Source: Tissierellales bacterium (GTDB lineage Bacteria; Bacillota; Clostridia; Tissierellales; JAOAQY01). From it: a DNA stretch of 49,664 nt. A program made the position numbers and the translations under genes. Numbering within the stretch: the first letter of the stretch is position 1; each line of letters begins with the position of its first letter. The stretch spans positions 1 to 49,664 of the forward strand of contig JAOAQY010000215.1 in NCBI GenBank assembly GCA_025210965.1, given 5' to 3'. This document shows, piece after piece, positions 1-49,664 of the stretch. The notes under the pieces are model-generated. The model saw nothing but the letters and a program-made list of their open reading frames with translations, had not been told where the DNA came from and made no database searches.

Positions 1-6
1 AAAAAA

Positions 7-34
7 AGAGAAGTGTAATGTAATACACTTCTCT
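7..34 (-). terminator. Intrinsic terminator of the two-component operon
   Basis: A perfect stem (GAGAAGTGTA with TACACTTCTC, 6-nt loop) is followed on the minus strand by a run of seven U. It lies just after the histidine kinase stop codon and ends the response regulator-kinase transcript. Confidence 0.9.
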
Positions 35-80
35 CAATTCACTCTTGATTATAGAAAATTTCATCAACATCAGCATTACA

Positions 81-1574
81 TTAATCGTTTACTAAAGAGT
101 CTGATATTCTAAAAACCACACAGCTTTCCTGATTCTTCACCTCTATTTTATAACCATTTACTTCAAGCAATCTTTTAACTATTGAAAGCCCTAAACCAGT
201 TTGTCCATCTATTCCTTTGTGAAACGGTTCAAATATTTTATCTATTAAATCCACCTCTATCGGTCTTCCATCATTCTCTATTATTAGTTCGCCAAATTGC
301 CATCTTATATTCACTCTTGTTTTTGCATATCTCACTTGATTGCTAAGTATATTATCAAGTATAAATGTCCACTGTTCTTTCGTCCCTCTTGCAGGCATTT
401 GTTCTAAAACCATATCCCACTTCAATTCAGATCTCACTATCTCAAATCGATCAACAGCTTCTTGTATCAATGGCTTTATTTCTATTTTAGAAATAGTATC
501 CTTGCGTTTGCTCAAATAGTCCATTTTATTTAAATACAATATATTTTTAACCATATTTTCAAGCTTGTCAGTTTCTTGACCTACTATTTCAAGTGAACTC
601 TCTAAATTACCTTTTGGGTACAATCCTCTTACTATACTATCTAGATATCCCTTTATGACCATAATTGGTGTTTTCAGTTCATGTGAAATCGCATGAAATT
701 GATGTTTTTGCTGCTGATCATATTCATTTAGTTGCAAGCGAACACTATCCATGATAACTGATAACCTTCCAAATTCATACTTATCATCTAAAATCAATTC
801 ATCTTCCCATTCACGATTTCCTATTTTTTCAGCATTTTTTTCTAATTCTTTAAATTTATTCTTCATTCTCTTACTAAAATAACCCACCATCAAACTAACT
901 ACACTTATAAATACAATAGCTAACATTATATACGCTACAAAAAAACTACTGGTAGCTTCTTTAGAATATCTACTCCACATGCTAGAAACTACATATATTT
1001 TCTGATTATCTAGCCAATGTGCCTTTTCATGAGTTTCACTATGTTTTGTAATTTCACCTATACTATAGAGTAACGTCTGATTGCCTACTAAATACTCGAA
1101 ATTTCCTTCTTTTTTCAAGTATTCTTCATTATCTTCTATTTTTTTGATTAGTTTTCCTGCATATTTTTGAGCAGCTACTGGCAATTGATTTATCCATCGT
1201 AATTTTCCCTTATCATCAATCCAAAAGAAGGTATGACTTACAGCTCTTTTATCTTTCAGTACTCTAGGACTAGCCTCTAATTTAAGTGCATATTCTAATT
1301 TCTTTTTTATTCTTTCATCGTTCGCTTCATCTTGGTCATAATTTGATTTCAAACGTTTCTCAGTTTCATTCAGTTGATTGTACTTTAATTTCCCTAAAAA
1401 TGTCTCATATAATTGTAAATTAGTGTCCTGTGATGATTTTATTATCTTATAGCTTTCGTTGTAAAAATATCCGTTTATATATTTATAAAAAAATACACCA
1501 GTAATTAGTAAAAATATACTTGTTATGACCAAAAAACTCGCTAAAAATCTAGTAAATATAGATTTTTTACTCAT
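81..1574 (-). CDS. Sensor histidine kinase, two transmembrane segments
   Basis: Membrane sensor kinase that should phosphorylate the response regulator encoded just upstream. From the chosen ATG it has about 497 residues. Transmembrane helices lie near residues 11-31 and 210-232, enclosing a roughly 180-residue extracytoplasmic sensor region that I do not recognise. A linker and a HisKA domain follow, with the H-box HAISHELKTP (phosphoacceptor His near 298). The HATPase domain has its N-box at ILDNILSNQ and the G-box GQTGLGLSIVKRLLE. The start was set at the ATG inside ATGAGTAA, which overlaps the regulator stop by 8 nt and has GGTGGTG upstream. A longer in-frame start 27 nt upstream lies deeper in the regulator gene and is less likely. 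The signal sensed is unknown. Confidence 0.9.
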   Translation of the reverse strand: MSKKSIFTRFLASFLVITSIFLLITGVFFYKYINGYFYNESYKIIKSSQDTNLQLYETFLGKLKYNQLNETEKRLKSNYDQDEANDERIKKKLEYALKLEASPRVLKDKRAVSHTFFWIDDKGKLRWINQLPVAAQKYAGKLIKKIEDNEEYLKKEGNFEYLVGNQTLLYSIGEITKHSETHEKAHWLDNQKIYVVSSMWSRYSKEATSSFFVAYIMLAIVFISVVSLMVGYFSKRMKNKFKELEKNAEKIGNREWEDELILDDKYEFGRLSVIMDSVRLQLNEYDQQQKHQFHAISHELKTPIMVIKGYLDSIVRGLYPKGNLESSLEIVGQETDKLENMVKNILYLNKMDYLSKRKDTISKIEIKPLIQEAVDRFEIVRSELKWDMVLEQMPARGTKEQWTFILDNILSNQVRYAKTRVNIRWQFGELIIENDGRPIEVDLIDKIFEPFHKGIDGQTGLGLSIVKRLLEVNGYKIEVKNQESCVVFRISDSLVND

Positions 1575-2238
1575 ATCCACACCACCTATAACCGTAACCA
1601 TAAACAGTCTCTAATTCAAATTCAGGTAATTTTTTTCTAACCCTTCTGACTAAGTCATCAACAACTCTATCGCTTCCAAAATAATCTCTTCCCCAAACCA
1701 AATCAAGTAATTCTTCTCGTGAAAATGCTTTATTTGCATTTTTTGTAAAAACTTCAACCAAGTCATATTCTTTAGAAGTAAGTTCTATACTTTGTCCATT
1801 TTTCCTTACAAGCCTATTGTCATATAATATTTCGCAATTACTCCCTATGATTTTATTCTCAGAAGTTTTGCCATTGCCATTTGCTCTCTCCAAGATTTTT
1901 TTTATTCTAAGTATCAACTCTCTAGGCAAAAACGGCTTAGTAATATAATCTTCACTGCCAAATTCAAGTCCAACGACCCTATCTATATCACTGTCTCTAG
2001 CTGAAATAAATATAACTGGAACATCTGAATGGTGTTCTTTTACTTTTTTTATAAGAGTATATCCATCTATTTGAGGCATCATTATATCCAATACCCACAA
2101 ATCAACTTCGTCTTGAATATGATCCAAAGCTTCCATACCAGAGTAAAAGCTCCTTATATTCCACCCTTCATTTTTGAGGTGAAATGTTAGAAGATCATTT
2201 AAATTTTTCTCATCATCAACTAGATAAATCGTATACAT
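1567..2238 (-). CDS. OmpR/PhoB-family response regulator
   Basis: DNA-binding response regulator, 223 residues, the normal size for the family. The receiver domain occupies residues 1-115 with the acidic pair D8/D9, phosphoacceptor D51 (VLDIMMP) and K101 in TKPF. A winged-helix output domain follows at about 130-222, with ELTSKEYDLVEVF and RVVDDLVRRVRKK typical of the recognition region. It is first in a two-gene operon; the downstream kinase start overlaps its stop, so the two are probably translationally coupled. GGGAGGG precedes the ATG. Target genes cannot be inferred; no transporter or resistance gene is adjacent. Confidence 0.92.
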   Translation of the reverse strand: MYTIYLVDDEKNLNDLLTFHLKNEGWNIRSFYSGMEALDHIQDEVDLWVLDIMMPQIDGYTLIKKVKEHHSDVPVIFISARDSDIDRVVGLEFGSEDYITKPFLPRELILRIKKILERANGNGKTSENKIIGSNCEILYDNRLVRKNGQSIELTSKEYDLVEVFTKNANKAFSREELLDLVWGRDYFGSDRVVDDLVRRVRKKLPEFELETVYGYGYRWCGYE

Positions 2239-2302
2239 ATTACCCTCCCAAAACTAAAATATAATTTTATGTACATGATACCCGCATTGTATCTTTTAAC
2301 CT

Positions 2303-2311
2303 AGTATAGCA
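2303..2311 (-). promoter_or_regulatory. Probable extended -10 promoter for the two-component operon
   Basis: On the minus strand TGCTATACT is an extended -10 hexamer (TGn plus TATACT), about 65 nt before the regulator ATG. No convincing -35 was found, as is usual for extended -10 promoters. Confidence 0.5.
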
Positions 2312-2383
2312 TGAACTTATCGCTATTTTTTCAAAACATTGTGTGAAATTATGTGATAATACATCTAATTTCCCCAAATAAAA

Positions 2384-2442
2384 AGCTTTCAAATCTCTGC
2401 CAATTAACATATATGATTAAATGACATCAAGATTTGAAAGCT
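2384..2442 (-). terminator. Intrinsic terminator after the GGGtGRT gene
   Basis: A 13-bp perfect inverted repeat (AGCTTTCAAATCT / AGATTTGAAAGCT) with a loop of about 33 nt is followed by UUUUUAUUU on the minus strand. It lies about 30 nt past the GGGtGRT stop. Confidence 0.75.
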
Positions 2443-2474
2443 ATAAATTTATAATTTATTAAAGTCAGCTAAGC

Positions 2475-3470
2475 TTATTTAGCTTCTTCAATAGCAACTG
2501 CAACTGCAACTGTTGCACCAACCATTGGATTGTTACCCATTCCCAAGAATCCCATCATTTCAACGTGAGCTGGTACTGATGATGATCCTGCAAATTGTGC
2601 ATCTGAGTGCATTCTTCCCATAGTATCAGTCATACCATATGAAGCTGGACCTGCAGCCATATTATCTGGGTGAAGAGTTCTACCAGTTCCACCACCTGAT
2701 GCTACTGAGAAATATTTTTTGCCTTGCTCAAGACATTCTTTTTTGTACGTTCCAGCAACTGGGTGTTGGAAACGAGTTGGGTTTGTAGAGTTTCCAGTTA
2801 TAGATACATCTACGCCTTCTCTATGCATTATAGCAACACCTTCACGAACATCGTCTGCACCATAACATTTTACTTTTGCTCTTTCACCTTTTGAGTATGA
2901 AGTCTCTTTTACAACTTTTACTTCTCCTGAATCATAGTCAAACTCTGTTCTCACATAAGTAAATCCATTGATTCTAGAAATGATAAGAGCAGCATCTTTT
3001 CCAAGACCATTTAATATAACTCTAAGTGGTTCTTGTCTAACTTTATTAGCTGATCTAGCTATACCAATAGCACCTTCAGCTGCTGCAAATGATTCATGTC
3101 CTGCTAAGAACGCAAAACACTTTGTTTCTTCTCTAAGAAGCATAGCTGCTAAATTACCATGACCAATTCCTACATCTCTTTGATCTGCTACCGAACCTGG
3201 AATACAAAATGCTTGTAAGCCTTCCCCGACAACGCTTGCAGCCTCTGCCGCTTTTGTAATTCCTCTTTTTATTGCAATTGCAGCACCCATAGTGTATGCC
3301 CAACATGCATTTTCAAAACAAATTGGTTGTACTGATTTTACTATCTCATGTACATCTATACCTTTATCATCACAAATTTTCTTTGCCTCTTCTAATGAAG
3401 CAATCCCATTTGCCTTTAATACTTCATTTATTTTATCTATTCTTCTTTCGTAACTTTCAAATAATGCCAT
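2475..3470 (-). CDS. GGGtGRT family protein (function unknown)
   Basis: 331-residue protein of the GGGtGRT family, named for the glycine-rich signature seen here as GGGTGRT at residues 259-265. The family is conserved in anaerobic Firmicutes and has no established biochemical role that I know of. Several further Gly/Ala-rich stretches are visible (VGEGLQAFCIPGS, GHGNLAAML, MVGATVAVAVAI), but there is no recognisable nucleotide-binding loop, membrane segment or signal peptide, so it is probably cytosolic. It follows the IscU-like scaffold gene by 21 bp with AGAGGAGG in the gap, so the two form an operon. This pairing suggests a job linked to iron-sulfur cluster handling; that is inference. Confidence 0.85.
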   Translation of the reverse strand: MALFESYERRIDKINEVLKANGIASLEEAKKICDDKGIDVHEIVKSVQPICFENACWAYTMGAAIAIKRGITKAAEAASVVGEGLQAFCIPGSVADQRDVGIGHGNLAAMLLREETKCFAFLAGHESFAAAEGAIGIARSANKVRQEPLRVILNGLGKDAALIISRINGFTYVRTEFDYDSGEVKVVKETSYSKGERAKVKCYGADDVREGVAIMHREGVDVSITGNSTNPTRFQHPVAGTYKKECLEQGKKYFSVASGGGTGRTLHPDNMAAGPASYGMTDTMGRMHSDAQFAGSSSVPAHVEMMGFLGMGNNPMVGATVAVAVAIEEAK

Positions 3471-3491
3471 TATATTGCCTCCTCTCTTAGA

Positions 3492-4184
3492 TTATTTATG
3501 ACGTGGATCAATTACTCTTACTGCATCGTCGAAACGACCGTATTGACCAGTTGCTTTTTCCATTGCTGCAGCTGCTTCTTCACCCTTAGCGATCATTTCC
3601 ATCATCTTTCCAAGGTGAACGAATTTGTATCCAATAATTTCGTCATTTTCATCTAATGCAACGTTTGTTACATAACCTTCTGCCATTTCTAGGTAACGTG
3701 GTCCCTTTTCTAGAGTTCCATACATTGTACCTACTTGTGAACGAAGTCCTTTACCTAAATCTTCAAGACCTGCTCCTACTGGCAATCCGCCTTCTGAGAA
3801 AGCTGTTTGTGTACGTCCATAAACGATTTGAAGGAATAATTCTCTCATCGCTGTATTGATCGCATCACATACTAAATCTGTATTAAGCGCTTCTAAAATA
3901 GTCTTACCTGGTAAGATTTCTGAAGCCATTGCTGCCGAGTGAGTCATACCAGAACATCCGATAGTCTCCACTAAAGCTTCTTGAATGATTCCATCTTTTA
4001 CATTCAATGTCAATTTACAGGCTCCTTGCTGTGGTGCACACCAGCCTACCCCGTGTGTTAAACCTGAAATATCTGTTACTTCCTTTGCTCTTACCCATTT
4101 ACCTTCTTCTGGGATTGGCGCTGATGGATGGTTAGCACCTTTCGCAACAGGACACATGTTTTGTACTTCTGTTGAATAAATCAT
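3492..4184 (-). CDS. IscU/NifU-like iron-sulfur cluster scaffold protein
   Basis: About 230-residue protein with an IscU-like core at roughly residues 45-125. It shows C49-x6-C56 (CAPQQGAC) followed by a beta-rich stretch and then IGCSG (C77), the arrangement of the first two cluster-ligand regions of IscU. The third ligand Cys of classical IscU is not evident; another Cys (DLVCDAIN) and an N-terminal Cys (MCPVAK) are present. An extra C-terminal region of about 100 residues is unlike ordinary IscU. The ATG was chosen over the GTG one codon earlier because GGGG lies 7 nt before it. It is first in an operon with the GGGtGRT gene. No cysteine desulfurase gene is next to it, so this is probably not the general Isc system. 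Confidence 0.82.
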   Translation of the reverse strand: MIYSTEVQNMCPVAKGANHPSAPIPEEGKWVRAKEVTDISGLTHGVGWCAPQQGACKLTLNVKDGIIQEALVETIGCSGMTHSAAMASEILPGKTILEALNTDLVCDAINTAMRELFLQIVYGRTQTAFSEGGLPVGAGLEDLGKGLRSQVGTMYGTLEKGPRYLEMAEGYVTNVALDENDEIIGYKFVHLGKMMEMIAKGEEAAAAMEKATGQYGRFDDAVRVIDPRHK

Positions 4185-4297
4185 CACAATACCCCTTTCT
4201 ATAACATACTGCTTAACCTCTTATCGTCAACTAAATTTTGTATATCTGTCCAATAGCCTTGTTAACGACTCGTAGTGAATTTTTCACTGACTTTTTT

Positions 4298-4326
4298 ATT
4301 GTACCACACTTTATCTAGCTTGCCTA
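4298..4326 (-). promoter_or_regulatory. Sigma-A-type promoter of the IscU-like/GGGtGRT operon
   Basis: On the minus strand TAGGCA, a 17-nt spacer and TACAAT, with TG one base before the -10 (TGGTACAAT). It gives a leader of about 110 nt. Confidence 0.55.
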
Positions 4327-4369
4327 CGGTGTTTTTAGAAGTAAAGGGTTTCCCTGTGAACAAAAAAAC

Positions 4370-4401
4370 AAGTGTGCAAATACCCCAGTATTTACACACT
4401 T
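4370..4401 (-). terminator. Intrinsic terminator of the TtcA-like gene
   Basis: Stem AAGTGTG plus AAATAC pairs with GTATTT plus CACACTT around a CCCA loop. On the minus strand it is followed by UUGUUUUUUUG. It lies 15 nt past the stop codon. Confidence 0.88.
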
Positions 4402-4415
4402 TGACCGACAAATAT

Positions 4416-5279
4416 CTAATAATTTTCTAAAAAACTATGGTGTTTCCCATCCTTTTTATATCCTAGTATAGCCCCTAGCTCTACATTCATAGCTGACTTA
4501 AATATATTTTGCTCAACTGTAGGATTATCTTCCTTAAGTTTTTTTATCAGATCCTTTACCTCATATCGCTTACCAGATATTTTCTTAGCCGCAACCATAC
4601 AAGCACAATTTAGCGGTGTTATCCCACAATAATCTGCCCACTTTATAATGTCATCTTCTCTAATATATATCATGGGTCTTATGAGCTCCATATTTTCAAA
4701 ATTTTGAGCTTTTATCTTCGGCATCATCGTTTTAAAACAACCTGCATACAACACATTTAATAAATTAGTTTCTATTACGTCATCAAAGTGGTGGCCAAGA
4801 GCAAGTTTGTTACATCCAAGCTCTTGAGCTTTAGCATAGAGGTTACCTCTTCTCATACGTGCACACATATAGCACGGCATATCTCCTGCAATTTCACCAA
4901 CAACATTAAACAATTTAGACTCGTATATATGAGCATGGAGATTTAAAATATCACAGTTCTCCTCATGCAATTCTCTTATATCTGGGTGATACCCCGGATC
5001 CATAGTCAAAAGTACTATTTCAAAATCAACTAACTTATGCTTTACTAATTCCTGAAATAGTTTACCCATAACCAAACTATCTTTACCACCTGAAATTGCA
5101 ACTGCAACCTTATCTCCCGGCTCTATTAGATTAAATTCTTTTATCCCCTTTATAAATTTCGACCATAATTGTCTTCTAAATTTTTTTGTCAAACTCTTTT
5201 CAATTTCTCTTAGTGGACGTCTTTCAGATGTTGGTACAAAAATAGGGCATCCATTACTCGCAATAGTCTTCTCTGACAT
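4416..5279 (-). CDS. TtcA-family PP-loop tRNA thiolation protein
   Basis: 287-residue ATP-pyrophosphatase-type protein of the TtcA/TtuA group. TtcA itself makes 2-thiocytidine in tRNA by adenylating the base and adding sulfur with a [4Fe-4S] cluster. The PP-loop SGGKDS is at residues 63-68, C136-x2-C139 (PCYMCARMRRG) lies in the middle, and a later CAC pair (PLNCACMVAAKK) can supply the third cluster cysteine. An N-terminal NGCP segment may be an extra Cys motif. The ATG was chosen because AAGGAGTG precedes it by 6 nt; an upstream in-frame start has no such site. Whether the substrate is C32 of tRNA or another base cannot be told. The IscU-like scaffold gene just downstream makes a cluster-supply link plausible. 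Confidence 0.85.
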   Translation of the reverse strand: MSEKTIASNGCPIFVPTSERRPLREIEKSLTKKFRRQLWSKFIKGIKEFNLIEPGDKVAVAISGGKDSLVMGKLFQELVKHKLVDFEIVLLTMDPGYHPDIRELHEENCDILNLHAHIYESKLFNVVGEIAGDMPCYMCARMRRGNLYAKAQELGCNKLALGHHFDDVIETNLLNVLYAGCFKTMMPKIKAQNFENMELIRPMIYIREDDIIKWADYCGITPLNCACMVAAKKISGKRYEVKDLIKKLKEDNPTVEQNIFKSAMNVELGAILGYKKDGKHHSFLENY

Positions 5280-5326
5280 ATCTTCACTCCTTAAAAAATT
5301 CACCGCTACACGTTTTCAATGTTTCT

Positions 5327-5355
5327 ATTTTATATAATTCCTGTAAATATGTAAA
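5327..5355 (-). promoter_or_regulatory. Sigma-A-type promoter of the TtcA-like gene
   Basis: TTTACA, a 17-nt spacer and TAAAAT on the minus strand, about 50 nt before the chosen ATG. Confidence 0.55.
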
Positions 5356-5444
5356 GAACTTATTGCACTACAAAAACAATTGTGAAAACTCCCGGCGCCC
5401 AAAGGCGTGATAGTTTCGCACTGCGCTGAAAAAACTACATAAAA

Positions 5445-5491
5445 ATAGACTGCATATTTTTCCTTCTAAAAAAGTTAAATACGCAGTCTAT
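5445..5491. terminator. Large stem-loop, likely bidirectional terminator
   Basis: ATAGACTGC/GCAGTCTAT extended by TATTT/AAATA around one mismatch. On the minus strand it is followed by five U, on the plus strand by AUAUCUUUUUUU. It lies about 130 nt past the end of the small membrane protein gene, which it probably terminates. Confidence 0.65.
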
Positions 5492-5619
5492 ATATCTTTT
5501 TTTATTCCCAATATATCAATTGCTTATTTATGCATTCTTCAAAGCAGTCAACATATCTTTGTTTAGTTAAACACGCTCACATAATTATAAAATACGGAAC
5601 TCTCACTTCCATGTCAAAT

Positions 5620-6027
5620 TTAGTATTTAACTTGGAAACGATTTGTTCTCTTGTAAGCACAATTTCCTGAAAATGCCATATACAAGAAAATACCTTGCAT
5701 AAGAAATGGCACGAAGAATGACAATATTATTATCACTCCAGGAATTTCAAAACTGTCCATGAATTGATACATAAATATAATAGATGCTATAACATTTACA
5801 AATGGTACTATATATATAAGTAACCACCAAGCACTCTTATCTATAACATGGAACATAATAATAAATTGTAAAAACGGAATAAATGCAATCCAAGCGTTAT
5901 CAAGCCCAGCTTTTTCAGCAATTTTATAGTACGTCAATGCATTGATCACATAAAACACAATCATGAAAAACATGAAAAAACCTGAAGCAAATAATCCACC
6001 CATCAATTCTGCTGTATTCGAAGTCAT
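5620..6027 (-). CDS. Small integral membrane protein (DUF5684-like)
   Basis: 135-residue hydrophobic protein with about four membrane helices: residues 10-30, 42-60, 65-85 and 95-115. The segment YKIAEKAGLDNAWIAFIPF is typical of a family of small Firmicute membrane proteins annotated with DUF5684 and without known function. The helices are joined by short loops, and the C-terminus ends in basic residues. The start is the ATG after AAAGGAGGTGAAATA; an upstream in-frame start would place this strong ribosome site inside the gene. It stands alone, with a stem-loop downstream. No functional partner is evident. Confidence 0.7.
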   Translation of the reverse strand: MTSNTAELMGGLFASGFFMFFMIVFYVINALTYYKIAEKAGLDNAWIAFIPFLQFIIMFHVIDKSAWWLLIYIVPFVNVIASIIFMYQFMDSFEIPGVIIILSFFVPFLMQGIFLYMAFSGNCAYKRTNRFQVKY

Positions 6028-6194
6028 TATTTCACCTCCTTTAAGTTTATTTACTAACAATTATAACTTATTTTTTTGAATATAATACATGTTTTACTAA
6101 ATTTTAATAAATTTTTATGGTTTTGTTTCGAGAAAACGCTCTCATGTACTTAACACATCGCTGAGAATAAGTTTAAAACAATACAAGTCATGAT

Positions 6195-8369
6195 TTATAC
6201 ATCTTTCATAGTAAGCGCAATTCTCTTTTTCTTTATATCCAATTCTATTATCTTTACATCGACAACATCGCCTACAGAAACTATATCCAATGGATGTTTC
6301 ACATACTTGTTTGCTAGCTGCGAAATGTGGACAAGTCCGTCATCATGTACTCCTATATCCACAAAAGCACCAAAATCAACCACATTTCTAACAGTTCCCT
6401 TCATAACCATGCCTTCTTTTAAATCTTTAAGAGACAATACATCACTTCTAAATACTGGTTTTGGCATCTCATCTCTTGGATCTCTTCCAGGTTTTTTTAT
6501 CTCTGCTACTATGTCTTTTAATGTTGGGGCACCAACATTAAGCTCTTCTGCCATTATCTTTGTAGCCTCTGATAATGTCTTTGACTTCGTCCTTAACAAT
6601 ATCTTAGTTTCAATATCCTGAAGCTTACCACTTCGCAGTTCTTCTTCAGTATATCCAAGTACTTTTATCAATTGCTCTGCTGCCGAATACGATTCAGGGT
6701 GTACTGATGTATTGTCAAACACTATAGCTCCATCTGATATTCTTAAAAATCCTGCACATTGCTCAAAAGCTTTCTTTCCAAGCCTCGGAACTTTCAATAG
6801 TTCCTTTCTATTTTTAAACTTACCGTTCTCTTCTCTGTATTCTACTACATTTTTTGCAATCGTCTTATTTATACCAGATATATAAGTCAAAAGTGATGGA
6901 GATGCAGTATTTAAGTCTACACCCACATGATTTACACAATCTTCTACAACTATACTAAGTGATTCTCCCAATTGTTTTTGATTTACATCATGTTGATATT
7001 GCCCAACCCCAATTGCCTTCGGATCTATCTTCACCAATTCTGCTAGTGGATCTTGTAATCTTCGTCCTATAGATATAGCACCTCTCGTCTCTACATCTAA
7101 GTCAGGATATTCCTCCGAAGCTAATTTTGAAGCCGAATATACAGATGCTCCTGATTCACTTACTATTGTATAGTAAACTTCTCTATCTATTTTGGCCAAT
7201 AATTGTGCTATAAAAGATTCTGTCTCTCTAGATGCAGTTCCATTTCCAATAGCAATGAGCTTCACATTATATTTTTCTATAAAACCTCTAACAGTTGCCT
7301 CAGCTTGTTCTAATCTCTTTCTAGGCTCTACAGGATAAATTACTGCATTATCTAAAAGTTTTCCAGTTCCATCTATAACCGCTAACTTACAACCATGTGC
7401 AAAACCAGGGTCACAAGATAGACATACTGTATCCTTAACTGGCGCTTGAAGCAACAATGGCTTCAAATTCTGAGCAAAAATTTCAATTGCACTTTCCTCT
7501 GCCCTTTCTGAAAGAGCTTTTCTTAGTTCTCTCTCAATCGAAGGCTGTATGAGTCTTTTATAGCTATCTCTAACTACTTCATCCATTGCCTTCTCAATAT
7601 CTACATTTGACTGCTTAATTATTTGTCTTGAAATATAATTTATTGCAATCTCCTCGTCCAATTCAATTTTTACTTTCAATAACTTTTCTTTTTCGCCCCT
7701 ATTTAGTGCTAATATCCTGTGATTTACAATCTTATTTACAGGTTCACTATAATCATAATACATCTCGTATACTGATTCTTCCTCTTTTTTGGATGCTTTT
7801 GATTGCACTAAACCTTGGTTATACATAATTTTTCTAAGTGCATCTCTGTAATCAGCAGTATCAGATATTCTTTCTGCTAGTATATCTTCCGCGCCTTTTA
7901 TTGCCTCTTCTTCACTCAATATCTCTTTTTCTATATCTATGAATTTTTTTGCCTCTTCTGACAATACTGTATTTTTATCTTGAATCCAAATAATATCTGC
8001 TAATGGTTCTAAACCTTTTTCTTTAGCTATAGTGGCCCTAGTTCTTTTCTTTTTCTTATAAGGAAGATATAAGTCCTCTACACGCTGAAGGTTTTGAGCC
8101 ATCTCTATCGCTTTTTTTAGCTCTGGTGTCAATTTTTCTTGTTCTGCTATGATTCTCATTACTTCTTCTTTTCTGCTTTCAAGATTTCGAAGATAGGTCA
8201 ATCTCTCATCGAATTTTCGAAGTTGTTGATCATCCATCTCACCAGTCTGCTCTTTCCTATATCTCGCAATGAATGGAATCGTACTACCTTCGTCTATCAT
8301 CGTAATAACATTTTCAACTTGAACTTTTTGCAAACCAAGTTCTTTAATCAATTGCTCCACTATTGTCAT
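6195..8369 (-). CDS. tex: Tex family transcription/RNA-binding protein
   Basis: 724 residues, the normal Tex length. Domain order: N-terminal helical Tex domain (about 1-320, including IPFIARYRKEQTGEMDD), YqgF RNase H-like domain (from CLSCDPGFAHGCKLAVIDG), a helix-hairpin-helix region (LNTASPSLLTYISGI, VPRLGKKAFEQ) and a C-terminal S1 RNA-binding domain (GTVRNVVDFGAFVDIGVHD) near 648-716. Tex binds nucleic acid and affects transcription and RNA turnover; its exact role in Clostridia is not settled. AAGGGGGA precedes the ATG. It is probably monocistronic, with its own promoter. Confidence 0.95.
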   Translation of the reverse strand: MTIVEQLIKELGLQKVQVENVITMIDEGSTIPFIARYRKEQTGEMDDQQLRKFDERLTYLRNLESRKEEVMRIIAEQEKLTPELKKAIEMAQNLQRVEDLYLPYKKKKRTRATIAKEKGLEPLADIIWIQDKNTVLSEEAKKFIDIEKEILSEEEAIKGAEDILAERISDTADYRDALRKIMYNQGLVQSKASKKEEESVYEMYYDYSEPVNKIVNHRILALNRGEKEKLLKVKIELDEEIAINYISRQIIKQSNVDIEKAMDEVVRDSYKRLIQPSIERELRKALSERAEESAIEIFAQNLKPLLLQAPVKDTVCLSCDPGFAHGCKLAVIDGTGKLLDNAVIYPVEPRKRLEQAEATVRGFIEKYNVKLIAIGNGTASRETESFIAQLLAKIDREVYYTIVSESGASVYSASKLASEEYPDLDVETRGAISIGRRLQDPLAELVKIDPKAIGVGQYQHDVNQKQLGESLSIVVEDCVNHVGVDLNTASPSLLTYISGINKTIAKNVVEYREENGKFKNRKELLKVPRLGKKAFEQCAGFLRISDGAIVFDNTSVHPESYSAAEQLIKVLGYTEEELRSGKLQDIETKILLRTKSKTLSEATKIMAEELNVGAPTLKDIVAEIKKPGRDPRDEMPKPVFRSDVLSLKDLKEGMVMKGTVRNVVDFGAFVDIGVHDDGLVHISQLANKYVKHPLDIVSVGDVVDVKIIELDIKKKRIALTMKDV

Positions 8370-8400
8370 AAAAAATCCCCCTTATTCACAATTACCCTTC

Positions 8401-8429
8401 ATTATAACATAGGCTTACCCTTGAGTCAT
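8401..8429 (-). promoter_or_regulatory. Sigma-A promoter of tex
   Basis: ATGACT, a 17-nt spacer and a perfect TATAAT on the minus strand, about 32 nt upstream of the tex ATG. Confidence 0.65.
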
Positions 8430-8452
8430 TTTTTTCTGAAAATGTATTCTAA

Positions 8453-9019
8453 TCATAATTGCTTTTCCACAAATGCTATCAAATACTCTTCGCTAGATGA
8501 CTTAATTTTTTGTAAATTTATTCTAAAACAAACCACTTCTTTATCCTCTTTTTTATAAAGTTCTTCTTCAAATATAATTTTATTATGATAGTTCTTATAA
8601 ACCAAATCTCTAACTTTCCAATAATTCATTGGACAAATATATTTCTTCAAACTATTTCCAATTAGATTTTTCTTTACAAAACCCGTCATTTCACAAAATT
8701 TAGCATTTACTTCCAAAATATTACCTGAAATATCCATAACTATTATTCCCTCTTGTATGTGATTAAAAAAAAACATAAATTTTTTATAATTCATGTACTG
8801 CTCTATATCTGTTTCACTATCTATTTTTTTATCAAAGAGCAGTTTAGAGTCTACCTCGAGTGCTGTGGATATTTTTTCTAGTGTCTGTAAAGACGGATTC
8901 ACCCTACCTAATTCAATGTCTGATAAATACGTATTCGATATATGCGCTTTTTTTGCTAAATCAATCTGCTTTAGCTGTTTGTTCAACCTCATTGCCTTTA
9001 TTTTTTCACCAATTTTCAT
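8453..9019 (-). CDS. XRE-type HTH regulator with a C-terminal PAS domain
   Basis: 188-residue soluble regulator. Residues 1-65 form an XRE/Cro helix-turn-helix (LKQIDLAKKAHISNTYLSDIE, then NPSLQTLEKISTALEV). Residues about 72-185 form a PAS domain (FNHIQEGIIVMDISGNIL, then NAKFCEMTGFVKKNLIGN). This pairs DNA binding with sensing of a ligand, cofactor or redox state. The ligand cannot be read from the sequence; there is no obvious haem or flavin motif. ATG was chosen; a GTG four codons upstream abuts the GGAGGG site too closely. It has a long leader with a terminator-like hairpin. It lies beside the plus-strand flagellar cassette and might regulate it, but that is only proximity. Confidence 0.85.
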   Translation of the reverse strand: MKIGEKIKAMRLNKQLKQIDLAKKAHISNTYLSDIELGRVNPSLQTLEKISTALEVDSKLLFDKKIDSETDIEQYMNYKKFMFFFNHIQEGIIVMDISGNILEVNAKFCEMTGFVKKNLIGNSLKKYICPMNYWKVRDLVYKNYHNKIIFEEELYKKEDKEVVCFRINLQKIKSSSEEYLIAFVEKQL

Positions 9020-9086
9020 AATTTTTTCCACTCCCTCCTACAAATATCACAATCAATAATACTTATCATTCTCTAAGCTAAAAAAA

Positions 9087-9111
9087 ACAGGAAACCACTT
9101 AGTTTTCCTGT
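9087..9111 (-). terminator. Terminator-like hairpin in the HTH-PAS leader
   Basis: On the minus strand ACAGGAAA pairs with TTTCCTGT around a 9-nt loop and is followed by eight U. It lies about 70 nt before the HTH-PAS start, between the gene and its likely promoter. It either ends a separate short transcript or works as an attenuator. Confidence 0.7.
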
Positions 9112-9265
9112 CCCTAATTTAATGCATATAAAACCTCATCAATTTCTTTTCACACATCCTTTTTCCTTTATTTTACTTTAGAATGCTTTTCTTTGCCGTT
9201 AAAAGCCTTATATTTTAATCATAATTCAAGATCTCTCCGTTATTTTCGAAATTTATCATCAATAA

Positions 9266-9293
9266 TTTATAATGTTTACTTGTTTTCACTCAA
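9266..9293 (-). promoter_or_regulatory. Possible promoter of the HTH-PAS leader
   Basis: TTGAGT, a 16-nt spacer and TATAAA on the minus strand. It would give a leader of about 240 nt before the HTH-PAS gene. Confidence 0.4.
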
Positions 9294-9354
9294 AAAACAT
9301 GAGGTCGACCCAACGTTTCATTTTATTTATTAAAAAAAAAATTATTTTTATCTG

Positions 9355-9522
9355 TTGACATTGTGTCATCTCCATTTGAGATTATAAAGGTGTCCATAAC
9401 AAGAAACCTTAGCATGGTTAATGTAAGACTAAAGTTGCCGCTGATGTCTTACTATATTCCGCTTAGCAGACCCCTCTGCGAGCGAAGATTAAAGAATGTC
9501 CTCCCCCGGATATTCTTTTTTT
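9355..9522 (+). ncRNA. Candidate structured RNA or riboswitch-like leader, unknown class
   Basis: A consensus TTGACA is at 9355-9360, with only weak -10 candidates after it. Downstream are three helices: AACC/GGTT (9405-9419), GTAAGAC/GTCTTAC (9423-9452) and CGCT-GCAGA/TCTGC-AGCG (9460-9484). An intrinsic terminator follows. The segment AAAGGTGTCC (9386-9395) can also pair with the 3' arm of the terminator, which would allow two alternative folds. I could not match it to c-di-GMP-I or -II, T-box, SAM, fluoride, preQ1 or guanidine riboswitches, or to the signal recognition particle RNA. It may be a stand-alone RNA of about 130 nt or an attenuating leader of the fliK-like gene. Confidence 0.5.
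9491..9522 (+). terminator. Intrinsic terminator upstream of the fliK-like gene
   Basis: An 11-bp stem (AAAGAATGTCC with GGATATTCTTT, one G-U pair) around a TCCCCC loop runs into a U tract. It ends the structured element about 120 nt before the coding start. Confidence 0.85.
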
Positions 9523-9605
9523 ATTTCACCACTTCCTAGTTTTTCTCCACTTCTGAAAACACAAATCAAAATCTACATATATCCATTGATTATTCTATCA
9601 ATTCT

Positions 9606-9613
9606 TCCGATAA
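9606..9613 (+). promoter_or_regulatory. Possible sigma-28 -10 element for the fliK-like operon
   Basis: TCCGATAA is one base off the sigma-28 -10 (GCCGATAA) and is followed by TATTAATAGAAG, like the other motility promoters here. The -35 (around TTGATTAT) is a poor match to TAAAGTTT. Its position, after the terminator and 30 nt before the ATG, supports it. Confidence 0.45.
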
Positions 9614-9643
9614 TATTAATAGAAGATTTAGGAGGAAAAGTGT

Positions 9644-12600
9644 ATGTCTATTCAAGATTCTATGAAAATAACAAATCAAATTCAAAATATAACATCAGGA
9701 AAAGTAAAATCAAGCGAACAACTAATGCGCGGCGAAATAGTAGATAAAATATCAGAAAATGAAGCTGAAGTAAAAGTAGGCTCTAATAGTTATCGAGTTC
9801 GTTCTGAAAAACCTCTGCCTGAAACTGAAAATTTTTCATTCAAGCTAATTGAAATACAAGAGTCTAGCTCTGGTGAAAAAACATTGATAATAGACCCTAT
9901 AAAGGGATTTGAATCATCAAATACTATTAATAATGATACTCAAAATGTTTCTATAGAAACAGCTCTTCAAAACCAAAATATCAAATCTAGTCCGGAAATT
10001 TTGAAAGCGTTATCAGTTCTAAAAGATAACGGTGTAAAGCTTTCTGCTGATAATTTAAATCATATTTCGAAATTCATAAATGAAGCTTCTGGTTCTATAG
10101 ATAAAAAAATCATAACTTTGCTTATGACGCATAAAAAAGGACTACCTCTAGAAAATGTATTTAGCGAAAAAATACACAAAGCTCTAAATAATCCACCTGC
10201 TAGGAATGAATTAGTTGAAAATACTAATACTTTAAAAGCACTAATATCAGATGTAACTAAAGAATTAGAATCTATTGTTTCTGAAAGTAAAATTTTAGAA
10301 AATAAAATTTTGACAAGAGAAGTAGAAGAATCTTACAAGAATCTAGAACCTAAATTCAGTAACATAAAGGCACGTCTTCTATCTGAAGAATCTCCAAATA
10401 TTAAAATCATAAAAGAGAAACTTTTAGAAGCAAGTATAAAAGAACTACCAAAAAGAAATTTTGAATCCGCTAAAATATCTATAAATAATATAGAATCAAA
10501 ATCCGATGCTCTAAATGTTGTAAAGTCCTTATCTGAACTAAGAGTATCCGAAGTTAAACAGCAATTAGAGCAAAATGCTACAAATTTAAAAATTTCCACA
10601 GATTGGATTAAATCAGAAATAGTTGCTGCTAAAGATTCGGCCTTGCACTCAAAAGAATTAAGTGTTTTTGAAAACTCCATAAGAGAAAATTTTTCTAAGG
10701 ATATAACAATATCTCAAGAATTTAAAGATGAAATTATAAAAAAATCAATAGATTTATTAGAACCACTAAAAACTCTTGATTCCATTGGAAAGCCGGCAGT
10801 AGCACTATCAAAACTCGAACAAGTAGCTGACACTTTAATAGAATTTGCCGAATCTAAAATCAATGTAGAAACTGAAAAATCAATCTCGCTCGAAAATCAT
10901 GAAAGACTTTCTAAATTGGTTGATACTTTAAAAACTTCACTTGAAAGTAGCAAATCTCTTGAAGAAATAAAATCAAAATTCGATGATATTTTGAAAAATA
11001 GTAATGAAACTCTACCAGTAAAAAAATGGCTTCGTTCTGCTTTTCAAGATGAATTAAAGAATCTCTATAATAATCTAAATAAAATGAGCACTATTGATGA
11101 CAATGTCGACGTAAGATCAAAAATACCTCTAAATGCTACACTAAATGAAATTGAATCTACTTTTAATGAAAGTAAAAATGTGAAAAAAACTATAAATTTG
11201 ATAGAAGAAAAACTATTAACTCATAAAGACATTCCTGAACCCATACAAAAAAGTTTAAAGAACAAAATTGCGCTCTCTCTAAATAAAGCTAAAAATTTAA
11301 GTCAATTTGGTCTTAGACGTCAAGCTGAAATACCTTTAAACAACGTACTAAAACAGCTAAAATCGGAACTAAAGCCAATACTTGAGCACCAACATAAAGA
11401 GAGCAGCACCGCTACTAAAATAGTTGATTCAAGTAATTCAAATTTAGAATCAAAAATCACAAAAACAAATACTAACGCAAATAATATTGAAAATGGTACT
11501 TCAAAATCAAATTTTAAAGTTTTGACCAAAGAAGTTAGTAATTTAGATTCTATCTCTAAAGTTGTCGATAGTGAAACCAGTTCTTCGGATTCTAGGTCTA
11601 AACCAGTCGATAGCGAAACTAGTTCCTCGGATTATAGATTTAAACCAGCCGATAGTGAAGCTTCTAAATCTAAAATAATTGCTAATAAAGATAGCTCCTC
11701 TGATTTGATATCGGACAAAGTAAGTACTAAAACTAGCCCCTTAAATTCTAAATTAAATGATGCCTTGACTATAAGACAAATTCACCAATCTGCTAAATTA
11801 GACCCTAGTTTTCATTCAAAAATTCAAACCACAATTGATAGTTTATCTAAATTACTTCAGGTAAATCTTCAATTAAATGAAACCATAGATGTCATAAAAC
11901 AAGGTGAAAATGATTTGATATCTAGAAAAGCAACTGAAATTATAAGAAATTTAGAAAATATGCTAGATGCATCTGATCAAAATTTTACATCTCCTGAACA
12001 AAAAATCGAAATGATAAACGAAGCTGTTAACAAAGCTAGGCTAGATATTGGCGATTTGATACACCAGCAATTGCCAAGCTTAGAAAAAGTACTAACCAAT
12101 CAGCTAAGTAATATCAGAAATCATGATTCTCTTGAATCTATAGATCTATCAGCAATTTCAAAAGCTATAACTTCAGATCAGCAATCGATATTAGACTCTA
12201 TTTCAAATGCCTTAGAAAAAGCACAGATACTATCAGGTAAAAATATGGACTCAACAGCTATAAATACGATGATAAAAGCTTTAGAAGAAAATATTAAGTA
12301 TGTACAAAATCTTCAATCGATCGACAATGAAACATTTGAATCCTTTAAATCTACACTTATAGATACTATCGATAATTTGAAACTAGATATAGAAAATTTT
12401 TCTAATTTGTCAGCTAATGAAGATAATTTAAATAATCCAATAGATTTATCTAAAGGATTTGAACAAATAAAATCTGATTTGAATGAGCCACAGGGTTTCA
12501 AAAAAGCTCAAAACACACTTGATAGTTTGCCATTTCCCGATGAAATAAAAGAGAAACTTTCTTCTATTCTAAAATCTGGTTCTCAAAGTGCAAAGCTTGG

Positions 12601-13927
12601 ATATAGTCAAAGAGCTGTGGGTAAATCTCTAAAAGAAATCAATGATGTAGAAAATAAATTTAAGTCTGAAAGTGAATCTCTTAAAGTTGATAAGTCTAAA
12701 GCTGAAGAAATTGATAAAAAATTCGATAATCCTTCAAATCAAGTTTCTGATTCTGATAATATTTTAGCTTCACCAGAAATAAAAGAAATTCTAAATCCTT
12801 TAGATATAGGGACTAAAGATTTTATAGTAACAACTATCACTGAAAAAATGAAAAAAGTAGAAAAAGATTTTGCATCGATGAAACGTGACTTATCAACTAC
12901 CATAAACTCCATAAAGCAGTTAGCCGAAAGCACAAGACAGCCTATACATCGTCATACTAAAGAAACTCTCGAAAAAGCCATAGCGAAATTTGATAAAATG
13001 CTAAATAAAAGTGAGCTTCTATTATACACTGACATGAAAACTGAGCGAAAACTAATAGGTTTTTCAAGTGATTTAGCTAAAGCTCAGAAATTTTTACAGC
13101 AAGGACAAAATAGTGAAGCTGCTAAAATTCTAGGTTCTGTTCAAAAAGAATTAGACAAAATGGTCTTTAAGCCATCAACATCTAAAGCTATGCATATGGT
13201 AATTGCTCAAAGAGAAGTATTGAAAAGACAAAATTTAAAAAGCTTAGTAGAGCGCGAATTAATATATGATGTAACTAAAAATGCAATCTCTAAACCATCT
13301 TCCAAAAATGTATTTGAGTTAATCCGTTCTAATGGGCTTAATTACGATAGCGATATAGCATCTGGACTTGCATCTGACGATCCAGAACTTATAAAACAAG
13401 CTGAAGAGACGCTAAAGGGAGCATTGCTGAAATGGTCTGAAAAAGATTCAAGCTCCGTTTCACAAGCAATAGATCAAACGACTGGGCAACAATTACTAAG
13501 TAAAGCTGATAATAATTCAAATCAACAAATGATGTATTTCTCACTTCCTATACAATTGAGTGAGGAACAAGGGAAGCTAAAAGTGTTTCTAAATAGTAGA
13601 CGTAATGGTGATAGAATTGATTGGGAAAATACAAATTTATATTTCTTAATAGACACTCCTAGACTTGGTGAAACTGGAATACTTGTCGAAATAAAAAATA
13701 GAAATTTAAAATTAACCCTAAAGAACAATCATCTTAATTCTCTTGAAAATGCAAAAGCTAATGCAGAAAAGTTCAAGATGCATCTCCAAGAAATTGGGTA
13801 TAATATCGAAGATATTTCTTTTAACAATCTTAAAAGTGAAGTAGTTTCTGATAAATCTAATACTCCTGAAGATGATCCATATTTGATTTACAATATTGAT
13901 ACGAAAGGAGCGTCTTGGTCGATATGA
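9644..13927 (+). CDS. Giant FliK/YlqG-like hook-length-control protein
   Basis: 1427 residues, about three times a usual FliK. An N-terminal beta-rich module (residues 28-80, MRGEIVDKISENEAEVKVG) is followed by more than 1000 residues of predicted helix rich in Lys, Glu, Ser, Leu and Asn, without Cys or hydrophobic membrane segments. A Ser/Asp-rich low-complexity stretch near 630-690 contains a 14-residue repeat. The C-terminus (about 1294-1393, YFSLPIQLSEEQGKLKVFL to the QEIGYNIEDISF region) resembles the Flg_hook domain of FliK. The next gene is an FlhB-C-terminal homologue, as in the Bacillus ylqG-ylqH pair, which supports the call. FliK is a secreted ruler that switches export specificity; a ruling role here is inferred. 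TTAGGAGGAAAA precedes the ATG. No frameshift is seen. Confidence 0.75.
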   Translation: MSIQDSMKITNQIQNITSGKVKSSEQLMRGEIVDKISENEAEVKVGSNSYRVRSEKPLPETENFSFKLIEIQESSSGEKTLIIDPIKGFESSNTINNDTQNVSIETALQNQNIKSSPEILKALSVLKDNGVKLSADNLNHISKFINEASGSIDKKIITLLMTHKKGLPLENVFSEKIHKALNNPPARNELVENTNTLKALISDVTKELESIVSESKILENKILTREVEESYKNLEPKFSNIKARLLSEESPNIKIIKEKLLEASIKELPKRNFESAKISINNIESKSDALNVVKSLSELRVSEVKQQLEQNATNLKISTDWIKSEIVAAKDSALHSKELSVFENSIRENFSKDITISQEFKDEIIKKSIDLLEPLKTLDSIGKPAVALSKLEQVADTLIEFAESKINVETEKSISLENHERLSKLVDTLKTSLESSKSLEEIKSKFDDILKNSNETLPVKKWLRSAFQDELKNLYNNLNKMSTIDDNVDVRSKIPLNATLNEIESTFNESKNVKKTINLIEEKLLTHKDIPEPIQKSLKNKIALSLNKAKNLSQFGLRRQAEIPLNNVLKQLKSELKPILEHQHKESSTATKIVDSSNSNLESKITKTNTNANNIENGTSKSNFKVLTKEVSNLDSISKVVDSETSSSDSRSKPVDSETSSSDYRFKPADSEASKSKIIANKDSSSDLISDKVSTKTSPLNSKLNDALTIRQIHQSAKLDPSFHSKIQTTIDSLSKLLQVNLQLNETIDVIKQGENDLISRKATEIIRNLENMLDASDQNFTSPEQKIEMINEAVNKARLDIGDLIHQQLPSLEKVLTNQLSNIRNHDSLESIDLSAISKAITSDQQSILDSISNALEKAQILSGKNMDSTAINTMIKALEENIKYVQNLQSIDNETFESFKSTLIDTIDNLKLDIENFSNLSANEDNLNNPIDLSKGFEQIKSDLNEPQGFKKAQNTLDSLPFPDEIKEKLSSILKSGSQSAKLGYSQRAVGKSLKEINDVENKFKSESESLKVDKSKAEEIDKKFDNPSNQVSDSDNILASPEIKEILNPLDIGTKDFIVTTITEKMKKVEKDFASMKRDLSTTINSIKQLAESTRQPIHRHTKETLEKAIAKFDKMLNKSELLLYTDMKTERKLIGFSSDLAKAQKFLQQGQNSEAAKILGSVQKELDKMVFKPSTSKAMHMVIAQREVLKRQNLKSLVERELIYDVTKNAISKPSSKNVFELIRSNGLNYDSDIASGLASDDPELIKQAEETLKGALLKWSEKDSSSVSQAIDQTTGQQLLSKADNNSNQQMMYFSLPIQLSEEQGKLKVFLNSRRNGDRIDWENTNLYFLIDTPRLGETGILVEIKNRNLKLTLKNNHLNSLENAKANAEKFKMHLQEIGYNIEDISFNNLKSEVVSDKSNTPEDDPYLIYNIDTKGASWSI
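11558..11673 (+). repeat. Two-and-a-half copies of a 42-bp in-frame repeat
   Basis: Inside the fliK-like gene, two adjacent 42-bp units encode K-V/P-V-D-S-E-T-S-S-S-D-S/Y-R-S/F. A partial third unit starts KPADSEAS. They lie in the low-complexity middle of the protein and keep the frame. Confidence 0.8.
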
Positions 13928-14223
13928 TTTATAAAAAATTTAATTTCAAAAAGAAAAAAGAAGTTCAAGGTGAATCAGCCGTTGCCATAAAGTATGGAGA
14001 TACTGATTCGGGGCTACCAGAAGTAAAAGCTCACGGAAAAGGTATGCTTGCAGAAAAAATAATAGAGCTAGCAAAAAAAAATAATATTCCAATGCAAGAA
14101 GATCCTTCACTAGTCGCAAATCTAATCGATTTAGACCTTGGTGATTCGGTTCCCCCTCAGCTCTATTCTGTAATAGCTGAAATATTGATTCTCATAGAAG
14201 AATTAGAGGGTGAACTGTATTGA
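13924..14223 (+). CDS. FlhB C-terminal-like protein (FlhX/YlqH type)
   Basis: About 99-residue protein matching the cytoplasmic domain of FlhB, the switch component of the flagellar export gate. The segments AVAIKYGD, LPEVKAHGKGMLAEKIIELA and NNIPMQEDPSLVANL, then PPQLYSVIAEILILIEELE, follow the FlhB pattern. The self-cleavage motif NPTH and all membrane helices are missing; SAVAIKY follows a short basic N-terminus instead. In Bacillus such a gene follows ylqG, as it does here. Its function is unproven; it may partly replace or tune the FlhB C-terminus. The ATG overlaps the upstream TGA (ATGA); a TTG three codons earlier lies nearer the GGAG and is an alternative. Confidence 0.8.
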   Translation: MIYKKFNFKKKKEVQGESAVAIKYGDTDSGLPEVKAHGKGMLAEKIIELAKKNNIPMQEDPSLVANLIDLDLGDSVPPQLYSVIAEILILIEELEGELY

Positions 14224-14248
14224 GTAAAGAAAATATAGTCAAAAAGCT

Positions 14249-14275
14249 TAAGATTTACTTATAGATTGACGATAG
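14249..14275 (+). promoter_or_regulatory. Sigma-28 promoter for fliS2-flagellin2
   Basis: TAAGATTT, an 11-nt spacer and GACGATAG fit the TAAAGTTT-N11-GCCGATAA consensus. It lies 32 nt before the fliS-like start and is followed by AATTAGTGAGAAG, shared with other motility promoters in the window. Confidence 0.8.
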
Positions 14276-14307
14276 AATTAGTGAGAAGAATTTTGGAGGT
14301 GAAGTAA

Positions 14308-14721
14308 GTGTACAAGGAGCTTACAGAACAAGAAATTAGCGAAATGATGCCACAAGAACTTACAAGTATCCTGTACGAAGCATGTATCGACAAGCTTGAC
14401 GAAGCTTGCGATCTGATCGAACACAAATCTTATTTTAAGGCAAACCGTAAAATACAAGCTTGCAATGATATCCTGTATCGATTAGGCGCAGGACTAAAGT
14501 ACGAGGTCGGTCCACTAGCAGATCAGCTTGACAACCTCTACAATTATTGTGCGGAAACCCTTATTCAAGCAAATTTAAAAAAAGACATTTCTTTGATTAA
14601 AATTGTAAAACGTATTGTAGGTGAAATCAGCGAAGGCTGGAAAATAGCTCTCGAACGAGGCAGTGAAGATACTTCTCGTGTAAATAAAAAAGTACTTGCT
14701 TATGACGGCTACGGCTATTAA
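14308..14721 (+). CDS. fliS: Second FliS-like flagellin chaperone
   Basis: 137-residue all-helical protein of the FliS family, which binds the flagellin C-terminus in the cytosol and prevents early polymerisation. Family features: PQELTSILYEACIDKLDEA near the N-terminus, and the central helices KANRKIQACNDILYRLGAGL and LDNLYNYCAETLIQANLKKD. It differs clearly from the FliS of the main block and is directly upstream of a flagellin, so it is probably that flagellin's dedicated chaperone. The start is GTG with TTTGGAGGTG 6-7 nt upstream. The C-terminal tail AYDGYGY is unusual. Confidence 0.85.
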   Translation: MYKELTEQEISEMMPQELTSILYEACIDKLDEACDLIEHKSYFKANRKIQACNDILYRLGAGLKYEVGPLADQLDNLYNYCAETLIQANLKKDISLIKIVKRIVGEISEGWKIALERGSEDTSRVNKKVLAYDGYGY

Positions 14722-14734
14722 TCGTTTAGTAAAA

Positions 14735-14762
14735 GAAATGGATAGTAAAGGAGAGAGAGTTT
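14735..14762 (+). promoter_or_regulatory. Possible CsrA sites in the flagellin2 leader
   Basis: The short leader contains AAATGGATAG and AAAGGAGAG, two GGA motifs about 10 nt apart, the second being the ribosome site. Paired GGA motifs of this kind can bind CsrA. No hairpin presents the first one, so support is modest. Confidence 0.35.
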
Positions 14763-16904
14763 ATGCGAATCAATCATAATATTCAGGCTTTAAATGCCTA
14801 TCGTAATCTTTCAATGAACCAAACAACGATGACTAAGCATCTCGAGAAATTATCTTCGGGACTTCGAATCAATCGTGCAGCTGATGATGCTGCTGGTTTG
14901 GCAATTTCTGAAAAAATGCGTTCACAAATTAGAGGTTTACAGATGGCTGAAAGAAATGCACTAGATGGTATTTCATTAATTCAAACATCAGAAGGAGCGC
15001 TTGCAGAAGTTCACTCTATGCTACAGCGTATGAGAGAACTAGCTGTGCAATCATCAAATGATACAAATACAAATGAGGACCGTGAAGGAATCCAAAAAGA
15101 GGTTTCTCAATTAATAGACGAAATCGATAGAATCTCTGCGAACACAGAATTCAACCAATTGGATTTATTAAATGGTGCTAGAAGTTCAAATGAAATATAT
15201 GCAACTAGCGATGTGAAAATCACATCACCAACTAATAACGTAAACATCGTTGCTTCTGGACTTGATGCAAATAATGTTTTGAGCTTGACTATGGCTGATG
15301 ATATAAAAATTACAGCTAATTTGAGTCAAAGAGACTACGATGGTTCAGTTGGAAAAACTGCTCATGACTTAGCTCAAGATGTAAAGAATCAAATCATAGG
15401 GGTAGATACAAACATAAATGAAAAAGAATATATCAGTATAGGAGTAGACAAGCCTTATCAACAAGGATCTACTGCAAAAATGGCTGGAACATCTGATATC
15501 CCCGATTTCAGTGTAACACCACTAAACCTTACTTCTATAGGAAATGAAGTTTCTATAAAAGTAAACGGAACAGACTACAAAGTAGACAATGCAGCTCTAA
15601 AATCACTTTCTTCTAGTTCTACAAAAGAAGATGTGCTTAACTTGTATAACAATGCTGTTGATGAGTTTGGAAATAAATTGTCATCTGTTGCATATGTTGA
15701 ATTGTCAGGAAGTAAGATAAATATAGAAACTATGGAAGCTGGAACTGATGCTACTCTAAGTATCACTGTATCTGGTGCAGATGCTGCTGCTGTTCAATCA
15801 GCTATGGGATTAAATGCTCCTACTATAGTAAATGGTGGTGCAGCTGGCGAGACTTCTGCTAAGTACTCTGCAGTATTCACTCAAAACTTAATTCCTGGTG
15901 ATGTACTTAGAGTTGGAGATAAAACTTATACTGCAGTAGCTGCTACAGCGACTCCTGGTGCTAATGAATTCCGAATTGGAACTGGCGCTACTATTGACGA
16001 TCAAGTAAAAGATCTACAATCAAATGTCATAGCTGCAATAAATGCAGATACTGGATCTGACTTTACAGCGAGTCTACATGCTGGCAAGATAGTTTTAAAA
16101 GAAAAAACTACAGGTTCAACGAGTCTACCATCATTTGTAGTAGATAAAGAAAGTACTCCTTACTCACGATTTGTAGCAGATCCTACGGCTGCTAACTTCT
16201 CTGCATTAGCTAAAACAGCTAAACAAGGAAGTTTAATAGATGCTGTGAACAACCTTACTACAGGTCAAATGACTGCTAAAGGTTATCCTGATTCTAGTGA
16301 TTTATCTAAAGCTAAATTTTTAAACGATATAATCGCTGGAACTAATAAATTTGATGTAAAATACGATGAAGCAAAACAAAGATTTGCTATAAAAAGTAAT
16401 TACAAACTAAGAATGGATGAAGAAAAATCTACAGCAGCTGCTGATCTTGGAATGACAAATTTATTTAGAGGTTTAGATCTTCAAATTGGTGCTAATATAG
16501 GACAGATAATGAATGTAAATGTTGGCGATATGAGCTCTCGTTCTCTTGGCTCTGGAGCTAAAGACAAAGAAGGCAATTACATTAATAAAACACTTAGAGA
16601 TGTTCAAATCAGCAGTACAGACAGTGCTAACGAAGCATTCCGTCTTATAGATCAAGCTATTAAACAAGTTTCAGAACAGCGTTCTAGCCTTGGTGCTTAT
16701 CAAAATAGATTAGAACATACCGTTACTAGCCTTGGCGCTACTCGTGAAAACTTAACTGCTGCTGAATCTCGAATCAGAGATACTGATATGGCTCTTGAGA
16801 TGTCTGGATTTACAAAAGACAATATAATAAATCAAGCTGCCACAGCTATGTTATCTCAAGCAAATCAATTGCCACAAGGGATTATGAGATTACTTCAGCA
16901 ATAA
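14763..16904 (+). CDS. Flagellin (large, 713 residues)
   Basis: Filament subunit. The conserved N-terminal D0/D1 region spans residues 1-140 ([39 protein letters not shown]). The C-terminal D1/D0 region spans about 620-713 ([21 protein letters not shown], ending [11 protein letters not shown]). Between them is an insert of about 480 residues forming surface domains, much larger than in the Bacillus flagellin of about 300 residues. It belongs to a cassette with a FliS-like chaperone and a sigma-28 promoter upstream. AAAGGAGAGAGAG precedes the ATG. Secretion is by the flagellar type III apparatus, so no signal peptide is expected. The surface insert is a candidate for lysine methylation by the FliB encoded elsewhere in the window. 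Confidence 0.95.
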
Positions 16905-16934
16905 ACCAAAATAAAAATATACTACAATAAATGT

Positions 16935-16965
16935 CACCCCATGGCTTTGCAATTACCATGGGGTG
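16935..16965 (+). terminator. Stem-loop after flagellin2
   Basis: A 10-bp perfect stem CACCCCATGG/CCATGGGGTG with an 11-nt loop is followed by UUCUUAG. The U run is short, so it may be partial and let yaaR be co-transcribed, or serve to stabilise the mRNA. Confidence 0.6.
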
Positions 16966-16995
16966 TTCTTAGTCTAAGCAAAGGTGGATTATTAT

Positions 16996-17439
16996 ATGAA
17001 AATTGATAAGATAAAACCATCATCTGGTGTGTCTAGTAATCAAAAAGCTGGTGAAATAAAATCAGGCGATAGCGTCGTATTTCAAGAAATGATGAATCAA
17101 AAAAGAGAAGATCGCCAAAATGAAAGATTCAATGAATTATTAGATCACATAGATAAACAAGGAAAAAAGCTTGCCGAAAAACAAACAATAGCAAATCTAA
17201 TTGATTACAAAAAAATGGTCAAAGAGTTTGTATCTGAAGCTGTCGATCACGGACTTAAACTTGAAAAACAAGGTGGTTTTAGACGTGGAGGTCGCTCAAA
17301 AATATTTAAAATAGTAAAAAAAATCGACGAAAAACTTCTTGATTTAACTGATGAAATTTTAGACAACGAAAAAAAAGGCCTAGATGTCCTCTCTTGCGTA
17401 GGAGAAATCCAAGGCCTTCTAATCAATATATATACCTAA
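16996..17439 (+). CDS. YaaR-like protein (DUF327)
   Basis: 147-residue protein of the YaaR/DUF327 family, known from Bacillus and Clostridia without a firm function. The typical core is visible: VVFQEMMNQ, a charged helix, then LIDYKKMVKEFVSEAVDHG and KIFKIVKKIDEKLLDLTDEIL. It is Lys/Glu-rich, helical and cytosolic, with no membrane segment. The ATG 12 nt after a possible GTG was chosen because AGGTGG lies 8 nt before it. It is last in the plus-strand flagellar cassette and converges on prfB with only 6 bp between the stop codons. Confidence 0.8.
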   Translation: MKIDKIKPSSGVSSNQKAGEIKSGDSVVFQEMMNQKREDRQNERFNELLDHIDKQGKKLAEKQTIANLIDYKKMVKEFVSEAVDHGLKLEKQGGFRRGGRSKIFKIVKKIDEKLLDLTDEILDNEKKGLDVLSCVGEIQGLLINIYT

Positions 17440-17445
17440 TGTATC

Positions 17446-18538
17446 TTAGGCATTTTGTTTAAGATATTCATTTATGAAAGGATCTAAGTCTCCGTCTAAT
17501 ACCTGCTGTACATTTCCAATTTCAAAATTGGTTCTGTGATCTTTTACCATGGTATAGGGATGGAATACATAGGTCCTAATTTGTGACCCCCAAGTAATTT
17601 GACCATAATCTCCCTTCAAATCCTCTATCTTTTCTTTGTGTTCCATTTCCTTTATAGCTATTAATTTTGCCATAAGCATCTTCATAGCCACTTCCTTGTT
17701 CGAATGCTGAGATCTTTGATCTTGACATTGAACAACTATCCCAGTTGGAATATGAGTAATTCTAATAGCAGAATCTGTAGTATTTACGTGCTGACCACCG
17801 GCTCCACTCGACCTATACGTATCTATTCTAAGATCTACAGGATTGATATTTATTTCTATCTCTCCATCTAATTCAGGCACTACTTCAACCGATGCAAACG
17901 ATGTATGTCTCTTTCCTGACGAATCAAATGGCGATAATCTTATGAGTCTATGAACTCCCTTTTCAGGTTTCAAATATCCATATGCATTTGGCCCACTAAC
18001 ACTTAGTGTAACCCACTTTATACCGCCTTCAGTATCGTTTAGAAAGTCCAAAGTCTTCACTTTAAACCCTTTGCTCTCTGACCATCTTTTATACATTCTA
18101 AGTAGCATTTCAGCCCATTCTTGAGCATCTTTGCCTCCCACTCCAGGATGTATTGTGAGTATAGCATTATTCCTATCAAATTCTCCTGATAACAGTATTT
18201 CAAGCTTAACTCGTTGGAGTTCTTTTTCTAAGGCTTTAAACTCCTTTATACTCTCTACTTTCATATCGTCGTCTTCCTCAGCAAATTCTAAAGATACCAA
18301 AAGATTTTCATATGACTCTTTGAGATTCTGAGCCATCGCCCTTTTCTCTTTAAGAATATTGCTTTCAGCAATAATTTTCTGAGCCTTGTCATTGTCTGAC
18401 CAAAAATCTTCTTTTACCATTTTTTCTTCAAATTCTACTATCAATTGTTCAAGATGAGGTAAGTCAAAGACTCACCTCTATATCATTGATACTCGCCTCC
18501 ATATCTGGAAGCAAAGACTTAATCTCATCTAATTGCAT
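17446..18538 (-). CDS. prfB: Peptide chain release factor 2 with programmed +1 frameshift
   Basis: RF2 recognises UGA and UAA stop codons. The gene is in two frames. A 24-codon first ORF starts at ATG after AAAGGGGCG and ends at CTT TGA C, preceded by the Shine-Dalgarno-like AGAGGTGAG. A +1 slip on CTT moves into the long ORF (DLPHLEQLIVEF...), giving about 363 residues, normal for RF2. The catalytic GGQ lies in SGAGGQHVNTTDSAIRITH, and the RF2 stop-recognition SPF motif is in RLSPFDSSGK. This is the standard autoregulatory frameshift of prfB, not a broken gene. It follows secA by 14 bp, as in Bacillus. Confidence 0.95.
18464..18478 (-). promoter_or_regulatory. prfB programmed frameshift site
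   Basis: On the minus strand AGGTGAGTCTTTGAC: an internal SD-like AGGTGAG a few bases before CTT-TGA-C. Low RF2 slows reading of UGA, so the ribosome slips forward one base on CTT and continues into the main ORF. Confidence 0.92.
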
Positions 18539-18552
18539 AAAAGCGCCCCTTT

Positions 18553-21351
18553 CTATGCTTCTTTTCCACAGCACTTCTTGTATTTCTTACCAGAACCACA
18601 AGGACAGAGATCATTTCGTCCAATCTTGTCACCAGTTCTTCTTATTGTTTTCTTAGCAGATGATTCCCCACCATGACTAGCACCAGATTCTTTGGCTACT
18701 TTTTCTCTTTGTATATTTTGCTCTGTCTCTATTTCTATGTGGAATAAATACTTAACCGTATCCACTTGAATAGTATGGATAAGTTCTTCAAACATATCAT
18801 AACCCTCTTTTTGATATGCTCTTACTGGATCTTCATTACCCATAGCTCTAAGTCCAATACCTTGTTTTAACTGATCCATAGCATCTATATGATCAATCCA
18901 CTTAGTATCAACTATTTTTAACATTATAATTCTCTCGATTTCTCTAAATCTATCATCGCCAACCAATCTCTCTCGTGTTTCATAGAGCATCTGACCGACA
19001 TTTTTAAGTGTCTCTGAAAGTTCTTCTTTAGTAAGCTCATCTATATCAGCTTTTCTAAATGCAGGCTTTAAAGGTGGTGGCAATAAAATATTGTCATGCT
19101 CAAATATCAATCCCATAGGAATAAATACATCATGCAAATACTTTTCAAGTCCATCTAAATCCCATTCTTCAGGGAATGCTCCGCCTGCTGTGTATCTTTC
19201 AACAGCTTCGTCTACTATATTACCTAACATAGATATTATATGGCCTCTAAGGTTTTCGCCTTCAAGAACTTTAGCACGTTCTGCATATATTACCTCTCTT
19301 TGTTTATTCATAACATCATCGTATTGTAATACATGTTTACGAATTCCAAAGTTACGGCCCTCTACTTTTCTTTGAGCACCTTCTATAGATTTTGAAAGTA
19401 TTCCGTGTTCTAATGGCTCATCTTCTGGAAGGCCAAGCGAATCAACCATAGAACGAACTCTATCTCCGCCAAATAATCTCATCAAGTCATCTTCAAGTGA
19501 AATATAGAATCTAGAAGCACCAGGGTCTCCTTGACGACCGGCACGACCTCTAAGCTGATTATCTATACGTCTTGATTCATGTCTTTCTGTACCTATTATG
19601 CGAAGTCCTCCAGCTGCTAAAACTGCCTCAACTTCGTCTTTAATCTCTGCTTGTATTTCAGTTAAATACTTGTTGTATCTCTCTCTTACATCTATAACTT
19701 CAGGATCATCTGTTGGTCCATGTCCATCACAAAGAGCTATCAAATGATCCGATGCTCCCTGGCTTTTAAGTTTTTTCTTTGCCATAAAGTCAGCATTTCC
19801 GCCAAGCTTGATGTCTGTACCACGACCAGCCATATTAGTTGCTATAGTGACAGCTCCAAGTCTACCTGCTTGTGCTACTATTTCTGCTTCTCTATCATGC
19901 TGCTTTGCGTTTAACACTTGATGTTTAACTCCTGCCTTTTTAAGTTCTCTACTGAGCATTTCTGATGTTTCTATAGATATAGTACCGACCAATACAGGCT
20001 GCTTTTTTTCATAACTTTCTTTTACTTCGTTTATAACCGCTCTGAATTTACCTACTTCATTTTTATAAATAATATCCGGAGCATCTATTCTAGCTATAGG
20101 TCTATTTGTAGGAACAGCAATACTATCCATAGTATAAATCTCTCTAAATTCATCTTCCTCTGTCATAGCTGTACCAGTCATCCCTGCAAGCTTTTCATAC
20201 ATTCTAAAATAATTTTGGAACGTTATAGTTGCAAGAGTTTTTGACTCTCTTCTAACTTCAATTCCCTCTTTTGCCTCGATAGCTTGGTGCAATCCATCGC
20301 TATATCTACGACCAAACATAAGTCTCCCTGTAAACTCATCAACTATTACTATTTCACCATCTTTTATAACATAATCTATATCTAGTTTCATAAGATTATT
20401 AGCTTTAAGTGCTTGATTTATATGATGTGACAATTGCATATTATCCGCATCAGCCAAATTTTCTACACTAAACCAATTTTCCGCCTTTTCAACACCCTTG
20501 TCGCTAAGTGTAGCTGATTTGGCCTTTTCATCTACAGTAAAATCCATACTCTCTTCTTTAAATTCTCTTTGGAATCTGTCTACTTGTTGCTCTTCTTCTG
20601 ACACGATTCTACCCTTGAGTGTTTTTACAAATTGGTCAGCTCTAATATAAAGATCAGTTGATTTCTCTCCTTGACCTGATATTATAAGCGGAGTTCTCGC
20701 CTCATCAATCAATATACTATCAACCTCATCAACTATGGCATAATTTAATTCTCTCTGAACCTTTTCCTCTTTAAATATAACCATGTTGTCTCTTAGGTAG
20801 TCAAAACCAAATTCATTATTTGTTCCATATGTTATATCAGCTAAATAAGCCGCTCTTCTCTCTTCTTTTGGCTGGTCATGCTCTATATGACCAACTGTAA
20901 GACCTAAGAATCTATATATTTTACCCATCCATTCCATATCACGTTTTGCAAGGTAGTCATTTACTGTAACTACATGCACACCTTTTCCGCTAACAGCATT
21001 TAAATACACTGGCAATGTCTCTGATAATGTCTTACCTTCACCAGTTTTCATCTCTGCTATATTTCCTTGGTGTAATATAATTCCACCTATCAGCTGCACT
21101 CTATAGTGTCTGATTCCAAGTACACGATCAGCAGCTTCTCTAACAACCGCATATGCCTCTGGAAGTATATCGTCAAGGCTCTCACCTTTAGAATAACGAT
21201 CCTTAAATTCCTGAGTTTTTTCACGAAGCGCATCGTCAGCTAAGTTTCTCATATCTTCTTCATAAGATTCAATTTGCTGAACTATAGGCTCGATTCTTTT
21301 TATTTCTCTATGGCTGTATGTACCAAAGATTTTTTCAAATAATTTTTTCAA
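18553..21351 (-). CDS. secA: Preprotein translocase ATPase SecA
   Basis: 932-residue motor of the general secretion pathway. The N-terminal nucleotide-binding fold has Walker A MKTGEGKT (101-108) and Walker B with [20 protein letters not shown]. The second fold shows [14 protein letters not shown] and [13 protein letters not shown]. The wing/scaffold region and a C-terminal zinc-binding SEC-C motif ([17 protein letters not shown]) complete it. The start is TTG, with GGAGG 8 nt upstream. The insertion of charged residues in the first third is normal for clostridial SecA. It sits directly upstream of prfB in the same direction, a widely kept pair. No second SecA is in the window. Confidence 0.97.
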
Positions 21352-21677
21352 CTACATTTCCTCCTTCATCAACATCTATGCTATATAATTAAAGTCATTG
21401 CCGATTCTAAATCGTCCATTTAAATTAAGTCTCTATCGGCTTTTTACCTTATCCTACTAATTTTATCATTAATAAAGCCTAGCTACAAGTTATTAGATAG
21501 AACTTAATCAGAAATTAATAAATAATAATTTGCTCACTTGCTAATAAATGTTTTTTACCACAATGACAAAAATATTTACACCCATAAAAACGTCTAGATT
21601 CCAAATATCATAGCAATTCAAATGATATTCAGAACCTAGACTCTAAAATATAATAAATTTACTTTTTAATCATTTAC
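21352..21677. other. Gene-free gap between secA and the chemoreceptor gene
   Basis: 325 bases with the secA ribosome site at the left and the terminator of the chemoreceptor gene at the right. A GCCGATAG on the minus strand resembles a sigma-28 -10 but has no -35. No clear secA promoter was identified. Confidence 0.6.
21592..21641 (-). terminator. Intrinsic terminator of the chemoreceptor gene
   Basis: Interrupted stem GTCTAG-TTC-ATATCAT pairs with ATGATAT-GAA-CTAGAC, followed on the minus strand by GUUUUUAU. Confidence 0.78.
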
Positions 21678-23720
21678 TTATTTAATCTTAAATTGTCTTA
21701 TAGCATTGTTGAGTTCTTCTGCAAGTTCTGATAACGATCTACTAGCAGATGATATTTCATCCATAGATGCTGTTTGTTCTTCAACAGCAGCTGCTGACTG
21801 CTCTGTACTAGCTGCATTTTCTTCTGCAATAGCTGAAAGATTTTGAATAGTATCTAATATCTCTGTTTTTTGCTGCTCCATAGATTTCTCAGACAAATTC
21901 AAATTCTTAATTGCTCTCTCTGATACCTGAATAGCATCAAATATTTCTCTATATTTACCCTCTGTTTCACCTACGCTGTCTACCTGTTCCTCTATAATTG
22001 TAGTAACTCTCTCTATTGTCGTAACTGCCATCTTAGAACTATCTATGAGTTCTTGAACTATATCATCTATTCGTTTAGTCGAATCTGTTGATTGCTCTGC
22101 TAACTTTCTAATTTCCTCAGCAACAACGGCAAATCCTTTTCCAGCTTCACCCGCTCTAGCAGCTTCAATTGCCGCATTAAGTGCCAATAAATTAGTCTGT
22201 TCTGCTATAGATGCAATCACATTACTTGCCTCGCCAATCTTTCCTGTATTCTCATCTGTTTTTTGAATTACTTCAAATATTTCTTTAGTTGCTATATTAG
22301 TCTCTTCTGCTTTTTTACTCAAATCATCCACTATCTCTAAACCAACTCCAACTAAATCAACCACATTAGTTGATGCTTCATTAAGTTCTTGCATGTAGCC
22401 TTTATTTTCTTCAATCAAATCTCCAAGTTCAGCAGTTTTCATTGCGCCTTCTGTTGTGTTCTCGGCTTGATCCGTAGCACCTTTTGCAATTTCTTGAATA
22501 GTACTTGCAACTTCTCCTGATGCAGTAGCAACCTGGTCGGATGTAGCGTTTAACTCAGTTGCCGACGAAGCAACTTGCTCTGCTGTAACTCCAATCTCTC
22601 CAACTAGTTTTCTGAAATTATTTGTAAGATATTGGAAAGATTCAGCCAATGCTCCTATTTCGTCATTCCTTCTAACATATTGCTCTGGAATATCTTCTCT
22701 AAAGTCGCCCTCTGCCAAAAGCTGAGCATAATCAGCTGTTTTGATTATTGGTTTTATAGTTTTTCTAATACTTACAAATACAATTACAACCAGAATCAAG
22801 GCTCCTGCTATATATATTCCAACTAACAATGCAGTAAATTTAGAAAGTGGAGCAAAAACTTCTGATTTATCAACTAATTGTATAACGCCCCAACCATTTA
22901 TCTCTATGGGTTCATAGGCAACTAGATAATCTACTCCATTGTATTCTAATTCTTTAATATCTGACTTTCCTGCGAGCACTTCACTTTGAACGGATGAAAA
23001 ACCAGATATATCTGATAAACTCTTTTCTTCCTCTATCAACGCTTTATCTTGTGCATATACGAATTGTCCTGTGTTTGTTATCAAAAAATTAGTTCCTTTT
23101 TCACCAATCTTGTAATCTTGCATAATCTCAGGAATTCTCTCTAGTGAAATATCTGCTGAGTAAAATCCTAAAACTGAGCTACCATCTCTTACTGCCTGAA
23201 GCCCCGATATAACTGTTGCACCAGATCCTACATCTTGATAAGGTGCAGTGAATACTACATCATTCGAATTCATTGCCAATCCATACCAAGGTCTAGAACT
23301 AGCTTGATAGCCTGGTGCAGAAACAAACTCTGTATTGTCTATAAAAAAGTTTGCTCTCTCATTCGCTATCCATATAAACAAAAGATTTTCATAAGAATTA
23401 GCCACATCTATTATTGTATCGCTAACCTTAGAATAAAGTTCATGTGTTGTTATCTTCTCATGAGTATCGACCTCAGCTAAATACTGCCTAATATTTTTAT
23501 CAGTAACTCCTTGCTTGACTACTTGCTCTGTAATCTCGAATATACTAGATACACTTTTGTTAACTAAGTCTGATTTCGTTTCAATATTTCCAACGATATT
23601 TGAGCTCAATTCATTCTTCGTATTATTGTATACAACAAAACCAGATATAATAAATATTAACAAAATAGCAACTAGAACAACTGATACTAATTTTGTTGCT
23701 ATGCTGCCTCTTTTTTTCAT
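21678..23720 (-). CDS. Methyl-accepting chemotaxis protein (dCache type)
   Basis: 680-residue chemoreceptor. An N-terminal membrane helix (about 11-31) is followed by an extracytoplasmic dCache-like domain of about 260 residues ([22 protein letters not shown] is typical). A second membrane helix lies near 295-316, then HAMP and a signalling domain whose hairpin tip is [38 protein letters not shown]. Cache domains often bind amino acids or other small metabolites; the ligand here is unknown. The start was set at the ATG after AAAGGAGGAG; the upstream in-frame extension would include this ribosome site. No sigma-28 promoter was seen in front. It probably acts through a polar CheA/CheW array encoded elsewhere. 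Confidence 0.93.
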
Positions 23721-23814
23721 GCCTACTCCTCCTTTTCCCTTTGCACTTTGATTGAAACTTAATCTATTTATACCCACTTTTTGAATTTTGAGTTAATTTC
23801 AAAACAAAAAAATA

Positions 23815-23868
23815 TGCTAAACATTCATATTTTCCACCGCTCGCGATGTTAAATATAAACATTTAGCA
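23815..23868 (-). terminator. Terminator after the DUF5317-like gene
   Basis: Imperfect long stem TGCTAAA...ATATTT pairs with AAATAT...TTTAGCA, and the minus strand continues UAUUUUUUUG. It ends the small membrane protein gene before the chemoreceptor gene. Confidence 0.7.
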
Positions 23869-23887
23869 CAATTGTTTTCATTTTTAA

Positions 23888-24457
23888 TTATCGAAGTCTA
23901 ACAAAGCGTTCCATCTGATCATTTAGCATTATAAATTGCACAAGTGCAAACAATCCCACCATAATAGCTATATCTCCAAAACTATATATATTTTCAAATG
24001 GAATTTCAATCTGAACTGTAATCATTTTTGAAAAAATAGGAATTTTAGTAGCCTCTGACAATGGAACATAGAGTAATTTTTCTCCTGAAGATACTAAATC
24101 AGCTAGCACACCCTGCCCAGACATTCTAAGCCCCTCAATACTTATAGGCACTCCTCTATTTACCAAAAATACAACAGCATTCGCCAAAGTTCCAAGCCCT
24201 ATTACTATCATAGCACGATACTTTACATTAAATGCTATTCCGATAAGCAAAAATACATAAGACAATATATATAATTCATTTATGTATTGTAAAACCAAAT
24301 CATTTCCCGTAGCACCTATAAATGTTATTCCTATATTTAGTCCAAGACCTAATAAAATAAATACACTATTCTTCAAACGCATAGTTCCGATATTTCCAAG
24401 TGTACCGCCTCTTAACCAACCACATAAAACAGCTAGTATTAAGCAAAAAATTAACAT
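23888..24457 (-). CDS. DUF5317-like polytopic membrane protein
   Basis: 189-residue membrane protein with about five to six hydrophobic segments. It shows a glycine-rich N-terminal loop (WLRGGTLGNIGTMRLKN) and a conserved-looking region VFLVNRGVPISIEGLR, features of the DUF5317 family, for which no function is known to me. The C-terminus ends in a short basic tail. GAGGAGG precedes the ATG. It lies alone between hpf and the chemoreceptor gene in the same direction, with a terminator on either side, so it is probably monocistronic. Confidence 0.72.
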   Translation of the reverse strand: MLIFCLILAVLCGWLRGGTLGNIGTMRLKNSVFILLGLGLNIGITFIGATGNDLVLQYINELYILSYVFLLIGIAFNVKYRAMIVIGLGTLANAVVFLVNRGVPISIEGLRMSGQGVLADLVSSGEKLLYVPLSEATKIPIFSKMITVQIEIPFENIYSFGDIAIMVGLFALVQFIMLNDQMERFVRLR

Positions 24458-24554
24458 AGTTTTCTGCCTCCTCGATAATTATGATATCTAAATTTTCTTA
24501 CATTTTAATTATAGCACAACTTACTGTCATTTAAACACTTTAATGTTAAAAAAA

Positions 24555-24576
24555 GAGCTAATCTTTCGATTAGCTC
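24555..24576 (-). terminator. Intrinsic terminator of hpf
   Basis: Perfect 8-bp stem GAGCTAAT/ATTAGCTC with a 6-nt loop, followed on the minus strand by seven U. Confidence 0.92.
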
Positions 24577-24586
24577 AATATCACTA

Positions 24587-25117
24587 TTAGTAGTCTCTCT
24601 CTATTAACCCATAATTTCCGTCTTTTCTCTTATAGACTACGTTTACCGCATCTGTGTCTGCATTTGAAAATACGTAGAAATCATGTCTCAAAAGTTCCAT
24701 CTGCAAAACCGCCTCTTCTGGCGACATTGGTTTCATTGGAAAGCTCTTCATCTTAACGATTCTAGGCTCCGTATCCTCCTCCTCTTTAAAACTTGGAACA
24801 TTGTCAAAACGAATAGTCTCACCTGTATGCTTTCTCTTCTGCAATTTCGTTTTATGCTTGATGACCTGTCTCTCTAATACTTCAACCACATCGTCGATTG
24901 AATCGTAAAGACTCTCTGTCGTCTCCTCAGCTCTCAAAATCGTCCCCGCGAATGGAATTGTCACCTCAACTATATGTCTCTCTTTCTCAACATTCATCGT
25001 AACCTTCACTTCGACATCTTTGAAAAAATATTTTTCCAACTTGTCAAATTTTTTCTCCGTCATATTACGAATCCCTTGAGTGATGTCAATATTCTTTCCG
25101 CTGATTACTAGTTTCAT
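24587..25117 (-). CDS. hpf: Long-form ribosome hibernation promoting factor
   Basis: 176-residue long HPF, which binds the 30S decoding site and pairs 70S ribosomes into inactive 100S dimers in slow growth. The N-terminal HPF/RaiA domain covers residues 1-100 (LVISGKNIDITQGIRNMTEKK, ERHIVEVTIPFAGTILRAEE). The C-terminal dimerisation domain covers about 118-176 (IVKMKSFPMKPMSPEEAVLQME, NVVYKRKDGNYGLIERDY). The ATG was chosen with AAAGGAG 8 nt upstream. It sits between the flagellar block and secA, as in Bacillus. Its leader contains a perfect 17-bp palindrome. Confidence 0.95.
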   Translation of the reverse strand: MKLVISGKNIDITQGIRNMTEKKFDKLEKYFFKDVEVKVTMNVEKERHIVEVTIPFAGTILRAEETTESLYDSIDDVVEVLERQVIKHKTKLQKRKHTGETIRFDNVPSFKEEEDTEPRIVKMKSFPMKPMSPEEAVLQMELLRHDFYVFSNADTDAVNVVYKRKDGNYGLIERDY

Positions 25118-25149
25118 AAAAACAACTCCTTTCAAAATAAGTTATGTCA

Positions 25150-25166
25150 ACTAGATTAAATCTAGT
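25150..25166. promoter_or_regulatory. Perfect palindrome in the hpf leader
   Basis: ACTAGATT-A-AATCTAGT, two 8-bp perfect arms around one base, 20-30 nt downstream of the likely hpf start point. It could be an operator or an RNA hairpin. Confidence 0.45.
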
Positions 25167-25269
25167 ACTCTAATGCTATTTTTATTATACCCACCCTTTT
25201 TGCTTTAACTCACAAATAATAAAAAAATTTTTACAATTTTTTACTTTTATATTTATACATAGTGTTATC

Positions 25270-25504
25270 TGTGTATAAGTCTCTATTTTTTTGTTAGAAT
25301 ATAAAATATTTTCAGTATTTAATCTTTACAATATGCTATTTTGTTATGAAATTTTTCCCAACCACTATATTTAGTATTCATTTTCTATCTCGAGCAAATT
25401 GTCACACTTTTCAAATTATCAACATTATCCACAGGCTTATTCACAGCCAAAAACCGAACATTCATTCGAGCATCTGTTGATAATGTTAATATCTTTGTGG
25501 ATAA
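25270..25504. promoter_or_regulatory. Cluster of DnaA-box-like nonamers
   Basis: Four sites match TTATNCACA exactly: TTATCCACA at 25425-25433 (+), TTATTCACA at 25437-25445 (+), TTATACACA at 25270-25278 (-) and TTATCCACA at 25496-25504 (-). Two more, TTATCAACA at 25416-25424 (+) and 25475-25483 (-), differ by one base. Five lie within 90 bp, in an arrangement of three forward and two reverse. An AT-rich tract is on the left. No dnaA or dnaN is near, and genes on both sides run mainly in one direction. Confidence 0.7.
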
Positions 25505-25606
25505 CCTATTTTTAAGGCTTTCATCTCTTGATAATTTGTGTAAAACTTTTTCTCAATTTTTCCACTACAAATAATTATGCATCATCTGGCTCATGATTTA
25601 ATTTTA

Positions 25607-25615
25607 TGCTATACT
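25607..25615 (+). promoter_or_regulatory. Extended -10 promoter of manA
   Basis: TGCTATACT, about 58 nt before the manA GTG start; no clear -35. It lies about 100 bp from the nearest DnaA-box-like site. Confidence 0.55.
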
Positions 25616-25672
25616 ATTATCATGGTCGACGGATTCTACAAAAGAAACTATATATAATTAGGAGGAACTATT

Positions 25673-26653
25673 GTGGAACCATTAAAATTTGAAAATATTT
25701 ATGTTGAAAAAGTCTGGGGTGGAAGAACCCTAAATGGTTTTAAAAATGATTTACCAGATGGGCAAATCGGAGAAAGTTGGGAAATTAGCTGCCATGATCA
25801 TGCTACTAGCATTGTTGCTAACGGCGTTTATAAAGGGCGTAGCTTAAGCGATGTCATATCTATAGAGAAAAAGAACCTTATAGGAACAGCTATAGACGGT
25901 GAGCGCTTCCCTCTCTTGATGAAATTTTTGGATGCAAAAAATGAACTTTCTATTCAAGTTCATCCAAATGATGATTATGCTCTAAAAAATGAAAATGATC
26001 TAGGCAAGACGGAAGCTTGGGTTGTTTTAGAAGCTGGTGAAAATGCAAATATGGTATTAGGAACAAAAAATGCAACGCCAGAGGAATTTAGACAAGCAGT
26101 CGAAAATAACAATTTAGAACCGCTTTTAAACAGAGTCTCGGTAGAAAAAGGCGATGTATATTTTATAAAAAGTGGGCTAATCCACACTATGGAGGATGTT
26201 TTAGTTGCTGAAATACAACAAAATAGCGACACAACATATAGAGTATATGATTTTGGTAGAGGAAGAGAACTTCATATAGACAAAGCTCTAGATGTAATGG
26301 ATATGTCGCTAAAAGGTTCTAAAAGCAAAGGCTTGTCATTTGAAAATAATCATTTCAAGAAGACATATTATTGCTTTGATTCAAACTTTTCCCTTGAACG
26401 ATATGACGTTTTTGATGAAATTTGCGAACAAAGTGATGAAGAAAGATTCTTCATATTTACCTGCATAGATGGCATAGGCACATTAAATTACAGTTCTGGC
26501 TCAATGAGTTTAGAAAAAGGTGAGAGTTTATTGATACCTGCTACGTTAGGAGAATATTCTTTTAAAGGAACTTTGTCATTATTGAAATCCTATGTTCCCG
26601 ATACAGATAAACTTAGAAAAGAAATCTTGGATATGGTTGATAAAACTATATAA
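25673..26653 (+). CDS. manA: Class I mannose-6-phosphate isomerase
   Basis: 326-residue zinc enzyme interconverting mannose-6-phosphate and fructose-6-phosphate, feeding mannose into glycolysis or supplying GDP-mannose synthesis. Cupin-fold zinc ligands are visible: Q95 and H97 (SIQVHPND), E114 (GKTEAWVVLE) and H171 (SGLIHTM). The length matches the short Firmicute type. The GTG start has TTAGGAGGAA 6-7 nt upstream. It is the only plus-strand gene in this part of the window and is monocistronic, with an extended -10 promoter and a strong terminator. A link to flagellar or surface glycosylation is possible, but no glycosyltransferase is nearby. Confidence 0.93.
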   Translation: MEPLKFENIYVEKVWGGRTLNGFKNDLPDGQIGESWEISCHDHATSIVANGVYKGRSLSDVISIEKKNLIGTAIDGERFPLLMKFLDAKNELSIQVHPNDDYALKNENDLGKTEAWVVLEAGENANMVLGTKNATPEEFRQAVENNNLEPLLNRVSVEKGDVYFIKSGLIHTMEDVLVAEIQQNSDTTYRVYDFGRGRELHIDKALDVMDMSLKGSKSKGLSFENNHFKKTYYCFDSNFSLERYDVFDEICEQSDEERFFIFTCIDGIGTLNYSSGSMSLEKGESLLIPATLGEYSFKGTLSLLKSYVPDTDKLRKEILDMVDKTI

Positions 26654-26714
26654 AAATCATCAAGTGAATCTGCTAGAATAATAACTTTCTTTATTCTTCT
26701 GGCAATTCTTAGAT

Positions 26715-26773
26715 AAAAAATGAGACTTAATGTGTAATCAAAGTTCAATTACATATTAAGTCTCATTTTTTTA
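26715..26773. terminator. Bidirectional terminator between manA and the YjfB-like gene
   Basis: Stem AATGAGACTTAAT pairs with ATTAAGTCTCATT, extended by TAAT/ATTA. It is flanked by A and U runs on both strands and serves both converging transcripts. Confidence 0.92.
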
Positions 26774-26786
26774 ATCAAAAAACACA

Positions 26787-26993
26787 TTACGCCTTCGTAT
26801 CTATTTTTCCACCTAGATGTGACTGCACACTTCTTTGTATTGCTTTAGTTTGTGCATCAATCATCTGCTGATTCTGCGTAGCCATAACCTTGGATTGATC
26901 AAGGGCTTTTTTCATTACTGCAATACTTGCTGACGTTTTTAGAGTAGCTTGACTACTCGCCATTGAAAATTTAGCTATACTAAGCACATCCAT
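26787..26993 (-). CDS. YjfB-like putative motility protein
   Basis: 68-residue protein of the YjfB family of small putative motility proteins. Typical features: MDVLSIAKFSMASSQATLKTSASIAVMKKALDQ in the N-terminal half (Ala/Ser-rich helix) and a Gln-rich second half. It has no membrane segment or signal peptide. The start is the ATG after GGAGGGAGGGG; a longer in-frame start upstream would include that site. It is last in the fliD-fliS operon and ends just before the bidirectional terminator. Its function is unknown; its place and family tie it to the flagellum. Confidence 0.8.
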   Translation of the reverse strand: MDVLSIAKFSMASSQATLKTSASIAVMKKALDQSKVMATQNQQMIDAQTKAIQRSVQSHLGGKIDTKA

Positions 26994-27049
26994 AAAACCC
27001 CTCCCTCCTATAATTAGGATACCCAATTTTCACAAAAACTACCTTTTTA

Positions 27050-27460
27050 CTAAATTTTTTTATTTTTGTACTGATCTTCTAAACTTTTGTATCTTTGCAC
27101 ACTGCGTTTTGCTGGTTTAGCATCTCGTAATTTAGTCTTGATAGCTTTATTTTTTTTCTGACACTTAGCATAATTCAATTCTTCATATTTTTGAATTTCT
27201 TCCGTCAAACAAATCAATTGCTTCACACTATGCTGTATAGATTTTATATCTTCTTTTGGATTATGTGCATTCATTTCCTCTATATTATAAAGTTTACCAA
27301 AATCATTATCGATATTCTCCGCTCTAAAAATCAATTCTTCTTTTCTACCAATTATATCTGATGTAATTTCTCCTAATTGAGTTAAATCCAATACTTCAAC
27401 TAATATATCAATTTTTTCATCTAACAATTCTTGAATTTTCTTGATTTTTTGGCTTTCCAT
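27050..27460 (-). CDS. FliT-position flagellar chaperone candidate
   Basis: 136-residue helical, highly charged protein following fliS by 11 bp, with ATAGGAGAAACT before its ATG. In Bacillus and other bacteria the gene after fliS is fliT, encoding an export chaperone for FliD. Overall size and an all-helix composition fit, but sequence resemblance to FliT is weak. The C-terminus from about residue 95 is very basic (KKNKAIKTKLRDAKPAKRS). It is probably cytosolic. The call rests mainly on position. Confidence 0.5.
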   Translation of the reverse strand: MESQKIKKIQELLDEKIDILVEVLDLTQLGEITSDIIGRKEELIFRAENIDNDFGKLYNIEEMNAHNPKEDIKSIQHSVKQLICLTEEIQKYEELNYAKCQKKNKAIKTKLRDAKPAKRSVQRYKSLEDQYKNKKI

Positions 27461-27471
27461 AGTTTCTCCTA

Positions 27472-27918
27472 TTATTTTACAATTTCTTGAATCGGTGCAG
27501 TCATAGATTGTTCACTTCCAAGAATCTTTTTTCCAGTTTTTCTTTCAATTTTAGCTCTTCTCATAGCCTCTTTCCATGTATTTCTAAGATCTTCAACCAT
27601 AGGATATACTTCATCTATTATACTTGCATCTTTAGTCATATTCGCTTCATAAAGCTTTTCTAAAATAAAAGTATAAAGTGGTCTCAATGCTTTAGATACT
27701 GGGTACTCCATCTTAAGCGTCAAATTAAGTTCATCAATAATATTTTCAGCTTTTATTATCGCGTTATGAGCCTTCTCAATATTATTTTCATCTATAAAAA
27801 GTTTAGCCTGTCTCATGAATTTCAAGCATCCGTCATAAAGCATTAGCGTAAGCTCCTCTGGAGATGCTGTCAAAACTGAATTTTGTTTATATCTTTGATA
27901 TCCTTTATTAATAGCCAT
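27472..27918 (-). CDS. fliS: Flagellin chaperone FliS
   Basis: 148-residue FliS with the usual start region AINKGYQRYKQNSVLTASPEELTLMLYDGCLKFM, followed by the helices NAIIKAENIIDELNLTL and LYTFILEKLYEANMTKD. It binds flagellin in the cytosol and hands it to the export gate; in Bacillus it also affects the FliW-flagellin-CsrA circuit. It stands in the fliD operon, the normal place. It is clearly different from the second FliS at 14.3 kb, so each probably serves one flagellin. AAAGGTGAT precedes the ATG. Confidence 0.93.
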   Translation of the reverse strand: MAINKGYQRYKQNSVLTASPEELTLMLYDGCLKFMRQAKLFIDENNIEKAHNAIIKAENIIDELNLTLKMEYPVSKALRPLYTFILEKLYEANMTKDASIIDEVYPMVEDLRNTWKEAMRRAKIERKTGKKILGSEQSMTAPIQEIVK

Positions 27919-27972
27919 TTATAATCACCTTTCCCCTACTCCTACCTTCTGTGAAATTGTATAAGATAACAC

Positions 27973-28431
27973 CTATCTTTTGCTATCGAAGCGGCTTCCA
28001 CTAAAGCCATCATGCATTCCATAATAGCTATTTGTAGCTTTTCTTGATAGTTTAATCTTCTTTACCTCTTTTTTTGAATCATCAACTTTAGATGATACTT
28101 TCTTAATATTTTCTTGATCTTTTCTGTACAGTAGAACAAATATATCCTTTATCTGAGTCTTATAAGTCTCCATCATATATTCTTCTAATATTTCATCTTC
28201 TTCCATACCTGTTTCTGTAATTACACTATCAAGATATGCTTGATATTTTAATTTATACTGCTCATATTTTTCAATTTCAATATCCCTTGCTACGATGAGC
28301 CTTTCAAATCTCTCCATATCATCATGATCTAGTGCAAACGACGTATACGTCATTATGGTTCTCATTTCTTCTGCAATACTTAGCATGTATTTCAAATTAC
28401 TTTCTAAATTATCTAAAAGTTCATTTAGCAT
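27973..28431 (-). CDS. Unknown 152-residue protein in the fliD operon
   Basis: I do not recognise a family. The protein is helical and acidic for the first 110 residues (MLNELLDNLESNLKYMLSIAEE, DDMERFERLIVARDIEIEKYE) and then has a very basic tail (KKEVKKIKLSRKA) ending with aromatic and Gly/Ser residues. Its size and its place between fliD and fliS suggest an export chaperone, for example for the large FliD. Its ribosome site AGGAGG lies inside the last codons of fliD, and its ATG follows the fliD stop by one base, so translation is tightly coupled to FliD. It has no membrane segment. Confidence 0.6.
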   Translation of the reverse strand: MLNELLDNLESNLKYMLSIAEEMRTIMTYTSFALDHDDMERFERLIVARDIEIEKYEQYKLKYQAYLDSVITETGMEEDEILEEYMMETYKTQIKDIFVLLYRKDQENIKKVSSKVDDSKKEVKKIKLSRKATNSYYGMHDGFSGSRFDSKR

Positions 28432-28432
28432 A

Positions 28433-30922
28433 TTACATGCCTCCTAATTGCTGTGCAAGCCATGTTGATTGCTGGTTCATCTTTTGCATAGCTACTTCTA
28501 ATTTAGAAAATTGATTATAATATCTCTCTTCTTTATCAGCCATTCTCTTAATCATCTCTTTTATGCGTTTATCATACTCTTTTATTTCTTTATACAATAC
28601 ATTGTCATACTGTGTTCTGTCACCAATCATACCTGCTTTTTGTAATAATTTACCTTTAGTTCCTGTCCTTCCAGACATCTTATTTACTTGCTCTTCTAAT
28701 TTATAAGCTATTCCCTTACTGCCTTCTTCATCCATAGTGAAGAGATCCACTATTTCGCTACCCTTTTCTTTAAGAGCCATTTTCAATTTAGTTGGATTAA
28801 TTACGAGCTTACCCTTTTCTTTATAATCTGAGCTAGTAGTTATTCCTATATCGGGTAGACTTATTCCTCCCACTTTCGAATACAAATCAAGTCTAAGCCC
28901 ATCGACAAAACTACTTAGCGTAGAATCATTTCTAAGAAGTCCACTCTTCGCCTTTTCTGTCCATAATTCTGCATCATCGTCTGACATAGATTGTTTTTGC
29001 TCCGATGTAAGCGGCTTATAATCTCTGTATCTTTCCTCATTTAATTTGTCATTTACCTGCTTTATGAGCTTATTATAATCTTCTACAAAAGCTTTTATAT
29101 TATCATATGCAGTATCCACATCTGACTCAACTGTTACTTCTATCTTCTTTCCTGGTTCTGCACTTTTTAGTTCATAGCCTATTCCATCTATATTAAATGA
29201 ATTACTCGATTTGTATATATCTATACCATTGTCTACACCATCGTCTGTGTTGTCTATATTTACTATGGCATCCTGACCTCTCATCTCAGTCTCATCAAGG
29301 CCTAGCATTTTCATAAAATTGCCTTTTTGATCTTCAATTTTAACTCTTGATGCAGTTCCCATAGATTTACTCTCTAATACAAATTGATCTCTATATTGAT
29401 CATACTCCATTTTCACTCCAACATTTGATTGATTTATCTTTGCAGTTATATCATCTATACTATCTGCTGAAGTAAACTGAAATGTCTGTCCATTTATCTT
29501 GAATTCTATCTCGCCTTCATCGTTAAATGGTTTGTTTACATCTGAATTTGCAAACAAATTTGCATCATAAACCTCTTTGATGCTACTCTTTAAATCAATT
29601 CTATTACTTATAGAACTTCTTTCCATTCCAAGATTTTCTAATTCGTTATTTCCAACAACTTCTATACTATGCCCATCTGGTGAATTAAATGCAATAGTTC
29701 CGTCATTTCCTATTGTAACTGAAACACCCGATCCACTAAGTGCACTATTGATAGCTGTCTCCATCTCATTTTTTTCGTTAGAATTAAAGTTCTTGTCAAA
29801 ATTAACCTCGTAATCTTTTCCATCTATTTTAAATTCTAATTTTTGATTTACATCATTATACCCAAAATTAGCTCTTCCCTTCACAGCCTGTATTTCCGTT
29901 CCAGATGCAATCCCTGCTTTTGCAAGTAAATCATCACTAGTGTCATTTACTAATTTAAATTTCTCGCCTACGCCCATAGCACTTATCTGCAATTTATTTC
30001 CAGACATAGAAGCCTTAACTCTATTTGAATAATGAGTTTTCAACTGCTCATTTATTTTATCTAACATCTCCTGTGCATCATTTGCACCACTTACAGTGAT
30101 TGTTTTAAAACTTCCACTTCCCTCTTGAATTTTAAATACTCCATTAAAATCTGTAAGTTCTTTAGTTCCCTCTGTGAAGTTTTTCTCTCCATCGACCATT
30201 TCCATCTTTTCATTGTACGTAGATACTGGATTTCTAAGTTCCAATTGACTACTCTTTAATGGTCCGCCAAGTTCAAAGCTAAATCTATTGTTTTTGAATT
30301 CAACTTTGATTTTAGGATTCTTTACTTTTCCGCTGCCACTTGGGTTATCTGTTTCATAATCACCAAATGCTTCTTTTAAAAGATTTTGGAATTTATCTTC
30401 AATTTCTTTATTTGTCGCTGAAGATAAATCCTCATCTAATTTTATAGATTTGAAAATGCCATCTACTACAGCACCAAATTCGAATCCCTCTTTCAATTTA
30501 CTTCTATCGACATCTTTAGTTGACTCCAATTTAGAATATGAGCTGCTAATAGTTCCACTACTTTCTTTTCTCGCATTAAACGCCTTTTGTTTAACTGTAA
30601 TAAATCGCGTTCTCGCTGCAATATTCTGTGTATTTGTAACTTTTATTATATTTTTGTAGTCATCACTGATAGTTGCCTTTGTAGAAGAGAACATAGCAGG
30701 CGATTTAATATATGTGTCTTTGTTAAGTACATCAAAATACTTATCCTTGAATTCGACAATTGATTTATTTATGTCTCTATATTGATCCTGTGTCCACTCT
30801 CTAACCGTTCTCTCTGCTTCTAATTTGTCAAGTTTCATCTGCTCGGCTTTCATCATATTTTTTACAGCAGCATCTGTATCCATACCACTGGCCAAGCCAC
30901 CTATTCTCATTCTATCACCCAT
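28433..30922 (-). CDS. fliD: Flagellar filament cap protein FliD (large)
   Basis: 829 residues, compared with about 500 in Bacillus. The N-terminal FliD domain (MRIGGLASGMDTDAAVKNMMKAE) and the C-terminal domain (YDNIKAFVEDYNKLIKQVNDKL, and STLSSFVDGLRLDLYSKV to LPDIGITTSSDYKEKGKL) are typical. The extra length is in the central, variable surface domains, with several beta-rich repeats of the flagellin-hook type. FliD caps the growing filament and folds incoming flagellin, so its enlargement may match the large flagellins. GAGGTGG precedes the ATG; a second ATG four codons later is possible. It lies 24 bp after flaG in one operon. Confidence 0.95.
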   Translation of the reverse strand: MGDRMRIGGLASGMDTDAAVKNMMKAEQMKLDKLEAERTVREWTQDQYRDINKSIVEFKDKYFDVLNKDTYIKSPAMFSSTKATISDDYKNIIKVTNTQNIAARTRFITVKQKAFNARKESSGTISSSYSKLESTKDVDRSKLKEGFEFGAVVDGIFKSIKLDEDLSSATNKEIEDKFQNLLKEAFGDYETDNPSGSGKVKNPKIKVEFKNNRFSFELGGPLKSSQLELRNPVSTYNEKMEMVDGEKNFTEGTKELTDFNGVFKIQEGSGSFKTITVSGANDAQEMLDKINEQLKTHYSNRVKASMSGNKLQISAMGVGEKFKLVNDTSDDLLAKAGIASGTEIQAVKGRANFGYNDVNQKLEFKIDGKDYEVNFDKNFNSNEKNEMETAINSALSGSGVSVTIGNDGTIAFNSPDGHSIEVVGNNELENLGMERSSISNRIDLKSSIKEVYDANLFANSDVNKPFNDEGEIEFKINGQTFQFTSADSIDDITAKINQSNVGVKMEYDQYRDQFVLESKSMGTASRVKIEDQKGNFMKMLGLDETEMRGQDAIVNIDNTDDGVDNGIDIYKSSNSFNIDGIGYELKSAEPGKKIEVTVESDVDTAYDNIKAFVEDYNKLIKQVNDKLNEERYRDYKPLTSEQKQSMSDDDAELWTEKAKSGLLRNDSTLSSFVDGLRLDLYSKVGGISLPDIGITTSSDYKEKGKLVINPTKLKMALKEKGSEIVDLFTMDEEGSKGIAYKLEEQVNKMSGRTGTKGKLLQKAGMIGDRTQYDNVLYKEIKEYDKRIKEMIKRMADKEERYYNQFSKLEVAMQKMNQQSTWLAQQLGGM

Positions 30923-30946
30923 TTTGCCACCTCACATTCAGCCTCT

Positions 30947-31330
30947 CTAGGCTTTTTCATCAACTAATATTCCCGCTAATTCCCACATTTTTGCAACCAT
31001 ATCCAATACCTTTTCAGATGGTATCTCACGAATAATTCTGTCTTCATCACCACTAGTATCAATTACTTTTACCATTATTTCATGTGTCTTTTCATGAATT
31101 CTATACTCTAATCTTCGGTCGTAAGTCTTGACGCTCTTATTTGCTGCTTCAATAGCATCAATTAAATCCTTCTCTTGCACATCTTTTTTCTTAACCTGTT
31201 CCTTTTGATGCGCTTTTATAGTTTCTCTTTGTTTCGACATTTTTTGATTATCCAATTTACTTGATTTGTATGCTGTAGTTTTCTGCTGCTGAGTTATTTG
31301 CGTTTTTTCCCCAATTTTTTCAATTCGCAT
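30947..31330 (-). CDS. flaG: FlaG family protein
   Basis: 127 residues, with the FlaG core in the C-terminal half (RLEYRIHEKTHEIMVKVIDT, then IIREIPSEKVLDMVAKMWEL and GILVDEKA). The N-terminal half is a charged, Gln/Lys-rich linker. FlaG proteins affect filament length; their mechanism is not well defined. The gene is first in the flaG-fliD operon under a sigma-28 promoter located at the end of fliB. AAAGGAGGTAAGAAGT leads into the ATG. Confidence 0.92.
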   Translation of the reverse strand: MRIEKIGEKTQITQQQKTTAYKSSKLDNQKMSKQRETIKAHQKEQVKKKDVQEKDLIDAIEAANKSVKTYDRRLEYRIHEKTHEIMVKVIDTSGDEDRIIREIPSEKVLDMVAKMWELAGILVDEKA

Positions 31331-31393
31331 ACTTCTTACCTCCTTTATTTCGATGCCTCAGCCTTTTGTCCTCTCCTATCCTTCTCACTACTA

Positions 31394-31421
31394 TTATCGG
31401 CATTTAATCAAATATACTTTA
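31394..31421 (-). promoter_or_regulatory. Sigma-28 promoter of flaG-fliD-fliS operon
   Basis: TAAAGTAT, a 12-nt spacer and a perfect GCCGATAA. Its -35 overlaps the fliB stop codon. The following TAGTAGTGAGAAGG matches the motif after other motility promoters. Confidence 0.85.
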
Positions 31422-32654
31422 CCCTTTGATTAAAATTGACATATGAGCTAAGCTATCTAAATCACTATCTTTCAGCAAATTTATCATCTCTTTTATAAAA
31501 TCCGAATTATGATTTATTTCCCTTGCAAATGCTTGTATCGAAAACAATGCTAATTCGTCATCAAATTTTTTATTGAAGCCAGAAACTCCTACAGCATGTA
31601 ACCTAAGCATCCCATATAGCATACAAATATGAAGGTATGAATCCCAAATATCTCCGCCAATGCTAAATGGCATCATTTCTTTGTAGTATTCATTTACTAA
31701 GTAATTTTCATAAACATATTCTTTATCTTCCAGGTATGGCTTTACATACCTATCTAGATTTTCTATATATTCTTCAAGTACATTTTCAATCTTTTCGCCT
31801 TCTCTATATCCTACCCCTTCAAAAGTTTCTTTCAATAGTTTTAAATATCTCTTGTTTCCAACACCTCTTAAAAATCTCTCTGAAACCATTTCTTGAGCCA
31901 ATCTCATTTGTATTTGATAATTCACCTCGATTTCCTCAATATCTGCTCGCAAATCTCCAGATTCAATTACCATACTCATGTTTTCAAGTAACTGAGGTAT
32001 CTCTTTAGTTCGCTTATCTGTTTCATATTTTTTTATTTGCTTTCTCACTATTCCCATCAAAATTAAACGTTCTTCTAAAGAATACGTTCTATTTTGAAGT
32101 AGCGACAAATCAAACATTCTTATATCCCAAAAATATCTCTGTGTTTTATTCATGTACAAATGTCCCTGTGTTTCTAGATGCCCTCTGACTATAATTTTTG
32201 TTTCTACATCTTCATTTATGTGTTCAAACACTACTCCATTTTCATCTAATAGTGCCATTCGGGCAATCTCTGGACATGATACGCTCGCACCTCGCTCATA
32301 TTGTCCATCTACCATTCGTTCTAATCTTGGATATGTAGTACACACATCTGACAAATACTCTTCGCCTAATTCACTTTGTATCATGCACAAATTATCTCCA
32401 TCTAAAAATGGACATCTACCTTTAGTATCCATATCAATTTTGCCAAATTTCTTATCAGTGTATTTCCCATGATATCTCTTAATTTTAGCTTCAAATAATT
32501 TTTTTAATGGTCCTGTCTTTATTTTTTTATATTTTTTATAAGTTTTTTTATCTAAGTCTACACGCCATCCTTCACAGCAGCTATCTTCGCAAGCAGAACC
32601 TATACACTTAAAGTTTTTTATGTAAGTTGGTTGTAAAATTCTTCTAGTATTCAT
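31419..32654 (-). CDS. fliB: Flagellin lysine-N-methylase FliB
   Basis: 411-residue FliB, which methylates surface lysines of flagellin. The signature cysteines are C17, C22, C26 and C27 (KCIGSACEDSCCEGW), with further ones in GRCPFLDGDNLCMIQ and LSDVCTTYPRLERM; these probably bind an iron-sulfur cluster. The C-terminal 200 residues are helical. The second ATG (two codons in) was chosen because GGAG is 8-9 nt before it. The gene directly follows flagellin, its likely substrate, after that gene's terminator, so it may be made at a low level by readthrough. The known Salmonella enzyme modifies many lysines; targets here are unknown. Confidence 0.92.
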   Translation of the reverse strand: MNTRRILQPTYIKNFKCIGSACEDSCCEGWRVDLDKKTYKKYKKIKTGPLKKLFEAKIKRYHGKYTDKKFGKIDMDTKGRCPFLDGDNLCMIQSELGEEYLSDVCTTYPRLERMVDGQYERGASVSCPEIARMALLDENGVVFEHINEDVETKIIVRGHLETQGHLYMNKTQRYFWDIRMFDLSLLQNRTYSLEERLILMGIVRKQIKKYETDKRTKEIPQLLENMSMVIESGDLRADIEEIEVNYQIQMRLAQEMVSERFLRGVGNKRYLKLLKETFEGVGYREGEKIENVLEEYIENLDRYVKPYLEDKEYVYENYLVNEYYKEMMPFSIGGDIWDSYLHICMLYGMLRLHAVGVSGFNKKFDDELALFSIQAFAREINHNSDFIKEMINLLKDSDLDSLAHMSILIKG

Positions 32655-32685
32655 ATGCATTCTCCTCTTTATTTTATTTTAAAAA

Positions 32686-32716
32686 AAAGGATTGGAGAGC
32701 ATTTCTCCAATCCTTT
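32686..32716 (-). terminator. Intrinsic terminator of the main flagellin gene
   Basis: A 13-bp perfect stem AAAGGATTGGAGA/TCTCCAATCCTTT with a 5-nt loop, followed on the minus strand by eight U. It separates flagellin from fliB. Confidence 0.93.
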
Positions 32717-32743
32717 CTAGCTCTGTCACTACATAGCATACAA

Positions 32744-34393
32744 TTATCTCAATAATTGTAATACCCCTTGTGGTGCCTGATTAGCTTGCGCTAACATAGC
32801 TTGTGCAGCTTGTTGCAAGATATTGTTCTTAGTAAACTGCATCATTTCTTTAGCCATATCAGTATCTCTAATTCTAGATTCTGAAGCTTGTAAATTTTCT
32901 GCAGATGTATCTAAGTTCTTGATTGTGTGCTCAAGTCTGTTTTGAGCAGCACCAAGTGCACTTCTTTGCTCTGATACACTCTTGATTGCTGTATCAAGTG
33001 TATCTAATGAATTTGATGCACCAGCTTGAGTACTAACATCTAAACCTGAAATACCTAAGTTTGCAGATCTCATGTCATCAATTCCAAATGTCATTGTTTG
33101 ACCTCTGTTAGCACCAATTTGTAATGTCATTCCGCCATTACCTGCTGCTTCGGTTTGTGCTTGACTAAGTCCTAAATCAGCTGCTGCTGTAGAACCGTCA
33201 CGATCCATAAATTCCACCGGACCACTTTCACTTTGGATGTTTAATCGGCCGTCATCCGTTACTGTTACAGTCACATCTCTGATAAATCCGTCTTCTCCAT
33301 CAGATTTACCAGTTGTACCATTGTATGCTCCAATAGATGCATTGATTTGAGTCTGTAATTGAGTTGCAACAGTACTCATTGTAGCTCCATTATTGATACC
33401 AGCACCAGTATCTAATTCCATTAATATACCATTTACTTTCATATCAATTTTAGAGTTTCCACCAATATTAGAGCCATTGTAAGTTGCTGTACCTACATTC
33501 TTAGCTGCTGAAACAGCTCCATCAGTTTGAGATAAAAGTTTACCAGCTATAGACGTACCCGCTGCTACAGCACTAACTGTTACTTCTGATTTAACTCCCT
33601 TAGTTCCACTTTCAAGAACAAGTTTGTTAGCTCCATCTAAGTAACCAGATACGTGAGCTACATTTTTACCTGAATTGTCGATAGCTGTATTGATAGCGCC
33701 AACAATTTTGTCTGATATACTGCTAAGCGTTGCATCAGTTGCTGCTGATAAGTTTGAGTTCAATAAGTTACGGTCATCAGTTGTAAGTAGTGTATCCCAG
33801 TTTACTTCAATTCTTTGACCATCAATTGTCAATTCATCCTTACCAAATGTCAAATTTGCACCTGACCAATCACCTTTAAGAGCATTTGCACCTGTCATCT
33901 TTCCAGCTGTAAGCTTAGAAATAGCTGCTCCAACAGTTGAATCTGCTCCAATAGCCGATCCGCCAGCTGCTTTCAAACTACCATTTAAAAGTTTCATTGT
34001 GTTGAATTCTGTAGTATTACCAATTCTGTCAACTTCTTCTTTCAATTGAGTAATCTCATCTTGAATCGCTCCACGATCCTCATTAGTGTTAGTACCATTG
34101 GCTGATTGATCCGCCAATTCTCTCATTCTTTGTAGGATAGCGTGTGTTTCATTAAGAGCACCCTCTGCAGTTTGGATTAATGAAATACCATCTTGAGCAT
34201 TCTTAGAAGCCATTTTAAGACCTCTGATCTGTCCTCTCATTTTCTCAGAAATTGATAGACCAGCTGCATCGTCTCCAGCTCTGTTGATTCTGTAACCTGA
34301 AGATAATTTCTCCATCGACTTAGCACCAGAAGTGTTAGTCATACCCAATTGACGATTGGCATTCATTGCATTAATATTGTGATTAATAATCAT
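32744..34393 (-). CDS. hag: Flagellin (main locus, 549 residues)
   Basis: Filament subunit. N-terminal D0/D1 ([38 protein letters not shown]) and C-terminal D1/D0 ([22 protein letters not shown], ending [10 protein letters not shown]) are typical. About 300 central residues are variable and rich in Gly, Ala, Thr and Asn. It follows csrA, as in Bacillus, with its own sigma-28 promoter and a long structured leader of about 140 nt. The leader presents a CsrA-type GGA in a hairpin loop and GGA in the ribosome site AAGGAGGG, which fits translational repression by CsrA relieved by FliW. It differs from the 713-residue flagellin in length and surface domain. Secreted by the flagellar apparatus; no signal peptide. 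Confidence 0.96.
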
Positions 34394-34399
34394 AACATT

Positions 34400-34486
34400 C
34401 CCTCCTTGGAATTATATTTTTTTTCGAAAGCATCCATGCTTTCGAGTTTAACGATTTAAAATTATAATTTTAAATAACAACAAAAC
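34400..34486 (-). promoter_or_regulatory. Flagellin leader with CsrA-type hairpin
   Basis: In RNA sense: CGAAAGCA-UGGA-UGCUUUCG (34425-34444) is an 8-bp hairpin with GGA in the loop, and the ribosome site AAGGAGGG lies about 30 nt downstream. This is the two-site pattern by which CsrA represses hag in Bacillus. Upstream lies a 22-bp perfect AU-only palindrome (34454-34475) and one arm of a larger stem. Confidence 0.7.
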
Positions 34487-34525
34487 AAGTGCCTGTCGGC
34501 CGTTCAGGGTCTTCGTTTTGTTATT
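34473..34525 (-). promoter_or_regulatory. 5'-end stem-loop of the flagellin mRNA
   Basis: AATAACAAAAC near the 5' end pairs with GTTTTGTTGTTATT, enclosing a smaller CCTG/CAGG stem. A 5'-terminal hairpin of this kind can protect an abundant mRNA from decay. Confidence 0.5.
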
Positions 34526-34533
34526 CACTATAG

Positions 34534-34561
34534 TTATCGACCAAAACATCTTAGAGCTTTA
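34534..34561 (-). promoter_or_regulatory. Sigma-28 promoter of the main flagellin gene
   Basis: TAAAGCTC, a 12-nt spacer and GTCGATAA on the minus strand, about 140 nt before the flagellin ATG. The next bases CTATAGTGAATA are identical to those after the vWA-flgK promoter. Confidence 0.82.
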
Positions 34562-34614
34562 GTAAAAAATATAAAATTACACTTTGTAAATTTATGCTAT
34601 TCAGATATTTCAAT

Positions 34615-34842
34615 CTATTTATTAAATACTTTTTTAACTGACTTCAAATCCACATTCTTTTTACTCATGGCTGCTCTATTTTCTTCTTGTATCTCTTCAA
34701 ATATTTCTTTTCTGTGAATTTCAATATCTTTTGGAGCCTTTATCCCTAGCTTCACTTTGCCATCTTCAATCTCTGAAACTACAATCTCTATATCCTTGCC
34801 AATCATTATGCTCTCGTTCTTTTTTCTAGACAGTACTAGCAT
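34615..34842 (-). CDS. csrA: Translational regulator CsrA
   Basis: 75-residue CsrA, an RNA-binding dimer that blocks ribosome access at GGA-containing leaders. [20 protein letters not shown] and [20 protein letters not shown] are the conserved regions. The C-terminus is longer by about ten residues than the E. coli form, as usual in FliW-containing bacteria, where FliW binds this end. It overlaps the end of fliW by 17 bp and precedes flagellin, its classic target. Confidence 0.96.
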
Positions 34843-35287
34843 TTCGATCTTCCTTTCTAGTATCTGCTATCACTCTATGCTTTGTATGATAGCGTTTGTC
34901 TTCTAATACTACTTGTTTTCCAAGTTTTTTCTTAAAATTTATAACTATTGGCCCTGCGAGATTGGCTGTCATTTCATTGACATTTTCCGGGATAACTAAG
35001 AGAGTATATATGGCAACATCCTCTTCGCTTTCAATTTCTAATTTCTCTATCACCTGATCACTAAGTTCAACCTCATAATCTGGTTTAAATAGAAATGGAT
35101 CAATCATAATAAATGATATATCCCCTTCGTCTACTGATTGTAACCATTTAAATGGCAATTCTTCTTCTTGGCTATCGATTATGACAAATTTTCTTAAATT
35201 TTCAAACGCCAATATGCCTTCTGAAAACTCTAATATAGCTTCTTCATCTATTTTTATTTCTCCAAAATAACTTGTATCAAGCTTCAA
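34826..35287 (-). CDS. fliW: Flagellar assembly factor FliW
   Basis: 153-residue FliW, the protein antagonist of CsrA and binding partner of unassembled flagellin. It starts [21 protein letters not shown], matching the family N-terminus, and has [13 protein letters not shown] and [26 protein letters not shown] in the core. The start is taken as TTG, since GGGGGTG lies 6-7 nt before it and the protein then begins exactly like other FliW; two GTG codons upstream are less likely. Its own extended -10 promoter lies at the end of flgL. It overlaps csrA, so the two are made together. Confidence 0.93.
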
Positions 35288-35327
35288 TAAATGCACCCCC
35301 ACTTATGTGATTAAACTCCTTATTTTC

Positions 35328-35336
35328 ATTATACCA
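35328..35336 (-). promoter_or_regulatory. Extended -10 promoter of fliW-csrA
   Basis: TGGTATAAT on the minus strand, a perfect -10 with the TGn extension, about 40 nt before the fliW start. It is of the housekeeping type, so FliW and CsrA can be made before sigma-28 is active. Confidence 0.65.
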
Positions 35337-35350
35337 CAAATAATCCTTTT

Positions 35351-36697
35351 CTATCTCAAGAAGTCAAGCAATGTAGGTTGTATGATTTTGGCTCCTGCAG
35401 CTAATGAAGAATTGTATATATTTTCCTCTATTTTGAGTTGAGTATAAACCTGAGCCATATTAGCATCTTCATTGTTACTTAAAAGTTCTGTAAAGTTTAT
35501 ATTTTCATCACCCATACGATTATCAGTAAGTTCTAATCGTTTAACTTTTGCTCCAATTTCCGCTTTATTTTGCAATATATTTTCTTGAATACCATCAAAT
35601 CTCTCTATTGTTTTCTGAATGATTTCAGCATCACCAGTCTTAAGTGCATCAGTAAATTCATCAACTACAGCTAACATATAACTCTTGTCAGCATAATCAT
35701 CACTAGAGCGTTTTCCATTCTCATCATTTACTACCTCGTATCCGTTAACTTGATTTTGATGGTAATTTGGATTATCTATAAGCTTTCCGTTAGAATCAAA
35801 TTCTGCTTTTCCAAAAATCCTTATTCCAACTGTATTTACTGTTATATCGTCAGACACTCCCAAATTATAATCTGAAACCTCACTTTGTTTAAGCGGATAT
35901 CTTCCATCTTCTAGGCCTAATTTATCTAAACTACCTGCGCTAGGTGTTTCTATTAACAGACTATCTTCATTGCCAGATGGTCTCGTAAATACAAGCTGAC
36001 CTTTTGTACCGCTTTGATTTACTATATCTGCAGTTATTCCAGTCGTTCCAGCAGATAATTGTGAATTTATTGCCGTTTTAAGTGCATTCAAATCAGAATA
36101 ATTTTGATTCAAATTTATATTTGTAGAAGTTTCTCCAAGTTTTATATCAAAATTTAGCGGTTCCGAAGCAAAATTCAATTGTCCACCGTCAATTTCACTA
36201 CCTCTAATTTCTGAGATCTGAGTATTTTCATAATCTGTAAGTTTATACTTACCACTATCATCTAAAAGTGGCACATCTGTTTTAAATCCTGAAAACAAAT
36301 ATCTTCCAGCATAAGTAGCATTGCCAGTTTGAACCAATTGCTCTCTCTTTTGCTCAACTTCAGCAGCAAATGCCTTTAGTTCATCATCTGTATTTGTTTG
36401 ATTAGATGCGCTCACTGCAATATCTCGCATCCTCTTTACTAAATCATTTACCTCTGTCAATGAATCTTCTGTCATCTCCATCCACGACTGAGCATCTTTT
36501 AAATTTCTTTGATATTGTTTCAGTTTCCCCAAATCAGTATGAAATCTCATACTCTTTGTAACACCAATTGGGTCATCTGAAGGTCTAGAAAACTTCTTTC
36601 CAGAAGAAAACTGCCTATTAATATTATTCATTCTCTCAAGATTGTTATACATATTGTTCATTACATTGCTAATAAGCATGTTGTTAGTTATTCTCAT
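35351..36697 (-). CDS. flgL: Hook-filament junction protein FlgL
   Basis: 448 residues; FlgL (HAP3) joins the hook to the filament. The N-terminus MRITNNMLISNVMNNMYNNLERMN with FSSGKKFSRPSDDPIGVTKSM and the C-terminus ending AQVYTQLKIEENIYNSSLAAGAKIIQPTLLDFL are characteristic. The middle is somewhat expanded compared with Bacillus FlgL (about 300). It follows flgK by 12 bp in one operon under the sigma-28 promoter ahead of flgK. Confidence 0.95.
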   Translation of the reverse strand: MRITNNMLISNVMNNMYNNLERMNNINRQFSSGKKFSRPSDDPIGVTKSMRFHTDLGKLKQYQRNLKDAQSWMEMTEDSLTEVNDLVKRMRDIAVSASNQTNTDDELKAFAAEVEQKREQLVQTGNATYAGRYLFSGFKTDVPLLDDSGKYKLTDYENTQISEIRGSEIDGGQLNFASEPLNFDIKLGETSTNINLNQNYSDLNALKTAINSQLSAGTTGITADIVNQSGTKGQLVFTRPSGNEDSLLIETPSAGSLDKLGLEDGRYPLKQSEVSDYNLGVSDDITVNTVGIRIFGKAEFDSNGKLIDNPNYHQNQVNGYEVVNDENGKRSSDDYADKSYMLAVVDEFTDALKTGDAEIIQKTIERFDGIQENILQNKAEIGAKVKRLELTDNRMGDENINFTELLSNNEDANMAQVYTQLKIEENIYNSSLAAGAKIIQPTLLDFLR

Positions 36698-36709
36698 ATA
36701 TTACACCAC

Positions 36710-38272
36710 CTATCTACCCATTGTTCCAAGTTGATTTACAACTATATTGTAAACTTCATCTAACGCACGAATCATTCTAGCATTTGCATTGTACGCATGC
36801 TGGAATTTAACCATATTTGCAGTTTCTTCATCTTTTGATACTCCTGAGTCACTCATTCTTCTCTCTTTTACATTTTTCATAATTGTGCCCTCATTAGACT
36901 CCATTCTCTCGGCCTGCTGAGCGTCAACGGCGAGAGTAGATACTATAGATTTTAAAAATTCATCAGGTGTTCCCTGAGCAGTAGGTGTATCAAAGAATTT
37001 CTTATCATTTCTCAAATCCAAAAGATTCTTCAAGTTTTTATTATTTTCTGGTCCATCATCTGCCGTAGCTGTTGCTAGAGTATTTAAATCATTTTTCAAA
37101 TCGCCAGAAATATCTATATTGTCTGCTCTAACATTTTCTCTCATGTATTTCTCAAATGCCTTGTAATCAGCAGATTCTTCATTCGTAAGATCTAAATCTT
37201 TTATTGCTTTTCCATTTATTTTAATCTTATCAGTATTTTCTCCAAATGCAGTCATAAATAATTTGCCAGATTCTCCATCGCCACCCACGCCGGTCGCATG
37301 TACCTTATTCATTTGTATAGCAAACGTTGATGCAAACTCATTTAATCTATTTACATAGTACGGAATGCCTCTATATTCGTTATTTTCACCTGAACCTTCT
37401 CCATCCAATGAGCCATCGCCTCTAAAATCCAAAAGGCCTTTTATTTCTCCATCAGTAAGTTTGAGTTCTAGCCCACTGCTTTCCCAATATATTTTGCTAA
37501 GTTTTTCTTCTGGATTTTGGGCATTGTCCATTTCCTTAACCAAAAGTTTATTAGAATTTTCATGGTCCACAAGTGTCATTCCACCAACACTGACATTGAC
37601 TTTCCCCTCATATTCAGTAACATCTATATTTACTATTTTAGACAGATCATCTAACAAACCATCTCTTTTGTCTCTTAAATCATTTGCATAGCTTCCATCT
37701 AATTCCATAAGCTCAATTTGCTTATTAACCTCTGCTATTTGCGACCCATAATCATTGACTTGAGTCACTTTAGTTCTGACTTGAAAATCAGCTTCACTTT
37801 GTAAGTTATACAGTTTTTTTGCTAATTCATTTAGCTGCCCTGTAAATGTTTTAGCCGATTCTCTTACTAAGGATTTACTCGCATAATCCGATGGATTATT
37901 GTTAAGCTGTTCTATAGCCTTATATAAATCATCCGTCGCCTTTCTCATACTGCTATCTGTAGGTTCATTAAATGCATTTTCTATATCTTTTAACCTATTC
38001 ATTCTGATTTCCCAATCGCCGTGCTTTCCGCTTTCATCCCAAAATTTATTATTTATATAGTCATCTCGCACTCGTTTTACATCTGTAATCTGTGTTCCTG
38101 TACCAAGCATTCCCACACCGTATACTCTCTGTGCCTGCGTTGCAGACTGAGTAATTACCTGCCTTGAAAAATCTTTATTATTAATATTTGCTATATTGTG
38201 TCCAGTTACATACAAACTCCTCTTACTTGTAAATAATCCTGAAACAACCGTATTAAATCCATCCCAAGCCAT
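36710..38272 (-). CDS. flgK: Hook-filament junction protein FlgK (standard copy)
   Basis: 520-residue FlgK (HAP1). The N-terminus MAWDGFNTVVSGLFTSKRSLYV with GHNIANINNKDFSRQ and the C-terminus EETANMVKFQHAYNANARMIRALDEVY are typical. The D2 loop after GLLDFRGDGSLDGEG is short, unlike the second FlgK upstream. It is the partner of flgL in the operon. Its sigma-28 promoter has a perfect inverted repeat over the -35. The ribosome site is GAGGGAAGTGAG before the ATG. Confidence 0.94.
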   Translation of the reverse strand: MAWDGFNTVVSGLFTSKRSLYVTGHNIANINNKDFSRQVITQSATQAQRVYGVGMLGTGTQITDVKRVRDDYINNKFWDESGKHGDWEIRMNRLKDIENAFNEPTDSSMRKATDDLYKAIEQLNNNPSDYASKSLVRESAKTFTGQLNELAKKLYNLQSEADFQVRTKVTQVNDYGSQIAEVNKQIELMELDGSYANDLRDKRDGLLDDLSKIVNIDVTEYEGKVNVSVGGMTLVDHENSNKLLVKEMDNAQNPEEKLSKIYWESSGLELKLTDGEIKGLLDFRGDGSLDGEGSGENNEYRGIPYYVNRLNEFASTFAIQMNKVHATGVGGDGESGKLFMTAFGENTDKIKINGKAIKDLDLTNEESADYKAFEKYMRENVRADNIDISGDLKNDLNTLATATADDGPENNKNLKNLLDLRNDKKFFDTPTAQGTPDEFLKSIVSTLAVDAQQAERMESNEGTIMKNVKERRMSDSGVSKDEETANMVKFQHAYNANARMIRALDEVYNIVVNQLGTMGR

Positions 38273-38327
38273 AGTCTCACTTCCCTCTATTCAAATTACT
38301 AAATCGCACATAAACTCTTCAAGGTTA

Positions 38328-38354
38328 ATATCGACAAAAAGCTCTCAAATCTTG
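38328..38354 (-). promoter_or_regulatory. Sigma-28 promoter of flgK-flgL with overlapping inverted repeat
   Basis: CAAGATTT, an 11-nt spacer and GTCGATAT. The -35 lies within CTCTCAA-atc-TTGAGAG (38342-38358), a perfect 7-bp inverted repeat that could be an operator or a weak terminator (it is followed by CTTTTTG). Confidence 0.7.
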
Positions 38355-38390
38355 AGAGATAAAAACCATTAACATAATAACGAAAACAAA

Positions 38391-38441
38391 AGCCTAGTTC
38401 AAATATTACTTTGCTTGAAAAATAATATTTCGAACTAGGCT
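38391..38441 (-). terminator. Intrinsic terminator of the second chemoreceptor gene
   Basis: Stem AGCCTAGTTC plus AAATATTA pairs with TAATATTT plus GAACTAGGCT, followed by UUUGUUUU on the minus strand. Confidence 0.9.
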
Positions 38442-38459
38442 CTTTCATTTAATTTAAAT

Positions 38460-40451
38460 CTATATTCTAAACTTTCTTATATCATTTTTCAGATTAACTG
38501 CTCTCTCATTTAATTCCTCAGCCGATCTTGCTACCATTTCAACCGCTGCCGTCTGTTGCTGCATACTAGCACTTACTTCTTCACTAGCAGCTGCTGTTTC
38601 TTCTGATACTGACGATATATTTGTTATAGCTGTAACTATATTGTTTTTGTCATTAATCATATCTCTAAGCTGTCTATCTATCGTTTCAATAGCAACTGCA
38701 ATTCCTTCTATGGCCTGTGAAACATTATCAAATGATTCATCAACTGCCTTCACCGCTGTATTTTGCTTTTCTGTGTTGATTTTCAAATCTTCTACTATGT
38801 TAACTGTATGGTGAGTTTGACCTTGTATCATTCTTACAATTTCTGCTATTTTTTCAGCAGATGAAGATGATTCTTCAGCAAGTTTTCTTATCTCATCTGC
38901 TACTACTGAAAATCCTCTACCATGTTCTCCTGCTCTAGCTGCCTCTATTGAAGCATTAAGTGCCAGAAGATTAGTTTGCTCTGCTATTGATGTTATAGTT
39001 GTAAGTATATTTTCTATATCTTTAGATTTTTCCTCTAAATCATAAATGGCAGTAACAACCTCTCCTGTTGATGACATATTTTCAACAGATTTAGTTCTAA
39101 GGTCCACAACTACTTGTGTACTATTCACATTTATTTCTTTTATATCTGCTGATTTTTGGTAGATATTTTGTGTACTCTCTTCAAGCTCTCTCACTCCTGA
39201 ATCTAACTTCGATGTAAGCATCGCTGCAGCTTCTGCATCTTGAGCTTGCTCACTAGCACCTTTAGCTATTTCTTCAACAGTTCTTGAAACCTCGTCTGCC
39301 GAAGCACTAACTTCTTCACTTGATGCAGCCAATGACTCTGCTGACTCTCCTACCGAATCTGTCATTTTAGATGCATTCTCTATGAGCTCTCTTACATTAG
39401 ATGTCATATCATTGAATCTTCTTGCAAGTTCTCCAATCTCATCTTTTGATCTCACATTACAGACCACAGTCATGTCTCCCGATTGAACTTTAGCCATATC
39501 TTCAACTACTCTATATATAGGCTTAGTAAGCGATCTTGCAAACACGAATGCTCCAATAAATGCAATCAATATAGCCGCAAAACCAATCATGAATGTATTT
39601 CCAATCAATACACTCGCTTGATCATAGGCCTCTGATTCCAACATCGAAACCATAAGGTACCAATTAAGTCCCTCAACTTTTCTAATCACTGCATATTTTT
39701 TTACTACCACTCCATCTGCATTTGGATAAGTATAGTTTACAATTCCCTCTTCTCCGCTAAGTATCTGATCTTCAATTGCCTTTACCGGTACCTTATTTCC
39801 CACTTGTTTTGGGTCCTTATGAGTAATACAATTTGCCTCTGCCGTCAAAAGTGCAACTGCTCCAGTTTCTCCTACCTTTATCTCTGACATGTCTTTAGAA
39901 AGTCTTTCAAGATCCATACTCATTGCCACCACACCAATGATTTTACCACTAGCATCTTTTACGACTTTACTTCCAGAGACACTCGGTTTTCCTGTGGTTG
40001 CAGACTCATAAACCTTAGTCCAATTCTCTGCCCCAGTCTTCATTGCACCAGTATACCATTCTCTCACTCTAGGGTCGTATCCCTCTTCAAAATCATTCTC
40101 AGGATAGATATACATCCCACCATCGGGAGTACCTATATATGATTGGTACACTGTCTCATACACGTCAGTATAATTTTTAAGTAAATTTCTATGCCAAGTT
40201 GTATATCCCGTTTCTTCGAAAGTCTTGAAATTATCATTTAATGCCAATTGCTTCAATCCATCCATGTAACCCTGGTATTCATTTTGAATAGATCTAGCTA
40301 TTTCCTCTCCAATCGCACCACTTGATGTCTTGAAATTTTCCATAACTAGCTGACTTGAAATATAATACGATGCTCCCCCAACAGCCATAACCGCTAATAC
40401 TACAATCGCTGTAACTACTCCTAATAATTTTGTTCTGATATTCAGTTTCAT
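38460..40451 (-). CDS. Methyl-accepting chemotaxis protein inside the flagellar block
   Basis: 663-residue chemoreceptor. The first membrane helix spans about residues 8-30. An extracytoplasmic dCache-like domain follows ([55 protein letters not shown]). The second helix is near 283-303, then HAMP and the signalling domain with the tip [39 protein letters not shown]. The DPRVREWY and VSMDLE patterns resemble amino-acid-binding dCache receptors, but the ligand is not certain. It lies between two flgK genes with its own sigma-28-type promoter and its own terminator, so it is a separate unit. AGGAGGAG precedes the ATG. Confidence 0.94.
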
Positions 40452-40499
40452 AAATCTCCTCCTATTGTCTTCTTATCTACCTAACTATATAACGTCATC

Positions 40500-40525
40500 T
40501 TATCGCTATTCATTAATAGTTTTTA
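40500..40525 (-). promoter_or_regulatory. Sigma-28 promoter of the chemoreceptor gene
   Basis: TAAAAACT, a 10-nt spacer and AGCGATAA, close to consensus but one base short in spacing. It is about 50 nt before the ATG. Confidence 0.65.
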
Positions 40526-40585
40526 GATAAAATATATGAACAAAATGAAAATAATTCGTTATTTACGTAATTGATTATATAAAAA

Positions 40586-40621
40586 AACCTGAATTTCAGC
40601 AAAATCGCTAAAATTCAGGTT
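40586..40621 (-). terminator. Intrinsic terminator of the vWA-containing flgK
   Basis: Stem AACCTGAATTT/AAATTCAGGTT with a 14-nt loop, followed on the minus strand by UUUUU. It lies about 75 nt past the stop codon. Confidence 0.9.
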
Positions 40622-40696
40622 TATTCATCACTCTCTTTTCACAAATCACTTCACTTGCTTTACTTCTAGTCTTACTGATTTTCATCTATGACTTAT

Positions 40697-42658
40697 CTAT
40701 ATTCCCACTCTTCCAGTTCCATTTATAAGTTTATCTATCATCTGGTCTATGACGTTTATCATTCTACTATTTGCAGAAAATGCATATTGATATTTCATCA
40801 TAAGCGTCATCTCCTCATCCATAGAAACACCAGATATTTGCTGCCTTTTATTTTCAACTTCATTCTTGAGCGTGTCAAAATTATCTTTCATTCCTTTTGA
40901 ATGATTTGCACTTACTGCTAATTCAGATGTGATACTTCTATAGTATTTATCAGGAGTTTTACTTCCAAATAATCTCTTTTCTCTCAATTTATTGATCTCT
41001 TCAGCAATCTTACCATTTCCTCGTTCTTCCGTTTTATCTGCTGCTGCAAAATAATTAAGACCCTTTTCTTCATCAAATATAGGATTTAATTTTATATTGC
41101 CAGCCTGAAGTGGAAGTGCTGGATTTTCTCTTACAAAAAGAGGTTCTCCTTTATTTCCCTCTAAGTCGTATCCTTTTTCATGAATTCTATTTATATTTCT
41201 AACCAATCCATTTATAAAGGCATTCAATTTTTGCTTGATATCCGGAATAACCTCTGCAAACTCACCTACATCTCCCATTTCTTCTGATGCAGTAGAATTC
41301 GTCTCAAATGCCAAATTCTTAAGATAATTAGGTTCATCGATTTTTGTTATATCGTGAAGTGTTCCACCAGTAGCCTCTGTTATATCAGCTAAGTTCTTAT
41401 CGTTTATGTCTCCGATTATAGAGATTGAAACGCCTCTATCCTTTAATTCTGCTAGTAAATCCGCCCTCATAGTCGCCGAACCACTTATATCAATAGTAGA
41501 ATTAGTCATCAATATTATTTTTTGATGACCATCTTTATTTTCAAAGTCTCCGCCTGAATCAACATAGTCAATCAAATCGTATATATTAGAAAATGTCTTA
41601 GCATTGTCCTCACTTATTTCGGGATTTAGCTCATAATCTTCCAGTTCTGCTTTCATAGAATTCTTAAATTCACTTAACTTGGAATTTTGGCTTGCATTTA
41701 ACGTTCCTGAATTACTCACAAAATGAACATCTACATCCAAATTTACTGCACCGTTTCCCTTTCCAACAATTCTAGAATCTACATCACCTCTAGCATCTAT
41801 AAGCCCTCTAAGCGCTCCCGCTTTTTCAGTTGACACATCCAAATCTACAAGTTCATTATCAAATATACTCTCAAACTCATCCCAGTAAACATCAACATAA
41901 GAGCTTTTTCTAGGAATAGTCATCATCTTTGTCGTAAATATACTTTGAACTAGATGTTTTCCGCCAACTGTTATATTTATAGAACCATCAGATCTTTCCA
42001 GTGTATCAATTGGCAGTAATCCAGATAATTCATCTATGAGAACATTTCTTCTATCTCTAAGATCATTAGCTCCACCAAATACCCCTTCATTGTGTATTAT
42101 TTCCTTATTGATATGAGCTATCTCCTCAGCTATTTCATTTACTCGGTTGACCATTTGCTCTATATTTTTATTTAAATTTCGCTGCAAATCATCTAATTGA
42201 TCGCTTATGTGGTTGACTGTATCAATCATAGCCTGACTGCTCTGTTTCAAAAGCGCTCTATTAGTTAAATCTTCTGGATTCTTCGCAACCTCATCCCACT
42301 TGTTCCAAAACTCGGATACTACCTTTTGTATTCCACTATCGTCAAGATCGTTAAATATCTCCTCTACTTGTTCAAACACCTCAGCTCTGGCATCATAATA
42401 AGCAGACTGCCTATTCTGCTCTCTATATCTCATATCTAAAAAGCGATCTCTTATCTGTCTTATCTCTTGGACATTAACACCGGTACCTACGCTTCCTGCC
42501 GGAATATCATCATATCTATTAGTCGAATGATTTACTTGCTGCCTAGTATATCCCTTAGTATTCATATTAGAAACATTATGTCCAACTGTATCAAGGGCTT
42601 TTTTATTTGCAAATAAACCTGACACAGCCGTAGACAAACCAAAAAATGAAGAGCCCAT
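40697..42658 (-). CDS. FlgK paralogue with an inserted vWA-like domain
   Basis: 653-residue FlgK. The N-terminus MGSSFFGLSTAVSGLFANKKALD with GHNVSNMNTKGYTRQQVN and the C-terminus EEMTLMMKYQYAFSANSRMINVID are normal. Inside D2, after GALRGLIDARGD (281-292) and before IPDIKQKLNAFINGLVRNIN (471-490), about 150 residues are inserted (305-452). They read like a von Willebrand A fold: a beta strand VDVHFVSNSGTLN, a helix with KTFSNIYDLIDYV, KIILMTNSTID, LLAELKDRGVSISIIG and DITEATGGTLHDI. The metal site is degenerate: S315-N-S-G-T319 replaces DxSxS and N386 replaces the usual Asp. It has its own sigma-28 promoter and terminator. Confidence 0.85.
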   Translation of the reverse strand: MGSSFFGLSTAVSGLFANKKALDTVGHNVSNMNTKGYTRQQVNHSTNRYDDIPAGSVGTGVNVQEIRQIRDRFLDMRYREQNRQSAYYDARAEVFEQVEEIFNDLDDSGIQKVVSEFWNKWDEVAKNPEDLTNRALLKQSSQAMIDTVNHISDQLDDLQRNLNKNIEQMVNRVNEIAEEIAHINKEIIHNEGVFGGANDLRDRRNVLIDELSGLLPIDTLERSDGSINITVGGKHLVQSIFTTKMMTIPRKSSYVDVYWDEFESIFDNELVDLDVSTEKAGALRGLIDARGDVDSRIVGKGNGAVNLDVDVHFVSNSGTLNASQNSKLSEFKNSMKAELEDYELNPEISEDNAKTFSNIYDLIDYVDSGGDFENKDGHQKIILMTNSTIDISGSATMRADLLAELKDRGVSISIIGDINDKNLADITEATGGTLHDITKIDEPNYLKNLAFETNSTASEEMGDVGEFAEVIPDIKQKLNAFINGLVRNINRIHEKGYDLEGNKGEPLFVRENPALPLQAGNIKLNPIFDEEKGLNYFAAADKTEERGNGKIAEEINKLREKRLFGSKTPDKYYRSITSELAVSANHSKGMKDNFDTLKNEVENKRQQISGVSMDEEMTLMMKYQYAFSANSRMINVIDQMIDKLINGTGRVGI

Positions 42659-42689
42659 ATCGCCACCTCCTCTTTACTATTCACTATAG

Positions 42690-42716
42690 TTATCGGTTTA
42701 TTTTGAGAATATCTTG
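42690..42716 (-). promoter_or_regulatory. Sigma-28 promoter of the vWA-containing flgK
   Basis: CAAGATAT, an 11-nt spacer and ACCGATAA, then CTATAGTGAATA, identical to the flagellin promoter over 18 nt from CGATAA on. It lies about 30 nt before the ATG. Confidence 0.8.
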
Positions 42717-42741
42717 ATAATAAAATATTTTCCACAAAAAA

Positions 42742-42765
42742 GAACTATCCTTTTCTGGATAGTTC
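42742..42765 (-). terminator. Intrinsic terminator after flgN
   Basis: Perfect 9-bp stem GAACTATCC/GGATAGTTC with a 6-nt loop, followed by six U on the minus strand. It separates flgM-flgN from the next flgK unit. Confidence 0.93.
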
Positions 42766-42777
42766 CAAATTATACTA

Positions 42778-43272
42778 CTAAATTTTAACATCAAATAAAC
42801 TCTTAGATGGTTTAACCTGTCCCGGATCCTCTGCTGTCTGCTTGTAATTATCACTCTGCCCAACACTTGTAAGTAAATCCAAATTCAAATTCACAAACTC
42901 AAGAGAATCTTCTATCAATACTTTATTCAAATCATTCCCATCATGAATACGATTGAGAGTTCTCAGCAAGTCCTCTCTAATCTCGACAAAAAATGACTTA
43001 TCTTTATCTTCTAAATGATCAATTAGTTCTCTCATTCCAAAGTCTTTAAGACCTATTCGTTTCCCCATTTGATCAACTAATTTTTCTCTAGACTCCTCTA
43101 GTTTACCAATCTTCATAATCAAACTCTGTTCCACTTGTGTCATCTTATCGAGTTCTTGTATTCTATTTTCTGTTATAACATCCTTTTTGGTCAACGTTAT
43201 ATCTAGTAATTTTTTGTACACCTCAAGCTCTTCTTGAAGTATAACTCTCAGTTGATCTAAAATCGCTCTCAT
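42778..43272 (-). CDS. flgN: FlgN family export chaperone
   Basis: 164-residue helical protein of the FlgN family (YvyG in Bacillus), the chaperone for FlgK and FlgL. The coiled, acidic pattern LQEELEVYKKLLDITLTKKDVI and the mid segment KLEESREKLVDQMGKRIGL fit the family. The position between flgM and flgK confirms it. AGGGG lies 8 nt before the ATG. It may serve two FlgK clients here. Confidence 0.9.
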   Translation of the reverse strand: MRAILDQLRVILQEELEVYKKLLDITLTKKDVITENRIQELDKMTQVEQSLIMKIGKLEESREKLVDQMGKRIGLKDFGMRELIDHLEDKDKSFFVEIREDLLRTLNRIHDGNDLNKVLIEDSLEFVNLNLDLLTSVGQSDNYKQTAEDPGQVKPSKSLFDVKI

Positions 43273-43283
43273 CGCATTAGCCC

Positions 43284-43571
43284 CTATCTTCTTCTAGCTT
43301 CCGCCATCATTTTTGCTGCGATTTTCTTTGCATCAACTTTATACTCTCCAGACTCCACCTGCGTCTTGATAGCATCAACTTTTTCTTGTCTGATTTCAGG
43401 AACATCCTTAGCTGCATTTAATACAGTTTGAAAATCCTGAGCTGCATCAGATAATTTTAATTCGTCTCTCTTACCCACTTCTGTCTTAGACGATGTTTTT
43501 TTGGCTTTGATGTTTTGCTTGTTATAAACGCTCATCATTCTTTGTATATTTGCGCTATTATTTATCTTCAT
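43284..43571 (-). CDS. flgM: Anti-sigma-28 factor FlgM
   Basis: 95-residue FlgM, which binds and inhibits sigma-28 and is exported when the hook is complete. The N-terminus MKINNSANIQRMMSVYNKQ is disordered-like; the C-terminal helices DELKLSDAAQDFQTVLNAA and QEKVDAIKTQVESGEYKVDAKKIAAKMM are the sigma-binding part. It is controlled by a sigma-28-type promoter, giving feedback. GAGGTG precedes the ATG. Confidence 0.94.
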   Translation of the reverse strand: MKINNSANIQRMMSVYNKQNIKAKKTSSKTEVGKRDELKLSDAAQDFQTVLNAAKDVPEIRQEKVDAIKTQVESGEYKVDAKKIAAKMMAEARRR

Positions 43572-43609
43572 AAAAACACCTCATTCCCTTTCCATTGGCT
43601 TCTACTATA

Positions 43610-43637
43610 CTATCGACAGAATACGAGTAATGCTTTA
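43610..43637 (-). promoter_or_regulatory. Sigma-28 promoter of flgM-flgN
   Basis: TAAAGCAT, a 12-nt spacer and GTCGATAG, about 40 nt before the flgM ATG. Confidence 0.8.
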
Positions 43638-43656
43638 GTATATTTATGATATTTTT

Positions 43657-44079
43657 TTATTTTTTTCTATGCTGAGTTCTCATAAGTTCTGCTACACTCT
43701 TCTGCTTACTTTGAGTTGGTTTCTTTATGGTTGATTTTATACTATTAGCTGCTCCAGATAAGGTATCATGCATATCTTTTATGCACTTCTCGCAATAACG
43801 ACCACTAGCAATAGGCACACCACAGCGCTCACATTCAAGTATCATATTGCCGTCACCTTTTACTTCCAATTTTCCCTGTCTCAAATACTCTATTATTTTG
43901 GCAACAGGTACCTCTGTTTCCTCTGAAACTTCTTGGGTACTAGAGCCTGGATTTTTATATAAATAATCCTTTACTTTTTGAAAATTATCAGCCTCTTCTC
44001 TCCTACACTTAGGACACACCTTTGATCCATCGTAATTAAAAATCTTTCCACACTGCTTACAATTAACTATCTTGTTCAT
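43657..44079 (-). CDS. yvyF: YvyF-like flagellar operon protein
   Basis: 140-residue protein of the YvyF family, found upstream of flgM in Firmicutes. Two zinc-ribbon-like modules: CKQCGKIFNYDG with CPKCRREE at the N-terminus, and CERCGVPIASGRYCEKC near residues 90-110. Between them is a helix-turn-helix-like stretch (TQEVSEETEVPVAKIIEYLRQG). This suggests nucleic-acid or protein binding; its function in motility is not settled. It follows comFC by 15 bp with AGGAGGAAA, so it is in the recD2-comFC transcript. Confidence 0.9.
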   Translation of the reverse strand: MNKIVNCKQCGKIFNYDGSKVCPKCRREEADNFQKVKDYLYKNPGSSTQEVSEETEVPVAKIIEYLRQGKLEVKGDGNMILECERCGVPIASGRYCEKCIKDMHDTLSGAANSIKSTIKKPTQSKQKSVAELMRTQHRKK

Positions 44080-44094
44080 AGTATTTCCTCCTCG

Positions 44095-44838
44095 CTAGAC
44101 GTTCCTCCCCGTTGCAAGGGTTGCAACGTATACTTCTGTTGCTCCCGCTTCTAGTAAGGTCTTAGCAGCCGCATCTGCAGTGCTCCCAGTTGTCAATATA
44201 TCATCAATTAGCAGGACCTTCTTATTTTCATAATACCCTATTTTTGAGACTTCAAAAACTCTTTTGATGTTTTTCTCCCTCTCAAGCCTATTCAGATGAC
44301 TTTGAATTGAAGTCTCTTTTGTCTTTATGAAAAACTCTGTCTCATATGATATATCGGTATTTTCAGAAATAAATTTAGCGATAAGTTCAGTTTGATTAAA
44401 TCCTCTTATAACTTTTTTTCTAAAAGTCATAGGTACACTTGCTATACAATCAACTTCGCACAAAAAATCTTTATTCTCATCTTTTCTGAGATGTTCTAAT
44501 AAAATATGTCCTAATAATGTATAATAATAGCTTTTATCGTGAAATTTGTAATCCCTTATCATTTGCTTCACTTCACCATTGTAGATTAAAGGTGCTGTAG
44601 CTTTCTTGAAGAATCTTACACTTTGAGCACAAGTTTTACATCTTACCGCAGTTTCTTCCACAAGTGATTTTCCACAAACCTCACAAGTATTTCCGTCATT
44701 TTTGCAAAGTTTACTATAGCACGTATTGCAAATATGCCAATCATTTACATGTGCAAATCTTTCACCGCAGATATAGCAAATATTTTGTTCTGGAAAAATT
44801 AAATTTTCAACACTTTTAATTAGATTCACCCTTATCAT
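44095..44838 (-). CDS. comFC: ComFC-type phosphoribosyltransferase-like protein
   Basis: 247-residue ComFC/GntX-like protein. The N-terminal region has several zinc-binding Cys pairs (CYICGERF, CNTCYSKLC, CEVCGKSL, CKTCAQ). The C-terminal type I PRTase fold has VLLIDDILTTGSTADAAAKTL, the PRPP-binding motif. ComFC is needed for natural transformation in Bacillus; in non-competent bacteria its role is unclear. The ATG chosen overlaps the recD2 end by 23 bp. An earlier ATG would give a longer overlap, so the start is not certain. The DNA-uptake genes themselves are not in the window. Confidence 0.88.
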   Translation of the reverse strand: MIRVNLIKSVENLIFPEQNICYICGERFAHVNDWHICNTCYSKLCKNDGNTCEVCGKSLVEETAVRCKTCAQSVRFFKKATAPLIYNGEVKQMIRDYKFHDKSYYYTLLGHILLEHLRKDENKDFLCEVDCIASVPMTFRKKVIRGFNQTELIAKFISENTDISYETEFFIKTKETSIQSHLNRLEREKNIKRVFEVSKIGYYENKKVLLIDDILTTGSTADAAAKTLLEAGATEVYVATLATGRNV

Positions 44839-47068
44839 CTCTTTCAAAGTACAGTTCTCTAACTTTATTAAGCCTATCTCCAAGACCTGAATATCTCTGC
44901 TCTATTTGAGTATTTTGTATCATTTGATGCATATAGTTTTCTGTTCCTACTAGCACCACAAGCTCCCTTGCTCTAGTAATACCAGTATATAATAAATTCC
45001 TAGTAAGCAGCATAGGCGGCCCCCACGTCATAGGCATAACTACAACTGGGAATTCACTACCTTGACTTTTGTGAATAGTAACTGCATATGCAAGCATCAA
45101 TTCATCCGAAGCTTGAAGCCCTTCATAATTCACAAATTTATGATCTTCAAATTCTACAACCAGCGTCCTCTCTTCGATGTTAATCTCTCGAATATAACCT
45201 ATATCGCCATTAAAAACGCCTTCCCCCTCTTCAGTTTTTACACCATTCTCTATCTGTTGCCATTTCATCTTATAATTATTTTTGATTTGCATGACTTTAT
45301 CGCCAATTCTATAGCTAAATTTTTGAAGATCTAGCTCTCTAACCGCATCTTTAAGAGGGTTTAGTCGCTCCTGAAGTTTTTTATTAAGTGCAATTACACC
45401 ACATTCTCCTTTTTTCATAGGAGCTAGTACTTGTATATCTTTCTTAGGATCGTATCCATTGAATTTCGGCAATCTCTCAGCACAAAGTCCTAGTATAGTT
45501 TCAGCTATATCATCAGGTTTCTTCCCTTTTATGAAAAAGAAATCTTTATCTTTTACGTTTAATTCAGGCCAATCACCTTTATTTATCTTATGAGCATTTA
45601 CTACTATCATACTTTCTTGAGCTTGTCTAAATATCTCATCAAGAACTATAACCGGAACTAGCTTGCTTCCAATTATGTCTCTTAGAACATTTCCAGGCCC
45701 TACAGAAGGCAATTGATCTACATCTCCAACCAAAAGTACTCTAGTTCCTTTTTTTATAGCCTGAAGCAAATACAGCATAAGTGTTATGTCCACCATTGAC
45801 ACTTCATCTATTATAATTACATCTGCCTCTAGTGGTTCCTCCTCATTTTTACTAAAACTCATAAGTGCTTCTTCTTCTGAAAAACTATATTCTAACAATC
45901 TATGTATAGTCTTTGCCTCATGACCTGTTGCCTCTGACATACGCTTTGCAGCTCGTCCTGTTGGCGCCGCTAAAAGAACCTTTTGACTAAGTCCTTCAAA
46001 TATATCTATTATGCTATTTATGGTAGTTGTCTTTCCCGTTCCTGGTCCTCCTGTTATTACAAGGACTCCTTGTTTAACAGCCTCTTCTATAGCTTTTCTC
46101 TGCTGACTTCCATATTTTATATTGTGCCTATTTTCAAGACCATCTAATCTATCATTGACATCGATCTCAAGTTTTTCCATCTCCGCTATCATAAGCTCTA
46201 CTAATTTAGATGCCACACCAGTCTCTGCATGATAAAGCCCCATCAAATACACTCCTGTATGCCCATTTAAATCTTCAATTTTAACTTGCTGCGCCATGGC
46301 CATATTTTTTATACACGTCTTTGCAAATTCTTCATCCACTCCTAAAAGCTCTCTAGTATGTCTTACGAGAACCTCTTCAGGTAAATATGAATACCCCTCA
46401 TTCGCCTTTCGCAGCAACACAAATTTCACGCCAGCATAAACTCTAAATTCCGAGTCACTTCCTATCCCAAGTTTCTGAGCAATTTCATCTGCTTTTTTAA
46501 ATCCAATTCCCTTTATATCATCTGCTAATCTGTATGGATTCTCCTTTATTTTTGCTATGGTCTCGTCTTCGTACGTTCTGTAAATCTTTACTGCAAAATG
46601 TGGACTTATTCCATATTCCTGCAAAAATAGCATCACATTTCGAATCTCCATCTGCTCTGCAAAAGCAGCTACTATTCCATCAGCTTTTTTCTCTCCGATT
46701 CCTTCAACTTCTATTATCCTTCTCGGTGTTTTCTGCAAAATATCAAGTGTCATTTCTCCAAAATAAGCCACTATTCGCTTGGCCATTTTAGGTCCTATAC
46801 CTGGAATCAATCCACTAGATAGATAATTTTCTATACCCTGAAGTGAAGTTGGAATAGTAGAGCGATATGTACTTAATTTAAATTGCTTGCCAAACTTAGG
46901 GTGGTCAATCCACTCTCCCGTAAGTTCTAAGTGCTCACCTAATTGTGGATTTGGAATATTTCCAACTATGGTTATCACATCATCTTCTGTCTCTAATATC
47001 CCTACTAAATAGCCATTTTCAGCGTTTGTATATATCACATCTTCCAAACTTCCATTAATCACTTCCAC
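44816..47068 (-). CDS. recD2: RecD2-type SF1 DNA helicase
   Basis: 750-residue 5'-3' helicase of the RecD2 (YrrC) type, not part of RecBCD. It has an N-terminal OB-like region and helix-hairpin-helix segments (GLIPGIGPKMAKRIV, VEGIGEKKADGIV), Walker A GGPGTGKT at 340-347, DEVSMVD as Walker B, LLVGDVDQLPSVGPGNVL, and the C-terminal UvrD-like motif TIHKSQGSEF and LLYTGITRARELVVLVG. It acts in DNA repair and fork maintenance. AGGTGG precedes the ATG. It heads the operon recD2-comFC-yvyF and may share it with the flagellar genes. Confidence 0.95.
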   Translation of the reverse strand: MEVINGSLEDVIYTNAENGYLVGILETEDDVITIVGNIPNPQLGEHLELTGEWIDHPKFGKQFKLSTYRSTIPTSLQGIENYLSSGLIPGIGPKMAKRIVAYFGEMTLDILQKTPRRIIEVEGIGEKKADGIVAAFAEQMEIRNVMLFLQEYGISPHFAVKIYRTYEDETIAKIKENPYRLADDIKGIGFKKADEIAQKLGIGSDSEFRVYAGVKFVLLRKANEGYSYLPEEVLVRHTRELLGVDEEFAKTCIKNMAMAQQVKIEDLNGHTGVYLMGLYHAETGVASKLVELMIAEMEKLEIDVNDRLDGLENRHNIKYGSQQRKAIEEAVKQGVLVITGGPGTGKTTTINSIIDIFEGLSQKVLLAAPTGRAAKRMSEATGHEAKTIHRLLEYSFSEEEALMSFSKNEEEPLEADVIIIDEVSMVDITLMLYLLQAIKKGTRVLLVGDVDQLPSVGPGNVLRDIIGSKLVPVIVLDEIFRQAQESMIVVNAHKINKGDWPELNVKDKDFFFIKGKKPDDIAETILGLCAERLPKFNGYDPKKDIQVLAPMKKGECGVIALNKKLQERLNPLKDAVRELDLQKFSYRIGDKVMQIKNNYKMKWQQIENGVKTEEGEGVFNGDIGYIREINIEERTLVVEFEDHKFVNYEGLQASDELMLAYAVTIHKSQGSEFPVVVMPMTWGPPMLLTRNLLYTGITRARELVVLVGTENYMHQMIQNTQIEQRYSGLGDRLNKVRELYFERDDKGESN

Positions 47069-47137
47069 CTAAAATCCCTCACTTTATATTCTTACATTCG
47101 ATTCTTTAATTATAACACAAGAAAAGCTTCGAACGAC

Positions 47138-47185
47138 AAAAGGCCTCAAATTTCATCTATGCTCTGATAAAATTTGAGACCTTTT
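47138..47185 (-). terminator. Intrinsic terminator of metK
   Basis: Long stem AAAGG-CTCAAATTT pairs with AAATTTGAG-CCTTT around a single internal mismatch, with UUUU in the 3' arm on the minus strand. Confidence 0.85.
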
Positions 47186-47202
47186 ATAATTTTTTTAGCT
47201 AT

Positions 47203-48396
47203 CTATCTTCCGCTCTCTTTTTTCAAAAGTTCTGCCTTGTCAGTTCTTTCCCATGGCAAATCAATGTCTGTACGTCCAAAATGACCATACGCCGCTGTTT
47301 GCTTGTATATAGGTCTTCTAAGATCAAGATCTCTAATAATTGCAGCTGGGCGAAGATCAAAATGCTTTCTAACTAAATCTTCGATGTCTTGCTCATCTAT
47401 CTTAGCTGTTCCAAATGTTTCAACCAATATAGAAACTGGATTTGCAACACCTATAGCATACGCAAGCTCAACTTCACATTGATCTGCAAGTCCTGCCGCT
47501 ACTATATTCTTAGCAACATATCTAGCTGCATAAGCTGCCGATCTATCAACTTTTGTTGGATCCTTTCCTGAGAATGCTCCACCGCCGTGTCTAGCATATC
47601 CACCGTAAGTATCAACTATTATCTTTCTTCCAGTAAGACCTGCATCTCCTTGAGGTCCGCCAATTACAAATCTACCAGTAGGATTTACAAAAATCTTAGT
47701 ATCTTCATCTATCAATCCTTCTGGAATTACAGGACGGATGACATGTTTGATTATATCTTCTCTAATCTGCTCTAATGAAACTTCTGCATCATGCTGAGTA
47801 GATATTACAACTGCATCAACTCTTGCTACCTTTCCGTCATGATACTCTACAGTTACCTGTGATTTACCATCAGGTCTCAAATATTTAAGCGTACCATTCT
47901 TTCTAACCTCTGACAATCTTCTAGTAAGCTTGTGTGCCAAACTTATAGGTAACGGCATAAGTTCTGGAGTTTCGTTGCACGCAAATCCGAACATCATTCC
48001 TTGATCTCCAGCACCAGTATCCAAATCGTCTTTCGCAGTTCCCTCTTTGTGCTCTAACGCTTTGTCAACACCCATAGCTATATCTGGTGATTGCTCATCT
48101 AGTGCTGTAAGTACTGCACAAGTGTCACAGTCAAATCCAAACTTAGCTCTAGTATATCCGATTTCTCTAACTGTTTCTCTTACTAATTTTTGAATATCAA
48201 CATAAGTATTTGTAGATATTTCTCCAGCTACCAATACCAATCCTGTAGTAACACTAGTTTCGCAAGCAACTCTAGCGTTTGGATCCTTTGCAAAAATCGC
48301 ATCCAAAACAGCATCTGATATCTGATCACAAATTTTATCTGGATGTCCCTCTGTTACTGATTCCGATGTAAAAAACTTTTTTCTCACTTTACTCAC
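47203..48396 (-). CDS. metK: S-adenosylmethionine synthetase
   Basis: 397 residues; joins methionine and ATP to make SAM, the methyl donor, among others, of FliB-type and chemoreceptor methylations. Motifs: [22 protein letters not shown] at the N-terminus, [16 protein letters not shown], and the P-loop-like [19 protein letters not shown]. The GTG start has GGAGG 8 nt upstream. It is controlled by a SAM-I riboswitch in its leader, so expression falls when SAM is high. Confidence 0.97.
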
Positions 48397-48489
48397 TTCT
48401 CATTCCTCCTTCATTTTTGCAAAATAAAGACAACATGCCTTTTCTGTTTTGTCCAATTTGAAGCTTCCCGTTCTCAAAGCATAAAAAAA

Positions 48490-48632
48490 CCTCGTCAAAA
48501 GACGAGGATTGTAGACAATCAACCTCATCTTCCAGGACTCACACCTGTGGGATTTAGCACCACAAAAAGATCAAACTTTTCAGGTTGCCGGATATCATCG
48601 GGCCCATTCCCTCCATCACTCTTGATAAGGCA
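48490..48632 (-). promoter_or_regulatory. SAM-I riboswitch (S-box) with terminator, controlling metK
   Basis: In RNA sense: P1 5' arm, CAAGAGUGAUGGAGGGA, GGCCC, AUGAUAUCCGGCAACC, GGUGCUAAAUCC, GUGUGAGUCCUGGAAGAUGAG. These are the conserved S-box elements in order. The aptamer spans about 48523-48632. The expression platform is the terminator CCTCGTC/GACGAGG (48490-48507) followed by seven U. Confidence 0.96.
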
Positions 48633-48726
48633 TATTCACTATTATTTATTAAGCACTTAATTCTATCATGCCTTTATTTTCTTGTCAATCATTTTTCTTA
48701 TCAACAATTCTTCTTGTCAAGCATTT

Positions 48727-49188
48727 TTAATGAAATCCAACGCCAAAACCAGAAAGTGTATATATGCATATGGCAGATACAATAGCTCCTAGTATCACTA
48801 CTGGAAAAGAGTATTTATATCTTATATCCAAAAGACTCGCCGCTAGACATCCTGTATAAACTCCAGTGCCTGGAAGTGGTATTGCTACTACTAAAAACAA
48901 ACCAAATAAACTGTATTTTAAATATTTTTCATTCTTCTTAAGTGTTCTTTGTTCTAGTTTTTCTAAAATATTTCTTATCCGATCATTTCTCTTTAAAATT
49001 TTAAATACCGGCCTTAAAAATAAAAGTAGTATAGGTATCATTGCTATATTTCCAATTAAACTCAATAAAAAACTTTCAAAAGCTGTATAACCTAATGCTA
49101 TTCCCATAGGTATAGCACCTTTAACCTCAACTATTGGTGTCGCCCCTGCAATTATGACCCAAAGCCTAGCTATACGTGTCATTTGCAT
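48727..49188 (-). CDS. Small multi-drug export family membrane protein
   Basis: About 151-153-residue membrane protein with hydrophobic segments near residues 8-28, 36-60, 95-118 and 128-148. VEVKGAIPMGIALGY and VAIPLPGTGVYTGCLAASLL are characteristic of the small multi-drug export (DUF/COG2426) family. The family name is historical; transport of drugs is not established here. Two ATG codons six bases apart are possible starts; AAAGG lies 4 or 10 nt away. It lies alone between the tRNA array and the metK leader. Confidence 0.8.
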   Translation of the reverse strand: MQMTRIARLWVIIAGATPIVEVKGAIPMGIALGYTAFESFLLSLIGNIAMIPILLLFLRPVFKILKRNDRIRNILEKLEQRTLKKNEKYLKYSLFGLFLVVAIPLPGTGVYTGCLAASLLDIRYKYSFPVVILGAIVSAICIYTLSGFGVGFH

Positions 49189-49399
49189 TCATCCTTTCAA
49201 TAAATTATTTACTAATTGTCTTTGTATCTTTGCTAAAAAAATGATAGCATTCTTTTATTAAAAACTGATTAAGTTTTTTATTTAAATCAAATACTACATT
49301 CGAATGAAAAAAATATGTCAATCTTTAGTATTTAAGAGTAAAACAAAGAATTTTCGTGTATATACGAGAAAATAGGGGTATAGATTAAAATTATAGCTA

Positions 49400-49428
49400 T
49401 TGCCTATTTTTTCAAAATCGTCTATACT
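49400..49428 (+). promoter_or_regulatory. Promoter of the tRNA-Pro array
   Basis: TTGCCT, a 17-nt spacer and TATACT, about 40 nt before the first tRNA. Confidence 0.7.
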
Positions 49429-49467
49429 AAGTCTCGTCGGTAAAGCTTATTTAAAGAATTCATATAT

Positions 49468-49544
<77 letters not shown>

Positions 49545-49559
49545 TATAAAATTTCATTT

Positions 49560-49636
<77 letters not shown>

Positions 49637-49651
49637 TATAAAATTTCATTT

Positions 49652-49664
49652 CGGGGTATAGCGC
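49652..49664 (+). tRNA. tRNA-Pro (TGG), third copy, cut by the window edge
   Basis: CGGGGTATAGCGC repeats the first 13 bases of the tRNA-Pro gene exactly where a third unit is expected. Confidence 0.85.

Follow-up and report, generated by a model that had tools for sequence, protein, structure and literature searches.

The window examined here, the whole 49,664-nucleotide stretch of contig JAOAQY010000215.1 from a Tissierellales bacterium, carries on its minus strand the gene flgK1 (40697..42658), which starts with ATG and encodes a FlgK of 653 residues with a reduced vWA insert. FlgK, also called hook-associated protein 1 (HAP1), connects the filament to the flagellar hook. The assignment of the product is based on the TIGR02492 equivalog, against which it scores 359.5 bits (E 3.4e-107; cut-off 170.75), and PF22638 (E 1.7e-50), PF00460 and PF06429 likewise match. 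The neighborhood is also that of a FlgK, with minus-strand genes nearby for the anti-sigma-28 factor FlgM (43284..43571; PF04316, E 4.8e-20), the FlgK/FlgL chaperone FlgN (42778..43272; PF05130, E 7.8e-22) and FlgL, a protein of 448 residues with a Flagellin_N domain (35351..36697; PF00669, E 2.3e-24). A second gene on this strand, flgK2 (36710..38272), encodes a canonical FlgK of 520 residues without the insert (TIGR02492, E 3.2e-94), and a gene for a methyl-accepting chemotaxis protein with dCache_1, HAMP and MCPsignal domains (38460..40451, minus strand) lies between the two flgK genes.

The FlgK families match both flanks of the insert in FlgK1, confirming an earlier sequence-only reading in which the ends of a normal FlgK surround an inserted segment. 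Residues 1-292 (41783..42658; minus strand, as are all parts of the gene given below) form the D0/D1 N-terminal part, which ends at GLIDARGD and is covered by PF00460 and PF22638. The remainder of the protein (40697..41266) consists of the second half of a broken D1 helix (IPDIKQKLNAFINGLVRNIN), a small D2, the D0 C-terminus and the stop codon, and is covered by PF06429 and the second stretch of the TIGR02492 match. The insert itself, at residues about 293-464 (41267..41782), is supported by alignment with 12 relatives from the order, an AF2 model (pLDDT 78) and Foldseek matches to vWA/I domains. It lies between GLIDARGDVD (285-294) and IPDIKQKLN (471-479), the motifs named in the earlier reading, and with about 170 residues is slightly longer than the 150 estimated there.

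In FlgK1 the PF22638 match breaks off at position 196 of the 233 in the profile, and beyond the insert FlgK sequence returns with IPDIKQKLNAF; judged from this sequence evidence, the insert interrupts the D1 helix running from D1b towards D2. Across the window FlgK1 and its relatives, the break falls at position 195-196 of the profile. FlgK2 has only a short loop at this site, as had been described, and matches PF22638 without a break (profile 1-232 of 233). The insertion had been placed in D2, which proved incorrect, as the PF22638 break lies in the D1 helical domain; an assignment to D2 or D3 is ruled out by the position of this break together with comparison to the published Campylobacter jejuni FlgK (PMC5691160). 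By position, the site corresponds to the break between α6 and α7 of C. jejuni FlgK, where 14 residues (Gly300-Gly313) are inserted into a segment that forms a single uninterrupted helix in the FlgK of Salmonella and Burkholderia pseudomallei (PMC5691160). This correspondence was mapped by motif and domain model, the stretch not being aligned by phmmer. This insert recurs at an identical position in many genomes and is therefore not a chance feature.

The window insert searched alone against Pfam gave no match, with none to PF00092 or PF13519, the two profiles suggested in the earlier reading, at E values up to 10, and a direct PDB sequence search with it returned nothing useful. Its link to vWA is drawn from homologues and from a model of moderate confidence. 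PF00092 is matched by 19 of 36 complete clostridial FlgK inserts (E up to 1; best 1.1e-10) and PF13519 by five of the 36, PF25106 is also matched by homologues, and the window insert aligns at the same site with the inserts matching PF00092, which supports homology to a bona fide vWA. Among solved structures, a profile of the complete inserts finds collagen VI and the I domains of integrins alpha-E and alpha-M. The model of one complete insert (L010, pLDDT 80) has the order β1-α1-β2-β3-α3-β4-α5-β5-α6-β6-α7, which is canonical for vWA, and its best Foldseek match in the PDB is the vWFA domain of the adhesin LapA (E 2e-7). The window model shows the same order of elements without β2 and β3, so that the six-stranded sheet is incomplete. 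Retained in this model are the strands β1 (VDVHFVSN, residues 309-316, 41711..41734, also supported by the alignment) and β4 (HQKIILM, residues 378-384, 41507..41527) and the C-terminal helix α7 (residues 445-461, 41276..41326). For this model Foldseek ranks integrin I domains and other vWA domains highest (probability 1.00, E from 4e-4), with TM values of about 0.46-0.49, i.e. below 0.5.

The structure prediction and fold search that had been recommended thus place vWA/I domains on top, and the proposal of a vWA domain stands as far as descent is concerned; the domain is incomplete, with β2-β3 absent. That the insert might be a flagellar D2/D3 domain with no relation to vWA, or have some other Rossmann-like fold, would fit with the lack of a direct Pfam match and with the response regulators found among the lower-ranked Foldseek matches of the window insert, but we regard this as very improbable, considering that homologues match three vWA families, that the fold searches with both the window and the complete insert are dominated by vWA, and that the D2 domains of known FlgK proteins are β-rich (PMC5691160).

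The metal site (MIDAS) of the window insert could be read in register with the relatives. The invariant β1 Asp position is occupied by N316 (41711..41713) and the β4 Asp position by N386 (41501..41503), and motif positions 3 and 5 are G and L; the DxSxS motif with a β4 Asp is absent. A degenerate site, with S-N-S-G-T and N386 for DxSxS and Asp, had been noted before, and the MIDAS positions were correctly read, both Asp being replaced by Asn. The β1 Asp is kept in 36/36 complete inserts versus 0/5 short inserts of Tissierellales. The β4 Asp is present in 12 of the 36 complete inserts and is retained in three short ones. Both DxS/TxS/T at β1 and the β4 Asp are found in 10/36 complete inserts, a count that leaves out the MIDAS Thr, and seven of these 10 belong to Tissierellales. 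The key β1 Asp is therefore constant in complete inserts while the full MIDAS is variable. Two reduced inserts were found outside Tissierellales, one with the β1 Asp changed to Asn (L129) and one with the Asp kept (L127), so that six of the seven reduced inserts combine shortening with loss of the β1 Asp, a combination seen in at least two distinct lineages. Taken together, FlgK1 is almost certainly a FlgK with a reduced, metal-site-dead member of the vWA-FlgK family.

The insert is present in 13 of 249 Tissierellales genomes and, beyond these, in 33 genomes from a sample of 391 Clostridia genomes, of which 153 have a FlgK match; these genome counts leave out weak matches that are not, or not demonstrably, the FlgK1-type insert. 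An alignment-based search recovered seven named loci, in Sporosalibacterium, Caloranaerobacter, Thermohalobacter and Anaeromonas, whereas a scan of the named genomes with a single-protein query gave no match. In a core tree calculated without the insert columns, complete, short and absent forms are intermixed within Tissierellales, and in family f18 the insert-less relatives L020 and L021 are sister to the short forms with support of 100/99. The branch leading to the window protein is long, measuring 1.04 in the core tree and 1.86 in the insert tree. A single origin of the five short inserts alone was rejected (p 2e-5), a clade of the five short forms together with the f18 loss was not (p 0.07), and the insert-only tree places all short inserts on one side of one branch (91/95). 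Within Tissierellales there may accordingly have been one reduction or several.

Outside Clostridia most profile matches were not vWA-FlgK, and one was. This FlgK of 816 residues (L091, 172-2574) has an unbroken D1 helix and carries its vWA in D2, where the insert is matched by VWA_4 above its cut-off and has the motif DNTSS. Its nearest relative, from the same genus, has no vWA, and the domain is apparently a recent, independent acquisition. With a vWA in D2 beside an unbroken D1 helix, this protein indicates that vWA reached FlgK at least twice. The FlgK proteins of family f58 (L130, L131 and L132; 616-635 residues) were also considered as carriers; their extra length lies in the D1b region and contains no vWA.

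The best overall explanation, to which we assign a probability of roughly 60%, is that FlgK1 contains a vWA-derived, reduced and metal-site-dead insert in D1 as a structural part of the junction. The D1 helix would have been interrupted by a vWA inherited from a vWA-bearing clostridial FlgK1, and the window lineage would then have lost the β2-β3 edge of the sheet and both MIDAS Asp, with the remaining α/β scaffold kept in frame. Eleven FlgK subunits make up a ring above the hook (PMC12221982), and D1b of FlgK has been modelled in contact with FlgE (PMC5691160). An insert that interrupts the D1 helix close to D1b would most simply face outwards beside the hook, and by analogy with the FlgK structures of other bacteria about 11 copies may be carried on the outer face of the ring. 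These copies could pack against neighboring FlgK subunits, the hook protein or FlgL, with no metal-mediated ligand binding. The FlgK identity, vWA ancestry, β2-β3 loss, metal-site loss and D1 insertion in this account are read from sequence or predicted, and from them we infer the steps that concern the role. The specific role of a structural collar or packing surface of the junction ring is proposed tentatively, with odds a little short of even. Loss of the metal site disfavors MIDAS-dependent binding by the window protein, and retention of the scaffold in five genomes favors structural use, with decay still a serious rival.

According to the decay explanation, the insert would be functionless and tolerated as its site faces solvent, the short form being a step towards complete loss. 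The grouping of the insert-less f18 proteins with the short forms and the long window branch are both in agreement with it, but no stop or frameshift occurs in the five short-form genomes, core motifs (the β4 HKKI-type motif, the TGG turn and α7) are kept, and the window segment shares 36-38% identity with the other short forms. We consider decay unlikely on this balance. The adhesive or binding display at the filament base put forward in the sequence-only reading is weakest for the window copy, which has no MIDAS, and is more plausible for the relatives, in view of the 10 complete inserts with the β1 motif and the β4 Asp. For the window copy it would require metal-independent binding by an adhesive or receptor domain displayed as a ring at the filament base. 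Some vWA domains do bind ligands without the MIDAS ion, the complete domain has an adhesin vWA as its nearest structural match, and the intact reading frame in five genomes would suit such a function; against it, much of the usual MIDAS face is gone with β2-β3 and both Asp, and flagellin or the cap would be a much better place for adhesion than a minor ring at the hook end with about 11 copies. Binding of this kind is thus quite unlikely for the window protein. Complete-domain relatives with DxS/TxS/T and the Asp could plausibly bind a surface or partner through a metal ion. A broader scenario, which we offer as speculation and hold to be somewhat doubtful, is that the complete FlgK1 vWA is a working metal-dependent module that binds a surface, the hook or a partner, that vWA was recruited at least twice at two sites, and that lineages like that of the window switched off metal binding and kept the scaffold as a collar in a two-FlgK junction.

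The vWA fold is best known from adhesion proteins, and the hook-filament junction is usually regarded as a fixed adaptor. What is described here is an adhesion-type fold built into the flagellar junction across Clostridia and partly dismantled in the window bacterium. Its wide presence in one of two tandem FlgK proteins, with reduction or loss in several lineages and independent gain elsewhere, suggests that the junction is a mounting site for extra functions, and raises the question of whether a vWA on about 11 subunits binds something or merely stiffens the joint. A literature search for FlgK or hook-associated protein with von Willebrand, VWA or vWFA, mostly outside subscription journals, found no report of this architecture, in line with the earlier impression that it was undescribed; one paper containing both FlgK and VWA terms turned out to be unrelated. 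The complete domains are recognized by PF00092, and public domain databases therefore probably show the architecture, even if it is undescribed.

We have compared FlgK1 with known systems. The FlgK structures of Salmonella and Campylobacter (9go6, 9gsx, 2d4y and 5xbj) share with it the D0/D1 ends, TIGR02492 and the flgM-flgN-flgK-flgL neighborhood, but have no vWA, and in C. jejuni only the 14 residues mentioned above break the D1 helix (PMC5691160). With the vWA/integrin I domains (PF00092; LapA vWFA, 9no5; integrin alpha-M), the complete relatives have the fold, the strand order and the β1 DxS/T in common, whereas the window copy lacks β2-β3 and both MIDAS Asp and is housed in a flagellar axial protein. 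Foreign domains in flagellar proteins are already known, e.g. flagellinolysin, a flagellin with a metallopeptidase in its hypervariable region (PMC5595980). There, as in FlgK1, a foreign domain of an axial protein is predicted to face outwards; however, the carrier is flagellin rather than the junction FlgK, the domain is a metallopeptidase rather than a vWA, the copies number thousands rather than about 11, and the window insert has no active site. The FlgK of B. pseudomallei (4ut1) is likewise enlarged by an extra domain, D3, which resembles its own β-barrel D2 and is attached to D2 (PMC5691160), in contrast to a vWA in the D1 helix.

A second flgK lies downstream of flgK1 in nearly every sufficiently long locus, whether the insert is present or absent, and wherever a vWA is present in the loci examined, it belongs to the upstream copy. 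For Salmonella, modelling of the junction found a stack of FlgK layers to be unfavorable (PMC12221982), which bears on how two FlgK proteins could share one junction. Diverged tandem pairs of FlgK paralogues are common across Clostridia. In the relatives seen, flgK1 and flgK2 are adjacent or at most a few hundred bases apart, whereas in the window the chemotaxis receptor gene separates them. In some Tissierellales genomes (L081, L084 and L017), a gene for a small four-helix protein of the 23S rRNA intervening sequence protein family lies between the flgK genes (PF05635, E 1e-27 for L081; L084 and L017 assigned by similarity).
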